A stretch of 64,000 nucleotides of DNA from Steroidobacter gossypii (GTDB lineage Bacteria; Pseudomonadota; Gammaproteobacteria; Steroidobacterales; Steroidobacteraceae): the NCBI RefSeq assembly GCF_016801985.1, contig NZ_JAEVLS010000003.1, forward strand, positions 372,001 through 436,000, written 5' to 3'. The notes beneath the pieces were generated by a model. That model saw only the letters and a list, made by a program, of their open reading frames with translations. It was not told the DNA's origin and made no database searches. Shown here piece after piece: positions 1 to 64,000 of this stretch. A program made the position numbers and the translations under genes. Within the stretch, counting starts at the first letter, position 1. Each line of letters starts with the position of its first letter.

Positions 1-1025
1 TCGGTGACCCAGTGATTGAACGCGGGATTGAGCGCCAGCAGCTCTTCCTTGGACAGGTCGGCGAGCTCGGCAGCGACGTGCAGATCGAGCTGACCGCCGA
101 CATCGACCTTCACGAAGTAGGGCGCGTTCGGAATCGGCGCGAAGGCCAGCCCATGGCTGGTCGGATCGCCGACGATGCGACGCATGGCCAGCAGCTTCGG
201 CACATAGGCGCGGGTCTCGCGCGGCAGTTTGAGGCTGAAGTAGTCAGTGGGCTTGCCCTCGCGCAGATTGCGCGCCACTTCGCGGGCGACGCGAGCTTCT
301 CCGCAGTTGTAGGCGGCGACGGCCAGCAGCCAGTCGCCATCGAATTCGTCGGCCAGGAACTGCAGATAGTCGAGCGCAGCGTTGGTGGAGGCGATCACAT
401 CGCGACGGCCGTCGTAGTACCAGTTCTGTTTCAAGCCGTAGCGACGGCCGGTGGCGGAGATGAATTGCCACAGACCGGAAGCGCGGGCGCGCGAATAAGC
501 GACCGGATTGAAAGCGCTCTCGACGACCGGCAGCAGCGCGAGCTCGAGCGGCATGTTGCGCGCTTCGATCTCACCGACGATGTAGTGCAGGTAGCGCTCG
601 CCGCGCTTGAAAGTGCGATCCAGATAGTCGGGGTGCTTGACGAACCAGCGCAGCTCCAGGTCCACCGAAGGGTGCTCGACATCGGAGAGCATGTAACCCT
701 TGCGAATGCGCTCGAACAGGTCGCCCGCTTCGGCGGCCGGCGCGCCCTCCTGGCCGAGCTCGCGCACCAGGCGCGGTCCGGTCCTCGCGTCCAGCGCCTC
801 GATGGCATCTTCGATCTGTTCCGGGCCCGACACGCCGATGGCGGCTTCGTCCAGCTTGGTGATGCTCGGGTCGAGCTCGACCATCTGCACCGGATCTTCA
901 TCCTCGGGGTCTTCCAGATCGGCGCTGGGAGTGTGATTGCAGCCGGCCAGGAAGACCGCCCAAGGGACGACGAGCGTCGTTGCAAGAATTGCCCGCAGCG
1001 CGGACGCTGGTCGCCATTGAAACAT
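1..1025 (-). CDS. mltD: Membrane-bound lytic murein transglycosylase D (partial)
   Basis: Outer-membrane lytic transglycosylase that cleaves peptidoglycan glycan strands. The reverse-strand frame opens with a lipoprotein signal (WAVFLAGC, lipobox Cys near residue 28). It continues into an SLT domain recognisable by the segments ALLPVVESAFNP, SGLWQFI and AVAAYNCGE, where the Glu of VVES is the expected catalytic residue. The gene runs off the left edge of the window, so the C-terminal end, where LysM repeats are expected in this family, is missing. Its head-to-tail position with gloB matches the E. coli mltD-gloB order. Identification is firm; only the 3' end is unknown. Confidence 0.92.
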   Translation of the reverse strand, partial: MFQWRPASALRAILATTLVVPWAVFLAGCNHTPSADLEDPEDEDPVQMVELDPSITKLDEAAIGVSGPEQIEDAIEALDARTGPRLVRELGQEGAPAAEAGDLFERIRKGYMLSDVEHPSVDLELRWFVKHPDYLDRTFKRGERYLHYIVGEIEARNMPLELALLPVVESAFNPVAYSRARASGLWQFISATGRRYGLKQNWYYDGRRDVIASTNAALDYLQFLADEFDGDWLLAVAAYNCGEARVAREVARNLREGKPTDYFSLKLPRETRAYVPKLLAMRRIVGDPTSHGLAFAPIPNAPYFVKVDVGGQLDLHVAAELADLSKEELLALNPAFNHWVT

Positions 1026-1205
1026 CAGATTCCTCCACCTGCCTCGTCCCGGTGCCGGGCAGGCGTTGTCAAAGCCAAAATCGGCCCTTGAAACTCGGCA
1101 GACCGAGCCGGCGGGCGACTTTCACACTCCGGCGCGCTTCGGCGCCCTGATTGATCGTCTGCAACTTGCGTGTCCGCGTGCCTTCGGACACTGACTCAAA
1201 CGAGC

Positions 1206-1982
1206 TTACCGAAAGCTGTCTTTCCACTGACGGATGACAGCGAACACTTCAGGTTCACTCTGTAGCCCGCGGCCCGCATGGGCTTCAGCGGCCTGTTTCA
1301 CACTCTCGTCGTCACACCGCAGGAACGGGTTCACATTCCTCTCCCGCCTGATGTCCGATGGAATGGTCGCCTGATCGCGGGCCCGCAATTGCTGGCAGTG
1401 TTCGAGATAGCTCGCGGCCGCCCGATTCTCCGGCGCCACCGCCAGCCCGAACTTCAGATTGCTCAAGGTGTACTCGTGGGCGCAGTACACCAATGTTTCG
1501 GCCGGCAGCGCCGCAAGCTTCGACAACGAGCGATGCATTTGTTCCGGCGTGCCCTCGAACAGACGGCCACAACCGGCGCTGAACAGCGTGTCGCCACAGA
1601 ACACGGCGCCGTGACCGACATACGCGATGTGGCCGGCGGTGTGTCCGGGAACATCCAAGACCTGGAATTCGAGCTCGAGCTCGGCAAAGCGCGCTCGATC
1701 GCCTTCGCGCAGGCGCTGCGGATGGCCGGGCACGCTTTCGTTGGCGGGCCCGAAGACCGGAATGGAACGGTCGCGCAGCAGCTCGGTGACGCCACCGACG
1801 TGATCGCCGTGATGATGAGTGATCAGCAGCCCGGCCAGCGTGAGATTGCGATCGGCAAGGGTGCGCTCGACGGGGCGGGCGTCGCCCGGATCGACGACGA
1901 CCACGCGCGCAGGATCGCGCGGCGAATGAATCAGCCAGATGTAGTTGTCAGTAAATGCCCGAACCTGGGTCACTTGCAGCAT
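1206..1982 (-). CDS. gloB: Hydroxyacylglutathione hydrolase (glyoxalase II)
   Basis: Hydrolyses S-lactoylglutathione to D-lactate and glutathione, the second step of methylglyoxal detoxification in the cytoplasm. The 258-aa protein is a metallo-beta-lactamase fold enzyme. The binuclear metal motif THHHGDH lies at residues 55-61, followed by GHTAGHIAY near residue 115 and the family C-terminal signature RNVNPFLR. Length is normal for GloB. It is divergent from the downstream methyltransferase gene, with about 150 bp of shared upstream region. Confidence 0.95.
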   Translation of the reverse strand: MLQVTQVRAFTDNYIWLIHSPRDPARVVVVDPGDARPVERTLADRNLTLAGLLITHHHGDHVGGVTELLRDRSIPVFGPANESVPGHPQRLREGDRARFAELELEFQVLDVPGHTAGHIAYVGHGAVFCGDTLFSAGCGRLFEGTPEQMHRSLSKLAALPAETLVYCAHEYTLSNLKFGLAVAPENRAAASYLEHCQQLRARDQATIPSDIRRERNVNPFLRCDDESVKQAAEAHAGRGLQSEPEVFAVIRQWKDSFR

Positions 1983-2136
1983 GTTTTGGAGCGACCCCAG
2001 GGGACATCACCTGCCAGTATTAAACATGCCATGTCGCTGAGCGGCAAGCGTTTAGTTAATGATCAAACGGCGCTCGCGGCGCTCGGTTCCATTGGCACTA
2101 GAACCCTGGGCGGCTCCGATCCGTTATCCTAGCGCC

Positions 2137-2889
2137 ATGGCCGAACCTTCCGCCCTCGATCTGCACGCCTGGCTGCGCTCGCCGCTCGGCCAGCGGGTGT
2201 ATGCGCTCGAGCGCAAGATCGCGAGCGAGGCGCTGGCGCAGGTATTTGGCTGGCAGCTGCTGCAGATCGGGCAATGGGGCGACGATGACGGCCTGCTGGC
2301 CGAAGCGCGCACTCAACGCAAATCGGTGCTCGCCTGGCACGGGGTGCGTCGGCCAGGCGTCGCGTCGGCGATTCGCTCGCGTACCGATGCGCTCGCCATC
2401 CAGTCCGATTCGGTCGATGCCGTTTTGTTACCCCACACGCTGGAATACGAGCCCGAGCCGCACGAGATCGTGCGCGAAGTCGGCCGTGTGCTGTCGGCGG
2501 AGGGGCATCTGATCGTGTTCGGCTTCCGGCCGTTCTCCAGTTGGGGCCTGCGGCACTGGTTCGCCAAAGATGGATTCCCGCCAGGGCTCGAGCGCCTGAT
2601 CAGCGAGGGGCGATTGCGCGACTGGCTCAAGCTGCTCGGCTTCGAAGTCGTCGATGCGCGACGCTATCTGTTCAGCTTGCCGTTCAGCGCCAGCTCGCCA
2701 TCGTCACAACGCTTTTTCGAGCGCACCGGCAATTACCTGTGGCCCATGTTCGCCGGCGGCTATCTGCTCAAAGCTCGCAAGCGCGTGTACACGCTCACGC
2801 CAATTCGCCCGCGCTGGCGGCTGCGCCCCAAAGTCGTGGGCGGCCTCATCGAACCTTCCACACCACGCAACGTGACGCGTCGAACCTGA
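2137..2889 (+). CDS. Class I SAM-dependent methyltransferase (YafS-like)
   Basis: A 250-aa methyltransferase of unknown substrate. The part from about residue 75 onward carries the [11 protein letters not shown] and [17 protein letters not shown] segments typical of the late Rossmann motifs of Methyltransf_11 enzymes. The classical glycine-rich motif I is weak here ([13 protein letters not shown]). It sits between gloB and rnhA exactly where E. coli has yafS, so I take it as the same orthologous group. The ATG at 2137 is preferred over an upstream in-frame ATG because the homologous part begins there and the upstream part looks non-coding. Confidence 0.85.
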
Positions 2890-2909
2890 CGCACTGGCTG
2901 ATCTACTCA

Positions 2910-3362
2910 ATGGCTGCAGTCGAGATCTACACCGACGGCGCGTGCCGCGGTAATCCGGGGCCGGGCGGGTGGGGCGCGATTCTGCGCTCCGGCGGGCATG
3001 AAAGAGAGCTCAAGGGCGCCGAAGCGCTCACCACCAACAATCGCATGGAGCTGATGGCGGCGATCCAGGCGCTCGCCGCCCTGAAGCGTGGCTGCGACGT
3101 GGTGCTGTACACCGACTCGCAGTACGTGCGCAAAGGCATTCTCGAATGGCTGCCGCAGTGGAAACTGCGTGACTGGCGCACGGCCGACAAGAAGCCGGTG
3201 AAGAACGTCGACTTGTGGCAGGCGCTGGAGCGCGAGATCGCGCGGCACAAGATCGAATGGCACTGGGTCAAGGGGCACGCCGGCGTGCCCGGCAACGAGC
3301 GCGCCGATCAACTGGCGAACGCGGCCATCGACGAGATGCAGGCGCGCCTGCCGGTCGCGTAA
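2910..3362 (+). CDS. rnhA: Ribonuclease HI
   Basis: Degrades the RNA strand of RNA:DNA hybrids, for example Okazaki primers and R-loops. The 150-aa protein has the full catalytic set: Asp9 in [17 protein letters not shown], Glu47 in NNRMEL, Asp69 in YTDSQYV, and the late Asp in [10 protein letters not shown]. The HWVKGHAG histidine loop is present as well. Length equals the usual bacterial RNase HI. It begins 21 bp after the methyltransferase stop, suggesting a shared transcript. In E. coli it would be followed or opposed by dnaQ; here an aminotransferase gene intervenes. Confidence 0.96.
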
Positions 3363-3467
3363 GGCGCACTCACTCGGTCGGAGAGGGCCGATCGCACCGG
3401 TCGATCAGCAATGGCCGTCGCATGAGCTATCATGCGCGCCAGCTTGCGATCATCACCGGGCCGTTCC

Positions 3468-4595
3468 ATGGACTTCATCGATCTCAAAACTCAGTACCGC
3501 CGAGTCCAGGACTCGGTCAATGCGCGCATTCGCACGGTGCTCGAGCACGGGCAATACATTCTGGGCGCCGAGACGGTCGAGCTGGAGAAGGTGCTGGCCG
3601 AGTACGTCGGCGCCAAACATTGCATCGGCGCGTCCAGTGGCACCGATACATTGCTGATCGCGCTGATGGCCTACGGCATCGGGCCCGGCGATGAAGTCAT
3701 CACTTCGCCATTCACGTTCATCGCCACCGGCGAGATGATCGCGCTGGCGGGCGCGAAGCCGGTGTTCGTCGACATCGACGCGCGTACTTACAACATCGAT
3801 GCGAAGCTGATCGAAACAGCGATCACGTCTCGGACCAAGGCCATCATGCCGGTGTCTCTGTATGGTCAGTGCGCCGACATGGATGCGATCAACGCCATCG
3901 CCCGCAAGCATCGCATTCCGGTCATCGAAGACGCCGCGCAAAGCTTCGGGGCCATGTACAAGGGCAAGCGCTCTTGCGCGGTCTCCGACGTCGGATCGAC
4001 GTCGTTCTTTCCTTCCAAGCCGCTCGGCGCGTACGGCGACGGCGGCGCGCTGTTTACCGATGACGACAACCTGGCGAAGCTGATGCGCGAGATTCGCGTG
4101 CATGGTCAGGATCGTCGCTATCATCACCCGCGCCTGGGCATCAACGGTCGGCTCGATACGCTGCAAGCCGCGGTGCTGCTCGCGAAAATGGAAATCTTCC
4201 CCGAGGAAGTCGAGGCGCGCAGCAAGCTCGGCGACCGCTACTCGGCGATGATCGAAGAGGCTTTTGCGAAGGAGAGCGATCCGGCGCGGAAAGTGGTCAC
4301 GCCGTATGTGGCCCCGGATTGCACCAGCGTGTATGCCCAATACACCATCGAAGTGGCGGATCGCGCCAAGGTCGAACAGGGCATGAAAGCACGCGGCATT
4401 CCCACAGCCGTGCATTACCCGGTGCCGCTGCACTTGCAGCCGGTGTTCGCAAGTCTGGGCCAGGGCGCCGGCAGCTTCCCGATCTCCGAAGCCGCCGGTA
4501 ACCGGGTCATCAGCCTGCCCATGCATCCATACCTTACGGAAGCGCAGCAGGCGGAGGTCGTTCAGGCGCTCAAGGACGTGGTGCTGGGCGGCTGA
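3468..4595 (+). CDS. wbpE: DegT/DnrJ/EryC1 sugar aminotransferase, WbpE-like
   Basis: PLP-dependent aminotransferase of nucleotide-sugar biosynthesis, 375 aa. It closely follows the WbpE pattern, whose known substrate is UDP-2-acetamido-2-deoxy-3-oxo-glucuronate. The start FIDLKTQYRRV, the ASSGTDTL phosphate loop, VSLYGQCADMDAI, VIEDAAQSFGA and the PLP-lysine motif SFFPSKPLGAYGDGGA (Lys184) are all present. I chose ATG 3468 because the family begins with an (M)xFIDLK sequence. Its stop overlaps the dnaQ start by one base (TGATG), so the two are probably translationally coupled. The partner enzymes WbpB (3-dehydrogenase) and WbpD (acetyltransferase) are not in this window. Confidence 0.85.
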   Translation: MDFIDLKTQYRRVQDSVNARIRTVLEHGQYILGAETVELEKVLAEYVGAKHCIGASSGTDTLLIALMAYGIGPGDEVITSPFTFIATGEMIALAGAKPVFVDIDARTYNIDAKLIETAITSRTKAIMPVSLYGQCADMDAINAIARKHRIPVIEDAAQSFGAMYKGKRSCAVSDVGSTSFFPSKPLGAYGDGGALFTDDDNLAKLMREIRVHGQDRRYHHPRLGINGRLDTLQAAVLLAKMEIFPEEVEARSKLGDRYSAMIEEAFAKESDPARKVVTPYVAPDCTSVYAQYTIEVADRAKVEQGMKARGIPTAVHYPVPLHLQPVFASLGQGAGSFPISEAAGNRVISLPMHPYLTEAQQAEVVQALKDVVLGG

Positions 4596-5389
4596 TGCGT
4601 CAGGTCATCCTCGATACCGAAACCACCGGCCTGGAGCCCGAACAGGGGCATCGCATCATCGAAATCGGCTGCGTCGAGCTGGTGAATCGGCGCAAGACCG
4701 GCCGGACGTTTCATCGTTATCTGCGGCCGGATCGCGAGGTCGATCGCGGCGCCATCCAGGTGCACGGACTCACCAACGAGTTCCTGGCGCAGCAGCCTCG
4801 CTTCGCCGACGTGGTCGATGAGTTGATCGAATTCATCAGCGGCGCCGAGCTGATCATTCACAACGCGGCGTTCGACCTGGCCTTCCTGGATGCGGAGCTG
4901 AAGCGGCTGCCGGGCCCACGGCGTGAGACACGGAAGATCTGCAATGTGATCGATACGTTGCCTCTTGCGCGCCAGATGCATCCGGGCCAGCGCAACAGCC
5001 TCGATGCGCTGTGCAAACGTTACGGCATCGACAACTCACATCGCGAGTTGCACGGGGCGTTGCTCGACGCGCAGATCCTGCTGGAAGTTTATCTCGCGAT
5101 GACCGGCGGCCAGACGGCGCTGATCCTCGGCGAGGCGAGCGACGCCAGCGCCGATGTCGCCTTCGAGCCCGTGGCGGCGGTGGTTCGTCCGCGTGGATTG
5201 CTGCGAGTGGTGCGAGCGTCGGATGATGAGATTGCGGCGCATGAGCGCATGCTGACCATCATCGACAAGAGCAGCGGCGGCAAGACGCTTTGGAAACAAT
5301 TGGTGCTGCCCGAGATGGCACCAACGCCGGCGCCGACGGCGGCTCCGGTCCCCGCGATGGTCCCGGCGATGAATCCAGCGATGGCCTAG
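4595..5389 (+). CDS. dnaQ: DNA polymerase III epsilon subunit (3'-5' exonuclease)
   Basis: Proofreading subunit of the replicative polymerase, 264 aa. The DEDDh exonuclease core is visible: Exo I LDTETTGLE (Asp7, Glu9), Exo II HNAAFDLAFLDAEL, and Exo III HRELHGALLDA with the general-base His. RNSLDALCKRYGI is also typical. A longer C-terminal segment, including an Ala/Pro-rich tail (PTPAPTAAPVPAM), follows and would correspond to the flexible linker and alpha-subunit tether. The start codon overlaps the stop of the preceding sugar aminotransferase, an unusual partner for a replication gene. Confidence 0.95.
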   Translation: MRQVILDTETTGLEPEQGHRIIEIGCVELVNRRKTGRTFHRYLRPDREVDRGAIQVHGLTNEFLAQQPRFADVVDELIEFISGAELIIHNAAFDLAFLDAELKRLPGPRRETRKICNVIDTLPLARQMHPGQRNSLDALCKRYGIDNSHRELHGALLDAQILLEVYLAMTGGQTALILGEASDASADVAFEPVAAVVRPRGLLRVVRASDDEIAAHERMLTIIDKSSGGKTLWKQLVLPEMAPTPAPTAAPVPAMVPAMNPAMA

Positions 5390-5404
5390 CCCAAAGCATC
5401 GCTC

Positions 5405-6904
5405 ATGCTGCAAGCGTACCAGCACCTGTTTCTCGGCCACGCGCCTCGCTGGTACAAACTCGCCATCGTCGTCTTCCTCGTGCTCAATCCAGTGGTGCTG
5501 CTGCTGGGCGGAGCGCATGGCGCGACCGTGGCGGGCTGGCTGATATTGCTGGAGTTCATCTTCACGCTGGCGATGGCGTTGAAGTGTTATCCGTTGCAGC
5601 CCGGCGGCCTGCTCGCGCTGCAAGCGGTATTGCTGGGGCTGACCCAGCCCGAGTCGGTGTATCAGCACACGCTCACCGCGTTTCCCATCATCCTGCTGCT
5701 GATCTTCATGATCGCCGGCATCTTCTTTCTCAAGGAAATGCTGGTGTTTTGTTTCACCAAGCTGCTGCTGAAGGTGCGCTCGAACCTGGCGCTCGCGTTG
5801 CTGTTCTGTCTGGTGCCGGCGGTGTTGGCCGCCTTTCTCGACGCGCTCACGGTGCTGGCGGTGGTCATCGCGGTGGCGACGGGGTTCTACGAGGTTTATC
5901 ACAAGGTTGCTTCGGGCAAGACGCATCAGGATGCGCATGACAGCTCGGCCGATGAGCATGTCGGTGAGCTGCATCGTTCCGATCTCGATGCGTTTCGCGC
6001 CGTGTTGCGCGGCCTGCTGATGCATGCCGGCGCGGGAACAGTGCTCGGCGGTGTGATGACTCCGGTGGGCCAACCGCAAAATGTGCTGGTGGCGGAGCAG
6101 GCCGACTGGACCTTCATCGAGTTCTTTTTGCAAATGGCGCCGGTGGCGCTGCCGGTGTTCGTAGTCGGCATCCTGACCTGTTTCACGATCGAACGAATGA
6201 AATGGTTCGGTTACGGCGTGCGCCTGCCGGATGCGGTCCGTCAGGTGCTCGAAGCGTACGATCGCGATCAGCAGGCGCGGCGCACGCCGCGCGATGTGGC
6301 GATCATCGTCGTGCAGGCGATCACGGCGGTGATCCTGGTCTTCGCGCTTGCGTTTCACCTGGCCGAAGTAGGCTTGATCGGCTTGCTGGTGATCGTGCTG
6401 GCGACCGCATTTACGGGCGTGACCGAAGAGCAGCGCCTCGGCAAGGCCTTCGAAGCGGCGCTGCCGTTCACCGCGTTGATCGTGGTGTTCTTTGTGATCG
6501 TGGCGCAAATCCACGATCAGCATCTGTTCGAGCCGGTGGTGGGCTGGGCGCTGTATCAGCCGGGCGAGGCGCGGGCGGCCATCTTCTATCTGGCGAGCGG
6601 CCTGCTGTCCGCGGTCAGCGACAATGTTTTCGTCGCCACCATCTATATCACCGAAGTGAAGGCCGCCTTGCTGGAAGGGGCGATCGGCGCCGCCGAGTTC
6701 GGCCGGCTGGCGGTGGCCATCAACACCGGCACCAACATTCCCAGCATCGCCACACCGAACGGCCAGGCGGCGCTATTGTTCCTGCTCACCTCGGCGGTCG
6801 CGCCGTTGATCCGCCTTTCCTATGGGCGGATGGTATGGATGGCGTTGCCATACACCATCACCTTGACGCTCAGCGGACTGTGGGCGGTGCTGTACCTGCT
6901 CTGA
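5405..6904 (+). CDS. nhaB: Na+/H+ antiporter NhaB
   Basis: Inner-membrane sodium/proton antiporter of 499 aa with around a dozen hydrophobic segments. The N-terminal region (LGHAPRWYKLAIVVFLVLNP), the AALLDALTVLAVVI-like segment (AFLDALTVLAVVIAVATGFY) and the C-terminal NTGTNIPSIATPNGQAA stretch follow the NhaB family. It contributes to pH and Na+ homeostasis. It starts 15 bp after dnaQ and is probably read from the same transcript. Length matches NhaB (about 500 aa). Confidence 0.93.
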   Translation: MLQAYQHLFLGHAPRWYKLAIVVFLVLNPVVLLLGGAHGATVAGWLILLEFIFTLAMALKCYPLQPGGLLALQAVLLGLTQPESVYQHTLTAFPIILLLIFMIAGIFFLKEMLVFCFTKLLLKVRSNLALALLFCLVPAVLAAFLDALTVLAVVIAVATGFYEVYHKVASGKTHQDAHDSSADEHVGELHRSDLDAFRAVLRGLLMHAGAGTVLGGVMTPVGQPQNVLVAEQADWTFIEFFLQMAPVALPVFVVGILTCFTIERMKWFGYGVRLPDAVRQVLEAYDRDQQARRTPRDVAIIVVQAITAVILVFALAFHLAEVGLIGLLVIVLATAFTGVTEEQRLGKAFEAALPFTALIVVFFVIVAQIHDQHLFEPVVGWALYQPGEARAAIFYLASGLLSAVSDNVFVATIYITEVKAALLEGAIGAAEFGRLAVAINTGTNIPSIATPNGQAALLFLLTSAVAPLIRLSYGRMVWMALPYTITLTLSGLWAVLYLL

Positions 6905-7039
6905 CAAGGAATCCGACAGCGGCGCGAACGCTGCCCTTTAGAGCCATGTCTCTATTTCGACAACGGTTCTGTGGCATTCTTGCGCCCTTTGTGGCGTTCA
7001 ACCCGTTTAGCACTCTCTCAAGGTTGACCTCGGACTGTT

Positions 7040-8323
7040 ATGTCTCAATTTAGTCTGCGCGAATGCAAGCTCGGTGTGATCGGTCTGGGCTACGTCGGCC
7101 TGCCGCTGGCGGTGGAGTTCGGCAAGTCGTTCCATACCGTCGGTTTCGATATCAAGGCGGCGCGGGTCGCCGAGCTGAAGAAGGGCCGGGACAGCACGCT
7201 GGAAGTGGAGCCGGCCGAGCTCAAGGCCGCCAAGCGGCTCAGCTATACCACCAATGTGAAAGATCTGCGCAGCTGCCAGGTCTATATCGTCACGGTGCCC
7301 ACGCCCATCGACGGTTACAAGCGACCGGACCTCACGCCCATCGAGCGCGCCAGCGAGCTGATCGGCCAGGTGCTGAAGAAGGGCGACATCGTGGTGTTCG
7401 AATCCACCGTGTATCCGGGCTGCACCGAAGAGGTGGCCGTGCCGATCCTCGAGCGCCTGTCGGGCCTGACCTTCAACAAGGATTTCTACGCGGGCTACAG
7501 CCCCGAGCGCATCAACCCGGGCGATAAGCAGCATCGACTCACCACCATCAAGAAAATCACTTCCGGCTCGACGCCCGAAGTGGCCGACTTCATCGATGCG
7601 CTCTACGGCAGCATCGTCAAGGCGGGCACGCACAAGGCCTCGAGCATTCGCGTGGCCGAGGCGGCCAAAGTGATCGAGAACACGCAGCGCGACGTGAACA
7701 TCGCGCTGATCAACGAGCTGGCGCTCATCTTCAACCGCCTCGGCATCGACACCGAGGAAGTGCTGGAAGCCGCCGGCACCAAGTGGAACTTCCTGCCGTT
7801 CCGCCCGGGCCTGGTGGGCGGCCACTGCATCGGGGTGGATCCGTATTACCTGACGCACAAGGCGCAGGAGATCGGCTATCACCCCGAGATGATCCTGGCC
7901 GGCCGCCGCATCAACGACAACATGGCCATTTACGTCGCCGAGCGGATCGCGCAGCTGATGATCAAGAAGCGCATCCACGTGAACGGCTCGCGCATCCTGG
8001 TGATGGGCCTGACCTTCAAGGAAAACTGCCCCGACCTGCGCAACTCCAAGGTCGCCGACGTGGTGGCCGAGCTGAAGAAATACGGCGCCAAGGTCGACGT
8101 GTTCGACCCCTGGATCGACGCCGAGGAGTGCGAGCACGAATACGGCATCAAGCCCATCCGCAAGCCGCAGCCCGGCAAGTACGACGCCATCGTGCTGGCG
8201 GTGGCGCACAAGCAGTTTCGCGAGATGGGGATCCAGCAGATCCGCTCGTTCGCGAAGAAGCCGCATGTTCTCTACGACATCAAGTACGTGTTTGATGCGG
8301 ATGAGGTCGATGGCCGACTCTGA
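7040..8323 (+). CDS. tviB: UDP-N-acetylhexosamine 6-dehydrogenase (TviB/WbpO family)
   Basis: NAD-dependent four-electron oxidation of a UDP-HexNAc to the uronic acid for capsule or O-antigen. The 427-aa protein has the N-terminal Rossmann motif [13 protein letters not shown], the middle domain [11 protein letters not shown], and the catalytic [12 protein letters not shown] with Cys263. The C-terminal domain carries [16 protein letters not shown]. The motifs match the Vi-antigen TviB and WbpO type rather than UDP-glucose dehydrogenase, which is present separately at 33753. With WbpE-like at 3468 and the 4-epimerase at 8881 it supplies amino-uronic sugars. The exact hexosamine (gluco or galacto) cannot be read from sequence alone. 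Confidence 0.88.
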
Positions 8324-8358
8324 TCTGGTAGCTGGCGGCTGAGTAGTTGGTGGCTCGG

Positions 8359-8775
8359 TCAAGGAGCGGCTGATCGACGAACTGTCGGCGTGCACGCTCT
8401 GGCATGTGCCGTACGGCCTGATGTGACAAGGCTGCGGATCAAGCCGTTGAGCAGGCGCCCGACGTGAGCTATCTCCTCGAGGGTCGCGCCCGCATCGCCG
8501 AGCAGCGCCAGGCGATTGATGATCGTGTACTGCGTCTCCAGCTCGGCGAGCGAGCCTCGCGCGACGTACAAGAACTGAAGGAATTCCGCGCGGCTGCGTC
8601 GTGCGGAACCTTCGGCGATGTTGCAGGGTATAGAAGCGGCGGCGCGCCGCAGCTGGCTTTGCAAGCCGAAGCGTTCGTCCCTGGGCAGCTGTCGGCTCGC
8701 GGCGTAGACTTTGCAGGCCAGCGTCACGGCTTTTTGCCAGGCAACCAGGTCCTTGTGACTGACGATTTTATCCAT
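8359..8775 (-). CDS. Four-helix bundle protein (S23/IVS-type)
   Basis: A 138-aa protein of the 23S-rRNA-intervening-sequence (S23) / four-helix bundle family. The signature is plain: HKDLVAWQKAVTLACKVYAASR, LQSQLRRAAASIPCNIAEG, and the third/fourth helices around FLYVARGSLAELETQ. Members occur as genes inside rRNA intervening sequences and as stand-alone genes in polysaccharide regions; a relative (bAvd) serves diversity-generating retroelements, but no reverse transcriptase is visible here. It lies antisense between two nucleotide-sugar genes. Its biochemical role is unknown. The last 25 residues look low-complexity and may be read-through extension. Confidence 0.8.
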   Translation of the reverse strand: MDKIVSHKDLVAWQKAVTLACKVYAASRQLPRDERFGLQSQLRRAAASIPCNIAEGSARRSRAEFLQFLYVARGSLAELETQYTIINRLALLGDAGATLEEIAHVGRLLNGLIRSLVTSGRTAHARACTPTVRRSAAP

Positions 8776-8880
8776 GCGCGACGAATGTTCGGCGGGCGCG
8801 CGGCCTGCGAGGCCGCGACAAAGTAGACATCCGTCGAGTTATTGGCGGCCTTTTATCAATCGACATCGGCTAGGCATGTT

Positions 8881-9888
8881 ATGAAACTCCTTCTCACCGG
8901 AGCCGCCGGCTTCATCGGCTTTCACACCGCTCAGATTCTGCTGGCCCGCGGCGACGAGGTCGTCGGGTTGGACAATCTCAACGACTACTACGATGTGTCG
9001 TTGAAGCAGGCGAGGCTGGCGATCCTGCAGAAGTCGCCGAACTTCCGATTCGTGAAGCTGGACGTGGCGGATCGTGAAGGCATGGCGGCGCTGTTCAAGC
9101 AGGAGAAGTTCCAGCGCGTGATTCATCTCGCCGCGCAGGCCGGCGTGCGCTACTCGATCCAGAATCCGCTGGCCTACATCGACAGCAACGTGGTGGGCTT
9201 TGCGAACATTCTGGAGGGCTGCCGCCACAATGGCGTGGAGCATCTGGTGTATGCATCGACCAGCTCGGTGTACGGCGCCAACACGAAGATGCCATTCTCG
9301 GTGCACCAGAACGTCGATCATCCGTTGTCGTTCTATGCGGCCACCAAGAAGGCCAACGAGCTGATGGCGCACACTTACGCGCATTTGTATCAGCTGCCGG
9401 TGACGGGCCTGCGTTTCTTCACGGTGTATGGTCCCTGGGGCCGCCCCGACATGGCGCTGTTCCTGTTCACCAAGAACATCCTGGCCGGCAAGCCCATCGA
9501 CGTCTTCAACTACGGCAACCATCGCCGCGATTTCACGTACGTAGACGACATCGCGCAGGGCGTGGTGCGCGCCATGGATCGCGTGGCGCAGCCGAACCCG
9601 AACTGGAGCGGCGATGCGCCGGATCCAGGCACCAGCAAGGCGCCTTACCGGCTCTACAACATCGGCAACAACGCGCCGGTGGAGCTGATGCGCTACATCG
9701 AGTGCATCGAGACCAACCTGGGCAAGAAGGCCGAGAAAAACCTGCTGCCGCTGCAGGCGGGCGACGTGCCGGATACGTTCGCGGACGTGGCCGATCTGGT
9801 GCAGGCCGTGGGCTACAAGCCGGCCACGCCGGTGGAAGAGGGTGTGCGTCGCTTCATCGAGTGGTACGTCGGCTACTACGGCAAGTAG
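8881..9888 (+). CDS. UDP-glucuronate 4-epimerase family (CapI-like) NAD-dependent epimerase
   Basis: Short-chain dehydrogenase of 335 aa that interconverts UDP-glucuronate and UDP-galacturonate in characterised relatives. Features are the NAD motif [11 protein letters not shown], the family-specific [24 protein letters not shown], the catalytic [10 protein letters not shown] (Tyr-x3-Lys), [15 protein letters not shown] and [11 protein letters not shown]. The start ATG 8881 follows the preceding T-rich stretch and begins directly with the Rossmann strand. Given the upstream UDP-HexNAc dehydrogenase, an N-acetylated uronate could be the real substrate; that is inference. Confidence 0.87.
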
Positions 9889-9976
9889 CCGCCCACAAGA
9901 GCTTCACCCTGCGTTCTCGGTGAGGTAGCCTCCGGCACCATTGCCGTGCCGAACAGCTACCTCAGGAGGATTTCCC

Positions 9977-11623
9977 ATGACGCCAGCGAACACGACGCCT
10001 GAGTGGCAGGCGCTCGAAGCACACGCGGCGAGCATGCGAGATCGGCACCTGCGCGATCTGTTCGCGAGCGATCCACAGCGCGCGGTCAACTTCTCGCGCA
10101 CCTCCGAGCTCAACCTGCTGTTCGATTTTTCCAGGCAGCGCGTAGACGCCGAAACGTTGCGCCTGCTGATCGCGCTCGCCGATGCGCGCGGCTTGCGCGG
10201 CCGCATCGACGCGATGTTCAGCGGCGAAAAAATCAACACCACCGAGAACCGCGCGGTGTTGCACACCGCTTTGCGCAATCGCACCGATCGGCCCATCCTG
10301 GTCGACGGTCAGGACGTGATGCCCGAGGTGCGCGCGAGCCTCGAGAAGATGCGCACCTTCGTCGAAGGCATTCACGGCGGCCGCATCCACGGCCACACCG
10401 GCAAGACCTTCACCGACATCGTCAACATCGGCATCGGCGGCTCCGATCTCGGCATCGTGATGGCCACCGAGGCGCTCGCCAGATATCGCAACCGCAATCT
10501 GCGTCTGCACTGCGTCTCCAACATCGACGGCGTGCAGCTCGGCGATGTGCTGGAAAAAGTCGATGCGGCGCGCACGCTGTTCGTCGTGTGTTCCAAAACA
10601 TTCTCGACGCTGGAAACGCTCACCAACGCGAAACTGGCGCGGCAATGGATCGTCGATCGGCTGGGCGAGGGCGCGCCGGCGCGGCACTTCGCGGCGGTGT
10701 CCACCAACAGCAAGGCCATGGACGCGTTCCTGATTCCGCCGCAGAACCGCTTTACGATGTGGGACTGGGTCGGCGGACGCTATTCGGTGTGGTCGGCCGT
10801 GGGCCTGTCGGTGGCGCTGGCGCTCGGCATGGATCAATTCGAGCTGATGCTCGAAGGCGGCCACGAGCTGGACGAGCACTTCCGCAGCGCGCCGTTTGAA
10901 AACAATCTGCCGGTGTTGATGGGCCTGCTCGGCGTCTGGAATCGCAACTTCCTCGGGCTCGATTCGCTCGCGGTGCTGCCTTATGACCAGCGACTGCATC
11001 GCTTCCCGGCGTACCTGCAACAGCTGGAGATGGAGTCCAACGGCAAGCGCGTGACGTTGCAGGGCGAGGCGCTAAGTTATGACAGCGGCGCGGTGCTGTG
11101 GGGCGAGCCGGGCTCGAACGCACAACATTCGTTCTTTCAGTTGTTGCATCAGGGCACGGCGCGCGTGGCGCTGGACTTCATCGCGCCGGTGAATGCCTCG
11201 AGCCCATTTCAACAACAGCAAAACCTGGCGCTGGCGAACTGCTTCGCCCAGGCCCAGGCGTTCGCCTTCGGCCAGACCGAGACGCAAGTGCGTCAGGACC
11301 TGGAGGCCAAGGGCGTCAGCGAAGCCGAGATCGCTCGGCTCATTCCTCACAAACTGCACACCGGCAACCGCCCCAGCACCGTGATCCTGTTCCCGCGGCT
11401 CGGGCCCAAGACCCTCGGCCGCCTGATCTCGCTCTACGAGCACAAGGTGTTCACCCAGAGCGTGATCTGGGGCATCAACGCCTTCGATCAGTGGGGCGTG
11501 GAGCTTGGCAAGAAACTGGCGGACTCGCTCACGCCGGCGCTGGAGAAGCCGGCGGACGCGGCGGCGGGAGCTGAACCGGCGCTGAAGAATCTGCTGCAAC
11601 ATGTAGCGAAGTGGCGGGATTAG
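9977..11623 (+). CDS. pgi: Glucose-6-phosphate isomerase
   Basis: Interconverts glucose-6-phosphate and fructose-6-phosphate; here it also feeds the mannose/GDP-mannose branch (ManB, ManC, Gmd). The 548-aa length is standard. Recognised segments: NIGIGGSDLGIVMATEAL, SKTFSTLETLTNAK, MWDWVGGRYSVWSAVGL and the terminal signature around VIWGINAFDQWGVELGK. A clear Shine-Dalgarno AGGAGG lies 6-7 bp ahead of the ATG at 9977, which settles the start over an upstream in-frame ATG. Its position inside a polysaccharide region suggests co-regulation with sugar nucleotide supply. Confidence 0.96.
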   Translation: MTPANTTPEWQALEAHAASMRDRHLRDLFASDPQRAVNFSRTSELNLLFDFSRQRVDAETLRLLIALADARGLRGRIDAMFSGEKINTTENRAVLHTALRNRTDRPILVDGQDVMPEVRASLEKMRTFVEGIHGGRIHGHTGKTFTDIVNIGIGGSDLGIVMATEALARYRNRNLRLHCVSNIDGVQLGDVLEKVDAARTLFVVCSKTFSTLETLTNAKLARQWIVDRLGEGAPARHFAAVSTNSKAMDAFLIPPQNRFTMWDWVGGRYSVWSAVGLSVALALGMDQFELMLEGGHELDEHFRSAPFENNLPVLMGLLGVWNRNFLGLDSLAVLPYDQRLHRFPAYLQQLEMESNGKRVTLQGEALSYDSGAVLWGEPGSNAQHSFFQLLHQGTARVALDFIAPVNASSPFQQQQNLALANCFAQAQAFAFGQTETQVRQDLEAKGVSEAEIARLIPHKLHTGNRPSTVILFPRLGPKTLGRLISLYEHKVFTQSVIWGINAFDQWGVELGKKLADSLTPALEKPADAAAGAEPALKNLLQHVAKWRD

Positions 11624-11731
11624 GCGACAGGGTCACGCCGCGCGCGCCTGGGTTCACCGACGTTTTTTCACGGCTGTTTGCATTAGAATGCGCGCGGGCC
11701 TGGCCCGTACGTCTACGTTGTGAGGTTTTGT

Positions 11732-12820
11732 TTGGTCAAGAAGGCTTTGATCACGGGAATCACCGGCCAGGATGGCGCCTACCTGGCTGAGCTGCTGCTC
11801 GGCAAGGGTTACGAGGTGCATGGAATCAAGCGCCGTGCGTCCTCGTTCAACACGGATCGCATCGATCACCTGTACCAGGACCCGCACGAAGCCAACGTCA
11901 AGTTGTTCCTGCACTACGGCGATCTCACCGATGCCACCAACTTGATCCGCATCATCCAGCAGGTGCAGCCCGACGAGATCTACAACCTGGCCGCGCAGAG
12001 CCACGTCGCCGTGTCGTTCGAGACTCCGGAGTACACGGCAAACTCGGACGCGCTGGGCACGCTGCGCATCCTCGAAGCCATTCGCATCCTCGGGCTGGAG
12101 AAGAAGACGCGCTTCTATCAAGCCTCCACCTCCGAGATGTACGGGCAGGTTCAAGAGGTGCCGCAGAAGGAAACGACGCCGTTCTATCCACGCTCGCCCT
12201 ACGGCGCCGCCAAGGTGTATGGCTACTGGATCACGGTGAACTACCGTGAGGCCTACGGCATCTACGCGTGTAATGGCATCCTGTTCAATCATGAATCGCC
12301 GATTCGTGGCGAGACGTTTGTCACTCGCAAGATCACTCGCGGCCTGGCCCGCATCAAGGAAGGCCTGCAGGACGCTGTGTACCTCGGCAATCTTGATTCG
12401 CTGCGCGACTGGGGTCACGCCCGCGACTACGTCAAGGCTCAGTGGCTGATGTTGCAGCAGAGCGAGCCGGAGGATTTCGTCATCGCTACGGGCGAACAGC
12501 ATTCGGTGCGGGAGTTCGTGGAGAAAGCCGGCGCGGTGTTGGGCATGAACATCGAATGGCGCGGGCAGGGCGTGGACGAGCAGGGCGTCGATCTGAGCTC
12601 GGGGCGCACCGTCGTGCGCATCGACCGTCGTTACTTCCGGCCGACCGAAGTCGATACGCTGCTCGGCGATCCCAGCAAGGCGCGACAGAAGCTCGGCTGG
12701 CGCGCCGAGACGAGCTTCGGGGAGCTGGTGAAAGATATGGTGGAGGCCGACCTGGATGCGGCGCGCCGGGATGCCCTGGTGGCGCGCGAAGGTTTCCGCA
12801 CCTATCAGCGCCACGAATAA
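11732..12820 (+). CDS. gmd: GDP-mannose 4,6-dehydratase (copy 1)
   Basis: Converts GDP-D-mannose to GDP-4-keto-6-deoxy-mannose, the first step to GDP-L-fucose. About 362 aa with [45 protein letters not shown], the catalytic [15 protein letters not shown], and [16 protein letters not shown]. No good ATG exists. A TTG at 11732 preceded by GTGAGG at about 7 bp gives MVKKALITG, matching the family start; GTG at 11720 is the alternative. It is followed 15 bp later by fcl, forming a GDP-fucose pair. A second gmd lies at 46306. Confidence 0.94.
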
Positions 12821-12835
12821 CAGGCCATCCGTTTC

Positions 12836-13777
12836 ATGAACAAAGACGCGAGCATCTTCATCGCCGGTCATCGCGGGCTCGTCGGCAGCGCCATCGTGCG
12901 TCGACTGCAAGCCGACGGTTATTCCAATCTGCTGTCGCGCTCGCGCGCTGAGTTGGATCTGTGCAATCAGGCCGCGGTGAATGAGTTCTTCGCCAGGCAC
13001 CGGCCCCAGTACGTGTTCCTGGCCGCCGCCCGCGTCGGCGGCATCCACGCCAACAGCACCTTTCCCGCTGACTTCATCCGCGACAACCTGCAAGTCCAGA
13101 CCAACGTGATCGACTCGGCCTATCGGCACGGCACGAGCAAGCTGCTGTTCCTGGGCTCCAGCTGCATCTACCCGAAACATGCGCCACAGCCGATGCCGGA
13201 GGACTGTCTGCTCAGCGGGCCGCTAGAGCCGACCAACGAGTGGTACGCGGTCGCCAAGATCGCCGGTTTGAAGATGTGCCAGGCCTACCGGCGCCAGTAC
13301 GGTTTCAACGCCATCTCCATCATGCCGACCAATCTGTATGGGCCCGGCGACAACTTCGATCTGCAAAATTCGCATGTGCTGCCGGCGCTGATCCGGAAGT
13401 TTCACGAGGCCAAGGTGCGGGGCGAGCAGGAGGTGGTGGTGTGGGGCACCGGCACGCCGCGACGGGAATTCCTGCACGTCGACGATCTGGCCGACGCATG
13501 TTTATTTCTCATGCAGCGCTATGACGGCGAGCAGTTGATCAACGCCGGCTGGGGCGAGGATGTATCGATCCGGGAGCTGGCCGGCATCGTGCAGGACGTC
13601 ACGGGTTTCCAGGGCGAGCTGCGGCTGGATACATCCAAGCCGGACGGGACTCCGCGCAAACTGCTGGATGTGACAAGGCTCAAGGCGCAGGGCTGGGCGC
13701 CAAGAATTCCCTTGCGCGAAGGCATCGCCATGACATATGAATGGTTCCTGAAGCACCAAGCCGATTACCGTCACTGA
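12836..13777 (+). CDS. fcl: GDP-L-fucose synthase
   Basis: Bifunctional 3,5-epimerase/4-reductase producing GDP-L-fucose from the Gmd product. The 313-aa protein shows the NADPH motif [48 protein letters not shown], the catalytic [18 protein letters not shown] (Tyr-x3-Lys), and [12 protein letters not shown]. It is immediately downstream of gmd copy 1. The fucosyltransferase that would use the product is encoded at 19191, so synthesis and use of fucose are in one cluster. Confidence 0.95.
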
Positions 13778-13902
13778 TGCCGTCGCAGTAAAAAGCGCGC
13801 GGCAGGCGCTTGCGCGCGCCCACAATCAATCGCATCCCTGCAACGATCTGTGTAAACTTGCCGCCCTCGTCGCAGGGAACACCATTCGTCAAAGCGGCCT
13901 TG

Positions 13903-16839
13903 ATGTTTAGATCCAGATTTGCCACCCATCCTCTGCGGTGGGCCGCCATCGCCCTGTGCATGCTGTTCAGCGTCGGTTGGCTGTCGCCTGCGTTCGCGCA
14001 GACGCCCAGCGCCGATCAGATCGAAATGTTCCAGAACATGACGCCGGAGCAGCAGCAGGCCATTCTCGAGGCCATGGGCGGCAGCGGCTCATCGTCATCA
14101 TCGTTCCCCCGTAACAGCGGCGTCCGTTCGGATCGTCGGCTGGAGTTTCCGCAAACCGTCCGCCCGCGTCGCGCCGCCGAGGATGAGGATTCGGAAGCGA
14201 CCACTGCGACGGGCGCGCCTCGGCCGCGCCGCCTGAAAGGTGGCGATACCGTGCTGCTGACGATGGAAGTCCGGCAGTACAAGCGCCGCGCTCCGGAGAT
14301 CGAGGAACGTGAGCGCCGCGAGCGGGAGCAGAGCCAGGCAACGATGCCGGGCGGCCGACAGATGCAACTGCCTCAAGGCGCCGGGCAGAACGGCGCGGCG
14401 GGCTCTCAGCAGCCCTCGATCGAGCCGCTGGAGCGCTCGCTCGAGGAGATCGGGCGGCTGGACAGCATTCGCGAACGAGTCCTGCGTCGCAATCCATATA
14501 AGCTCGACAAGTGGGGCATTTTGAACGTGCCGGAGCTCGGCCCCATCCCACTGGCCGGGCTGACCGCCGAGGAGGCGACGCAACGGCTGGCCTCGGAGTT
14601 GAGTCTGGCCGAGTTCATCGTGAGTGTGGTGCAGCTGCCGCTCAAACCGATGGGCACCGAGGCGCTCAAGCCGTTTGGCTACGACCTGTTCGCCGGCACG
14701 ACTTCGACCTTTGCACCCGCCACCGACGTGCCCGTGCCAGCGGAGTACGTGATCGGCCCCGGCGATGCTTTGCAGGTGCAGCTGATCGGCAGCACCAAGG
14801 GCCGCTATTCGCTGGTGGTCGGCCGCGACGGTCAGATCAATTTCCCCGAGCTCGGCCCGATCACGGTCAGCGGCCGACGCTTCGACGACGTGCGTCGCGA
14901 TCTGGAAGGCCGCGTGCGCGAGCAAATGATCGGCACCCAGGTCAGCGTCAACATGGGCGAGCTGCGCTCCATCCGCGTGTTCGTGCTGGGCGACGCGGAA
15001 ACGCCGGGCTCTTACACGGTCAGCGGCCTGTCCACCATCACCAATGCGCTGTTCTTCAGCGGCGGTGTGAAGAAGATCGGTTCGTTGCGCAACGTGCAGT
15101 TGAAGCGGGCAGGCCGCACGGTCGTCACCCTGGACCTGTACGACCTGCTGCTGAACGGCGACACCAGCAGCGACGTGCGGCTGTTGCCGGGAGACGTGAT
15201 CTTCATTCCACCGGTGGGCGCGACGGTGGGCCTGGCCGGTGAAGTGCGGCGCCCCGCCATCTATGAATTGAAGAACGAAACCACGACTGCGCAACTGTTG
15301 CAGCTGGGCGGCGGTCTGTTGCCCGAAGCGGATCCCACGCTCGCCACCCTGGAACGTGTTAACGAGCAGCGCCAGCGGGTGACCGTGGGGGTGAATCTGG
15401 CGTCCGCGGAAGGCAAGAGCCGCACCCTGCAAAGTGGCGATACCTTGCGCGTCCCCTCGATCCGCCCGACCCTGGAAGAGTCGGTGGTGATCTCGGGTCA
15501 TCTGCATCGACCCGGCGAATATCAATATCGGCCCGGCATGCGCCTGACCGATGTGCTGCCGACGCTGGACGAGCTGCAGCCCAATGCCGATCAGCGCTAT
15601 ATCCTGGTGCGTCGTGAGATACCGAGCGATCGAGGCATTCGCGTGTTCTCGGCCGATCTGGAGCAGGCCCTCAACAATCCCAACAGCGCCGCCAATTTCG
15701 AGCTCGCGCCGCGCGATCACATCTACGTTTTCGATCGCGAGTCGGGACGTGATCGCATCATCGAGCCCCTGCTGCGCGAGCTGCGCATGCAATCTCGAAT
15801 CGACGAGCCGAGCCTGGAAGTGAAGATCGCCGGCAAGGTCAAGGTGCCCGGGACTTATCCGCTCGAGCCGGGAATGCGCGTCACCGACCTGCTGCGCGCG
15901 GGTGGCAGTCTCGACGAAGCTGCGTACGGCGCGCAGGCCGAGCTCATGCGCTACGAGGTCGGGAGCAACGGCGCGCGACAAGCCGAATTGATCGAAATCG
16001 ATTTGCGACAGGCCTTGAACGGCGATCCGTCGGCCAACCTGGCGCTGCGTCCGTTCGACTACCTGGTCATCAAGGAAGTGCCGCAGTGGGCCTCGCAGGA
16101 AGAAGTCGAGATTCGCGGCGAAGTTCGTTTCCCCGGGCGCTATCCCATCCACCGCGGTGAAACGCTGCGCTCGGTGATGGCTCGCGCCGGCGGCCTGACG
16201 GATCTGGCCTTTGCCGAGGGCGCGGTGTTCACGCGTGAGGAGCTCAAAGAGCGCGAGCGCAAACAGTTGGCGACGCTGGCCACCCGCATGGAGTCGGATC
16301 TGGCCCAGGCGTCGCTCATGGCTGCGCAGGAAACCGGCAAGGATGCGGGCCAGGCGCTCGCGGTCGGGCAATCCCTGTTGGCAGGATTGCGCAATGCCAA
16401 GCCCGTCGGACGTCTGGTCATCGACCTCAATCGGACCACCGGCGCGCGGCCCGGCTCCGAGCACGACATCGTTCTGAAAGACGGCGATACGTTGCTGATC
16501 CCGCGGGTCACGCAGGAAGTCACGGTCATCGGCGAAGTGCAGAGCGCAACCTCGCATCTGTACCGAGCGGAGCTCGGACGTGACGACTACGTGGCTATGA
16601 GTGGTGGAGTCACGCCGCGCGCGGATGAGGACCGGGTCTATGTCGTCAGGGCGGATGGCAGCGTGGTGACCCGTTCTGGCGGTGCGTGGTTCAACGGCGG
16701 TGGCGTGGCCATCAAGCCTGGCGACACCGTGGTCGTGCCACTGGATACGGAGCGTATGCGCCCGCTGCCTTTCTGGAGCGCGGTCACCTCCATCATTTAC
16801 AACCTGGCCATCTCGGCGGCCGCCGTGAACTCCTTCTGA
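13903..16839 (+). CDS. Large multi-SLBB polysaccharide export protein
   Basis: Periplasmic/outer-membrane export protein related to Wza/KpsD, 978 aa, far longer than Wza (about 380 aa). A type I signal peptide ends near residue 32 (SPAFA-QT), with no lipobox Cys. A linker of about 230 residues with a charged, Gln-rich stretch follows. Then comes a polysaccharide-export domain (YVIGPGDALQVQLIGSTKG) and a series of SLBB-like units, each with a VxGxVxxPGxY pattern: FVLGDAETPGSYTV, GLAGEVRRPAIYEL, VISGHLHRPGEYQY, IAGKVKVPGTYPL, IRGEVRFPGRYPI, VIGEVQSATSHLY. It is followed directly by a Wzz gene. ATG 13903 is chosen because it starts the signal peptide. Confidence 0.88.
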   Translation: MFRSRFATHPLRWAAIALCMLFSVGWLSPAFAQTPSADQIEMFQNMTPEQQQAILEAMGGSGSSSSSFPRNSGVRSDRRLEFPQTVRPRRAAEDEDSEATTATGAPRPRRLKGGDTVLLTMEVRQYKRRAPEIEERERREREQSQATMPGGRQMQLPQGAGQNGAAGSQQPSIEPLERSLEEIGRLDSIRERVLRRNPYKLDKWGILNVPELGPIPLAGLTAEEATQRLASELSLAEFIVSVVQLPLKPMGTEALKPFGYDLFAGTTSTFAPATDVPVPAEYVIGPGDALQVQLIGSTKGRYSLVVGRDGQINFPELGPITVSGRRFDDVRRDLEGRVREQMIGTQVSVNMGELRSIRVFVLGDAETPGSYTVSGLSTITNALFFSGGVKKIGSLRNVQLKRAGRTVVTLDLYDLLLNGDTSSDVRLLPGDVIFIPPVGATVGLAGEVRRPAIYELKNETTTAQLLQLGGGLLPEADPTLATLERVNEQRQRVTVGVNLASAEGKSRTLQSGDTLRVPSIRPTLEESVVISGHLHRPGEYQYRPGMRLTDVLPTLDELQPNADQRYILVRREIPSDRGIRVFSADLEQALNNPNSAANFELAPRDHIYVFDRESGRDRIIEPLLRELRMQSRIDEPSLEVKIAGKVKVPGTYPLEPGMRVTDLLRAGGSLDEAAYGAQAELMRYEVGSNGARQAELIEIDLRQALNGDPSANLALRPFDYLVIKEVPQWASQEEVEIRGEVRFPGRYPIHRGETLRSVMARAGGLTDLAFAEGAVFTREELKERERKQLATLATRMESDLAQASLMAAQETGKDAGQALAVGQSLLAGLRNAKPVGRLVIDLNRTTGARPGSEHDIVLKDGDTLLIPRVTQEVTVIGEVQSATSHLYRAELGRDDYVAMSGGVTPRADEDRVYVVRADGSVVTRSGGAWFNGGGVAIKPGDTVVVPLDTERMRPLPFWSAVTSIIYNLAISAAAVNSF

Positions 16840-16856
16840 CGAAGGAGGCGATGAGC

Positions 16857-17798
16857 ATGCATGGCGCGGTGGACGGCACGATCCGTAATACCCAGGGACC
16901 TGCCGGTGCACGAGAGGATTCTGTGACGACAGCAGGGCGTGACGAGGTGACGTTGCAGGAATTGATTGCGATCCTGTGGCGGGGTAAATGGGTCATCATC
17001 GCCACCACGATCGTGTTCGCGGTCGCGGCGGGCGTGATCGCATCGGTGCTGCCCAAGAAATATACGGCGACCGTCACCGTGTCTCCGGTGAGCAACAAGA
17101 GCGGTCGCAGCGACAAGATGGGCTCGCTGGCGTCCTCGCTGGGAGGTTTTGCCGCGATGGCGGGCATCACGCTGGGCGCGGACAACGACAAGGCCGAGAC
17201 CATCGCGGTGTTGCAGTCGGACGTGCTGACTCAGCAGTACATCGAAGACAACGACCTGTTGCCGGTGCTGTTCGAGAAGAAATGGGACGCCGCCAATCGC
17301 AAGTGGCGCACCGATCCGGAGGACACGCCAACGCTGTGGAAAGCGAACGAGTTCTTCGACAAGCGCGTCCGCTCCGTGGTCGAGGATCGCAAGAGCGGAA
17401 TGGTGACCCTCAAGATCGTCTGGACCGATCCGGAGCTGGCGGCCCGCTGGGCCAATGGCATGATCAAGGTCACCAACGACTACCTGCGCAACAAGGCGAT
17501 CGTCGAGTCCGAGCGGCACATCGAATATCTGAGCGAGCAGGCCCAGAAGACCGACATCGTGCAGGTGCGCTCGGCAATCTACTCGGTGCTGGAATCGGAG
17601 ATCCGTAACGTGATGCTGGCTCGAGGCACCGAGGAGTATGCGTTGCGCGTGATCGATCCTGCCTTCGTGCCCGAGCGCAAGACGTCTCCGCAGCGTCTGC
17701 AATGGGTTGCCGCCGGCTTCGCGGGTGGTCTGTTCCTTTCAGTGTTGGGCTTGTGCGTACGGCATCTGTTGCGGCCACAAAACCGACCGTTGGATTGA
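16857..17798 (+). CDS. Wzz-type chain length determinant protein
   Basis: Inner-membrane polysaccharide co-polymerase controlling glycan length, about 313 aa. A Wzz domain begins with EVTLQELIAILWRGKWVIIATTIVFAVAAG (first membrane helix). The second helix near the C-terminus (LQWVAAGFAGGLFLSVLGLCV) is preceded by a Pro-containing segment FVPERKTSPQR. There is no C-terminal tyrosine-kinase domain. Two ATGs (16851, 16857) lie after a strong AAGGAGG; 16857 has the better 8-bp spacing. It lies 17 bp after the export protein gene and upstream of wzx. Confidence 0.88.
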   Translation: MHGAVDGTIRNTQGPAGAREDSVTTAGRDEVTLQELIAILWRGKWVIIATTIVFAVAAGVIASVLPKKYTATVTVSPVSNKSGRSDKMGSLASSLGGFAAMAGITLGADNDKAETIAVLQSDVLTQQYIEDNDLLPVLFEKKWDAANRKWRTDPEDTPTLWKANEFFDKRVRSVVEDRKSGMVTLKIVWTDPELAARWANGMIKVTNDYLRNKAIVESERHIEYLSEQAQKTDIVQVRSAIYSVLESEIRNVMLARGTEEYALRVIDPAFVPERKTSPQRLQWVAAGFAGGLFLSVLGLCVRHLLRPQNRPLD

Positions 17799-17871
17799 TG
17801 AAAGCGGATGCTGCAAGCCGGCCCGCCGGCACGCTCTTGATTGGCGCCTGCAGCCAAGGGCGGCGAGTGAC

Positions 17872-19143
17872 GTGAGCGTTGGCAAGAACATCGTCGCCAA
17901 CTACTCCGGCGCGCTGATCACTGCCGCCAGCCCGATAATCGCCTTGCCTCTGTACCTGGCCAGCCTGGGTACGCAGCAGTGGGGCCTGGTGAGCTTCGCC
18001 ACCACTCTGGCAACGCTGGTGAGCTTGCTGGAGATCGGCTTGTCCCAGCGCGTGGTTCGCGACCTCACGTTGCTCAGACACCGCGACCTGTCGCAGGCGT
18101 CCCGCGTCTGGCCCGGTCTGGTCGCATACTACTGGGGCATGGGTGCGATCGGCGGTGTCGCGCTGGTCGGCACGAGCCAATGGCTGGTCGAGGGCTGGCT
18201 GCGGGTACCGGCGGATTTGACGGATGCGGCGCTCGCGACCATCTATTTCGCCGCGGTGCTCGCGCTGACGCAGATACCGAATTCGCTTTACCGTAGCGCC
18301 ATGCTGGCGAGCGGGCGGCATGTCGCTCTCAATGTCCAGCTTGCGCTGTTTTCGGTGCTGAAGCACGGAATCGGCGTGGTCGTAGTCATGCGCACTCGCG
18401 ATCTCACGTATCTTTATTTGAGTCACGCGACGATCGGACTGATCGAGCTGGCGGTGCGTGGCTGGTTCGCTGCGCGAGTATTCCGTTTCGCGGGTCCTCG
18501 GCTCGGTATCGATTGGCCCGGCGTCCACGCCGTGATGAGACCCGCGGCCAAGCTGGCTATCGCGGTGATCGCCGGGATCATGGCGCTGCAGGTCGACAAG
18601 GTGTATCTGAGCCGCCTCGTCAGTTTGCATGATCTCGGTGTGTACAGCGTCGCCGCCGCGATCGCGTATGGTTCATTGCAATTGAGTACGCCGCTGATCT
18701 TGTCCGTGGCTCCGACCCTGGCGTTGGCTTCGGTCGATCCGGCCCGGCTGCATGCCTTGTGCAAAAAGCTGCTGGGCGGCGTTTTACTGGTGCTGCTGGC
18801 CGCCGCCGTGGGCTATTTGACCATCGGAGAGTGGCTGGTGCAGCTGTGGCTCAACAACGATGCAACCTTCGCCGAGGTTCGCGATGTGTTGCGTCTGTTG
18901 CTGGTCGGCAGCGCGTTCAATCTCATCTATCAAGTGAGCTATCAGCGCTGGATCGTGCTGGGCCAGAGCCGCCAGATCTTCGTGGTCAACGTGAGCTCGC
19001 TGCTGCTGGCGCTCAGCATGACGCCGTTCCTGATCCATGCCTGGGGCCTGCTCGGCGCGGCGTTTGGCTGGATCGCGAACAATTCGATAGGAATACTCAT
19101 GAACGTCAGGTGGATGTTGCGCAGGTCATGCCGGGCCTCTTGA
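17872..19143 (+). CDS. wzx: Wzx-type oligosaccharide flippase (MATE/MVF-like)
   Basis: Polytopic inner-membrane protein of 423 aa with about 12 hydrophobic segments. It begins VGKNIVANYSGALITAASPIIALPLYLASLGTQQWGL-like, a typical O-antigen flippase opening. It would move the lipid-linked repeat unit to the periplasmic face. The start is a GTG at 17872, just upstream of the conserved N-terminus. Its place between Wzz and the glycosyltransferases, with a Wzy polymerase at 20965, supports a Wzx/Wzy-dependent pathway. Family assignment rests on topology and context rather than strong motifs. Confidence 0.82.
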   Translation: MSVGKNIVANYSGALITAASPIIALPLYLASLGTQQWGLVSFATTLATLVSLLEIGLSQRVVRDLTLLRHRDLSQASRVWPGLVAYYWGMGAIGGVALVGTSQWLVEGWLRVPADLTDAALATIYFAAVLALTQIPNSLYRSAMLASGRHVALNVQLALFSVLKHGIGVVVVMRTRDLTYLYLSHATIGLIELAVRGWFAARVFRFAGPRLGIDWPGVHAVMRPAAKLAIAVIAGIMALQVDKVYLSRLVSLHDLGVYSVAAAIAYGSLQLSTPLILSVAPTLALASVDPARLHALCKKLLGGVLLVLLAAAVGYLTIGEWLVQLWLNNDATFAEVRDVLRLLLVGSAFNLIYQVSYQRWIVLGQSRQIFVVNVSSLLLALSMTPFLIHAWGLLGAAFGWIANNSIGILMNVRWMLRRSCRAS

Positions 19144-19190
19144 AACGTATGTGTGGAACTTTCTTCCCGCGAGTCGGGCGTTAGCACATC

Positions 19191-20066
19191 ATGGCCTGTA
19201 TCGTTCGCTTGAATGGTGGGTTGGGCAACCAGCTATTTCAATATGCCGTGGGGCGAGCCGTAGCTCACAAGTACGGCTGCGAGCTGCTGCTCGATGCCAC
19301 GTTATTGAACACTCGTCACGCCTCCATCACGCCGAGAAGCTACGAGCTGACGCCTTTCAAAACCGTCGCTCGGCTGATGAGCGCGGAAGAGTCTGTTCGT
19401 GCGGGGCTGCCGACGACGCGTTGGGATCGTTGGCTTGCGCGGTGTGGCGTACGGCTGCGAGGGCGCAAGTACCTCATCGAGCGGGGACCGGGCTACCAGC
19501 CGGCAGCGCTGGAGTCAGGCGGCTCCCTGCTATTGGAAGGTTTCTGGCAATCGGAGCGCTATTTTTCTCACATCAGGGAATTGCTGCTCGAGGAGATTTC
19601 GACGGTCGATTCTGCACAACTCGCTCGAGCCAGCGAGCAGGTACAGGCAGAACAATCGGTCAGCCTGCACATCCGTCGCGGCGACTATGTCTCGAATCCC
19701 GCAGCTCACGCGTTTCATGGTGTGTGCTCCACTGCCTATTACCAGGCCGGGATGGCTTTGCTCGAGCAGCGCGTGAGCCGACCCAGGTACTTTGTATTCA
19801 CCGACGATCCCCAGTGGGTCGCCGACAACCGGGCGTTGTTCGGGCGGGATCTCACCATTGTTTCTGGAGCGATGCAGTTGCAGCCCCACGAGGAAATGGT
19901 GCTGATGAGCCGCTGCCGGCACAATGTCATCGCCAACAGCTCGTTCAGCTGGTGGGGCGCCTGGTTGAACCGCAATCCGGATGCCTGCGTGATCGCGCCC
20001 GCCGAGTGGTTTCGCCACGCACCCGATAGGGATGTGGTGCCGACGCGCTGGCAGAGGGTGGGATGA
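19191..20066 (+). CDS. Alpha-1,2-fucosyltransferase, GT11 family
   Basis: Transfers fucose from GDP-L-fucose; 291 aa, standard for bacterial GT11. Visible motifs: N-terminal VRLNGGLGNQLFQYAVGRA, the GDP-fucose binding HIRRGDY at residues 160-166, YFVFTDDPQWV, and the C-terminal NSSFSWWGAWLN. The GDP-fucose donor is made by Gmd/Fcl at 11732-13777. The stop overlaps the next glycosyltransferase start (ATGA), so translation is coupled. The linkage is inferred from family and not provable here. Confidence 0.93.
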   Translation: MACIVRLNGGLGNQLFQYAVGRAVAHKYGCELLLDATLLNTRHASITPRSYELTPFKTVARLMSAEESVRAGLPTTRWDRWLARCGVRLRGRKYLIERGPGYQPAALESGGSLLLEGFWQSERYFSHIRELLLEEISTVDSAQLARASEQVQAEQSVSLHIRRGDYVSNPAAHAFHGVCSTAYYQAGMALLEQRVSRPRYFVFTDDPQWVADNRALFGRDLTIVSGAMQLQPHEEMVLMSRCRHNVIANSSFSWWGAWLNRNPDACVIAPAEWFRHAPDRDVVPTRWQRVG

Positions 20067-20968
20067 GCTCGCCGACCGTGGCGGTAGTCATTCCTGCCTA
20101 CAACAGGCCGGACGACCTGCTGCGCGCGTTGCAAAGCGTCGCCGCGCAATCGCGGCCGGCCAACGAGGTTGTGGTCTGCGACGACGGCTCGAAAGAGGAT
20201 CTGTCCGCGGTCATTGCCGCCTTCGAGTCCCGGTTGCCGCTTCGGTGCGTGCGTATCCCGAACTCCGGTGGCCCGGCACGGCCTCGTAACGTCGCGGTCG
20301 AGCACACCAGCAGCGATTGGATTGCGCTGCTCGATGCGGACGACTGGTGGGAGCCCAGCAAACTCGCTGCCGTTTATCCAGCACTCGAACGCTCGGAGGT
20401 CGTCTACCATAAGCTGCGGAGCGTGTGCGACGAGCGAGGCTATGGGGTGCACCGGCGCGTCATCGGATGGAATACGCTGTCAGCGCGAGCCGCCTTGTAC
20501 GACCTGCTGACCATCGGCAACCCGATCCCGGCTTCCTCGGCGCTGGTGCGGCGGGAGTTATATGGGAGGGTGGGGGGCATGCAGCATAGTCCCGCCACGG
20601 TCGAGGACTTCGACTTCTGGGCCAAGGTGGCGCTGCACGGGGCACGCTTCGAATTCGTGGATCGGATCCTGGGACATTATCAAATCACGCCCAACAGCCG
20701 GAGCTCGACTTTCCTGAGCCACGCCGGCTATTTCCAGGAGATGTTCGCGAGGTACGAGCCGCATTTCGATCCTGCGCAAATAAAGGCCGTCGTGGCGTTC
20801 AAGCATTACCTGGTCGGCATTCAATACATGCATGGCAGTGAATGGGTACAAGCCAGAGCGCACCTGGAGCGGGCTGCGGATCTGCGGCTCGCCCGCCAGC
20901 GGATCAGCCGACTCGCCAAGCTGCTGCGGGTGAGTCTCCGCATGATGCGCGCCGGAGCGCCGCGATGA
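20063..20968 (+). CDS. Glycosyltransferase family 2
   Basis: GT-A fold inverting transferase of 301 aa building the repeat unit on the cytoplasmic side. Motifs: VAVVIPAYNRPDDLLRAL, VVVCDDGSKEDLS, NSGGPARPRNVAVEH, the metal-binding DXD region ALLDADDWWEP, and TVEDFDFWAKVAL as the catalytic-base segment. Overlaps by 4 bp both with the preceding fucosyltransferase and with the following polymerase gene. Donor and acceptor are unknown. Confidence 0.9.
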   Translation: MSSPTVAVVIPAYNRPDDLLRALQSVAAQSRPANEVVVCDDGSKEDLSAVIAAFESRLPLRCVRIPNSGGPARPRNVAVEHTSSDWIALLDADDWWEPSKLAAVYPALERSEVVYHKLRSVCDERGYGVHRRVIGWNTLSARAALYDLLTIGNPIPASSALVRRELYGRVGGMQHSPATVEDFDFWAKVALHGARFEFVDRILGHYQITPNSRSSTFLSHAGYFQEMFARYEPHFDPAQIKAVVAFKHYLVGIQYMHGSEWVQARAHLERAADLRLARQRISRLAKLLRVSLRMMRAGAPR

Positions 20969-22341
20969 ACTCGTCACTGGCGTCGATCCTCGAGTCGATC
21001 AAGCTCAGGTTGAGCCCGGCTGTCGCCATGCTGCTGCTGGCCGCTTACCTGCTGTGCCTCGCGCCGTTTCTTTCCGATCAGTGGCTGTCGGGTTCGCTGT
21101 GGGTGGCGGTGCTCATCGCGATCCTGATCGCCGGCGGGCTGCTGCTGCGAATATACAGGCGCAGCGGCCCGATTCTGTGCGTGCTGATCTTCATGTTCAC
21201 CTACTATCTCGCACCGCTGCCGTACTTCCTGTGGGACATCCCCATCGTTCCCTACCTGGACAATGTGTCCACCGTATATTTCCTGCGCACCTGGGCGGTG
21301 ATGGCCGTTTTCCTGGTCTGGCTCGCGCTGTTTTCCGCGCTGACTCAGCAGGAACAGCCCGTCGGCAGCGTGGCGTTGCCGGCGCCCAGCTTGATCCGGG
21401 TCCGCAGTATCGGCACGTTCGGCACGTTGTATTGGTTCGTCGTGGCGGCGTTCATCGTGCTCACATTCCGAGGCGAGGCGATCGTCAACGTGAGCGGCCA
21501 GGACAATTACGACATCTATATCAGTAATCTCAAGTCGCAAAGTGGCGCGCTCGAGTACTTTCTGGTGCTGATCGTCATCGGCCGTGTCATTTCCGTGACC
21601 TGGTTTCAGCGGGCCTGCTATGCCGCCTGCATTGGCTACTACTTCTATTTCTGCTTCACGCGCGGTTACCGCGTGCAGCTGCTCGAGATGACGCTGCTCG
21701 TTACGGCTCTGCACTTCGCGCATTGGATGTCTTTTCGTAACGTATTGCTGGGTTCGATCGTCGGCTTCATGCTGCTGCAGGCGTTGGGCTTCATGAAATC
21801 GGGCGCCTCGGATCTGCAGAGCCTGTTCACCGTGATGGCGGGAGACCAGGTGCGCTCCAATCAGACCGAGGTGTTCTATACCAGCAACAACGTGTTGAAC
21901 GCGGTGTTCGACGGGCAGATCCCGTGGTTCGAGCGCGCCACATCGCTGTGGCTGGCTATGCTGGCAAGCTTTCTGCCGGGCAACTGGCTGCCCGAGAACT
22001 GGCACAGCACTCTGGCCGCCCAGGACTTGACGCAACTGCCCGGTGGCGGCGGCGGCTTCATCGCCGGCCACTATTATTTCTGGGGCGGGCATTTCGGCGT
22101 GATGATCGCCGGATTGCTGATCGCATGTTTGTTTCGTTTGTATGAGCGAGCTCGCTCGCAGCGCATGATGCTACTGTCCATCCTGCTGCTCGCAACCTGC
22201 CCGCGCTGGGTTGCGTACGAGCCGATTGCGATGTTTTTCCGGCTCGGTCTGTATTTCATGATCGCTCACGAGGTCATGCGCTTCATCCCAGGGACCTGGC
22301 GCAAAGGCAAGCAGGTCGTGCCAGCGACCAGTGGCGCATGA
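20965..22341 (+). CDS. O-antigen polymerase-like membrane protein (Wzy)
   Basis: Polytopic membrane protein of 458 aa with about 11-12 hydrophobic segments and a long hydrophilic periplasmic loop around residues 280-370. This is the typical Wzy architecture, and it is expected to join repeat units at the reducing end. No sequence motif is diagnostic, as is normal for Wzy; the call rests on topology and on its place between glycosyltransferases in a cluster that has Wzx and Wzz. ATG 20965 overlaps the upstream stop (ATGA). Confidence 0.78.
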   Translation: MNSSLASILESIKLRLSPAVAMLLLAAYLLCLAPFLSDQWLSGSLWVAVLIAILIAGGLLLRIYRRSGPILCVLIFMFTYYLAPLPYFLWDIPIVPYLDNVSTVYFLRTWAVMAVFLVWLALFSALTQQEQPVGSVALPAPSLIRVRSIGTFGTLYWFVVAAFIVLTFRGEAIVNVSGQDNYDIYISNLKSQSGALEYFLVLIVIGRVISVTWFQRACYAACIGYYFYFCFTRGYRVQLLEMTLLVTALHFAHWMSFRNVLLGSIVGFMLLQALGFMKSGASDLQSLFTVMAGDQVRSNQTEVFYTSNNVLNAVFDGQIPWFERATSLWLAMLASFLPGNWLPENWHSTLAAQDLTQLPGGGGGFIAGHYYFWGGHFGVMIAGLLIACLFRLYERARSQRMMLLSILLLATCPRWVAYEPIAMFFRLGLYFMIAHEVMRFIPGTWRKGKQVVPATSGA

Positions 22342-23363
22342 AGTTCTGCTTCTATAGCACGGCGGCGACATTCGGCGGCGGAGAGCGATACCTCGCGCTG
22401 CTGATCCCGGAATTGCGCAGGCGTGGGCACGAAGTGGAGCTGGTGACGCTGAAGCACGGCGCACCCGAGGAACTACGCAGCTTGCAGCTGCCGGTCTCGC
22501 ATTCTGCGGGCCCGGTGATTCGCGTATTCAATGGCGCTGGCACGCTGTTTCGATGGGGACTGCGCCCGGGCATGCAGGGGCCGTCGATCATGGTGCATCA
22601 CAGCTCGATCGGTGACGATCAAACGATCGCCATCAAGCGCTGGTTGCGTCCACTATTGCTGAAGTTGTTCCTGTTGCGTGTGGATCTGCTCGTGCGAGTG
22701 TGCCGCTCCAGCCTGCCCGACGGATTTACTTCCCGTCCGATTGTCACCGTGTACAACGGAGTTGCGCCCATCGAGCACGCGCAACCCACGCCGCGCCACG
22801 CCGGCGCACGCTTCAATCTGGCCATGGTCGGTACGGTCAACGAGAACAAGAACCAGCGCGCGGCTATCGATCTGTTGGCGCGCTTGCCCGATCTGTTTCA
22901 TCTAAAGATCGTGGGTGACGGTCCGGCAGCGTCGGAGCTGAAAGTTCATGCCCAGCGGCTGGGGCTCGACCAGCGCATCACCTGGACGGGGTTCACCCGT
23001 GATCCGGCGCGCGAGTTGCACGATTGTCACGCGTTGCTCATGCTCTCGCGCAACGAGGCGCTGCCGTTTGCGGCGCTGGAATGCATGGCGTTGGCGATCC
23101 CCGTTGTCTGCTACGCGGTCGGCGGTTTGACTGAGCTGGTGATCGACGGACACAACGGTGCGCTGGTGCCGAAAGGCAACCTGGACGAAATTCGCGCCAG
23201 GCTGCTGCAGCTCGCTGATGACGACGCAAGCCGCCTGGCGCTGGCCCGAAACGCGTTGACGACGATACGCGGGCGTTTCAGCGTGGATACGATGACGACG
23301 CATTTCATCGAGGCTGCCGAGCGGACTGCCCGAAGCGGCCGCGGACCGGATCTTCTCTTGTAA
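22338..23363 (+). CDS. Glycosyltransferase family 4
   Basis: GT-B fold retaining transferase, 341 aa. The N-terminal acceptor domain starts FYSTAATFGGGERYLALLIPEL. The C-terminal donor domain contains MVGTVNENKNQRAAIDLLARL, IVGDGPAASELK, and the EALPFAALECMALAIPVVCYAVGGLTEL-type E-x7-E motif. Its start overlaps the stop of the Wzy gene by 4 bp (ATGA), completing a tightly coupled four-gene run from 19191. Donor sugar not predictable. Confidence 0.9.
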   Translation: MKFCFYSTAATFGGGERYLALLIPELRRRGHEVELVTLKHGAPEELRSLQLPVSHSAGPVIRVFNGAGTLFRWGLRPGMQGPSIMVHHSSIGDDQTIAIKRWLRPLLLKLFLLRVDLLVRVCRSSLPDGFTSRPIVTVYNGVAPIEHAQPTPRHAGARFNLAMVGTVNENKNQRAAIDLLARLPDLFHLKIVGDGPAASELKVHAQRLGLDQRITWTGFTRDPARELHDCHALLMLSRNEALPFAALECMALAIPVVCYAVGGLTELVIDGHNGALVPKGNLDEIRARLLQLADDDASRLALARNALTTIRGRFSVDTMTTHFIEAAERTARSGRGPDLLL

Positions 23364-23373
23364 ACAGACAGCC

Positions 23374-24129
23374 ATGAGCTCAAGTCCCCCCTCATTTTTT
23401 TTCAAGCTGCTTCATCGACTGGAGAGAGCGGCCGCCCATGCTCAAGGCAAGGGGTATGGAACGGCGACTATCCAGCAAGAAGTCAAGTTGCTGCAAAGCT
23501 TTCTCACGGCCGAGCCGAAACTGGCCGTCGACATCGGTGGCAACGTCGGCAGCTATACCGCCGAGCTCAGAAGGCGCAATCCGAATCTGGAGATCCACAC
23601 ATTCGAACCCTCGGCGACCAACCTGAGAAAACTGGCCGAGCGATTCAAACATGATCCGCTGGTCACGCTGATTCCGCTGGCGGTCTCCGATCGTTCCGGG
23701 GACGCCGTGCTGTTTTCGAACGAGCCTGGCTCCGGTTTGGGAAGTTTGACTCAACGCAAACTGGACCACCTCAATATTCCATTCGACACCACAGAAACGA
23801 TCCAGACGATTCGTTTCGAGGATTACTGGCGCAATCGCCTCGACAGTCGAGCACTGGATCTGGTGAAGATCGATATCGAAGGGCATGAGCTGGCTGCTCT
23901 CAACGGTTTTGGATCCGCCATCGAGGCGGTCAAGGTGCTGCAGTTCGAGTTCGGCGGCTGCAATATCGATACGCGCACGTACTTCCAGGATTTCTGGTAT
24001 TTCTTCAAGGATCGCGGCTTCGCGATCTATCGAATCACGCCATTCGGGGCGGAGTCGATTTCCGGATACCGTGAGCTCGATGAGTTTTTTTCCACGACCA
24101 ACTACATCGCCGTAAAAGCTGCCCGATGA
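23374..24129 (+). CDS. FkbM family methyltransferase (first copy)
   Basis: Cytoplasmic SAM-dependent methyltransferase of 251 aa, probably O-methylating a sugar of the repeat unit. The FkbM signature is seen as AVDIGGNVGSYTAEL (motif I), IHTFEPSATNLRKL, and LVKIDIEGHELAALNGFG, followed by VLQFEFGG. It begins 10 bp after the GT4 gene and likely belongs to the same operon. Another FkbM member lies at 24979. Confidence 0.88.
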   Translation: MSSSPPSFFFKLLHRLERAAAHAQGKGYGTATIQQEVKLLQSFLTAEPKLAVDIGGNVGSYTAELRRRNPNLEIHTFEPSATNLRKLAERFKHDPLVTLIPLAVSDRSGDAVLFSNEPGSGLGSLTQRKLDHLNIPFDTTETIQTIRFEDYWRNRLDSRALDLVKIDIEGHELAALNGFGSAIEAVKVLQFEFGGCNIDTRTYFQDFWYFFKDRGFAIYRITPFGAESISGYRELDEFFSTTNYIAVKAAR

Positions 24130-24214
24130 CTCCGACAGGCGACTGAGCCGGGGCGGCGTGGCGTCGCAGGACCGCCGCATGTAGAATCGCGCCCGCTATG
24201 GCGAACAAGGCATC

Positions 24215-24826
24215 ATGAAAGATTTCATTCGCACCTCCGCGTACCGCATTCGGAATCGCCTGGTGTCGTACTCGGATTGGCGCAGGCGGGGGTACGCGGC
24301 GCCCAGTCCGCATCACATCAAGCAGGCCTGCGTGATCAGAAATGGTTTCCCCAACGCAACCTGGGTCGAGACCGGCACCTACTTGGGCGACACCACCCGG
24401 TTGCTGTCCAAGCATGGCTCCAAGGTCTACAGCATCGAGCCCGAGCCCACCTTGTTCGCGAATGCCAAGCGGCGTTTCAGCAATGTCGCCAATGTCGAAA
24501 TCATCAACGGCACGAGCGAAAGTGTTTTCCCGAGCCTGCTGCCAACCATCAGCGGCGACGTGAATTTCTGGCTGGACGGTCATTACTCCGGTGGCATCAC
24601 GTTTCAGGGGACGCAGACCACCCCGATCGTGGAGGAGCTGAAGGTCATCGCCGAGAACCGCGGGCGATTTGGAAAGTTGTGCGTGCAGGTGGATGACATC
24701 CGACTGTTCAATCCCGACTTGCCCGAAGGCGCCGGCTACCCTCCGGTGGACATTCTGGTGCAGTGGGCGAATGAGCAAAAGCTCGGTTGGCACATCGAGC
24801 ACGACATCTTCGTCGCGAGGGGCTAG
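24215..24826 (+). CDS. Putative SAM-dependent methyltransferase, sugar-modifying
   Basis: A 203-aa protein with a short methyltransferase-like core: WVETGTYLGDTTRLLSKHG as motif I, VYSIEPEPTLFANAKRRF, and NFWLDGHYSGG carrying an acidic motif. These elements resemble small class I methyltransferases found in polysaccharide clusters, sometimes annotated hypothetical. It sits between two FkbM genes. The target is unknown; assignment to methyltransferases is moderately secure, the role in glycan decoration is inferred from position. Confidence 0.7.
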   Translation: MKDFIRTSAYRIRNRLVSYSDWRRRGYAAPSPHHIKQACVIRNGFPNATWVETGTYLGDTTRLLSKHGSKVYSIEPEPTLFANAKRRFSNVANVEIINGTSESVFPSLLPTISGDVNFWLDGHYSGGITFQGTQTTPIVEELKVIAENRGRFGKLCVQVDDIRLFNPDLPEGAGYPPVDILVQWANEQKLGWHIEHDIFVARG

Positions 24827-24978
24827 ATAGCGTGCGCTAGCCGAGCTCTCTATCGCCGACTTCCGGCCCAGTTATCAGTTCGAGGCAAGCGCCCCCGAAT
24901 GTGCGAAAGAAACGTCAAGTCATGCGACGCGGGCGCGTCGCAGCCAGCGTAGCTCTCATAACAACCACTGGGACCAGG

Positions 24979-25731
24979 ATGCGCTCCATTACAAGAATTC
25001 TCGGCGCCGTCACCAAGCCGCAGCACTATGTGTCGCTCGCCAATTCTCATATCTATGGCGATTGGCGCGAGTTTTTCGTCAAGCGCTACGTTCTCGGGAG
25101 GGGCGACTACCCATACTCATGCCGCATACGCACTCCGACCGGCCCTGTGGCGTTGACGTTGTACCAGCACGAGGATTGCTTCACGGTTCAGGAGATTTTC
25201 GGGCTGGAGTGCTACCGTGCCGACGACGCTCGGGTCGTGGTCGATTTCGGAGCAAACATCGGCGTCAGCGCCGCCTATTTCCTGACGCGTCGTGCCGATG
25301 CCCGTGTGTATTGTTTCGAGCCGCTGGCGACAAACATCGAGCGTTTCCGTCGCAACCTCGCGGCGTTCGACGGCCGCTGGACTCTGACCGAAGCGGCTGT
25401 AGCCGCCGACGCCGGCACGATCAGCTTTCACGTCGAGCCCACGGGCCGCTACAGCGGCGTGGAGTGCCAGGACGGGGAGTTGCGGCAGTTCCCGTGCGTA
25501 TCGGCGGAGGCGGTGCTAAGCGACGTCATCGATCGCCATGGAACGATCGATCTCCTGAAGATCGACATCGAAGGCGCGGAGGCGCTGTTCATGCGGGCCC
25601 TATCGCCACGTGTGCTGGCGAACATCCGTCGCATCTATATCGAAGGTCAGCAGACGTTTGCCCTGCAGGGCTTCCAGCTGAGTCTTACGGTGAGTGGCGT
25701 GCACTGCTACTCGGCTGCATCGTCGCGATAG
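24979..25731 (+). CDS. FkbM family methyltransferase (second copy)
   Basis: FkbM-type methyltransferase of about 250 aa. VVVDFGANIGVSAAYFLTRR is motif I, VYCFEPLATNIERFRRNL follows, and LLKIDIEGAEALFMRAL is the FkbM core. The start is uncertain: ATG 24979 gives the conventional length, ATG 24922 or GTG 24901 would add 19 or 26 residues, and none has a strong ribosome site. The last gene of the plus-strand run before the two convergent glycosyltransferases. Confidence 0.82.
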   Translation: MRSITRILGAVTKPQHYVSLANSHIYGDWREFFVKRYVLGRGDYPYSCRIRTPTGPVALTLYQHEDCFTVQEIFGLECYRADDARVVVDFGANIGVSAAYFLTRRADARVYCFEPLATNIERFRRNLAAFDGRWTLTEAAVAADAGTISFHVEPTGRYSGVECQDGELRQFPCVSAEAVLSDVIDRHGTIDLLKIDIEGAEALFMRALSPRVLANIRRIYIEGQQTFALQGFQLSLTVSGVHCYSAASSR

Positions 25732-25739
25732 CCGCGGTC

Positions 25740-26921
25740 CTACAATGTCTCGATGCGTTCGATCAGCGGCGCCAGTTTCGCGGGCCATGAATGGTTTTCC
25801 CGAGCGTAATCGAATCCTGCGCGGCCGATCTGAGAGGCGAGTGTCTGATCATTCCAGAGTTTGGAGAACTGCGCGGCATATTGCTCGGGTGTGTCGGCCA
25901 ACAGGATGTCGCGGCCCGGATGGGCGGCCAATCCCTCCAATCCGATCGATGAGCTGACCACCGGCAGCCCGAGCGCCATATACTCGAGAATCTTGTTCTG
26001 GATGCCGGCGCCGACCCGGATCGGTGCGACCCCGGCACGGGCTTGCCCGACCGCGGCTGCGACGTCCCCGACATTCGCGCAAACCTCGGTGTCAGGGTAG
26101 CTGCGCAGGCGCGCGGCATGTTTGCCAGAAATGCGGCCGATGATGCGAAACCGGCAATCGATGGACTTGCGAATCACCGGCATGACGCGTTCGGCAAAGT
26201 AGGTGCAGGCATCCAGGTTTTGCACGGACGCCATGTTGCCGATGAACACGATGACGGGTTCGCTCTGACGGCGGTCCTGAAACGGCATGGCGTCCAGGTT
26301 GACGCCGTTGGAGCACACCAGGACATGAGCGCGATGGGTGCCATTCAGCAGAAAATCGCGATCCGTGTCCGCCACCAGGGTGACCAGGTCGAATTCGTTC
26401 ATGACCTCGCGTTCGTATTCGAGCAGGCGTGATGCTTCGACCGCATAGATCGATGCCCGCAGGTGCCGTGCCTTGGACAAGGAGCGCGCGCGTTGGTAGT
26501 TCATCGAAATGGCGTCGGTCATCTCCAGAATTGTTGGAATCCTGGCCTGGCGCACATAGTGGCCAGTGCGAATCAGATGAGCGAGACAGCAGTCGAACTC
26601 GGGCAGTAACTGCAGGATGCGTTGCCGGAACGCTGTCGATCGGTAGTAGGCGACCTGCAGCGGCACGCGGGTGGGCAACGCGCTCATCACGTTGAGAAAG
26701 GAGCGCCATTTGGGCAGGTGGAAACGCTCGATACGAGTGAAGATGCCGTCGGTCGGCAGCGCGGCGTCCATTTCTTCGCGAGTCTCGCAAAGCGACAGCA
26801 GCGTCAACTCGTGACGCTGGGCCAATTGTCGGCAGATCTCGTAAATCCGCAGGCGATCGCCACCGATGACCGGATAGGGATATCGAGGTGTGAGCACCAG
26901 GATGCGTTTACGAGCCCTCAT
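25740..26921 (-). CDS. Glycosyltransferase family 4 (sugar transferase of PEP-CTERM/EpsH-type)
   Basis: GT-B transferase of 393 aa. N-terminus KRILVLTPRYPYPVIGGDRLRIYEICRQLA, middle IVFIGNMASVQNLDACTYF, C-terminal donor site APIRVGAGIQNKILEYMALGLPVVSS. This pattern resembles the glycosyltransferases associated with exosortase-linked polysaccharide clusters. The ATG at 26921 overlaps the stop of the upstream minus-strand gene (ATGA), so the two are coupled. It ends 9 bp from the convergent FkbM gene with no obvious terminator between. Donor and acceptor unknown. Confidence 0.87.
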   Translation of the reverse strand: MRARKRILVLTPRYPYPVIGGDRLRIYEICRQLAQRHELTLLSLCETREEMDAALPTDGIFTRIERFHLPKWRSFLNVMSALPTRVPLQVAYYRSTAFRQRILQLLPEFDCCLAHLIRTGHYVRQARIPTILEMTDAISMNYQRARSLSKARHLRASIYAVEASRLLEYEREVMNEFDLVTLVADTDRDFLLNGTHRAHVLVCSNGVNLDAMPFQDRRQSEPVIVFIGNMASVQNLDACTYFAERVMPVIRKSIDCRFRIIGRISGKHAARLRSYPDTEVCANVGDVAAAVGQARAGVAPIRVGAGIQNKILEYMALGLPVVSSSIGLEGLAAHPGRDILLADTPEQYAAQFSKLWNDQTLASQIGRAGFDYARENHSWPAKLAPLIERIETL

Positions 26922-27997
26922 AGGGTACGCCAGAACTCTCTGATCTCGTTGGTGACAGCGCTGCGTCGGTATCGTTGGGCGCGCTGCAATCCAGCCAGCG
27001 CCGCCGCTTGCAGCTTCGACTCGTCGCCCAGCGCGAGCTGCAGCGTCGCACTCATTTGCTCCGCGTTCGCAGGATCGAACAGCCAACCCGTGCCGTCGAC
27101 CACCTCGGGTAACGAACTGCTGTTGCTGCAGGCGACCGGCGTCCCGCTCGCCATTGCTTCCAGCACGGGAATGCCAAAACCCTCGATCAGCGAAGGGAAC
27201 ACGAAGAGTCGCGCGCGTTGGTACAACTCACGCAGCGCTGTCGCTTCCAGGAACCGCTCGAACACCACGCTGGAAGCGATGTTCAGGTGTGCGGCGAGGC
27301 TTTTGAACGCGGCTTGTTGAGATGCTTTGACGCCGACGATTCGCAACGTCAACGCGCTATCTGGCGCGGCCGAACGCAGCTGGGCGAACGCTCGCAGCAG
27401 GGTGCTCAGGTTCTTGTGTGGTGCTTCGCCAGAGACGGTCAATAAATATTCCGCTCGCTGCGAAGCCGGCAGCGGTGCGCCGATGAACCATTCATCCGAC
27501 AGGCTGTTGGGGATGACCTGCACTCGATCCCTGGGCAATCCGAAGCGCTCGCATATTTCTTTACGGCTGAACTCGGACACCGTGATCAGCCGGTGCGCGG
27601 ACCGGGCGACCCGGGGGACGTTCCACCGCCGATAGATGCGGCCGAGCGTCTGGTAGATGGACGTGGAGCGGGGCACGCGGCGCCAGCTTTCCAGATAGAT
27701 CAAGTCGTGCACAACCAGTACCAAGCGCACACCGGGCGGCAGATGAATCGGGGCAGTGTTGTAGGGACACACGAGCTGTGTCACGTTGAACTGGCGGCAC
27801 AGTCCGGGCAGCACGCTTTGCTCCCAGTATGGGAAGAACCCCCAGCCCCTGCGCACCGTATCGGGGCCGCTCTCGGGGAAATTGCCTGGCAGCAGCTTGA
27901 CGATGCTGCGGTCGGCGGACTCGACGAGGGCGTTAGCGTAGTGCCCCATCCCGCGGAACTCCCCGATCATCCAGCGGGCATCGATTGCAACGGTCAT
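26918..27997 (-). CDS. Glycosyltransferase family 4
   Basis: GT-B transferase of 359 aa. Features: VAIDARWMIGEFRGMGHYANALV at the N-terminus, LVLVVHDLIYLESW, HRLITVSEFSRKEICERF, TVSGEAPHKNLSTLLRAF, and the donor-site FVFPSLIEGFGIPVLEAMASGTPVACSNSSSLPEV with the E-x7-E motif. It is mannosyltransferase-like in overall pattern, which would fit the GDP-mannose genes in the window, but that is inference. Starts at ATG 27997 at the divergent intergenic region toward rfbB. Confidence 0.88.
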   Translation of the reverse strand: MTVAIDARWMIGEFRGMGHYANALVESADRSIVKLLPGNFPESGPDTVRRGWGFFPYWEQSVLPGLCRQFNVTQLVCPYNTAPIHLPPGVRLVLVVHDLIYLESWRRVPRSTSIYQTLGRIYRRWNVPRVARSAHRLITVSEFSRKEICERFGLPRDRVQVIPNSLSDEWFIGAPLPASQRAEYLLTVSGEAPHKNLSTLLRAFAQLRSAAPDSALTLRIVGVKASQQAAFKSLAAHLNIASSVVFERFLEATALRELYQRARLFVFPSLIEGFGIPVLEAMASGTPVACSNSSSLPEVVDGTGWLFDPANAEQMSATLQLALGDESKLQAAALAGLQRAQRYRRSAVTNEIREFWRTL

Positions 27998-28515
27998 TCG
28001 GCGCGCCCGTGCATCTTGCGCGAAGAGAAGTAACGCACCTAGTGAATCACTCGAAGCCCGTATATTGATCGTTTGGGAGCGGGGCGCCGGTGGCCGCGAG
28101 TTGTCGGATCCGATGGCTGGTTGCCAGCTGACGTAGATCCAATGTTGGCGCTCTTGACGCAAAATTATGCAGGCCGTCCCCTGAATGTGCAACTCAGCGG
28201 GCTATGGGCAAAGCAAGGCGTGCTCGCCGATCAGGTTTGGCCCACCGACCGGTGCTGGCTCTCAGGCCGCCTGCATTTCACCCATCCCGGAGTTCGCAAG
28301 CTGGTACGATTTGCGGTTGAGATTTGTCACGAACAAGCGCGCTTTAGATTCGATTCAGTACGTCGCCAGCATGCCCATGTCTATCGAACGATACCCGACC
28401 CGGCGCCTCGTCCTTCATGCAACGAGCTGGATACGCGAGACCCGCTCGAGCAGCCGGGCTTGCAGCCAGTGCATCGGCGGACGAACCTGCGAAAGGTTCT
28501 GAAGGAGTTGGCCGC
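27998..28515. other. Divergent intergenic region
   Basis: 518 bp between the minus-strand glycosyltransferase pair and rfbB. An open frame can be drawn through the right half, but it has no ribosome site or family resemblance. The region presumably carries promoters for both directions; I could not fix a convincing -35/-10 pair. The only clear element is an AAGGAG at 28502-28507, the ribosome site for the rfbB TTG start. Confidence 0.5.
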
Positions 28516-29613
28516 TTGAGGCATCTGCTGGTCACTGGTGGCGCTGGCTTCATCGGCGCCAACTTCGTTCACTATTGGCTGCAGCATCATCCGGCAGACC
28601 GGGTCGTGGTGCTTGACGCGCTGACCTGCGCCGGCAATCGATCGAATCTGGCCGCCGCGGAAGGCTCGTCTCAGTATCGCTTCGTGATTGGCGATATCTG
28701 CGATGCACAGCTGGTCGGCGATCTCATGCGTGACGAAAACATCGACTGCGTGGCGCATTTCGCGGCTGAGTCGCACGTCGACCGATCCATCACTGGGCCC
28801 GATGAATTCATTCGAACCAATGTGCTGGGCACTCACGCGCTGCTGAAGAGTGCACGTGCGTTGTGGAGTCTGCAAGGGCGGGTGCGCGCCGATGTGAGAT
28901 TCCATCATGTCTCGACCGACGAGGTGTATGGCTCGCTCACCTCCGCGGCGCCGGCCTTCACTGAGGCTACGGCTTACCGGCCGAACTCGCCGTACTCGGC
29001 CAGCAAGGCGGGCTCCGATCACTTAGTGCGGGCTTATCACCATACCTACGGGTTGCCGGCCACGACCAGCAACTGCTCCAACAATTATGGTCCGTTTCAG
29101 CTTCCGGAAAAGCTGATTCCACTCATGCTGGTGCACGCTCTGGAGGGCAAAAAGCTGCCAGTGTACGGGCGCGGCGAAAACGTTCGCGACTGGCTGTACG
29201 TCGAAGATCACTGCGCGGCCATCGATGCGATCTTGCAGCGGGGTCGGGTGGGCGAGACATACAACGTGGGCGGCTGCAACGAATGGCGGAATATAGACAT
29301 CGTCACCCACCTGTGTGCGCTGCTGGATGTCAAATTCAGTGAGGATTCATCGTTGAGGAGTCATTTTCCACGCTGTCCAGCGGCACAGGGGCGACCCGTC
29401 AGCGAGCTGATCCAATTCGTCACGGACCGGAAGGGGCACGACTGGCGTTACGCCATCGACGCAACCAAGATCCAGACGGAGTTGCAGTTCACACCTCGGG
29501 AACGTTTTGAAACCGGAATAGTAAAAACCGTGAACTGGTATCTGCAGCACGAGTCTTGGTGGCGCGCCGTGTTCGACGGCAGCTACCGGGTCGACTCGGA
29601 GCGCAGCGGGTAA
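28516..29613 (+). CDS. rfbB: dTDP-glucose 4,6-dehydratase
   Basis: Makes dTDP-4-keto-6-deoxy-glucose, the branch point to rhamnose and other deoxy sugars. The 365-aa protein has LVTGGAGFIGANFVHYWL, FAAESHVDRSI, VSTDEVYGSL with the catalytic Asp-Glu, the NSPYSASKAGSDHLVRAY Tyr-x3-Lys, SNNYGPFQLPEKLIPLM, and GHDWRYAIDATKI. A TTG start at 28516 is chosen because AAGGAG lies 8 bp upstream and homology begins there. No rfbA, rfbC or rfbD is nearby, so the remaining pathway must lie elsewhere. Confidence 0.92.
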   Translation: MRHLLVTGGAGFIGANFVHYWLQHHPADRVVVLDALTCAGNRSNLAAAEGSSQYRFVIGDICDAQLVGDLMRDENIDCVAHFAAESHVDRSITGPDEFIRTNVLGTHALLKSARALWSLQGRVRADVRFHHVSTDEVYGSLTSAAPAFTEATAYRPNSPYSASKAGSDHLVRAYHHTYGLPATTSNCSNNYGPFQLPEKLIPLMLVHALEGKKLPVYGRGENVRDWLYVEDHCAAIDAILQRGRVGETYNVGGCNEWRNIDIVTHLCALLDVKFSEDSSLRSHFPRCPAAQGRPVSELIQFVTDRKGHDWRYAIDATKIQTELQFTPRERFETGIVKTVNWYLQHESWWRAVFDGSYRVDSERSG

Positions 29614-29829
29614 CACGCGCCAACTGTTTCCAAGTGCCGACAGCGTGACATTTTGCCGCCAAGTTTTGCAGTATACGCTGCGGTACATATTTCTATTTGT
29701 ATCGCCTGAGCTACAATGCGCCATTCAGGCCGGCGGAAGAGTCGCGAAATAAAGGGCGAGGATGCCAATGCGTGCATTCTTGACAAAAGTATAGCAACCA
29801 TGTCCGGCCAATTTAGGTAAAGGGAAAAC
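29614..29829. promoter_or_regulatory. AT-rich upstream region of the wecA-type gene
   Basis: A 216-bp stretch that is markedly more AT-rich than its surroundings, as expected of a promoter. A TACAAT hexamer at 29712-29717 is a plausible -10 element, but its -35 partner is weak. A TTGACA at about 29780 lacks a recognisable -10 at the right distance. Assignment as the promoter for the initiating-transferase gene is tentative. Confidence 0.4.
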
Positions 29830-30939
29830 ATGCCAGGGCGAATACTCGGGCTCGCGCTGCCGCTGCTAGTCACGGTTTTGTTTATGTTCGCCTTACGGCC
29901 ATTTGCCCGCAGTGTGGGGCTGATCGACCGACCCGGCGGGCGCAAGATGCACATCGGCGATATCCCGGTCATCGGCGGCCTGGCCATGTTTGCAGGCTTT
30001 TTGATCAGCAGCATTTACAGTTATCAGGCATTGCCTGACTATCCTTACCTGATCGCCGGCCTTGCGGTGCTGGTGTTGATCGGCGTGCTGGACGATCGTT
30101 TCGATCTGCCTGCGCCGGTGCGCTTCATCGGCCAGACCTGCGCGGCGCTGCTGATGGTCGGCGGCGCCAACGTGGTGGCGACCCACATCGGCCCGGTGTT
30201 TTTCGGCCAGGTGGTGCAGTTGGGCTGGTTCTCGGACCTCTTCACCATCACCATCGTGCTGACCGCCATCAACGCCTTCAACATGTTCGATGGCAGCGAT
30301 GGAGTCGCGGGCGCACAGGCGCTGATGGGGCTGGTGTTCATGGGCTTCGCCTGTGTCATGGCGGGGCAGATGGGTTTCATCCCGTTGATCGTCAGCATGA
30401 TCGGCTGTCTGATCGGTTTCTTGATTTTCAACTGGCCGTCCAAGCGGACCAAGTCGGTGCGGGCCTTCATGGGCGATGCGGGCAGCACCATGCTCGGTTT
30501 CCTGCTGGCGTGGCTCGCGATTGACCTGTCGCAGGGGCCCCAGCCCGTGTTCACTCCGGTGGTGGTGCTATGGATTTTCGCGCTGCCGATCTTCGATTTG
30601 TTCAGCAGTATGCTGCGGCGGATGATGAATGGCTTGTCGCCGTTCCATGGCGATTCGGATCACCTGCATCATGTGCTGCGTCGGCACGGATTGAGCTCAC
30701 GCAAAGTGGCGCAGACGGTGCTGCTGGGCGCCGCGATCAGCGCCGCCATAGGCGTCGGCGGTTACCGGCTCGGCATTCCGGACGGCGCGTTGCTGCTCGC
30801 CTGGCTGTCGATGCTGGTGATCTATCACGTCGTTTTCGGCAGCAGCCTGGTCCTCGGACGCCGGCACCCGACGCCTTCGGCGAACGAAGGGCTGGCGGCG
30901 AGTGCCATCATGTCCTTGTGGAGACAACGTCGCCGCTGA
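29830..30939 (+). CDS. wecA: Undecaprenyl-phosphate N-acetylhexosamine 1-phosphate transferase (WecA/MraY family)
   Basis: Polyprenol-phosphate phosphoglycosyltransferase of 369 aa that starts repeat-unit synthesis by putting a HexNAc-1-phosphate on undecaprenyl phosphate. About 11 membrane helices. Conserved cytoplasmic motifs: PGGRKMHIGDIPVIGG near residue 36, LIGVLDDRFDLPA (Asp-Asp), NAFNMFDGSDGVAG, SVRAFMGDAGSTMLGF, and the HLHHVLRRHG histidine motif. It is followed by a WbpM-like dehydratase. It is a candidate for initiation of the Wzx/Wzy-type glycan, while a different initiating enzyme serves the XrtA cluster. Confidence 0.91.
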   Translation: MPGRILGLALPLLVTVLFMFALRPFARSVGLIDRPGGRKMHIGDIPVIGGLAMFAGFLISSIYSYQALPDYPYLIAGLAVLVLIGVLDDRFDLPAPVRFIGQTCAALLMVGGANVVATHIGPVFFGQVVQLGWFSDLFTITIVLTAINAFNMFDGSDGVAGAQALMGLVFMGFACVMAGQMGFIPLIVSMIGCLIGFLIFNWPSKRTKSVRAFMGDAGSTMLGFLLAWLAIDLSQGPQPVFTPVVVLWIFALPIFDLFSSMLRRMMNGLSPFHGDSDHLHHVLRRHGLSSRKVAQTVLLGAAISAAIGVGGYRLGIPDGALLLAWLSMLVIYHVVFGSSLVLGRRHPTPSANEGLAASAIMSLWRQRRR

Positions 30940-30993
30940 GCGTTCCGACCAGATGGGGCTCGCGCGGCTCACCCGCAGCGAGGGCTCCGTGAC

Positions 30994-32955
30994 GTGAGGA
31001 ACCTGTCCCGCACCAACAAACGGCTGGTGATGTTGACGGCGGATGTGCTCGGCATTCCGCTGGTCTTCTGGCTTGCGGTGACCTTGGGCGGCGGAAGCTC
31101 ACAACACCCTGGAGCAGGGGTGGCATGGATTTACGCAGCGCTGCTGCTCACCAGTGTCCCGGTGTTTTTTCAAATGGGCCTGTACCGCGCAGCGCTGCGG
31201 TACCTGGGGCATCGCGCGATCGTTGCCGTGACCACGGGCGTGACCGCATCGGTCGCGTTGCTGGCGATCGTGATGCTCATCTGGCCGTCGAGCGCCGTGC
31301 CGATCTCGGCGCTGCCCATCTATTGGGCGTTCGCGCTCATCTATGTGGGCGGGACCCGCTACATTGCTCGAACGCTCCTCAACTATCGCGTCTATACGGG
31401 ATCGCCACGAGTGGTGATTTACGGCGCGGGTGAAGCGGGGCAGTTGCTGGCCGCTTCGTTGTCACAGACCGGGCGCTATCAGCCGGTCGGATTCATCGAC
31501 GACAACCCGAGCCTTCACGGCAGCATCGTGCTCGGCCTGGAAGTTTTCGCCCGCTCGGCGCTGCCGAAACTGGTGAGCGACGAAGGCGTCCAGGCGGTCT
31601 TGCTGGCGCTGCCGTCGTTGACGCGTCGTCGCCGCCAGGAGATTCTGAAATCCATCGAACCGTTGTGCCTGCTCGTGCAAACCGTGCCGGATCACGAGGA
31701 CATTCTTTCCGGCACCGCCAAGGTCGAAGATGTGCGCGATGTGCATCCGGGCGATCTGCTGGGCCGCGATCCGGTGCCGCCGGACGCGCGGCTGCTGGAT
31801 GCATGTATTCGCGCCAAGGTCGTTCTGGTGACGGGCGCAGGCGGCTCCATCGGCGCGGAGCTGTGCAGACAGATCGTGCGCCTGCAGCCTGCGAGGCTGC
31901 TGCTCTACGAGATTTCGGAACTCGCGCTATACAACATCGAGCGCGAGTTGCGCGCACTGCTCGCGTTGGAGAGCTTGGAGGTGGATTTCGTCGCCTTGCT
32001 GGGCGATGTGCATCAGACGCGGCGCTTCAGGGAAGTGCTGCATCTTTACTCGGTGCAGACCATCTATCACGCCGCCGCCTATAAACACGTGCCGATCGTC
32101 GAGCAGAACGTCTTCGAAGGCATTCACAACAACATCTTCGGGACCTGGAGGGCAGCCGAAGCGGCGCTGGAAACCCGGGTCGAAACTTTCATTCTGATCT
32201 CGACTGACAAGGCGGTGAATCCCACTAGCGTGATGGGCGCCACCAAACGTTTCGCGGAGCTGGTGCTGCAGGCGCTGCAGACTCCCGCCGCGCCCACTCG
32301 CTTCTGCATCGTCCGCTTCGGCAACGTGCTCGGCTCCTCCGGCTCGGTGGCGCCGCTGTTTCGTGAGCAGATCTCGCGTGGCGGACCGGTGACGGTGACG
32401 CATCCGGAGGTCAGTCGATATTTCATGACCATCCCGGAAGCGGCGCAGCTGGTGTTGCAGGCAGGCTCGATGGGCCAGGGCGGCGATGTGTTCGTGCTCG
32501 ACATGGGCAAGCCGGTGCGCATCGCCGATCTGGCCAAACGCATGATCAACCTGATGGGACGCACCGTGCGCGACGAGGAGAATCCGGAAGGCGATATCGA
32601 GATCGTCTACACCGGATTGCGGCCGGCGGAGAAGTTGCGCGAGGAACTGCTGATCGGCACCAACGTCACAGGCACCGAGCACTCGATGATCATGCGCGCG
32701 ATGGAGCATTCGTTGCCGTGGCCGCAGATCCGGCAAGTGCTCGATGAGCTGTCGGTGGCGCTGAACCATTTCGATTGTGATAAAGCCCGTCAGCTGCTGA
32801 TGCAGACCGTGGCCGAATACAAGCCTACGACCGACATCAAAGATCTGGTGTGGGAGCACAGGGCGGTGATGGCGCCGGGCGAGGCAAGCAATGTCACGCC
32901 GCTGCAGAGGCGCGTGCGCGGGACCACGCCGCCGCATTCACCAACCGGCCATTGA
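30994..32955 (+). CDS. Membrane-bound nucleotide-sugar 4,6-dehydratase (WbpM/CapD-like)
   Basis: 653-aa inner-membrane enzyme expected to act on UDP-GlcNAc (4,6-dehydratase). Four N-terminal membrane helices (about residues 10-120) precede a first nucleotide-binding domain (VVIYGAGEAGQLLAASL). The catalytic SDR domain follows with LVTGAGGSIGAELCRQI, HAAAYKHVPIVE, ISTDKAVNPTSVMGATKR (the Ser-Met-Lys triad of this family instead of Ser-Tyr-Lys), RFGNVLGSSGSVAPLF and GLRPAEKLREEL. GTG start at 30994. Located directly after the wecA-type gene. Gives UDP-2-acetamido-4-keto sugars such as precursors of QuiNAc or FucNAc. Confidence 0.91.
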   Translation: MRNLSRTNKRLVMLTADVLGIPLVFWLAVTLGGGSSQHPGAGVAWIYAALLLTSVPVFFQMGLYRAALRYLGHRAIVAVTTGVTASVALLAIVMLIWPSSAVPISALPIYWAFALIYVGGTRYIARTLLNYRVYTGSPRVVIYGAGEAGQLLAASLSQTGRYQPVGFIDDNPSLHGSIVLGLEVFARSALPKLVSDEGVQAVLLALPSLTRRRRQEILKSIEPLCLLVQTVPDHEDILSGTAKVEDVRDVHPGDLLGRDPVPPDARLLDACIRAKVVLVTGAGGSIGAELCRQIVRLQPARLLLYEISELALYNIERELRALLALESLEVDFVALLGDVHQTRRFREVLHLYSVQTIYHAAAYKHVPIVEQNVFEGIHNNIFGTWRAAEAALETRVETFILISTDKAVNPTSVMGATKRFAELVLQALQTPAAPTRFCIVRFGNVLGSSGSVAPLFREQISRGGPVTVTHPEVSRYFMTIPEAAQLVLQAGSMGQGGDVFVLDMGKPVRIADLAKRMINLMGRTVRDEENPEGDIEIVYTGLRPAEKLREELLIGTNVTGTEHSMIMRAMEHSLPWPQIRQVLDELSVALNHFDCDKARQLLMQTVAEYKPTTDIKDLVWEHRAVMAPGEASNVTPLQRRVRGTTPPHSPTGH

Positions 32956-33024
32956 AACATCCGTCGCGCAGCGAACAACGCGCCATTTCTGGCTGAACTC
33001 GTCGTTTAACTGCAGATTTGCCCA

Positions 33025-33282
33025 CCCTTGCCCCGAGGCATGATCTCCGCCAGGGCAAGGGAATGCCCGCCGTCCGGTCCTCCCCACTCCCGCCGGACGA
33101 TCCTCAGGGAAACCTGGGTCTCCCCACGGAGCACAGGATGTGCTCCGTGGTTCTTTCGCTCTTCTGCGCGGAGCACACGCACGGTTACCCGGTTCGCGCT
33201 GTCGATAGCGCGGCGCAGGTCGGGCTTCAGTAGCTTGGCTGGGAATTTAGTCGCCGCGGGTCGCTGTTAACGACCCGCGGCG
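33025..33282 (+). ncRNA. Candidate structured RNA, five consecutive hairpins
   Basis: Perfect or near-perfect stems follow one another in 258 nt: CCCTTGCCC/GGGCAAGGG (33025-33033 with 33053-33061); CGTCCGG/CCGGACG (33071-33077 with 33093-33099); CAGG-GAAA-CCTG with a GNRA loop (33105-33116); CCACGGAGCAC/GTGCTCCGTGG with loop AGGAT (33124-33150); and a 12-bp stem from 33252-33263 with 33271-33282 around loop CTGTTAA. I do not recognise it as RNase P RNA, 6S, tmRNA or SRP RNA. Strand is assumed from flanking genes. It could be a small RNA or a long leader of ugd. Confidence 0.45.
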
Positions 33283-33628
33283 GACTGAGTGGGGTGATGC
33301 GCTTTGCACGTCCGCCTGGCCTCCCTGGCACACGACCTCGTGCTCACGCGGGCTACATCCTGTTCTTGGTGACTCACTTTCCTTATGAGTGTCGTCTTCT
33401 GCCGTGGGAGCAGCGCGAAGGCGACTTCAGGAAGAGTTGCGAGCCTGCTCGTTCCGTAGCAGTAACGTGCCGAACACCGACATCCTGTCGACTTTCGACC
33501 GTCGCGTGCGTCCCTGCACGGCTCGCGCTTCCTTGGGGCAGCCCTCGTCGTCCGTGGCGAAGCTGCTGTTCCTACTAAGTAAAGCGACAAACGAGACGAT
33601 TTACCCTCGCAGCCGGGGAGGATTTGCT

Positions 33629-33656
33629 GAAATATTTTCAGGTTATGCAATATTTC
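33629..33656. promoter_or_regulatory. AT-rich inverted repeat upstream of ugd
   Basis: GAAATATT at 33629-33636 and its exact reverse complement AATATTTC at 33649-33656 are separated by 12 nt, about 100 bp ahead of the ugd start. The location and symmetry suggest a regulator operator overlapping the promoter of the ugd-manC-manB genes. The regulator is unknown. Confidence 0.4.
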
Positions 33657-33752
33657 GGGGGAACTGTAGGTGCTCGCCGACTGCTTTACCCTACCTACCG
33701 GGTCCGTTAAGCTCCCCGGCCATTTTTCCTTTGAGTCCAGCGAGTTATCGCC

Positions 33753-35087
33753 ATGCGTTTGACCATTTTCGGCTCCGGTTACGTGGGCCTCGTGACCGGA
33801 GCCTGCCTGGCCGAGGTCGGCAACAACGTTCTGTGCGTGGATGTGGACGAACGCAAGGTCGAGAGACTGAAGCGCGGCGAGTCGCCTATCTACGAGCCGG
33901 GCCTGGACGACCTGCTGCGGAAGAATCTGGCGGCCGGCCGCCTCAATTTCACTACCGATGCGGTGGAAGGGGTCAAGCACGGCCTGTTTCAGTTCATCGC
34001 GGTCGGCACGCCGCCGGACGAGGACGGTTCGGCCGACCTGAAGTACGTGCTGGCGGTGGCTGAAACCATCGGTAAAAACATTGGCGAATATCGCGTGGTG
34101 GTCACCAAGTCCACGGTGCCGGTGGGCACCGCCGACAAGGTCAAGGCCAAGATCAACGCGACCCTGGAGGCCCGCGGCGCGCAGTTCGAATTCGACGTGG
34201 TCTCCAACCCCGAATTCCTCAAAGAGGGCGCGGCGATCAACGACTTCATGAAACCGGACCGAATCGTGGTCGGCACCGACAACCCGCGCACGGCCGAGTT
34301 GCTCAAGGCGCTGTACGACCCTTTCACCCGCAACCGCGAGCGCATGATCGTGATGGACGTGCGTTCCTCGGAGCTGACCAAGTACGCTGCCAACGCCATG
34401 CTCGCGACCAAGATCAGTTTCATGAACGAGCTCGCCAACCTGGCCGAGCGCATGGGCGCCGACATCGAGAAGGTCCGCCAGGGCATCGGCTCGGATCCGC
34501 GCATCGGCTATCACTTTATTTATCCGGGCATGGGCTATGGCGGTTCCTGTTTCCCGAAAGACGTGCAGGCCCTGTCGCGCAGCGCCTCGGACCACAAGTT
34601 CAATGCCGAGCTGTTGAATGCGGTCGAGGCGGTCAACAAGCGTCAGAAGACGGTGCTGTTCGAGAAAATGCGCACATTCTTCAACGACGATCTGGCCGGT
34701 AAGACGGTGGCGTTGTGGGGTCTGGCGTTCAAACCCAATACCGACGACATGCGCGAGGCGCCGAGCCGCACGCTGCTCGAGGCCTTGTGGGCGGCGGGCG
34801 CCAGGGTGCGCGCCTACGACCCGGTGGCGCATGAAGAAGTGCATCGTATCTACGGCGAGCGCGCCGATCTGCAACTGGTGAAGTCGGCCAACGAGGCGCT
34901 GCAAGGCGCCGACGCGCTGGCGATCGCCACCGAGTGGCAGGAATTCCGCAGCCCCGATTTCGACCTGATCGCCTCGCAGCTGAGCAGGAAAGTGATCTTC
35001 GACGGCCGTAATCTGTACGACCCGGCCTTCGTCAAACGATTTGGATTGAAGTACTACGCCATTGGGCGAGGTGACAGCGTATGTTGA
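33753..35087 (+). CDS. ugd: UDP-glucose 6-dehydrogenase
   Basis: Oxidises UDP-glucose to UDP-glucuronate, 444 aa. [23 protein letters not shown] is the NAD motif; [15 protein letters not shown]-like ([13 protein letters not shown]) and [15 protein letters not shown] follow; [14 protein letters not shown] carries the catalytic Cys266; [17 protein letters not shown] lies in the UDP-binding domain. Clearly the Ugd class, distinct from the TviB-type enzyme at 7040. It overlaps the manC start by 7 bp, so the two are coupled. Supplies UDP-glucuronate, also substrate for the 4-epimerase at 8881. Confidence 0.96.
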
Positions 35088-36520
35088 TTCCCGTGATTCT
35101 TTCTGGCGGTTCGGGCACGCGCCTGTGGCCGCTGTCGCGCGAGCTGTATCCGAAGCAGCTGCTGCCCCTGGTCGGCAAGGGGACCATGCTGCAGGAAACG
35201 CTGGCGCGGGTCGCCGGAGTCGAAGGGCTGAGCGCGCCGGTCGTGGTGTGCAACGAGAGCCACCGCTTCCTGGTGGCCGAGCAGGTGCTTGAAGCGGGCA
35301 TCAAGCCGCAGGCCATCGTGCTCGAGCCGGTGGGCCGCAACACGGCGCCGGCGGTGGCGGTGGCTGCGATGGTCGCCGTTTCCGAGGCGCCGAATGGCGC
35401 CAAGACGCCGGAAAGCGATCCTCTGCTGTTGATCCTGCCGGCCGATCACGTCATTCGCGACGTGAAGGCGTTTCGCGCCGCTCTGGACATCGGCCGCAAA
35501 GCGGCGGCCGAGGGCAAGCTCGTCACTTTCGGCGTGGTGCCGAACAAGCCCGAGACCGGCTACGGCTACATCAAGCGGGTCAACGGGGCAGGGCCGGCGT
35601 ACGCCATCGATCGCTTCGTCGAGAAGCCCGATCTCGCCACGGCGCAGTCCTACGTGGCGTCGCAGGAATATTTCTGGAACAGCGGCATGTTCCTGTTCCG
35701 AGCCTCGACTGTTTTGAACGAGCTGCGCGAGCTGTCGCCGAAGATCTACGAAGCCTGTGCGCAGGCGGTCACGGCCGCCAAGCGCGATCTGGATTTCACG
35801 CGCCTGCCGACCAAGGAGTTCGGCGCGTGCCCGAGCGATTCGTTCGACTATGCGGTGATGGAAAAGACCAAGCACGGCGTGGTCGTGCCGCTGGATGCGG
35901 GTTGGAGCGACGTGGGCTCGTGGTCGGCGTTGCATGAGGCCATTCCGGCCGATGAGGAAGGCAATGTCACCTTGGGCGACGTGCTCACCGCCGATTCGAA
36001 CGGCAACTATCTGCACTCGACCAGTCGTCTGGTGGCGGCGGTCGGCCTGAAAGACCACGTGGTGGTTGAGACCAAGGACGCGGTGCTGGTGGCGCCCAAG
36101 AGCCGCGTGCAGGATGTGAAGGAACTGGTCAATCAGTTGAAGAAGCAGGGTCGCTACGAAACTTCCTTGCATCGGGAAGTGTTTCGGCCCTGGGGCAGTT
36201 ACGACAGCATCGATCACGGCCAGCGCTTCCAGGTGAAACGCCTGTCGGTGAAACCGGGCGCGTCCATGTCGTTGCAGCTGCATCATCACCGTGCCGAGCA
36301 CTGGATCGTGGTGTCGGGCACCGCGCGGATCACGCGGGGCGACGAGGTTTTTCTGCTGGAGGAAAATCAGTCGACCTACATTCCGCTGGGCACCAAGCAC
36401 CGCATCGAGAACCCGGGCAAGATCCCGCTGCACATCATCGAGGTGCAGTCGGGCGGCTACCTGGGTGAGGACGACATCGTGCGTTTCGAGGATCGCTACG
36501 GCCGTGAAGGCGAGAAATAG
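35081..36520 (+). CDS. manC: Mannose-1-phosphate guanylyltransferase / mannose-6-phosphate isomerase
   Basis: Bifunctional type II enzyme of 479 aa. The N-terminal nucleotidyltransferase domain has [31 protein letters not shown], and [14 protein letters not shown]. The C-terminal cupin is the isomerase ([57 protein letters not shown]). It converts fructose-6-phosphate to mannose-6-phosphate and mannose-1-phosphate to GDP-mannose, feeding both Gmd enzymes in this window. Forms a unit with ugd upstream and manB downstream. Confidence 0.95.
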
Positions 36521-36580
36521 CTGACCCCATCGTTCGACTCACTCTTCGCCCGATCACGCATCGAAAACAAAGGAACGTGC

Positions 36581-37957
36581 ATGTCCGCCACCCCGTCCTC
36601 CGCTATTGTGGGCTTCAAGGCCTATGACTATCGCGGCCGAATCCCGACCGAGCTCAATCCCGACGTGGCCTATCGCATCGGCCGTGCGTACGCGGAGTTT
36701 CTCAAGCCAAAGCGCGTGGTCGTGGGCCGCGACATTCGCAAGTCCAGCGAGGAGCTGTGCGCCGCGTTGACGCGCGGCCTGCTCGATTCCGGCGTGGATG
36801 TTTACGACATCGGCCTGTGCGGCACGGAGGTCGTGTACTTCGCGACCTTCAGTGAAGGCATGGACGGCGGCGTGATGGTGACCGCCAGCCACAATCCGCC
36901 GGACTACAACGGCATGAAGTTCGTGCGCGAGCAGTCGCGGCCGATCAGCGGCGATACGGGGTTGAAGGACATCCAGCGCATCGCCGAAGCGAACGCGTAC
37001 TCGCCGCCCGCCAGGCAGGGCACGCGCCACGTGCTGGATGTGAGCAGAAAATATATCGAGCACCTGCTGTCGTACCTCGACAAGTCGAGGCTCAAGCCGC
37101 TCAAGATCGTGGTGAACGCCGGCAACGGCGGCGCCGGCCTGATCGTGGATCAGCTCGAGCCGCACCTGCCGTTCGAGTTCATCAAGATCAACCATCAGCC
37201 CGACGGCAGCTTCCCGAACGGCGTGCCGAACCCCATGCTGGAAGCGAACCGCCTGGCCACCATCGAGGCCATCAAGCAACACAAAGCGGACTGCGGCGTG
37301 GCCTGGGACGGCGACTACGATCGATGTTTCCTGTTCGACGAGCACGGCAGCTTCATCGAGGGTTATTACATCGTGGGCCTGCTCGCCTCGGTATTCCTGA
37401 AGCAGGAGCAGGGCGCGCGCATCGTGCACGATCCGCGACTGACCTGGGCCACCACCGATATGGTCGAGTCGCTCGGCGGCAAGGCCGTGATGTCCAAGTC
37501 CGGCCATGCCTTCATGAAGGACGTGATGCGCGAGGCGGACGCGGTGTATGGCGGCGAGATGAGCGCGCATCATTACTTCCGTCGCTTCGGTTACTGCGAC
37601 ACCGGCCAGATCCCCTGGCTGCTGGTGGCGCAGATCATTTGCGACAGTGGCAAGAGCCTGTCGCAGCTGGTCGGCGAGCGCATCGCCAAGTATCCGGCCA
37701 GCGGCGAGATCAATCGCAAAGTGGCCGACGCCAAGGCCACCATCGCCCGCGTACAGGAGCGGTACCAGCCGGGCGCGAAATCGGTCGACTTCACCGACGG
37801 TCTTTCCATCGAGTTCGACACCTGGCGCTTCAATCTGCGCTCATCCAACACCGAGCCGCTGATCCGCTTGAACGTGGAGAGCCGCGGGGACGAGGCGCTG
37901 ATGAAGTCTCGCACTGCAGAGTTGCTGCAGATGATCGGTGGGGAAGAAGCTCACTGA
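36581..37957 (+). CDS. manB: Phosphomannomutase (ManB/CpsG type)
   Basis: Interconverts mannose-6-phosphate and mannose-1-phosphate, possibly also glucose phosphates. The 458-aa alpha-D-phosphohexomutase has the phosphoserine loop VMVTASHNPPDYNGMK, the metal loop VAWDGDYDRCFLFD, the sugar-binding GGEMSAHHYFRRF, and the phosphate-binding RSSNTEPLIRLNVESRGD. The last motif is closer to CpsG/ManB than to AlgC. Links the pgi/manC isomerase step to GDP-mannose formation. Confidence 0.94.
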   Translation: MSATPSSAIVGFKAYDYRGRIPTELNPDVAYRIGRAYAEFLKPKRVVVGRDIRKSSEELCAALTRGLLDSGVDVYDIGLCGTEVVYFATFSEGMDGGVMVTASHNPPDYNGMKFVREQSRPISGDTGLKDIQRIAEANAYSPPARQGTRHVLDVSRKYIEHLLSYLDKSRLKPLKIVVNAGNGGAGLIVDQLEPHLPFEFIKINHQPDGSFPNGVPNPMLEANRLATIEAIKQHKADCGVAWDGDYDRCFLFDEHGSFIEGYYIVGLLASVFLKQEQGARIVHDPRLTWATTDMVESLGGKAVMSKSGHAFMKDVMREADAVYGGEMSAHHYFRRFGYCDTGQIPWLLVAQIICDSGKSLSQLVGERIAKYPASGEINRKVADAKATIARVQERYQPGAKSVDFTDGLSIEFDTWRFNLRSSNTEPLIRLNVESRGDEALMKSRTAELLQMIGGEEAH

Positions 37958-38026
37958 TCGTTCCGTGGGCGGCGCCGGGGTAGGCGATTTCACCTCCGCC
38001 GCGACCGGCGTCGACTCGGCCGGGCG

Positions 38027-38337
38027 CCCAGCAACTGCGAGGACCCTTGGCGCTTCATAGCGGGGTTTACCGGCTTGCTGGGCGACCGGCGTTACGAGAC
38101 GATCATTGCGGACGCTCGCCGCTGCATCGATCGCGTACTGGCCGGTACGCACACAAGTCGAATTTGATCGATGACTCGCTGGGGCTGGGCCAAGTCACGC
38201 GGGTGAATCAAAGCGGCGGCAGGGGGACCTGTCGGTGGACGCGCGCGATCCCGATGCGGATGCGTATCGCTCCGGCCGAGGCCGCGCTGGATCGCGGAGC
38301 GACGGTGTTTTTCAGCATTGCCAAGGGGCAGCAATGA
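38027..38337 (+). pseudogene. Degraded sensor histidine kinase remnant
   Basis: Three fragments of a kinase in different frames. At 38027-38137 a frame reads PASNCEDPWRFIAGFTGLL then RRYETIIADARRCIDRVLAG, corresponding to the usual ASHDLxEPLRxIAGFxxLL dimerisation helix with the phospho-accepting His lost. After a frame change [15 protein letters not shown] (about 38161-38206) matches the usual LIDDLLALSRVTR helix. Near 38274-38337 [17 protein letters not shown] matches the end of the ATPase domain. Most of the ATPase domain is missing. The remnant runs into the response regulator start, the normal kinase-regulator arrangement. Confidence 0.65.
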
Positions 38338-38780
38338 GCGAGCGCTACATCCTGCTGGTCGAGGACAACCCGGACGACGAGGAACTGACGCTGCTCAGCC
38401 TGCGCAAGAACAATCTCGCGCACGACATCGTGGTGGTGCGCGACGGGGTGGAAGCGATCGAGTATCTGTTCGGCACCGGTCAGTACGCCAGCCGCGATGT
38501 GATGAACGCGCCCACCGTGATCCTGCTGGATCTGAAGCTGCCCAAGCTCGACGGACTCGGCGTGTTGAAACGGCTGCGCGCCGACGAGCGGACCCGCAAT
38601 CTGCCGGTGGTGGTGCTGACATCCTCGAGCCAGGACGCCGATGTGATCGCCAGCTACAATCTCGGCGCCAACAGTTACGTGCGCAAGCCGGTCGAATTCG
38701 GGGCATTTGTCGAAGCGGTCAGCAGCCTGGGGCTATATTGGGTCATGCTGAACCGACCGCCGCCGTTCCAAGTGACCTGA
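38334..38780 (+). CDS. Single-domain response regulator (Rcp1-like)
   Basis: 148-aa receiver protein with no output domain. [19 protein letters not shown] holds the acidic pocket, [20 protein letters not shown] the phosphorylatable Asp, [31 protein letters not shown] the conserved Thr/Ser and Lys. The DNPDDEEL opening and 148-aa length are typical of regulators that partner phytochrome- or HisKA-type kinases encoded just upstream. The kinase here is a remnant, so this regulator is either orphaned or takes phosphate from a distant kinase. Ends about 15 bp ahead of the tRNA-Val promoter. Confidence 0.9.
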
Positions 38781-38793
38781 TGCGTGACATGAT

Positions 38794-38822
38794 TTGACCG
38801 CGCGCATCGTCATCCCTAAACT
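38794..38822 (+). promoter_or_regulatory. Sigma-70 promoter of tRNA-Val
   Basis: TTGACC at 38794-38799 and TAAACT at 38817-38822 are separated by the optimal 17 nt. The mature tRNA-Val begins about 43 nt after the -10 box. A GC-rich stretch (CTACGCGCCCC) directly after the -10 fits a stringently controlled discriminator. Confidence 0.65.
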
Positions 38823-38865
38823 ACGCGCCCCTTCAAACCATAAGACGGTTCGTGGGGCCGGCATC

Positions 38866-38940
38866 GGGCGGTTAGCTCAGCGGTAGAGCACTGCTTTCAC
38901 ACGGCAGGGGTCACAGGTTCAATCCCTGTACCGCCCACCA
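38866..38940 (+). tRNA. tRNA-Val (anticodon CAC)
   Basis: Cloverleaf reads from the acceptor GGGCGGT to ACCGCCC plus encoded ACCA. The D arm is TAGCTCAGCGGTAGAGCA, the anticodon stem CTGCT/GGCAG encloses loop TTCACAC with anticodon CAC, and the T arm contains GGTTCAATCC. Reads valine GTG codons. Lies just upstream of gltX, matching the tRNA-Val/gltX neighbourhood of E. coli. Confidence 0.95.
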
Positions 38941-38988
38941 CTCCCTACGATTCGGATGGAAGACCGGCGCCATGGCCGATGAGCAGCC

Positions 38989-40395
38989 ATGGCCATCCGT
39001 ACTCGTTTCGCTCCCAGTCCCACGGGCTTGCTGCATATCGGCGGCGTTCGGACGGCGCTGTTCTCCTGGCTGTATGCGCGTCGCCATGGCGGCGTGTTCA
39101 TCCTGCGCATCGAAGACACCGACCGCGAGCGCTCCACCGACGCAGCTACGCAAGTGATCCTCGACGGCATGGAATGGCTTGGCCTCACCGCCGATGAAGG
39201 CCCGTTCTACCAGACCCGGCGAATGGATCGATATCGCGAAGTCATTGGCCAGTTCCTGCAGGCCGGGCACGCGTATCACTGCTATTGCTCCAAGGAGGAG
39301 CTGGAGGAGATGCGCAACCGTCAGCTCGCGGCCAAACAGAAGCCGCGCTACGACGGCACCTGTCGCAATCGCACCGAGCCGCGGCCCGGCGTGTCGCCAG
39401 TGGTGCGCTTCAAGAATCCGCTCGAAGGCAGCGTAGTGGTCGAGGACGCAATCCACGGCAACGTGGTGTTCGACAACATGGAGCTCGATGATTTGATCAT
39501 TGCGCGCTCCGATGGCACGCCCACGTACAACTTCTGCGTGGTCGTCGATGACAGCGACATGAAGTGCACGCACGTCATTCGCGGCGACGATCACCTTAAC
39601 AACACGCCTCGCCAGATCAACATGCTCAGGGCGCTCGGCGCGCCGATTCCTCTGTACGCGCACGTTCCGATGATCCTGGGGCAGGATGGCGCGAAGCTGT
39701 CGAAGCGTCATGGCGCAGTGAGCGTGCTTCAGTATCGCGAGGACGGCTTTCTGCCCGAGGCGCTGCTCAACTATCTGGTGCGCCTCGGCTGGTCGCATGG
39801 CGACCAGGAAGTGTTCTCGATGGAGGAGATGACGCAGCTGTTCGACATCAAGGATGTGAACAAGTCGGCGTCGGCGTTCAATCCCGACAAGCTGCTGTGG
39901 CTGAATCAGCAGCACATCATGCGCGCGACGCCGGAACGGCTCGCGCACTACCTGAAGCCGCAGCTCGCAGCGCTTGGCGTCACTGTGAGCGACGACGCCA
40001 GGCTGGCGGCTGTCGCCAAGGCTCAGCAGGAGCGCGCCAAGACCCTCAAGGAGATGGCGCAGAACAGTGTCTTCTTCTTCGAGGACGTGACTGCGTACGA
40101 CGAGAAGGCGGCAAAGAAGAATCTCGCTGCCGAGGCGGCCGGTCCGCTCGAGGCCGTGCTGAAGAAGCTCTCGGACCTGCAGACGTGGACGGCCAGCTCA
40201 TTGCACGACGTAGTGAATCAGACGGCCACGGAGCTGGGGGTGGGTATGGGCAAGGTGGCCCAGCCGATTCGCGTCGCTGTATCCGGTGGCACGGTGTCGC
40301 CGCCCATCGACGTGACGCTCGAAGTGCTCGGTCGTGAGGTGACGCTGTCGCGGCTGGAGCGGGCTTTGGCTTACGCACGTGCGTCGGGCGGCTGA
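38989..40395 (+). CDS. gltX: Glutamyl-tRNA synthetase
   Basis: Charges tRNA-Glu, 468 aa. Class I signatures are clear: SPTGLLHIGGVRTALFSWL (HIGH), LRIEDTDRERS, GTPTYNFCVVVDDSDM, GDDHLNNTPRQI, and KLSKRHGAVSV (KMSKS). The anticodon-binding region follows. Start ATG 38989 lies 48 bp after the tRNA-Val 3' end. Flanked by tRNA-Val upstream and tRNA-Ala plus tRNA-Glu downstream, so its own cognate tRNA gene is 199 bp away. Confidence 0.96.
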   Translation: MAIRTRFAPSPTGLLHIGGVRTALFSWLYARRHGGVFILRIEDTDRERSTDAATQVILDGMEWLGLTADEGPFYQTRRMDRYREVIGQFLQAGHAYHCYCSKEELEEMRNRQLAAKQKPRYDGTCRNRTEPRPGVSPVVRFKNPLEGSVVVEDAIHGNVVFDNMELDDLIIARSDGTPTYNFCVVVDDSDMKCTHVIRGDDHLNNTPRQINMLRALGAPIPLYAHVPMILGQDGAKLSKRHGAVSVLQYREDGFLPEALLNYLVRLGWSHGDQEVFSMEEMTQLFDIKDVNKSASAFNPDKLLWLNQQHIMRATPERLAHYLKPQLAALGVTVSDDARLAAVAKAQQERAKTLKEMAQNSVFFFEDVTAYDEKAAKKNLAAEAAGPLEAVLKKLSDLQTWTASSLHDVVNQTATELGVGMGKVAQPIRVAVSGGTVSPPIDVTLEVLGREVTLSRLERALAYARASGG

Positions 40396-40454
40396 TACAT
40401 AGTCAGGAATCTCGCCAAAAAAGGAGGGCGGAACAGGAAATCAAGCAGCAATCC

Positions 40455-40483
40455 TTGACAGCTCGGTGCCGCTTCCCTACATT
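40455..40483 (+). promoter_or_regulatory. Sigma-70 promoter of tRNA-Ala/tRNA-Glu
   Basis: A consensus TTGACA at 40455-40460 and TACATT at 40478-40483 with a 17-nt spacer lie just upstream of tRNA-Ala, whose mature 5' end is 15 nt after the -10 box. It probably drives both tRNA genes as one short transcript. Confidence 0.75.
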
Positions 40484-40498
40484 GCGCGCCTCTCGCGT

Positions 40499-40574
<76 letters not shown>

Positions 40575-40593
40575 AGTCCCGACGTCTTACCGC

Positions 40594-40669
40594 GTCCCCA
40601 TCGTCTAGAGGCCTAGGACATTACCCTTTCACGGTAGTAACCGGGGTTCGAATCCCCGTGGGGACGCCA
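40594..40669 (+). tRNA. tRNA-Glu (anticodon TTC)
   Basis: 76 nt beginning GTCCCCATCGTCTAGAGGC and ending GGGGACGCCA, with loop CTTTCAC giving anticodon TTC and a T arm GGGGTTCGAATCCCC. It matches the well-conserved bacterial tRNA-Glu. It is 19 nt after tRNA-Ala and probably processed from the same transcript; the gene for its synthetase lies just upstream. Confidence 0.96.
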
Positions 40670-40672
40670 TCT

Positions 40673-40701
40673 TCTGGCTGCTGCGCAAGGCAGTAGCCAG
40701 A
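40673..40701 (+). terminator. Strong hairpin after the tRNA-Glu gene
   Basis: TCTGGCTGCTG at 40673-40683 pairs with CAGTAGCCAGA at 40691-40701 (one G-U pair) around a 7-nt loop, only 3 nt after the tRNA CCA end. No U-run follows, so it is a terminator-like or processing stem rather than a canonical intrinsic terminator. Confidence 0.4.
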
Positions 40702-40768
40702 GTGGGCGTCGGGCGCCTCGATCTACGATCGAGCAATCAGCAGGTCTCCTCTCACCGAAGCCCTCAAC

Positions 40769-41458
40769 TCAAGCTCGCGCCACGATTTCTATGTGGGTAG
40801 CGTATCGAGCGGGCACCACCGCGCCGATAGAATTCTTTACGGCGGCAAAGGCCCGATTGCGGTAGAAGCGCACGGCGGGAAGCAGGTTCAAATGCCGCCC
40901 CGAGACGATCTCGAATCCCGCGCGGCTCATTTCCGTCATCAGTTCGTGCAGTCCGTAATAGCGAGTGTGTCCCGGGTAGTCGCTGGCCTCGCTGGCGATG
41001 CTGTCGAGCGGATTGCGGCCGAAGATCAGCTTGAGAATGTATCCGTAATACGACGCATTGTTGGTGGTGACGTAGATCAGGGCTCCCGGCTTGGCGATGG
41101 CTCGCAGGTTCTGCAGCGCTCGCAGCGGCTGGCGCAGGTGCTCGATGATCTCCATGAACAGAATGATATCGGCGTCGCTGGGGGCGCGGTACGACTCGAT
41201 GCTTTCGTTGATGTGAACGATCGCGTTTCGGCGCAGGAACTCGCTGAAATAGTCGCTTTGGGTGATGCCGAACGACTGGTACTGGTTGTGCTGACCAAAC
41301 ACCTTGAACGCGGTGCCCGGATAGGCGCCGATATCCAGAATCTTCTTTCCCGTCGGCCGCTGGGTTGCTTCGAAAGCACGTTGGAACCGGTATAGCTCCC
41401 GCGCGTGGATATCCACAGGTCTGAACAGAGGATCGTCGGCGACGATTAGTTCGTCCAT
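40769..41458 (-). CDS. Class I SAM-dependent methyltransferase
   Basis: 229-aa methyltransferase. ILDIGAYPGTAFKVFGQ is motif I, ADIILFMEIIEHLRQPLRALQNLRAIAKPGALIYVTTNNASY covers motifs II-III of Methyltransf_23/11. GHTRYYGLHELMTEMSRAGFEIV is the common C-terminal element of SAM enzymes acting on lipids, sugars or quinones. The start is uncertain; ATG 41458 (MDELIVADD) gives the normal length and the frame extends a further 58 codons upstream. Substrate unknown. Confidence 0.8.
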   Translation of the reverse strand: MDELIVADDPLFRPVDIHARELYRFQRAFEATQRPTGKKILDIGAYPGTAFKVFGQHNQYQSFGITQSDYFSEFLRRNAIVHINESIESYRAPSDADIILFMEIIEHLRQPLRALQNLRAIAKPGALIYVTTNNASYYGYILKLIFGRNPLDSIASEASDYPGHTRYYGLHELMTEMSRAGFEIVSGRHLNLLPAVRFYRNRAFAAVKNSIGAVVPARYATHIEIVARA

Positions 41459-41947
41459 CGGGGTGGCGAGTCTAGCAAAGTAGGCTAGCGCGTACAGCTG
41501 TGTAAATTCGCACGCAACGATCTCTCGGTTTTTCGGCGTGCTGCGAGTGTCAGCCGGTGCATTCGATGCAAACACGATTGCGATCGCAGGGAGTGTCGGC
41601 TGCTCGCCGCATTCTGCCGTGTGTCGCTGCACGACATTCGCTCCGGATTGAAGCGGCCAGCATCACTTCTGTGCATCCAATAAGTACGCTTTGCGATGGA
41701 TGATCGTCCGCGTCCTGCGGACAAATGCGCGACTCTCACGCGACGCGAATCAAACAAACAAATAACCTTGCTGTGACCTACTGCCACTATGCCCAAGAAT
41801 CGCGGGGCTGAGCCGATGCCATATCAATAGTGGCCGGGCTGGTGAATGCTGTGACCGAGCTTGAAGAAACAAACAAAACGCATTGCTGGCACCCATAGGT
41901 CAAACCGCCCATGCGGTTGATGGAACGTTCCTAAAGGAGAGTTAACA
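41459..41947. other. Intergenic region upstream of the transposase-like gene
   Basis: 489 bp between two genes transcribed away from each other, so it should contain both promoters. The centre is relatively AT-rich. AAACAAACAAA occurs near 41755 and again near 41870. An AAAGGAGAG ribosome site lies directly before the ATG at 41948. I see no REP-like palindrome array that a REP-associated transposase would act on. Confidence 0.5.
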
Positions 41948-42961
41948 ATGTCTTATCGCCGACGCATTCACGTTCCCGGTGGAACGTATCATGTGGTTCA
42001 GCGCGGCACCAAACAGCGGCCGATCTTCTCGCAGCCCGAAGACTACGAGCTGTTCGAGTCGGTATTGCAAGCAGCGCTGCGCAGTACCGGTGCACGGGTG
42101 CATGCCTATTGCTGGACGACGGAAGCTGTATATCTGGCCGTGCAGATCGATGAGATTTCTCTGGGGCATTTCATGCAGTGGCTGAAGAGCCGGTATGCCC
42201 GCGGCATTCAACGCCGTCTTGGCGAGCGCGGTCATCTCTTTCAGGTGCGTTACGACGCGGTGATCGTCGATCCGAAGGCGTATCTGACCAATGTCATACA
42301 TTACATTCACTACGTTCCCGTGCTGAAGGGCCTGGCGGCGACGCCGGATGAATTTCAGTACTCGAGTCATCATGCGTATGCAAACACGCGAGAAATCCCA
42401 TGGGTGCACTGTGGCACGACGCGCCGCTTGCTCGGCAAGAGAGATGAGCAGGCGCAGGCTTACCAGACGTTAATGGCGCAGGCGCCGACGGCGCAGGTGA
42501 TCAGTATGGTCGAGCGTGGCATGCCCAAGACGCCGGGCATTCTCGGCGGGCCGGAGCTGGCGGAGCTCGCCGGCCATCGCCCCAAGCGCGCAGCCCGCAT
42601 GACATCCGATCAAATCACGCGTCATGTGTGTCGCATGCTGGATGTGTCGCGTGAAGATGTGTTGTCGAAGTCGCGACTGCGGAAGCTGGCGCTTGCTCGC
42701 GCAGTCATTGCCTGGCACGCAACGGTGCGCGGCATTGCGACCCTGGCGGAGATCTCTCGATATCTCGGGCGCGTGTCTTCGACGCTGTCGAAGACCATCA
42801 CCTCGTATCGAAAGCGGCAGCCGGACCTGTTCAAGCTCGATGCGTTCACTCACTTACTGCCGCTCACGCCGTCGGGCTACGACATGACGGAGGATGAATT
42901 CGGCGAAGTCGCTCAACATACCGCGCATGCCGGCAGTCGCGACCAGGACGCCATGTATTGA
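41948..42961 (+). CDS. Y1-transposase-like (REP-associated type) protein with degenerate HUH motif
   Basis: 337-aa protein with an N-terminal Y1_Tnp domain: IHVPGGTYHVVQRG, GHLFQVRYDAVIVDPKAYL and VIHYIHYVPVLKGL (candidate catalytic Tyr119). The metal-binding NHVHL of the family is replaced by EAVYL at residues 59-63, so both histidines are lost and DNA cleavage is unlikely. The C-terminal part (about 221-288: ITRHVCRMLDVSREDVLSKSR, LALARAVIAW, TLAEISRYLGRV) resembles the DnaA C-terminal DNA-binding fold. It may be a domesticated DNA-binding protein. It is convergent with a sigma factor gene and near two others. Confidence 0.82.
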   Translation: MSYRRRIHVPGGTYHVVQRGTKQRPIFSQPEDYELFESVLQAALRSTGARVHAYCWTTEAVYLAVQIDEISLGHFMQWLKSRYARGIQRRLGERGHLFQVRYDAVIVDPKAYLTNVIHYIHYVPVLKGLAATPDEFQYSSHHAYANTREIPWVHCGTTRRLLGKRDEQAQAYQTLMAQAPTAQVISMVERGMPKTPGILGGPELAELAGHRPKRAARMTSDQITRHVCRMLDVSREDVLSKSRLRKLALARAVIAWHATVRGIATLAEISRYLGRVSSTLSKTITSYRKRQPDLFKLDAFTHLLPLTPSGYDMTEDEFGEVAQHTAHAGSRDQDAMY

Positions 42962-42979
42962 CGCAATGGATCGAGAAGG

Positions 42980-43510
42980 CTAACGCTCCCAAGTCATGGT
43001 CCGAATGCGGGCTTTGGCTTGGGTGATGTACTTCTCGACGGTGTGGATGCTGAGCCCGAGCTCCGCGGCAACCTCCTCATAAGAGAGACCGCGGTGCTTG
43101 TGCGCGAGTAGCACCATTGCCTGCGTTCGCGGGAGTCGAGCGAGCGCGCGCTCGAGTTGTTGTTGCAGATTGAGTCGTTCGGCCAGTTCGTCCGTCGTCT
43201 CCCAGCCTTCCTCTGGATTCTCTTCTTTCTCGTCTCTGAGCAGCTCGCGCTGTCGCCGCGAATCGGTGCGGTAATCGGCGACCAGGTGGGAGGCGATGCC
43301 ATATATATATGCGAGCGGCTTCTGCACGCATTTCTCGCCATCCATCCGCAGCAGCCGAAGATAGACCTCTTGCGCCAGATCCTCCGCGTCCTGCGGCCCG
43401 AGGCGGTGCGCCAAATAGCGGTGCAGGTGCTTGTCATAGTCCCGAAATGACGAGGCGCCGAAATCGAAACCGTGCCCCCGCAGGGCCAGATCACTTGCGT
43501 TCGTTGCCAT
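42980..43510 (-). CDS. ECF sigma factor (FecI-like)
   Basis: RNA polymerase sigma-70 family protein of 176 aa. Region 2: HRYLAHRLGPQDAEDLAQEVYLRLLRM and PLAYIYGIASHLVADYRTDSRR. Region 4: LARLPRTQAMVLLAHKHRGLSYEEVAAELGLSIHTVEKYITQAKARIR. No FecR anti-sigma or TonB receptor gene adjoins it. The gene is convergent with the transposase-like gene, 19 bp between stops. It faces away from the other two sigma genes at 43828 and 45470 and is only distantly similar to them. Confidence 0.9.
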   Translation of the reverse strand: MATNASDLALRGHGFDFGASSFRDYDKHLHRYLAHRLGPQDAEDLAQEVYLRLLRMDGEKCVQKPLAYIYGIASHLVADYRTDSRRQRELLRDEKEENPEEGWETTDELAERLNLQQQLERALARLPRTQAMVLLAHKHRGLSYEEVAAELGLSIHTVEKYITQAKARIRTMTWER

Positions 43511-43762
43511 TCTGCATCACCTGCGCCGAGACGCAGTGACCGCTAGCAAATCGTTGACTCGACAAAATGACGCGCGCTCCGCGCGAGCTTTGCTGCAAAG
43601 AACATTTGTATGTGAGTTGGCGACAAAGTGACAAATTCATTACCGACTTTTTGCCGTTGTTTCCGACAAGCTAATCAACACAGCTTCCTTATTGAGTGGG
43701 ACTGCATCAAACGGCAAGGACAGCCCTGCACATAAGTAAGTGAATGAACGGGGGATAGGAAA

Positions 43763-43831
43763 ATGTTACTGATCGCTGGCTTGTTGACGAATCGACTGCC
43801 CCGTGGGCGCCACATGGTGCTGCGCACGTGA
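43763..43831 (+). CDS. Possible 22-codon leader peptide overlapping a sigma factor gene
   Basis: A short frame ATG-TTA-CTG encodes MLLIAGLLTNRLPRGRHMVL plus two more residues. It has GGGGGA about 7 bp upstream and ends in a TGA that overlaps the downstream GTG start as GTGA. This suggests translational coupling to the sigma gene. The frame is too short for statistical support, so expression is unproven. Confidence 0.35.
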   Translation: MLLIAGLLTNRLPRGRHMVLRT

Positions 43832-44502
43832 GCGGCCAGGCACAACGTCGCCTCGAGGCGGAGCCCGACGCGCAGGTCACCGAGGCCACGGATGAGATTC
43901 CAATCACGGGTGAAGAGTCGTCCGCCGCGCGCATGGCCAGTCGCAACGAGCGACTGACCAAATGGTTCGAGGTCTGGCGGGGCGCGATGAAACGCTGGTT
44001 GTCGAGCCGCTCGTCGATTCAGGCGGCGGATCTCGACGACGTGGCGCAAGAGGTGTTTCTGCGCTTGTTACGCTACAGCGACGATGCGGTGGTGGAGTAT
44101 CCGCAAAGCTATCTTTTCCGGATCGCCACCAACGTCGTCAACGAATGGCGCGAGCGCGCGCGAAACAGCCTGCCGCATGACGATGTGTGGCTGGCCGACC
44201 TGCAGATCGAGCCGGATGCGGAGCCCGAGAGCTCAGTCGAGCACGACCTGGTGAATGCCTATGTGCGCCGCGCGGTCAGCCGACTGCCGCCGCGCCAGAG
44301 GCAGGTTCTGCTGCTTCATATAAGAGAGGATCTGACGTACAAGCAAATCGCCATCCAGCTCAAGTTGACTCCGCGCGTGGTGCGGCGAGATATCGCCCGC
44401 GCGTACGCGGAACTGCGATGTGACCTGAGTGCTTCCGACGTCGCGCACGGCTCACGGAAGAAGGGACGCAAACCGCCGCGCGAATCCCCGGGTGAACCGT
44501 AG
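43828..44502 (+). CDS. ECF-like sigma factor, tandem paralogue A
   Basis: 224-aa sigma-70 family protein. Region 2: IQAADLDDVAQEVFLRLLRY, EYPQSYLFRIATNVVNEWRERARN. Region 4: AVSRLPPRQRQVLLLHIREDLTYKQIAIQLKLTPRVVRRDIARAYAELR. The GTG at 43828 is the only upstream start and overlaps a short leader frame; ATG 43933 is the alternative. Strongly similar to the product of 45470 (shared WF-x-WR, RWLS-RSS, ADLD-VAQEVF, EYPQSYLF). A FecR-type gene lies 157 bp downstream, so a FecI/FecR-type cell-surface signalling origin is likely. Confidence 0.87.
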   Translation: MSGQAQRRLEAEPDAQVTEATDEIPITGEESSAARMASRNERLTKWFEVWRGAMKRWLSSRSSIQAADLDDVAQEVFLRLLRYSDDAVVEYPQSYLFRIATNVVNEWRERARNSLPHDDVWLADLQIEPDAEPESSVEHDLVNAYVRRAVSRLPPRQRQVLLLHIREDLTYKQIAIQLKLTPRVVRRDIARAYAELRCDLSASDVAHGSRKKGRKPPRESPGEP

Positions 44503-44659
44503 CAATGCGGCCCATCCGGGTCATTCAGTTTCATGGTCCGGTCTAGCAGTGCGGGGGCGGGAGATCCGAGCACCGGATTCAACACCGGATCTGACCCAAG
44601 GCCGGAACTGCTAACAAGGGCCGCGTACTCGGATCCATCGCGCATGACTAGGAAGGCGG

Positions 44660-45064
44660 ATGTCTGACCGTCCCCACAATCGAATGTCCAAAATCATCAG
44701 CGAAGAGGCCGCTGAATGGCTGGTGTGTCTCAGGGCGGGCATGACCAGCGGGGAGCGCCTGGAGTACGTGCGCTGGCTCAAGCAATCGCCCGCGCACGTG
44801 CGGGCGATGCTGGAATTGGCCTCCCTTGAGGGCCTGCTGCGAAGGTCCGATCTGGGAGACCTGCCGCCGACGGGGCCATCGGGTCCGCGGCAGTCGGATT
44901 CCACTGTCGTCGAGTTGATCCCGCGGCACGCGCGGGAAGAGTCTCCCTCCGAAGAGCGGCGTCGTTCGGCGTGGCGCCATTGGGCGTTCGCCGCGTCTAC
45001 GTGCCTGTCTCGGGTCGGCTTCGCCAGCCGCGCCTTGTCCAAGCTGGTCGGCATCTGCCCCTGA
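44660..45064 (+). CDS. Truncated FecR-type anti-sigma protein
   Basis: 134-aa protein holding only the N-terminal DUF4880 domain of FecR: SEEAAEWLVCLRAGMTSGERLEYVRWLKQSPAHVRAMLELASLEGLL (about residues 14-63, written here with the rest of the domain following). This cytoplasmic domain binds the sigma factor. Around RRRSAWRHWAFAAS, where the membrane helix should begin, the sequence diverges and stops, so the transmembrane and periplasmic domains (about 200 further residues in FecR) are absent and I do not find them in other frames. It may be a soluble anti-sigma or a decaying gene. AGGAAGG precedes the ATG. Confidence 0.75.
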   Translation: MSDRPHNRMSKIISEEAAEWLVCLRAGMTSGERLEYVRWLKQSPAHVRAMLELASLEGLLRRSDLGDLPPTGPSGPRQSDSTVVELIPRHAREESPSEERRRSAWRHWAFAASTCLSRVGFASRALSKLVGICP

Positions 45065-45218
45065 TCGCGGCCTCGTCCTTCGAGGCGCCCATTCCCATCT
45101 GAAATTTTTGAATCCGCGCATCATCGCGTCCGCGCGCAATGGTGCGTTGCGTCTGTGCCGTGTTTACGGCAACGAGCCACGCGCATGCCCGATGGCCGTC
45201 AGTAGCAGCCCTTAGCGG

Positions 45219-45257
45219 TTGACCAATGTTCATTCACAAGAGTATAACATTGAACAT
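45219..45257 (+). promoter_or_regulatory. Sigma-70-like promoter with flanking inverted repeat
   Basis: TTGACC at 45219-45224 and TATAAC at 45243-45248 are 18 nt apart. ATGTTCA at 45226-45232 and its reverse complement TGAACAT at 45251-45257 enclose the -10 region, suggesting an operator. It lies about 220 bp ahead of the GTG start of the second sigma paralogue. Confidence 0.5.
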
Positions 45258-45469
45258 CGTTCACAGGGCCGCGCGACTCGGCAAGGAGATGCGGCCGCCG
45301 CGGACGCCGGATGACCACCGGGTGACGCCGGATGATCCCGGACGACATAGAGGCCTCAAGACTGACGCCGAGATGGTCCAAGTGGCTCGACAGCGTTGCA
45401 GCGACGTCGGAGTGCAAGCTAAGGAGAGCGGCGTTCGATCTCGATGCAGCTCGCTTGAGGAGATCTAGG

Positions 45470-46081
45470 GTGGCAAGCGAATCATCGTCTTCATGCACCT
45501 CTGCGGCGCCGGTCGCATCCTTGGGTGATGTTGGAGTGGCCAACACCGCTGCCCTGCGCGGCAAGCGCCGCCTGTCCTCATGGTTCGAAACCTGGCGCGC
45601 ATCGCTGCGTCGCTGGCTGTCGGGCCGCTCGTCGGTGCCCTCGGCCGATCTGGATGCCGTGGCTCAGGAGGTGTTCGATCGCCTCACGCGCTACAGCGAC
45701 CAAACATTGGCGGAGTATCCACAGAGCTACTTGTTTCACATCGCCGCCAACGTCGTGGATGAATGGCACGAGCGGGCCGGCAACAGCCGGCCGGCCGAAG
45801 ACGCCTGGCTCAAGCTGCTGCAGCGAGAATCCGACGAGCGGGCCGCCAGTCACGTCGAGCACACGCTGGTCAACGAGCAACTCAAGGATGCAGTGAGCAA
45901 GCTGCCTTCGCGCCAGCGGGATGTGCTGATGCTGCACATCAATGAAGATCTGACCTACAAGCAGATCGCCAGTCGGCTCAAGCTCACGCCGCGCATCGTG
46001 CGGCGGGACATCGCACGAGCGTATGCTCAATTGCGTTGCGAGCTGCGCGTCGTCGAGCTCGACGTCATCTCGTCGGTCTAG
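45470..46081 (+). CDS. ECF-like sigma factor, tandem paralogue B
   Basis: 203-aa sigma-70 family protein, close paralogue of the product of 43828. Region 2: VPSADLDAVAQEVFDRLTRYSD, EYPQSYLFHIAANVVDEWHERAGN. Region 4: AVSKLPSRQRDVLMLHINEDLTYKQIASRLKLTPRIVRRDIARAYAQLR. The GTG at 45470 has GAGGAG 7 bp upstream and is preferred over a more distant ATG at 45332 whose extra residues look non-coding. No FecR or receptor gene follows; the next gene is gmd copy 2 on the same strand after 224 bp. Confidence 0.87.
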   Translation: MASESSSSCTSAAPVASLGDVGVANTAALRGKRRLSSWFETWRASLRRWLSGRSSVPSADLDAVAQEVFDRLTRYSDQTLAEYPQSYLFHIAANVVDEWHERAGNSRPAEDAWLKLLQRESDERAASHVEHTLVNEQLKDAVSKLPSRQRDVLMLHINEDLTYKQIASRLKLTPRIVRRDIARAYAQLRCELRVVELDVISSV

Positions 46082-46305
46082 ATTCCGGGCCCGGTTCCAC
46101 TCGAGCGACGTCAGTCAACGCCGAAGCCTCCGAGGGCTTCGGCGCGCGACGTGCAGCGTGCGATTTCGAATGATCGACACGGCCCGGGCAATCCGCGTAA
46201 AACCCAAGCACCGGCGATGAAACGAGCTTCGCGCACAAACATCGGTTGACTCCGCCGCGCCAGCAGCAAGACTGGCGCTGTCGTAAGGAAGCGTGGCTGA
46301 GTCGT

Positions 46306-47403
46306 ATGAAGCAAAAATCCGCTCTGATCACCGGCATCACGGGCCAGGATGGCGCCTATCTCGCCGAGTTTCTTCTGAAGAAGAACTACGTCGTGCATGG
46401 CATGCGACGCCGCACCTCGCTGTTCAATACTCATCGCATCGATCATTTATATCTGGACGCGCACGAGCCCAACGCCAGATTGTTTCTTCACTATGGGGAC
46501 ATGACGGACAGCAGCAGCCTGACGCGCATCATCCAGAAGACCCAGCCGGATGAAATCTACAACCTGGCGGCGCAGAGTCACGTGGCGGTCTCGTTCGAGG
46601 AGCCCGAGTACACCGCCAATTCCGATGCGCTGGGCACGCTGCGCATTCTCGAGGCGGTGCGCATCTTGGGCATGGAAAAGAAGGTGCGTTTCTACCAGGC
46701 GTCCACCTCCGAGTTGTTCGGCATGGTGCAGGAGATTCCGCAGAAGGAGACCACGCCGTTCTATCCTCGCTCGCCGTATGCGGCGGCGAAGCTGTATGCA
46801 TATTGGATCACCGTCAATTACCGGGAGGCGTACCAGATGTACGCCTGCAACGGCATCTTGTTCAACCACGAGTCGCCGATTCGCGGCGAGACGTTTGTGA
46901 CCCGGAAGATCACGCGCGCCCTGGCGAGGATCAAATGCGGTCTGCAGGACTGCTTGTATCTGGGCAACTTGAATGCGATGCGCGATTGGGGGCACGCCAG
47001 AGATTACGTCGAGGCCGCGTGGCTGATGTTGCAGCGGGAAGCTCCGGAGGACTTCGTGGTCGCCACCGGCGAACAGCGCAGCGTTCGTGAGTTCGTCGAA
47101 GTGGCCGCGGACAAGGTTGGCATCAAGCTGCGATGGGTGGGCGAGGGCGTCGAAGAGAAAGGTTACGATCGTGCCGGCAATTGCGTGGTTGCCGTCGATC
47201 CGCGCTATTTCCGTCCGACCGAAGTGGAAACCTTGCTGGGCGATTCCAGCAGAGCGCGCGAGAGGCTGGGATGGAAGCCCCGGACTAGCTTCACGGATCT
47301 GGTGGCCGAGATGATGGTCGAGGATCTGAAGGAAGCCGAGTGCGAAGAGATGCTCAGGCCCCATGGATTCCCGACAGTGTTCGGCTCGCGCATCGCTTCC
47401 TGA
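46306..47403 (+). CDS. gmd: GDP-mannose 4,6-dehydratase (copy 2)
   Basis: 365-aa GDP-mannose dehydratase: [62 protein letters not shown] (Tyr-x3-Lys), [28 protein letters not shown]. It is a diverged duplicate of the enzyme at 11732; they differ for instance in the [16 protein letters not shown] versus [16 protein letters not shown] loop. ATG 46306 begins at the conserved N-terminus. It is followed 9 bp later by a related SDR, and a C-methyltransferase lies convergent beyond, so this copy seems to serve a different deoxy sugar from fucose. Confidence 0.93.
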
Positions 47404-47412
47404 CGCGCCTGC

Positions 47413-48369
47413 ATGCCGCGAGCGCTCATCACCGGCATCAACGGTCAGGATGGTTCTTACCTCGCCGAGCTGCTGCTCGATCGCGGTTATCGCGTCGTCG
47501 GTCTCATGCGTGAAGGCGCCGGGGAGCGCACTTCTCGAATCGATCATCTGAAGACGCGCATCGACCTGGTCACCGGCAGTCTGCTCGATGAAGCGCTCCT
47601 GCGAAGAATCATCGAGGACTATCGGCCCGACGAAATCTACAACCTGGCCGCGCGCGCATCGAGCCGCCAGTTGTTCGTCGATCCGGTGTTGACCGGCGAC
47701 TTCAACGGGCTGGCCGTGGCGCGCATCCTGGAGGCGATTCGCACCGTGCGTCCGGGGGCGCGTTTCTGCCAGGCCTCGAGCAGCGAAATGTTCGGGGACG
47801 CCGGCGAAGCGCCGCAAAGCGAAGCGACGGCGTTCCGCCCAATCAATCCTTACGGCGTGGCCAAGCTATTCGCGCACGGCATGGTCCGTAGCTATCGAGA
47901 ACACTTCGGCGTGTTCGCCTGTTCGAGCATTCTCTTCAACCACGAGAGTCCCCGGCGCGGCCCTGACTTTGTCACTCGAAAAATCTCCATGGCGGTGGCG
48001 CGGATCAAGAAAGGCAGCGCGAGCTCGTTGGAACTGGGGGATCTGGACGCCGTGCGCGATTGGGGCTACGCCGCGGACTACATGCACGCCATGTGGCTGA
48101 TGCTGCAAGCGGAGTCGGCCGATGACTATGTCGTCGCGACAGGGGAGAGTCATTCCGTTCGCGAGTTCTGCGCCGTGGCGTTCGCTCACGTCGGCCTCGA
48201 TTATCGCGACTATGTGCGCGTCGATCCCGGTGCCCGGCGGGCTGCAGAGAGGGTTCCGCGGATCGGAGACCCTAGCAAAGCACGCAAGATACTCGGGTGG
48301 CGGCCGACGGTTCCATTTGAAGATCTCGTCAGGATCATGGTGGACGCGGACCTCGCGGCGCTCTCTTAG
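47413..48369 (+). CDS. GDP-mannose dehydratase-like SDR (deoxysugar epimerase/reductase candidate)
   Basis: 318-aa extended SDR of the Gmd superfamily: [44 protein letters not shown], the catalytic RPINPYGVAKLFAHG (Tyr-x3-Lys), NHESPRRGPDFVTRKI. It is shorter and more diverged than the true Gmd upstream; for example SHVAVSFE is replaced by ASSRQLFVD. It could be a second dehydratase, or it could have become a 4-reductase/epimerase acting on the Gmd product, as Rmd does for GDP-D-rhamnose, although it does not look like Rmd itself. Exact reaction open. Confidence 0.75.
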   Translation: MPRALITGINGQDGSYLAELLLDRGYRVVGLMREGAGERTSRIDHLKTRIDLVTGSLLDEALLRRIIEDYRPDEIYNLAARASSRQLFVDPVLTGDFNGLAVARILEAIRTVRPGARFCQASSSEMFGDAGEAPQSEATAFRPINPYGVAKLFAHGMVRSYREHFGVFACSSILFNHESPRRGPDFVTRKISMAVARIKKGSASSLELGDLDAVRDWGYAADYMHAMWLMLQAESADDYVVATGESHSVREFCAVAFAHVGLDYRDYVRVDPGARRAAERVPRIGDPSKARKILGWRPTVPFEDLVRIMVDADLAALS

Positions 48370-48406
48370 CGGGCCGAGTAGCGAGCGCCATCCAGCGGAT
48401 CTACGC

Positions 48407-49732
48407 TCAGTGAGCCAGCGGCTGTTGCCCGGGCGCCGGCTTGTTCGCGCCGGCATCCAGCCGCAGCGAACTCGACATGTCGCGCTTCGAACCGGTCATG
48501 CGCACCATTTCCAGTTGTGGCAGCGGAAAGATCAGATTCCGGTCGGTGAACCGGTCGTGCTCCAGAAAGAAATTTCGGAAGTGCCACGGCAGCACCAGGA
48601 TGTAGTCCGGCTGCATCGCGAGGACTTCCTGCTCCGAGACGATCGGCAGCAAGGTCCCGGGCGTGAAGGCTTCGAATTTGTCGGGATTGACTTCGCCGAC
48701 TCGCGCAATGTCGGCGGGAGTGATGCCGCAGTACTGCAAGAGCACGTTGCCCTTGGTCGAGGCGCCGAGCGCGCAGATGGTCTTGCCGAACTGCCTGGCC
48801 TCGTCCAGGAACGCGCGCAGCGTGGTTCGGCTGGCCGCGACATTGCGGGCGAAATCGTTGAACGGCCGCAGCGTGTGCAACCCGGTGCGCGCTTCCTCAT
48901 CGAGGATTTGTTCGACCGCCGGGGACTCGGGATAGCGCGAGTCGCGCTTGGCCACCATCAGCGAGAAGCTGCCGCCGTTGATGTCGTTGAACTCGACGTC
49001 GACGATCTTCAGGTCGGCGCGGTCCGTCATCCACTTGATCTGTTTCAGGCCGTAGTACTCGAGGTGTTCGTGGCACACCGTGTCGTAGGAGTTCCTGAGC
49101 AACATGGTGGGCATATAACTTTGCTCGAGCACCCATACACCCTCGTCGTCCAGCACTTCGGCGACCTCCCGCATGAAGCCGAGCGGCGCTTCCAGGTCGT
49201 AGAACATCGAGAACGAGGTGACCACCGAAGCTTTGCGATCGGGGAAATGCCGTCGCAGGGTGGCGGCGGAGAAGAACTCGGGAATCAGTCGAATGTGCGC
49301 GGGATAGAACTGCTGGAACTTGGTGGCGGTCGGATCGATGCCGACCAGGGTGCAGCCCTGCGCCGGGTACGCCTGTAGCGTGGTGCTGTCGTTGGCGCCG
49401 ATATCGACGATCAGTGCGTCGGCAGGCAGCGTCACCCGGTCGAGAATCCTGCGAACCTTGGACTGCAGGTGAGCCACCATGCTCGCGTTCAGACCCGAGC
49501 GATAACCATAGTTGTCGCCATAGAGCTCGCCGAGGTCGTAGGTATGCTGAAGCTGCAGCAGCCCGCACACGTCGTCCTCGCCGATGCATTTCACCAGTTT
49601 GAGCGGCCCGGAGGAGACCGGCTGCGTCCTGGACTTTGGAAAGACGCCGGTGAGCGCCTGGACCCCGAGGTCGAGAACTTCCACCAATTGCTTGTTCTTG
49701 CAGATGCGACACTCGGTGATCTGTTGATACAT
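48407..49732 (-). CDS. Deoxysugar C-methyltransferase (zinc-binding, NovU/TylC3-like)
   Basis: 441-aa three-part enzyme. An N-terminal zinc-binding module has CRIC (Cys8, Cys11) and a second pair Cys49/Cys56. A SAM domain follows with LIVDIGANDSTTLQAYPAQG and VVTSFSMFYDLEAPLGFMREV. The C-terminal domain contains ICALGASTKGNVLLQYCGI and DYILVLPWHFRNFFLEHD. Family members add a methyl group to carbon 3 of 4-keto-6-deoxy nucleotide sugars. The CHEHLEYYGL segment carries the conserved His/Glu/Tyr residues proposed as catalytic. It is convergent with gmd copy 2 and the SDR, supporting a role on a GDP-4-keto-6-deoxy sugar. Confidence 0.88.
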   Translation of the reverse strand: MYQQITECRICKNKQLVEVLDLGVQALTGVFPKSRTQPVSSGPLKLVKCIGEDDVCGLLQLQHTYDLGELYGDNYGYRSGLNASMVAHLQSKVRRILDRVTLPADALIVDIGANDSTTLQAYPAQGCTLVGIDPTATKFQQFYPAHIRLIPEFFSAATLRRHFPDRKASVVTSFSMFYDLEAPLGFMREVAEVLDDEGVWVLEQSYMPTMLLRNSYDTVCHEHLEYYGLKQIKWMTDRADLKIVDVEFNDINGGSFSLMVAKRDSRYPESPAVEQILDEEARTGLHTLRPFNDFARNVAASRTTLRAFLDEARQFGKTICALGASTKGNVLLQYCGITPADIARVGEVNPDKFEAFTPGTLLPIVSEQEVLAMQPDYILVLPWHFRNFFLEHDRFTDRNLIFPLPQLEMVRMTGSKRDMSSSLRLDAGANKPAPGQQPLAH

Positions 49733-50305
49733 GTCCGCTCCACTGCATCAGTGCGTCCGTGGCTGATGGGGGGAAGGGTGCGTTCGCTCGCGCAGAATTG
49801 TTCGAGGCGGCTACTGGCGAGGAGCGAACTGGTTGAGCGCCGGGGAATTTGTCCGCCGGGTCTGTCGCGAGACACTTCGATGAGCAAACTCGACCGCCCG
49901 GCCTGTGCAGTCGCCCGGCCCGCCGGCCTTGTCTTAGGCCTGCTTTAGGGCGCCATCTCACGGCAGGCGACGTCACCCTGTCTGTGTTCAGCTACAAGGC
50001 CAACTCACGTTCAGATTCAGCGTGTTACGCAAGGCCATTCAGGTGCGACGGACAAAAATTGTCAGTAATCCGCGACGCACTCGGTCATCCCGGCCTGGTC
50101 AGCAGGGCGGTGCTTTTCACCTAACCGAATGATTCCACTGAGACTTTCAGCCGCTGGCACAGGTCTTGTTATCTCTTACGCCATGCTCTCGCACGCTTCG
50201 CCGGGCGAGATCTCAGCTCCCAGATATCAACGGCGCTATCAAAGACTTACAGCAGTTACCGCGAAGCAAGGTGAGCCTCGCGGGCAGCGGCACTAGTGGA
50301 GAATC
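49733..50305. other. Intergenic region upstream of the Ig-domain lipoprotein
   Basis: 573 bp between divergently transcribed genes. No convincing coding frame is seen. The left side presumably holds the C-methyltransferase promoter. The right side contains a sigma-54-like element (listed separately), and the sequence around 50110-50180 is AT-richer than average. Confidence 0.5.
50155..50170 (+). promoter_or_regulatory. Sigma-54 promoter candidate
   Basis: TGGCACAGGTCTTGTT fits the -24/-12 consensus TGGCAC-N5-TTGCW, with the GG and GT dinucleotides in the correct register and the single deviation TTGTT for TTGCT. It is about 136 bp upstream of the lipoprotein start, in a window that encodes PrsR, a sigma-54-dependent regulator of the exosortase system. 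Confidence 0.45.
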
Positions 50306-50974
50306 ATGCGTTCTACTTACTTTCCGGGTTGTTTGACCGGCTGCCTGGTCCTGGCTTCCGTACTGCTGACCGGCTGTGGCGGAGGCGATGGCGGCTCTTC
50401 CACCGGCAGCGCCACGAAGCCGGACGGCTCCTCCAACGCCGCGCCCTCCGTGAGCGGCACGCCAGGCGCGAGTGCGGTCGTAGGTCAGGCCTATAGTTTT
50501 CAGCCGGCTGCGACGGACGCCGATGGCGATCGTCTGACCTTCACGGTGGCCAATCTTCCCAGCTGGGCCAGCTTCAGCGCCGAGACCGGTCGCATCTCTG
50601 GAACCCCGACCGCCGCACAGGTGGGCGCGTACGAAAACATTACGATCACGGTGTCGGACGGCGCGGCCAGCGCACAGCTCGGCCCGTTCGCCATCAACGT
50701 CACGGACGTGAGCAGCAACAGCGCCACGCTCTCGTGGACGCCGCCGACGCAGAACGCCGATGGCAGCGCGCTGAGCAATCTCGCGGGCTACCAAGTGCGC
50801 TACGGCCGTAGCCTCAGCAATCTCGATCAGACGGTCAACCTGGACAATCCGTCCATCAATCGCTACGTGGTGGAGAACCTGAGCGCAGGCACGTGGTACT
50901 TCGCGGTGGTCGCGGTGAACAGCCGTGGCGCCACCAGCGAAATCTCCAACACGGCGAGCAAGACCGTCACCTGA
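50306..50974 (+). CDS. Ig-like/fibronectin type III domain lipoprotein
   Basis: 222-aa exported lipoprotein: signal peptide ending LLTGC with the lipidated Cys24, a Gly/Ser-rich spacer, a cadherin-like putative Ig domain (AVVGQAYSFQPAATDADGDRLTFTV then WASFSAETGRISGTPT), and a fibronectin type III domain (SATLSWTPPTQNADGSAL, YQVRYGRS, TWYFAVVAVNSRGATSEIS). Probably an outer-membrane or surface adhesion/scaffold protein. It has no PEP-CTERM tail, so it is not itself an exosortase substrate. Similar small Ig/FN3 proteins occur beside XrtA clusters; a sigma-54-like site lies upstream. Confidence 0.85.
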   Translation: MRSTYFPGCLTGCLVLASVLLTGCGGGDGGSSTGSATKPDGSSNAAPSVSGTPGASAVVGQAYSFQPAATDADGDRLTFTVANLPSWASFSAETGRISGTPTAAQVGAYENITITVSDGAASAQLGPFAINVTDVSSNSATLSWTPPTQNADGSALSNLAGYQVRYGRSLSNLDQTVNLDNPSINRYVVENLSAGTWYFAVVAVNSRGATSEISNTASKTVT

Positions 50975-51070
50975 TCGTTGCCGCCGATGTCGAGAGGCCT
51001 CGGCCCCAGGATGTGCTGGGTCGCCGAGGCCTCGTTCACTTCGCCAAAGATTACGATCGGCGCCCGCCGA

Positions 51071-51550
51071 TCAGTCTTCGTCGGTCTCCATCTGCGCCTG
51101 GCAGTAGTTCTGGATGCCGACCCGCTTGATCAGATCGAGCTGCGTCTCCAGCCAGTCGATGTGCTCTTCCTCGGACTCGAGGATGTCTTCGAACAGCTCG
51201 CGTGAGATGTAGTCGGCCACCTGTTCGCAATCGGCGATGGCCTGGCGCAGGTCCGGATGCGCCTGCATCTCCAGCTTCAGATCGCAGTTGAGCGCTTCCT
51301 CGACGTTCTCGCCGATCAGCAGCTTGCCCAGATCCTGCAGGTTGGGCAGTCCGTCCAGGAACAGGATGCGCTTGATCAGCCGGTCGGCATGCTTCATCTC
51401 GTCGATGGACTCTTTGTAGGTCCGCTCGCCCAGCTTCTTCAGGCCCCAGTGCTCGAACATCCGGGCGTGCAAGAAATACTGGTTGATGGCCGTCAGCTCG
51501 TTCTTCAGAACGTTGTTGAGATGACGCAATACCGTTGCGTGGCCCTGCAT
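51071..51550 (-). CDS. bfr: Bacterioferritin
   Basis: Haem-containing iron-storage protein, 159 aa, forming 24-mers. Every ferroxidase ligand is at its canonical position: Glu18, Glu51, His54, Glu94, Glu127, His130. The haem ligand Met52 is also present ([14 protein letters not shown]). Stores iron as ferric mineral in the cytoplasm. Paired with bfd, 138 bp upstream on the same strand, whose product releases that iron. The pair interrupts the stretch between the lipoprotein and the XrtA cluster. Confidence 0.96.
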
Positions 51551-51688
51551 GTGCGCTCCTGGTCCAATGAATTCGAAGTCAGCCGCGAATCTTGGGGGAG
51601 CGATGCGGAATGAGGCAACTGCGCTACGGCGCAGCGAAGGAAGAGGGGAGACGGCAGCGCGAATTCCCGCGAGAATACGCGCCCTTGC

Positions 51689-51877
51689 TCAGGCGGCGAC
51701 CGGACGATTCGCGGATTCGATATGAGACTCAATCACTTCTCGCGCAGATTCCTCGCAGCGGCCGCAGCAGGCGGCGACCGGCAGGCGCATCTGGACTTCG
51801 AAGAGCGAGCCCGCGCCCTGGTCGACGGCCTCGCGAATCTGGCGATCGCTGATGGCTTGGCACACGCAGATGTACAT
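51689..51877 (-). CDS. bfd: Bacterioferritin-associated ferredoxin
   Basis: 62-aa [2Fe-2S] protein that reduces bacterioferritin to mobilise iron. MYICVCQAISDRQIREAV supplies the first Cys pair (Cys4, Cys6) and VAACCGRCEESA the second pair of the BFD-like cluster. ATG 51877 gives the family-typical short protein; the frame continues upstream but that part is the promoter region. A Fur-box-like sequence lies 65-83 bp upstream, in line with induction under iron limitation. Confidence 0.93.
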   Translation of the reverse strand: MYICVCQAISDRQIREAVDQGAGSLFEVQMRLPVAACCGRCEESAREVIESHIESANRPVAA

Positions 51878-51941
51878 GGTGGTCGGCTCTCGATCCGAGC
51901 GGCCCTTGCATGAGCCGCGACAGTGGGGCCATCCTAAATAC

Positions 51942-51960
51942 AAATGCGAATGATTGTCAA
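51942..51960 (-). promoter_or_regulatory. Fur-box-like site upstream of bfd
   Basis: AAATGCGAATGATTGTCAA matches the 19-bp Fur consensus pattern (GATAATGATAATCATTATC) at most core positions, notably the GAATGAT-T-TCA part. It lies in an AT-rich patch at the expected promoter distance from bfd. Confidence 0.6.
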
Positions 51961-52188
51961 TTGATGACAGGTCTGACAGCGCGTGGGCAGATTGCGGTCG
52001 GGTCCTCGGTCTGGGACCTGCCGCCCGCATTTGACAGTAGGCCCTGTGACTGCCTTCACGCGGCTGTGAGGGTGGGGCGACTAGACTAACGGCCGCTGGT
52101 GCGCGGCGAGCAATTCGCGCCCAATAGCCGGCCGCGATTGGGGACGATCAGAACCTAACAAGTAGCGATAAGGGCACCGTAGCGACCC

Positions 52189-53589
52189 GTGGCGATTCGA
52201 ATTTTCCAACATTACTGGCACCTGCACCTGGCCGTGCTCGCGGTCATCGAGGGTGTGATCTTTTTCTTTGCTCCGTACGCCGCGGCCTTTCTGCTGTTCG
52301 GGCGGGAGCCTTGGGTGGACGAGATGCTGGGCTCGATGCTGCCGCGGGGCGTCGTGTTCGCCGGTGTGCTGTTCATCAGCATGGCGGCTATGGGGCTGTA
52401 CAACTCGCGCCAGCGCTCGCGGCTGGTCGGTCTGATCGCGCGTGTCGCCGCCAGCATCATCGGCGGCGGCATGTTCATCACCATCCTGTTTTATATCTTT
52501 CCGGCGCAGCTGCTCATCGGGCGGGGCGCGCTGCTGATCAGCCTGGTGATCGCCTTCGGCGGCTCGGTGATCGCGCGCATCGTATTCGACACCCTGGTCG
52601 ATGAGGATCTGTTCAAGCGACGCGTGCTGGTGTACGGCTCCGGGCACCGCGCCGCCAGCATCGCCCGACTGCGTCGACGTTCGGATCGCCGCGGTTTCGT
52701 GGTGGTCGGCTATGTCCCGGCCGATGGCGACGAAGGCATCGACGTGCCCAGCGCCGAGAAGCTGCCGACCAACATCGATCTGCTCACCTTGTGCGAGCGC
52801 CATCGGGTCGACGAGATCGTGGTCGCGATGGACGATCGTCGCCGGCATTTCCCGATGGATCAGTTGCTGGAATGTCGGCTGGAAGGCGTCGAGATCCTGG
52901 AGCTGGTCACGTTCCTGGAGCGCGAGACCGGCAAGGTGCGCCTGGATCTGCTCAATCCCAGCTGGATGATTTTTTCGGCAGGCTTCGGCCGCGGCCGCAT
53001 CCACGACACGATGGAGCGCGCCTTCGACATCGTCGCCAGTCTGATCCTGCTGGTGGTGGCCGCGCCGCTGATGGTGCTGACGGCGTTGGCCATCAAGATC
53101 ACCGAAGGTCCCAAGGCCACCATCTTCTATCGCCAGGTGCGCGTCGGTCAGTACGGCCGCCCGTTCCGATTGCTCAAGTTTCGCAGCATGCGCGAGGACG
53201 CCGAAAAGGATGGCGCGCAGTGGGCGAGCAAGAACGATTCGCGCGTCACCACGATCGGCGCGATCATCCGCCTGACCCGCATCGATGAGCTACCGCAGAT
53301 TCTCAATGTATTGCGCGGCGAGATGAGCTTCGTCGGGCCGCGTCCGGAGCGTCCGGAATTCGTCGGCCAGCTGGAGGAGCGGATCCCGTATTATCGCGAG
53401 CGCCACACCATCAAGCCCGGCATCACCGGCTGGGCCCAGCTGTGTTATCCGTACGGCTCCTCGGAGCAGGACGCCATCGAAAAACTGCAATACGATCTTT
53501 TCTACGTCAAAAACCATAGTCTGCTGTTCTATCTCGCGATCCTGGTGCAGACCGTGGAGGTGATCGTGTGGAGGAAAGGCGCACGTTGA
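52189..53589 (+). CDS. XrtA/PEP-CTERM system sugar transferase (initiating phosphoglycosyltransferase)
   Basis: 466-aa polyisoprenyl-phosphate sugar-1-phosphate transferase of the exosortase-associated EpsB/WcaJ type (TIGR03013-like). N-terminal membrane helices precede a CoA-binding-like domain (RRVLVYGSGHRAASIARLRRR). A further helix (IVASLILLVVAAPLMVLTALAIK) is followed by the catalytic module FYRQVRVGQYGRPFRLLKFRSM, RIDELPQILNVLRGEMSFVGPRPERPEFV and GITGWAQL. It starts the exopolysaccharide of the XrtA cluster. GTG start at 52189. A weak sigma-54-like sequence is present near 52097. Confidence 0.92.
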   Translation: MAIRIFQHYWHLHLAVLAVIEGVIFFFAPYAAAFLLFGREPWVDEMLGSMLPRGVVFAGVLFISMAAMGLYNSRQRSRLVGLIARVAASIIGGGMFITILFYIFPAQLLIGRGALLISLVIAFGGSVIARIVFDTLVDEDLFKRRVLVYGSGHRAASIARLRRRSDRRGFVVVGYVPADGDEGIDVPSAEKLPTNIDLLTLCERHRVDEIVVAMDDRRRHFPMDQLLECRLEGVEILELVTFLERETGKVRLDLLNPSWMIFSAGFGRGRIHDTMERAFDIVASLILLVVAAPLMVLTALAIKITEGPKATIFYRQVRVGQYGRPFRLLKFRSMREDAEKDGAQWASKNDSRVTTIGAIIRLTRIDELPQILNVLRGEMSFVGPRPERPEFVGQLEERIPYYRERHTIKPGITGWAQLCYPYGSSEQDAIEKLQYDLFYVKNHSLLFYLAILVQTVEVIVWRKGAR

Positions 53590-53599
53590 GAGCCGCTAA

Positions 53600-55687
53600 A
53601 TGAATGCGTTCGGCATTGCCAGCTACGGCATCGCGGCGCTGAGCTTCCTGGTGCTGACGCTTCTGCTGGCCACCGCGTGGCGCGGTCGGCAGCAGGGTGC
53701 GCACCTGATCGTCGCCAGCGGCGTGACGGCCGTGTGGGCCGCGGTCCTGGCCGTGCAGAGCTACACCGGCCAGGTTTCTGTCCTGGTCATCTATCTTGCC
53801 GAGGCAATTCGCGGCGGCGCATGGCTGCTCACGCTGGTGGCGGTGGCGGGAATCGCTGCGCCTCGCACGTTGAGCATGGCGGCTCGCGGACTCTGTGTGT
53901 TGCTGCTCGCCGCGGCCGTGGTGCTGCCCCTGCTCGAACACTTCGGCATCGCCATGGTCAATCCCACGCTGCTGCTGTCCCGCGCGGGCCTGGCGCTTTC
54001 GCTGCTGGCGTTGATTCTGCTCGAGCAGATCTACCGCAACTCATCGCAGGTGGCGCGCCGCTCGCTGAAGTTCTTCATCATCGGCGTCGGCACTCTGTTT
54101 GCGTACGATTTGTTTCTCTACTCGCAAACCGAGTTGCTGCGGGCCGTGTCGGTCGACGCCTGGACATCGCGCGGCATTCTCAACGCTTTCGCCATGCCGT
54201 TGATTGCCATCGCCGCGCGCCGCAATCCCGAGTGGTCGCTGGACGTGTTCGTCTCGCGCCAGATCGTGTTCTATTCGACCACCGTGCTGGTGATCGGCTC
54301 GTATCTCACCGTCATGGCGCTGGGTGGCTACTACGTTCGTGAGATCGGCGGCGCCTGGGGCAACGTCGGGCAAATCGTGTTCTTCGCAGGCGCCGTGGTG
54401 GTGCTGGCGAGTCTGGTGACATCGACTTCGCTGCGACGACACACTCGTGTCTTTCTAAGCAAGCACTTCTATCGCAACAAATACGATTACCGCGTCGAGT
54501 GGCTGCGCTTCATCGGCACCTTGTCGTCCACCGACGAGGACGACGTGGGCCGCACAGCCCTGCGGGCGATCGCCCAGATTTTCACCAGCCCCGGCGGCTT
54601 TCTGTTCTTGAGCGATGAAACCGGCAAGAAGTTTCTGCCGTACGCCGCCTGGCCGATGAGCATCGACTCGCTCGACTTGCCTGCGAGCGTCTCCGCCGAG
54701 GACGATCTGCCGCAGTTCCTCGCACGCAAGCAGTGGATCATCGACACCGAAGAATTCCGTCGCTCGCCGGATTTCTACGGCAACATCGCCATCCCGCAGT
54801 GGCTGCTCGATCATCAGCAGCTGCGCATCATCTCGCCCATGTTGCAACTCGATCGCCTGGTCGGCTTCGTGGTGTTGTACGATCCGCCGCCGCCGTTCGA
54901 GCTCACCTATGAAGATCGCGACTTGTTGAAGACCCTGGGCCGCCACGTCGCCACTCACATCGCCCAACAGGATGCCGATCGCCGCCTCGCCGAGAGCCGC
55001 CAGTTCGAAGCGTACAACCGCCTGACGGCCTTCATGATGCACGACCTGAAGAACTCGGTGGCGCAGCTCAAACTGATCGTCGCCAACGCCCCGCGTCACA
55101 AGCACAATCCGGAGTTCGTCGACGACGCGGTCGCGACCATTGCGAATACCGCCGACCGCATGACCAAACTGATCGAGCAGTTGCGCGGCGCCACCTCGGC
55201 CGATCGGCACGTCCCAGCGGATCTGCGCGAGCTGGCGCAGCAGGCCGTCGCCCGGTGCAGCTATCGCGCGCCTACGCCGAAGCTTGCGGAAGGGTCGCCG
55301 GTGATGGTGCTCGCCAACGCAGAGCGACTGTCGGTGGTCATCGAGCACATCATTCGTAACGCCCAGGACGCCACCAGCGAGACCGGGACCGTGTCGGTGA
55401 GCGTCCGACAAAACGGCCGCGAAGCCGAGCTGCTGGTGGAAGATACCGGCGCCGGCATGGATGCGGATTTCATCCGCAACCGCCTGTTCCGGCCCTTCGA
55501 CAGCACCAAGGGCGCGAAGGGGATGGGCATCGGGGCTTATCAGGTCCGTGAATACATACGTTTGCTGGGAGGGGACGTGGAAGTGCAGAGCAGTCCCGGA
55601 CAGGGGACCCGATTTAAGGTTAGCCTGCCGCTTTCCCGGACTCAGGATGCGTCCTCGGCCTCACCCGCCGACGCCGTGAACAGCTGA
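53600..55687 (+). CDS. prsK: PEP-CTERM system sensor histidine kinase PrsK
   Basis: 695-aa membrane sensor kinase. About eight to nine N-terminal helices (to about residue 290) are followed by a GAF-like domain (GGFLFLSDETGKKFLPYAAWP). The kinase core has MMHDLKNSVAQLKLIV with the phospho-accepting His481, and an ATPase domain with HIIRNAQDATSETG, VEDTGAGMDADFIRNRLFRPFDSTKG and MGIGAYQVREYIRLLGG. The HDLKN variant of the H box and the domain order are those of PrsK. It lies 11 bp after the sugar transferase and 25 bp before prsR, its cognate regulator. Confidence 0.92.
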   Translation: MNAFGIASYGIAALSFLVLTLLLATAWRGRQQGAHLIVASGVTAVWAAVLAVQSYTGQVSVLVIYLAEAIRGGAWLLTLVAVAGIAAPRTLSMAARGLCVLLLAAAVVLPLLEHFGIAMVNPTLLLSRAGLALSLLALILLEQIYRNSSQVARRSLKFFIIGVGTLFAYDLFLYSQTELLRAVSVDAWTSRGILNAFAMPLIAIAARRNPEWSLDVFVSRQIVFYSTTVLVIGSYLTVMALGGYYVREIGGAWGNVGQIVFFAGAVVVLASLVTSTSLRRHTRVFLSKHFYRNKYDYRVEWLRFIGTLSSTDEDDVGRTALRAIAQIFTSPGGFLFLSDETGKKFLPYAAWPMSIDSLDLPASVSAEDDLPQFLARKQWIIDTEEFRRSPDFYGNIAIPQWLLDHQQLRIISPMLQLDRLVGFVVLYDPPPPFELTYEDRDLLKTLGRHVATHIAQQDADRRLAESRQFEAYNRLTAFMMHDLKNSVAQLKLIVANAPRHKHNPEFVDDAVATIANTADRMTKLIEQLRGATSADRHVPADLRELAQQAVARCSYRAPTPKLAEGSPVMVLANAERLSVVIEHIIRNAQDATSETGTVSVSVRQNGREAELLVEDTGAGMDADFIRNRLFRPFDSTKGAKGMGIGAYQVREYIRLLGGDVEVQSSPGQGTRFKVSLPLSRTQDASSASPADAVNS

Positions 55688-55711
55688 CGCTTCCACAGGA
55701 GCAAGCAGATC

Positions 55712-57067
55712 GTGAGCGAAGAAAAACCCAAACTCCTGATCGTCGAAGACGACCTCGGCCTGCAGAAGCAGCTGAAGTGGTGCTTCGATGAGCATGAGGT
55801 GCTGATAGCCGGCACCCGCGCCGAGGCGCTGGCGCAGCTGCGCCGGTTCGAGCCGCCGGTGGTGCTGCAGGATCTCGGGCTGCCGCCGGATCCCGAAGGC
55901 GTCAACGAAGGCATGCAGACGCTGCGTGAGACCCTGAGTCTTGCGCCGTCCACCAAGGTCATCGTGGTGACCGGCAACAACGACCGCGACAACGCCGTAC
56001 GCGCGGTGTCGCTGGGCGCGTATGACTTCTATCAGAAGCCGGTCGACACCGACGTGCTGCGTCTGATCGTCAGCCGCGCCTTTCATATCCACGCCCTGGA
56101 GCAGCAGAACCGCCAGCTGCAGGAAGCGCAGTTCACTGCGCCGTTCGAAGGCATGATCGCGACCGACGACGCCATGCTCAAAGTCCGTCGCATGATCGAG
56201 AAGGTCGCGCCGGCGGCGGTGTCGGTGCTGATTCTGGGCGAGAGCGGCACCGGCAAGGAGCTGATCGCGCGCGCCATTCACAAGCAGAGCGGTCGACGCG
56301 ACGGCAAGTTCGTCGCCATCAACTGCGCGGCGATCCCGGAGCAACTGCTCGAGAGCGAGCTGTTCGGCTATGAAAAGGGCGCGTTCACCGGCGCCGTGAA
56401 ACAAACCATCGGCAAGGTGGAGCTCTCGAGCGGCGGCACGCTGTTCCTCGATGAGATCGGCGACATGCCGCTGGCGTTGCAGGCCAAGTTGCTGCGCTTC
56501 CTGCAGAACCACGTCATCGAGCGCGTCGGCGGCCGCCAGGAGATCCCTGTGGACGTGCGCGTGGTGTGCGCGACCAACAAGAATCTGAAGCAGCTGATCA
56601 CCGAGCAGCGCTTCCGCGAAGACTTGTACTTCCGCATCGGCGAAGTGACCATCGAAGTGCCGCCACTCCGTGAACGCCGTGGCGCGCCCACTGTGCTGGC
56701 GCACGCCATGCTGAGAAAATTTGGCGGCATGCACGGCCGGCCAAAGCGCGGTTTCACTGAAGAAGCGGCTGCGGCACTGGAGGCCTATTCGTGGCCGGGC
56801 AACGTGCGCGAGCTGGAGAATCGGGTCAAGACCGCGATGATCATGGGCGAGGGCTCGCTGCTCACCGCCGAAGATCTGCATCTGAAAGAAAGCGTCGAAG
56901 GCGAGCTGCTGTTCAACTTGAAAGAAGTGCGCACGCGCGCCGAGCGGCAGGCGATTCGTCAAGCGTTGTCCATCACCGAAGGCAACATCTCGCGCACCTC
57001 CGAACTGCTCGGGGTGAGCCGACCGACGTTGTACGACCTGATGGACAAGTACGGCATTGCCCACTGA
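55712..57067 (+). CDS. prsR: PEP-CTERM box sigma-54-dependent response regulator PrsR
   Basis: 451-aa NtrC-type activator. Receiver domain: [14 protein letters not shown] with Asp13/Asp14 and the phosphorylation site Asp54 in [10 protein letters not shown]. The AAA+ domain has [17 protein letters not shown] (Walker A), [14 protein letters not shown] with the sigma-54-contact loop at 223-228, and [17 protein letters not shown] (Walker B). The C-terminal Fis-type HTH has [25 protein letters not shown]. It activates PEP-CTERM and exopolysaccharide genes from -24/-12 promoters in characterised relatives. GTG start. Confidence 0.94.
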
Positions 57068-57068
57068 G

Positions 57069-58574
57069 ATGAGCAGCCCGCGACTGCCGTCGGCGCCGTT
57101 GGCGGACATCGCCAGCAATCCGACTGCGTCGTCGCGCGCGTTGAACCTGCGCGCAGCGGGTTCGATCGCGATCGTCGTGCTCGGCTTGCTGCTGTTCTGG
57201 CCGACCACGGCTTCGCTCATCGAGCATTGGGAAGACACGGTCCGCCGCACCTACACGCACGGCTATCTGCTGGTCGGGATCGTGCTCTGGCTGTTATGGC
57301 GCAATCGCGTGCTGTGGGCCGACGTGCCCGTGCGACCCAGCCTGCTGGCATTCCTCGGCGTGCTCGGGGCGGGCGTCGTTTGGTTGATCGCGCTGCGAGC
57401 GGCGCTGCAGATCGTGCACCAGGTGCTGCTGCCGCTGATCCTCTTCGGCGCGTTCGTCAGTTGCTATGGCTGGCAGGCCGGTCGTCGGTTGAGTCTCACA
57501 TTCGCTTTGTTGTATTTCGCGGTGCCGGTGTGGGACGTCTTCACGCCGCTATTGCAGACGGCGTCGGTGGTGGCCGTGCAGTTCCTGTTGAGGGTGGTGA
57601 GCATTCCGGCATTTGTGTCCGGGAATATTTTCACCCTGCCGGCGGGCTCGCTGGAAGTCGCCGACGGCTGCGCGGGCCTGCATTTCTTCGTGGTCGGACT
57701 CACCATCGCCGCGCTCTACGGCGAGATCAATCACGACTCGCTGTGGACGCGAATCAAGCTCATGGCGTTCGCCATGGTGCTCGCGATGCTGACCAACTGG
57801 GTGCGCATTTTCATCATCGCGATCGCCGCCCAGGCGACCGATATGCAGCACTACCTGGTGCGTGAAGAGCACTACAGCTTTGGCTGGGCGCTGTTCGCCG
57901 TCACGTTGGTCGCCTTCTTTCTCGTCGTGCGGCGCTGGCCGGCCGCGCCGGAGCCTCAGGCGACCGCTGCGGTGGGCGCCCCGATTTCCTGGCTGGGTGC
58001 GGCGCTTGCTGGCGCTGGACTGCTGTTCGCGCCGGTATGGCAGCACATCGATGACAATGTCGTAGCCGACCACGCGCCGGCGCAGGCGCTGCCGAATGCA
58101 ATGACCGGCTGGAGCGTCGCTCGCGACACGCACAGCGACTGGCTGCCGGTGTTCAATGGAGCGGATGTCACGGAGCGTGCGACGTTCACGCGCGCTGGCG
58201 CCAGCGTCGAAGCCTTCGCCGCGACATACAAAAATCAGCATCAAGGCAAGGAGCTGATGGGCTTCGGCAACTCGCTGGAAGGCGAGAGCTTGCACGTCAG
58301 CCGTCGCGGCGGCGCCGAACATCCCTGGCTGGAGACTGAAGCGACCGATTCACTCGGGGAGCGCTGGCTGCTGTGGCACTCGTATCGTCTCGATGAGCGC
58401 TGGTTCGATCGTCCGCTGGCGCTGCAAATCCAGTATGGCATCGGGGCGTTGATGGGCGCGCCCGCCGCATCGATCCTGGCCTTCAGAACGCCTTGCAAGG
58501 GTGTGGACTGCACCGATGCGCGCGCGACGTTGCAGCACTTCGCCGCGACGGTCCGGTCCAGCGACAAACAATAG
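57069..58574 (+). CDS. xrtA: Exosortase A fused to EpsI domain
   Basis: 501-aa integral membrane transpeptidase-like enzyme that recognises C-terminal PEP-CTERM signals on exported proteins. The exosortase part has about eight helices with the catalytic triad visible: Cys201 in VADGCAGLHFF, Arg246 in TNWVRIFII, His268 in EEHYSFGW. From about residue 300 an EpsI-type (DUF3485) periplasmic domain follows (GWSVARDTHSDWLPVFNGADV, QGKELMGFGNSLEG, WLLWHSYRLDERW). Fusion of the two is usual for the XrtA class. It starts 1 bp after prsR ends. No PEP-CTERM substrate gene is seen in the window. Confidence 0.94.
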   Translation: MSSPRLPSAPLADIASNPTASSRALNLRAAGSIAIVVLGLLLFWPTTASLIEHWEDTVRRTYTHGYLLVGIVLWLLWRNRVLWADVPVRPSLLAFLGVLGAGVVWLIALRAALQIVHQVLLPLILFGAFVSCYGWQAGRRLSLTFALLYFAVPVWDVFTPLLQTASVVAVQFLLRVVSIPAFVSGNIFTLPAGSLEVADGCAGLHFFVVGLTIAALYGEINHDSLWTRIKLMAFAMVLAMLTNWVRIFIIAIAAQATDMQHYLVREEHYSFGWALFAVTLVAFFLVVRRWPAAPEPQATAAVGAPISWLGAALAGAGLLFAPVWQHIDDNVVADHAPAQALPNAMTGWSVARDTHSDWLPVFNGADVTERATFTRAGASVEAFAATYKNQHQGKELMGFGNSLEGESLHVSRRGGAEHPWLETEATDSLGERWLLWHSYRLDERWFDRPLALQIQYGIGALMGAPAASILAFRTPCKGVDCTDARATLQHFAATVRSSDKQ

Positions 58575-58593
58575 TCGGAGCATAGCTAGAGTG

Positions 58594-61392
58594 ATGCAAT
58601 TCCCTCGCGTTCAAGGTGAGCGCCTGCGCGCCTCGGCCCTGGCCTTGTGCCTGGTCACGACGCTGCTGGCGCTCTCCGGCTGTGACTTCCTCGTCAGCCC
58701 ACAGCAGCGCTACGAGCGGGCGCAGTCGCAGGTGGCGCAGGGCGAATATCGTGGCGCGCTGGTCGAGCTGAAGAACGCGCTGAAGAAACAACCGGATCTG
58801 CACGAGGCGCGAGCGCTGCTCGCCGCAGTGGCGTTGTGGTTGGGCGATCCGGCCTCGGCCGAAGCTGAATTGAACCGGTTGCCTGAAACATCGGACCCGA
58901 GTGCGCACGCCGATCTGCGCCTGCGAATCGATCTGGCGTCGGGGCGGCCGCAGGCGGTATTGGACAAGTCGGCCTCGGGCAGCGTGGCCGGGGTCGCTCC
59001 GGCGAAGTTGTCTCTGTACCGTGGCGCTGCCCTGGACGCATTGGGGCGCACTGCCGAAGCCCAGCAGGAATATCGAGCGGCGGTGCAGAGTGATCCGTCG
59101 CTGCTCGATGCGCAGGTCGGCGTGATCGAAACCACGGCCGCGCTGGGCGACTCGGACGCGGCGTTGCAGGCCGCGACGCAGCTCACCGAGCAACATCCGA
59201 ACTCGGCCATCGCCTGGTACGCGCAGGGCTCGTTGCTGGCTCGAACCGGCAAGACCGACGAAGCACGCACGGCCCTGCTGAAGGCGCGCGATCTCGCGGG
59301 CAAGCAGATCGAGGTGTCTCGCCAGGCCGCGTTGCTCTCGACGTTGATCGAGCTGCAGCTGGCGAGCCGCGATGTCGAAGGCGCCAGGAGCAATCTCGAA
59401 GCCATGAATCGCATCGTCGGCGGCTCGTCGCTGGCGTCGCTCACCGCCGCGCGCGTCTCGATGGCTAGCAACGATTACATCGCGGCAGCAGGCGAGCTGC
59501 GCCGTCTGGTGAACTCCGCTCCGCAATTTACAGCCGCACGTTATCTGCTCGGCGTGGCGCTGGTTGCTCAAGGCAATCTGGAGCAGGCCAGCCAGGAGCT
59601 GGGTCGAGTGGTCGAGCAGGCGCCACAGAATCTCGAAGCGCGACAGTTGCTGGCGCAGGTGCGCATGCGGCTGCACGATCCGGATGGAGCGCTGCGCGTG
59701 CTGGTGCCGGCCATCCAGGCCAACGCCGACAACTCCCGACTCGCGGCCATCTTCGATGAGGCGCGCAACCAGGCGGGCGCCGACGCAAGCACCATCGCCA
59801 CGTTGGAAGAGGCGTTGCGCAAGGCGCCGGACAACGCCAATCTGCAGTTGCAGCTGGCCAATCTTTATTTACAAGCAGGCGCGCCTGACAAGGCCGTCGC
59901 GCTGCTTCGTCGCGATCAGCCGAGCGGGCCGCTGGATCCGCGCCGCGAGTCCGTGCTGCTACAAGGCATCGCGCGGTCGCAAGGACAGGCGGCGGCGAAC
60001 GCGCATATCGATAAGTTGCTGGCTCGCGATTCGGGCCCCGGGATCGTCAGCCTGGTGGCGGGCTTCCATGCGCGCGAGGGCAACTACGACAAGAGCCGCA
60101 CGCTGTTGAATGCCGCCCTGGCCAGGGACCCGAAGCAGCCGGAGCTGCTGTTCACATTGGCGCGAGTGGAATGGAGCGATCGCAAGCTCGACGCCGCGCG
60201 CTCGGCGTTGCAGCGTGTGATCGACGGCGATCCTGACAACCATCCGGCGCAGATGTTGCTGGTGGAAATGGACATCGCGCAGGGAGCGGAGCAGGAGGCG
60301 GCCGCGCGTCTGGAAAACATGCGCAAGGCCGATCCCAAGGCGATCGAACCGACGCTGCTGCTGGCTCGCCTGGCTTTGCGCCAGAACGACCCGAAACGCG
60401 CCGACGAGTTGATTTCCGCGGCCGTGCAGGTCGCACCCAAGCGCCCCGAGGTGTTGAACACGGCGGGCCTGTTGTATCTGGAATCGGGACGTTTCGATCA
60501 GGCCGCCGCCTTGTTCAAGGACGGCGTCAACGTCAACGGCGCCAACCCGATGTTGTGGCTGAATCTGGGCCGCGCCCAGCTGGGCTTGGATCAGAAAGGT
60601 CCGGCGCGCGAGGCGCTGGAGAAGGCGTTGAGCCTGCAGCCCAATTGGTTGCCGGCGGTGGGGGCGCTGGCGTTTCTGGAAGTGCAGGAGGGGCGGGAGG
60701 CCGCAGCGCTCGAACGTATCGAAGGACTGAAGCGCACCCAACCGAAGGATCCGGCGGTGCTCGCGCTCGAAGGCGAGGTGTATTCGGCTCTGCGTCGTTA
60801 TGAAGACGCCGCGCGGTCGTTCGATGCCGCCTCGGCCCTGCGTCCCTCCAGTGAGCTGGCCATCAAGAGCTATCAGGCGCGCCTGGCGGGCAAGCTGCCC
60901 GATGCAATCGCGCCGCTCGAGCGCTGGTCACGCGACCATCCGGATAACCCGGGATTCAACGCCGTGCTCGCCGACGCGTACATCAAGCTCGGCGAGCGTC
61001 AGAAGGCCGTGCAGCTCTACCAGCGCATCCTGGAGCGGCAGCCCAACAGCGTGGCGGCGCTGAACAACCTGGCTTGGCTGTATTACGAACTGCACGACGA
61101 GCGCGCCCTGACAACTGCCCGTCGGGCGTATGCACTCGCTCCACAATCTGCTGCGATCATGGACACGCTGGGTTGGATCCTGGTGGAGCGCGGCTTCGTC
61201 ACCGAAGGGCTGACGCTGCTGGAGCGTGCGGCCACGCCGAAAGCGGGGCCGGAAATCCAGTATCACTACGCCGCCGCGCTGGCGCGCTCGGGCGCGAAGG
61301 ACCGCGCCAGGCAGCGGTTATCGGAGCTCCTCGGAAATGAGACGACTTTCGCCAGCCGCGAGGCTGCGCAAAGATTGTTGGGCGAGCTGTAG
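58594..61392 (+). CDS. prsT: PEP-CTERM system TPR-repeat lipoprotein PrsT
   Basis: 932-aa lipoprotein with signal peptide TTLLALSGC (Cys30 lipidated) followed almost entirely by tetratricopeptide repeats. The repeats are visible throughout, such as QGEYRGALVELKNALKKQPDLHEARALLA, ARLALRQNDPKRADELISAAVQVAPKRPEVL, and the end LAWLYYELHDERALTTARRAYALAPQSAAIMDTLGW. Length and position after xrtA match PrsT. It probably organises export or protein interactions in the periplasm; the precise role is not established. ATG 58594 is chosen, GTG 58591 is possible. Confidence 0.9.
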   Translation: MQFPRVQGERLRASALALCLVTTLLALSGCDFLVSPQQRYERAQSQVAQGEYRGALVELKNALKKQPDLHEARALLAAVALWLGDPASAEAELNRLPETSDPSAHADLRLRIDLASGRPQAVLDKSASGSVAGVAPAKLSLYRGAALDALGRTAEAQQEYRAAVQSDPSLLDAQVGVIETTAALGDSDAALQAATQLTEQHPNSAIAWYAQGSLLARTGKTDEARTALLKARDLAGKQIEVSRQAALLSTLIELQLASRDVEGARSNLEAMNRIVGGSSLASLTAARVSMASNDYIAAAGELRRLVNSAPQFTAARYLLGVALVAQGNLEQASQELGRVVEQAPQNLEARQLLAQVRMRLHDPDGALRVLVPAIQANADNSRLAAIFDEARNQAGADASTIATLEEALRKAPDNANLQLQLANLYLQAGAPDKAVALLRRDQPSGPLDPRRESVLLQGIARSQGQAAANAHIDKLLARDSGPGIVSLVAGFHAREGNYDKSRTLLNAALARDPKQPELLFTLARVEWSDRKLDAARSALQRVIDGDPDNHPAQMLLVEMDIAQGAEQEAAARLENMRKADPKAIEPTLLLARLALRQNDPKRADELISAAVQVAPKRPEVLNTAGLLYLESGRFDQAAALFKDGVNVNGANPMLWLNLGRAQLGLDQKGPAREALEKALSLQPNWLPAVGALAFLEVQEGREAAALERIEGLKRTQPKDPAVLALEGEVYSALRRYEDAARSFDAASALRPSSELAIKSYQARLAGKLPDAIAPLERWSRDHPDNPGFNAVLADAYIKLGERQKAVQLYQRILERQPNSVAALNNLAWLYYELHDERALTTARRAYALAPQSAAIMDTLGWILVERGFVTEGLTLLERAATPKAGPEIQYHYAAALARSGAKDRARQRLSELLGNETTFASREAAQRLLGEL

Positions 61393-61530
61393 ACCGTAGC
61401 GGCCGCCAAGCGCGCGCTACGTCACGGTTTGCAGGGTCTTACCGAGGCTTTTGCGACTTTTCTGCTAGGCTAGCGCAGCTCCAATCGTGGTTGCTGCGCT
61501 GGCTGTGATCACGATCCGCCACCCTACATA

Positions 61531-62220
61531 GTGACGAACCGGATGCCGAAGCCACTTTCGTTGTTGAGCGTCGCGGCCCTTGCAATGTTTTTCTGGGCAG
61601 CGAACCTCTGGGCACAACAGCCGCAACCCGCCCCCGGCCCTTCCAACACGCAGCCCGCCGCCGAAACTGTCAATCCTTCCGACACTCCGATGCCGCCGAT
61701 GGCGGCGAGCTCGGTCGCGCCGGACTACCGCATCGGCCCGGGCGATACGTTACAAATCTTCGTCTGGCGCAATCCCGAGCTGACACAAAGCGTGCCGGTG
61801 CGTCCGGACGGAAAGATCTCCACGCCGCTGGTCGAGGACATGGTGGCGGTCGGCAAAACGCCCTCGCAACTGGCGCGTGACATCGAAGGCGTGCTGGCCG
61901 AGTACATCCGTTCGCCGCAGGTCAACGTCATCGTCAGCAACCCGCTCAGCGCCTTCAGTCAGGTGAAGGTGATCGGACAGGTGGTGAATCCACAATCCGT
62001 TCCGTATCGAGAAGGCATGCGAGTTCTCGATGTGATTCTGGCGGCGGGCGGGCTCACCGAATTCGCTGCCGGCAATCGCGGCAAGATTGTCCGTAAAGTC
62101 GATGGCAAGGACACGGAGCTGCGTGTCAAGGTCGACGATCTGGTCAACAAAGGCGCCATGAAGTACAACCTCGAGCTTCGGCCGGGCGACGTCGTGGTGG
62201 TGCCGCAGTCGTTCTTCTAG
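61531..62220 (+). CDS. XrtA system polysaccharide export protein (EpsE/Wza-like)
   Basis: 229-aa periplasmic/outer-membrane export protein. A signal peptide (SVAALAMFFWAANLWA) and a Pro/Gln-rich linker precede the Poly_export domain (YRIGPGDTLQIFVWRNPELTQSVPVRPDGKISTPL) and one SLBB domain (VKVIGQVVNPQSVPYREGMRVLDVILAAGGLTEFA). Single-SLBB architecture contrasts with the 978-aa protein at 13903. GTG start at 61531; ATG at 61543 is an alternative. Followed 6 bp later by the chain-length gene, suggesting an operon. Confidence 0.92.
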   Translation: MTNRMPKPLSLLSVAALAMFFWAANLWAQQPQPAPGPSNTQPAAETVNPSDTPMPPMAASSVAPDYRIGPGDTLQIFVWRNPELTQSVPVRPDGKISTPLVEDMVAVGKTPSQLARDIEGVLAEYIRSPQVNVIVSNPLSAFSQVKVIGQVVNPQSVPYREGMRVLDVILAAGGLTEFAAGNRGKIVRKVDGKDTELRVKVDDLVNKGAMKYNLELRPGDVVVVPQSFF

Positions 62221-62226
62221 GCAGTC

Positions 62227-63843
62227 ATGCAGGCACTGATCGAAAAGATTCTGAACGAAGGGCGGGGCGCGTGGCGCTTCCGCCGCTATGCGCTGCTGAT
62301 CGCGTGGGCGGTGTGTCTGATCGGCTGGTTCGTGGTCTACACCATCCCGGATACCTATCAATCCAGCGCCCGCGTCAACGTCGATACGCGCACCGCGCTG
62401 AGCATCGTGGTCGACGGTCTGGTGGTTCGGCCGGACGTCGAGGCGCAGTTGAACCTGGTGCGCCAGACGCTGCTGGGTCGCGCCAATCTCGAGAAGGTGG
62501 CGCAGCAGGTCGGTCTGGATGTCACGGCGCGCACCGCCGCGGAGCGCCAGGCGCTGCTCAATAGCATCATCTCTCGAATCGAGATCGCGCTCGAGCCGCC
62601 GATGGTCCGCGATCCGCGCATTCCGAATACGCTGTTCAAGATCAGCTTCTCCGACAGCAATCGCGAGACCGCGCTGAAAGTGGTCGACGTGCTGTTGAAT
62701 TCATTTGTCGAGGACACGATCGGCTCGGATCGCACCGGCACCGCCTCGGCGGAGCGCTTCCTGCGTGACCAGCTGGCCGATTACGGCCGGCGACTGGCCG
62801 AGTCCGAAAATCGACTGGCCGAGTTCAAGAAAAAGAACATGGGCCTGGTGCCGGGCGATGAGGGCGGTTATTTCCAGCGCCTGACCACCGAGATCCAGGA
62901 AGTGAAGCGTTTGCAGGCTTCGCTGTCCGTCGCCAACAGCCGCCGCGCCGAGCTGCAGCGTCAGCTGCGCGGTGAAGCGCCGTTTGTGCCGCCGACCGAT
63001 GGCATGCCGGGCGCACGCCCCAGCACAGGAAACAATGGCAGTGCGCCGCGAGACACGGCGACGCGCATCCAGGAAACGCAGTCGCGGCTCGACGATCTGT
63101 TGCTGCGCTATACGGAGAAACATCCCGAAGTCATCGCCACTCGCGAGACGCTGGACGAGCTCAAAGCGCGTCAACAGCAGGAACTGGCGGCGCTGCGTCG
63201 GGGCGATCCGGGCGCGGCGGCGCTCGCCAATGCGACCAGCAATCCCATCTATCAAAATATCCAGACGCAGTTGAATCAGATCGACGTGGAGATCGCGGCG
63301 CTGCGCAGCCAGCTCAGCGATCGTCAACGCAACGAGGCGGAACTGCGCCGCCTGGTCGACACCGCACCCGAGGTCGAAGCCGAATACGCGCGCCTGACCC
63401 GCGATTACGATGTCACCAAGACCCAATACAACACGCTGTTGGAACGTCTGGAGAAGGCGCGCCTGTCGGGCGATGCGGAACAGACCGGCGTGGTGAAGTT
63501 CAACATCGTCGATCCGCCGAGCGCCGGTTTCAGTCCGGTGTTTCCGAATCGGCCGCTGTTCCTGTTCGCGGTGCTGGTGCTCGGCGTCGGCCTGGGCGGC
63601 GGCGTGGCTTACCTCATGCACATGCTACGTCCGGTGTTCGCCACCAGCCGTACGCTCGGCGAAGTGACGGGTCTGCCGGTGCTCGGCACCGTGACTCGCA
63701 GCTGGGTTGAAAAGTATCGCGCTCAATTGCGTCGCGGGCTGCTGCGTTACGCGGCCGCCTCGGCGCTGCTGTTCGTCGTGTTCATCGTGGCCGTGGTCGC
63801 GCAGCAGCCTGCTTCGCGAATGCTGCGCCAGTTGCTGAGCTGA
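62227..63843 (+). CDS. XrtA system polysaccharide chain-length determinant (Wzz/EpsF-like)
   Basis: 538-aa inner-membrane polysaccharide co-polymerase. A first helix (YALLIAWAVCLIGWFVVYTIP) precedes the Wzz domain (DTYQSSARVNVDTRTAL). A long coiled-coil periplasmic region follows (Arg/Glu/Gln-rich, about residues 170-400), then the second helix (FLFAVLVLGVGLGGGVAYLMHML). A further C-terminal helix (LLFVVFIVAVVAQQP) is typical of the exosortase-associated form. No kinase domain; the kinase is the next gene. Confidence 0.92.
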   Translation: MQALIEKILNEGRGAWRFRRYALLIAWAVCLIGWFVVYTIPDTYQSSARVNVDTRTALSIVVDGLVVRPDVEAQLNLVRQTLLGRANLEKVAQQVGLDVTARTAAERQALLNSIISRIEIALEPPMVRDPRIPNTLFKISFSDSNRETALKVVDVLLNSFVEDTIGSDRTGTASAERFLRDQLADYGRRLAESENRLAEFKKKNMGLVPGDEGGYFQRLTTEIQEVKRLQASLSVANSRRAELQRQLRGEAPFVPPTDGMPGARPSTGNNGSAPRDTATRIQETQSRLDDLLLRYTEKHPEVIATRETLDELKARQQQELAALRRGDPGAAALANATSNPIYQNIQTQLNQIDVEIAALRSQLSDRQRNEAELRRLVDTAPEVEAEYARLTRDYDVTKTQYNTLLERLEKARLSGDAEQTGVVKFNIVDPPSAGFSPVFPNRPLFLFAVLVLGVGLGGGVAYLMHMLRPVFATSRTLGEVTGLPVLGTVTRSWVEKYRAQLRRGLLRYAAASALLFVVFIVAVVAQQPASRMLRQLLS

Positions 63844-63854
63844 CCGAGGTTACG

Positions 63855-64000
63855 ATGAGTCTCGTCGAACGAGCATTGAAGAAGATCCAGGAGTCCCGGG
63901 GCCAGACTCCGACTTCTGTTCCGCATGCCGGTGCGAGCACCATCACGCTCGACCTCACGCCACGCGCCGTGCCGCCGCCGGTGGTCACGCAGGCGGTGAA
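63855..64000 (+). CDS. XrtA-associated tyrosine autokinase (partial, N-terminal)
   Basis: Only the first 48 codons are in the window: MSLVERALKKIQESRG followed by a Pro/Thr-rich stretch. This opening is the conserved N-terminus of the exosortase-associated BY-kinase that partners the chain-length protein immediately upstream. The ATP-binding domain lies beyond the right edge, so the call rests on the N-terminus and on gene order. Confidence 0.75.
   Translation, partial: MSLVERALKKIQESRGQTPTSVPHAGASTITLDLTPRAVPPPVVTQAV

Follow-up and report, generated by a model that had tools for sequence, protein, structure and literature searches.

A Y1 transposase relative of Steroidobacter gossypii with an altered catalytic motif and a DnaA-type DNA-binding domain, whose position near lasso-peptide clusters in close relatives suggests recruitment as a gene switch

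Subclass 2.1.2 of the TnpA_Y1 proteins combines a Y1 domain with a Bac_DnaA_C/helix-turn-helix domain and is characterized as TIRYT-like (Quentin et al. 2018, PMC6006769). In the sections of that work considered here, members were kept only when they carried both HuH and Tyr, sequences without HuH were set aside as probably non-functional, and no REPs adjoining subclass 2.1.2 were found by its authors. The same sections describe the Y1 domain as a dimer in active IS200 relatives and a metal-binding Asn (N119 in E. coli TnpAREP) that completes the metal site in the pattern Y---NP. Lasso-peptide clusters of proteobacteria, a second type of system relevant to this work, consist of the genes A, B, and C, together with D or an isopeptidase (PMC12670498); the words transposase, DnaA, and LuxR do not occur in the main text of that paper, nor does it mention a transposase-like regulator. 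RAYT does not occur in the main text of a review of recruited mobile elements (PMC8987985), and our search of open-access literature on RAYT/Y1 proteins with DnaA, lasso peptides, LuxR, or exaptation retrieved no description of the family considered below, which is weak evidence.

The protein studied here is encoded within a 64,000-nucleotide stretch of the genome of Steroidobacter gossypii (contig NZ_JAEVLS010000003.1), called the window in this work. The features of its gene and of the adjacent DNA are as follows:

41759..41776, + strand: conserved element CAAATAACCTTGCTGTGA 5' of the gene, with a core similar to an element 5' of lasso precursor genes; the similarity is suggestive only
41820..41828, + strand: second conserved upstream element CATATCAAT, found 5' of all five orthologues
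41933..41939, + strand: ribosome-binding site AAAGGAG, 8 bases 5' of the ATG, read from the sequence
41948..42961, + strand: gene of the putatively domesticated Y1-transposase/DnaA_C protein, 337 aa, stop included in the coordinates; assigned from its domains and from orthologues of 79-88% identity in four other genomes
41981..42310, + strand: Y1_Tnp domain, residues 12-121 (Pfam PF01797, E 1.5e-9)
42122..42133, + strand: former HuH motif, now E59-A60-V61-Y62; NHxH among intact relatives
42302..42304, + strand: Tyr119, in the alignment column of the former nucleophile
42314..42316, + strand: Val123, replacing the third metal ligand (Asn) in the alignment; role of the Asn from the sections of PMC6006769 considered here
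42608..42799, + strand: Bac_DnaA_C helix-turn-helix, residues 221-284 (Pfam PF08299, E 5e-8)
42980..43510, - strand: convergent ECF sigma factor gene (Pfam Sigma70_r2/r4), kept in three of four orthologous loci

An earlier note on this DNA had described an intact gene with a good ribosome site, and this description holds: the 337-aa frame runs without interruption from the ATG at 41948 to the stop ending at 42961, and a purine-rich GGA block is kept at the position of the ribosome site among orthologues. Both domains exceed their Pfam cut-offs (Y1_Tnp, 38.4 bits against 23; Bac_DnaA_C, 33.3 bits against 31.5), so that the DnaA C-terminal-like domain reported in that note is indeed attached. 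A phmmer search of PDB sequences with the window protein gave no matches, and its structure model, built from three sequences, has a mean pLDDT of 40.9 and is too poor for use.

The catalytic columns were assigned by aligning the window protein with 25 relatives that keep the His-His-Tyr-Asn set. Both HuH histidines are substituted, by A60 and Y62, and the alignment bears out the reading of NHVHL as EAVYL with Tyr119 kept. The loss of the third metal ligand, which the earlier note had missed, is seen four residues past Tyr119, where the column holds V123. With three of three metal ligands gone and the change fixed in the clade, the protein is probably non-catalytic, as had been proposed. The observation of a broken Y1 domain joined to a DnaA-C-type helix-turn-helix is thus confirmed, and the predicted role of the window protein in DNA binding is supported by the constraint on its DnaA_C domain and by a natural chimera, both described below.

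Compared with the described systems, the window protein shares with subclass 2.1.2 the order of two domains and the Pfam pair Y1_Tnp and Bac_DnaA_C; it differs in having no HuH, no Asn, and no terminal repeats, whereas HuH and Tyr were required of the members of that subclass as defined in the sections considered here. The label "REP-type", used previously, is loose, the nearest described group being TnpA_Y1 subclass 2.1.2. The likeness to RAYT/TnpAREP proteins (NF047646) is limited to the Y1 fold, with a partial match over residues 4-139 that scores 49.4 bits against a cut-off of 80, and the window protein has lost the catalytic set and carries an additional DnaA_C domain; since the cut-off was missed, assignment to the canonical RAYTs was rejected. 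The helix-turn-helix at residues 221-284 resembles domain IV of DnaA, but the Pfam scan found no AAA+ domain in the window protein, and the DnaA equivalog model gives 27.5 bits against 343.9. From LuxR regulators it differs in having neither an autoinducer-binding nor a GerE domain in the same type of scan.

The orthologues, which include proteins of Steroidobacter sp. MAG-237 (86% identity in the best segment) and Peristeroidobacter soli (81%), carry TEA[VI]YL and YIH[YF]VP in five of five cases, the window protein included. The fixation of the E-A-V-Y replacement, named in the earlier note as a point to verify, is thus found in 5/5 orthologues. The mean dN/dS over ten pairs from five species (Nei-Gojobori, window group) is 0.097, with 0.071 in the Y1 region (residues 1-148), 0.136 in the linker, 0.032 in the DnaA_C region (216-296), and 0.292 in the tail. 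These frames are intact in 5/5 species at dS values of up to about 1.5. The window-group orthologues are under purifying selection (about 0.10 for the whole protein and 0.03 for the DNA-binding domain), which agrees with the selection previously considered probable, and the low dN/dS disfavours chance decay. For a lasso-linked paralogue, described below, the values are 0.033 overall and 0.003 for DnaA_C.

In the neighbourhood of the gene, a GDP-mannose dehydratase is encoded downstream in all four orthologous loci, the ECF sigma neighbour was found by tblastn in three of them (L045, L046, and L047), and upstream synteny (gltX) is common to the window and its nearest relative only. As a side observation, three ECF sigma genes and a short DUF4880 ORF are clustered at 42980-46081 of the window, two of the sigma genes being clearly similar to each other. 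The promoter of the window gene contains two elements, both conserved in 5/5 orthologues. A core, AACCTTGCWGYG (up to one mismatch), also occurs 5' of lasA in 5/5 genomes with the linked paralogue. It first looked like a specific shared promoter word; however, conserved words were shared by 6 of 74 other windows too, so that the overlap is not significant and was retained as a lead only.

Searches with profiles of broken members (those with an altered motif) and of intact members found two copies in the genome of S. gossypii, neither of them intact; a PF01797 search of the same genome gave no matches and missed the window gene too, so this zero carries no weight. Of 217 Steroidobacteraceae genomes, 66 contain matches to the broken-member profile, intact matches counted too. 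Among the first 60 proteins aligned, the His-His-Tyr-Asn set is kept in 25 and altered in 35, and in a tree from all columns these two groups are separated by a branch with support of 100/99. In a tree of 97 rows calculated without the motif columns, a "quick" tree with long branches on some rows, all 43 broken Steroidobacteraceae rows lie on one side (SH-aLRT 99), with the window protein inside this group. The second tree was built without the near-duplicates L047, L049, L050, and L051, and new loci shorter than 250 aa were excluded from it; three more broken members were added outside the 43-row set. Among the 43 broken rows, a single one retains the first His, 17 retain the second, and 14 retain the Tyr, whereas the Asn is absent from all of them; the Tyr is present in 44/44 intact rows. 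One locus, L019, is classed as broken although both histidines are kept, having lost Tyr and Asn.

Elsewhere among gammaproteobacterial lineages, the motif was lost or changed separately in 10 of 29 class-level loci (the best-scoring among 142 matching genomes of 369), the other 19 being intact, and in a phylum-level sample all 18 of the 18 matches examined were intact. At least six motif changes are needed to explain the 97-row tree, two or more of them being forced by starred branches. At loci L166-L172, which belong to gammaproteobacterial families other than the Steroidobacteraceae, this two-domain protein is found in separate lineages of broken or HuQ form. They are flanked by housekeeping genes (SUF, rhamnose, and pseudouridine synthase genes among the scanned neighbours), and a Pfam scan of the neighbours of L167, L168, and L170 found no lasso genes.

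The loss of the motif is accompanied by the loss of the element ends. When 300 bases upstream of each gene were compared with 300 bases downstream, a score of at least 16 being taken as a repeat, inverted repeats were found at 19 of 20 intact fusion genes (scores 16-32; shuffled maxima 8-12) and at none of the 49 broken Steroidobacteraceae genes with usable flanks, where no score exceeded 12. These 49 genes come from sets of 21, 25, and 3, with L152 and L163 excluded for short flanks. No score above 12 was obtained for eight broken genes from other families, and the best inverted repeat in the flanks of the window gene scores 7, with a shuffled maximum of 10. The coincident loss of catalysis and of the ends is the signature expected under domestication. 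Long inverted repeats were noted at the ends of the intact loci L013-L017, L039-L042, and L062-L071, many of them containing GTGCCGGG, a sequence unlike the GGGG-type consensus described for TIRYTs; this consensus, GGGGWSAS in the sections of PMC6006769 considered here, lies beside only a few of the genes studied.

The second broken copy in the S. gossypii genome (L053) is 47% identical to the window protein. Its neighbours encode a TonB receptor, Asn_synthase, Transglut_core3, and ABC transporter proteins, and a precursor-like ORF is located upstream of lasB. From the Pfam families and the gene order, we read Asn_synthase (C) as being of the lasso cyclase type and Transglut_core3 (B, the lasso-peptide protease encoded by lasB) as being of the leader-peptidase type; the locus would thus resemble described lasso clusters in having B, C, an ABC transporter, and a TonB receptor. 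In L053 (upstream of position 6359), L050, L051, L052, and L055, the predicted precursors contain T-K-Q or T-R-Q, and the predicted lasso core would begin with Gln after a conserved Thr, an unusual first ring residue.

This linkage extends well beyond one genome. In tblastn searches, lasB and lasC were found beside many broken members and beside 0/20 intact ones; lasB lies within 10 kb in 31 of the 52 broken rows and in none of the 20 intact rows (Fisher p 1.4e-6, with rows that are kin and no correction for descent). The 52 broken rows include the partial G063 and G143, whose HuH region lies outside the sequence seen, and only genes on one contig could count as linked, several of the genomes being fragmentary and the gene calls in the flanks being simple ones. 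The broken gene is positioned 5' of lasB in 31/31 linked cases, in the same orientation in 18 and in the opposite one in 13, the linked members are spread over many diverged subfamilies of the tree, and precursor-like ORFs occur 5' of lasB in most loci read. A lasB profile matched 55 of the 217 genomes. Of the resulting 86 lasB rows, 36 are accompanied by a broken gene at a distance of up to 10 kb; the 50 rows without one indicate that the broken gene is not required for lasso clusters. Conversely, 21 of the 52 broken rows, including the window group and some rows on short contigs, have no lasB within 10 kb, and no lasso genes were found in the searched flanks of the window locus and of the four orthologous loci. 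Two further observations concern the arrangement of these clusters: three more lasB loci of the S. gossypii genome (L176, L177, and L178, on C22 and C27) have the broken gene more than 10 kb away or absent, and at L091 two differing broken-HuH paralogues (G120:C70:31356-32306 and 35475-36386) are located near one lasso cluster.

In three loci, luxR and luxI adjoin the broken gene. At L059:7907-10465 and L061:9664-13197 the order is luxR, luxI, and then the broken gene, beside a lasso cluster and with PhyH in L061; at L060:6925-10895 it is luxR, luxI, PhyH, and then the broken gene, and lasso genes are absent from the searched flanks. A single genome encodes, at L082:9474-10658 (+), a 394-aa ORF which combines an autoinducer-binding domain with the DnaA_C domain of the family in place of GerE (Pfam on the last 318 residues and then on the full ORF). 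This LuxR-DnaA_C chimera points to the C-terminal part as a portable DNA-binding output domain.

We consider it probable that these proteins form a domesticated, non-catalytic Y1/DnaA_C clade turned into regulators, many of them placed by lasso clusters, and that the window protein is a member with other targets. The source would have been a mobile transposase, close to subclass 2.1.2, in which a Y1 domain was joined to a helix-turn-helix of the DnaA-C type. In a Steroidobacteraceae ancestor, the HuH-Asn site would have decayed and the terminal repeats would have been lost, both changes being visible in present-day sequences and their order being our reading, while the C-terminal DNA-binding domain remained under strong selection. 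The clade then presumably diversified into subfamilies, many of which are positioned 5' of lasso-peptide biosynthesis genes. Its members may act as cluster-linked transcription regulators, activating or repressing a nearby promoter; the DnaA-like domain would recognize a short stretch of double-stranded DNA close to the promoter of the precursor gene, and the inactive Y1 domain could serve as a dimerization and/or signal-input module. The window protein is a paralogue of the lasso-linked copy and lies outside such a cluster; since it adjoins ECF sigma and GDP-mannose genes, it would most probably control its own promoter together with further targets. A more far-reaching version, which we put forward as possible but somewhat less likely than not, is that the whole HUH (Y1) clade was exapted in Steroidobacteraceae as pathway-specific lasso-cluster regulators, connected in some genomes to acyl-homoserine-lactone quorum sensing, with the dead Y1 domain as a dimerizing sensor that is swappable for a LuxR autoinducer domain. 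The window protein would then be a free-standing offshoot tying further genes to this circuit, perhaps by way of a 12-bp operator common to its own promoter and that of the lasso precursor.

The lasso linkage could also reflect hitch-hiking: a single ancestral insertion beside a lasso cluster would have been passed on to the descendants, and the protein would serve the cell in a way that has nothing to do with the peptide. The placement of the broken clade on one side of one branch, which makes the linkage events non-independent, and the absence of linkage in the window group and others are consistent with this view. It is nevertheless unlikely, as linked members occur in many diverged subfamilies, in tandem (18) as well as divergent (13) arrangements, always on the 5' side of lasB, and some share an operon-like luxR-luxI order. 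Continued cutting and joining of single-stranded DNA by the window protein, by means of another metal site (e.g., E59) or free of metal, would fit the Tyr119 retained in the window clade, the constraint on the Y1 domain, and the HuQ forms with intact Tyr and Asn among relatives from other families (L169, L170). We give it only a small chance, because A60, Y62, and V123 are non-ligands at all three ligand columns, the Tyr, the first His, and the Asn are so poorly kept across the clade (14, 1, and 0 of 43), and the terminal repeats are gone.

Inhibition by inactive derivatives of transposases is a familiar theme, and intact relatives are present in other genomes of the family; the window protein might thus be a dominant-negative guard against a related transposase that is still active, repressing or poisoning it. 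With both matches in its own genome broken, and linkage to lasso clusters rather than to transposons, the chance of this is slight, and the proposal was set aside as no intact copy was found in that genome. The idea of a decaying transposase pseudogene without function starts from motif loss, a usual sign of decay, and from the judgement in the sections of Quentin et al. considered here that such sequences are probably non-functional. Its probability is negligible: the dN/dS of 0.097 refutes it at the sequence level, and five intact frames at these dS values and the conserved upstream elements likewise speak against it.

The position of close relatives 5' of lasso clusters suggests that a transposase has been put to use as a switch for genes. 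The use of domesticated transposases as transcription factors is well established for eukaryotes but less documented for bacteria. Here, the full path can be traced within one bacterial family, from intact genes with repeats, through broken genes without repeats, to a domain exchange with a quorum-sensing regulator. Discarding members without HuH as non-functional hides a clade that is under selection, and if these proteins are regulators, they would offer a way into the question of how lasso-peptide clusters are turned on.
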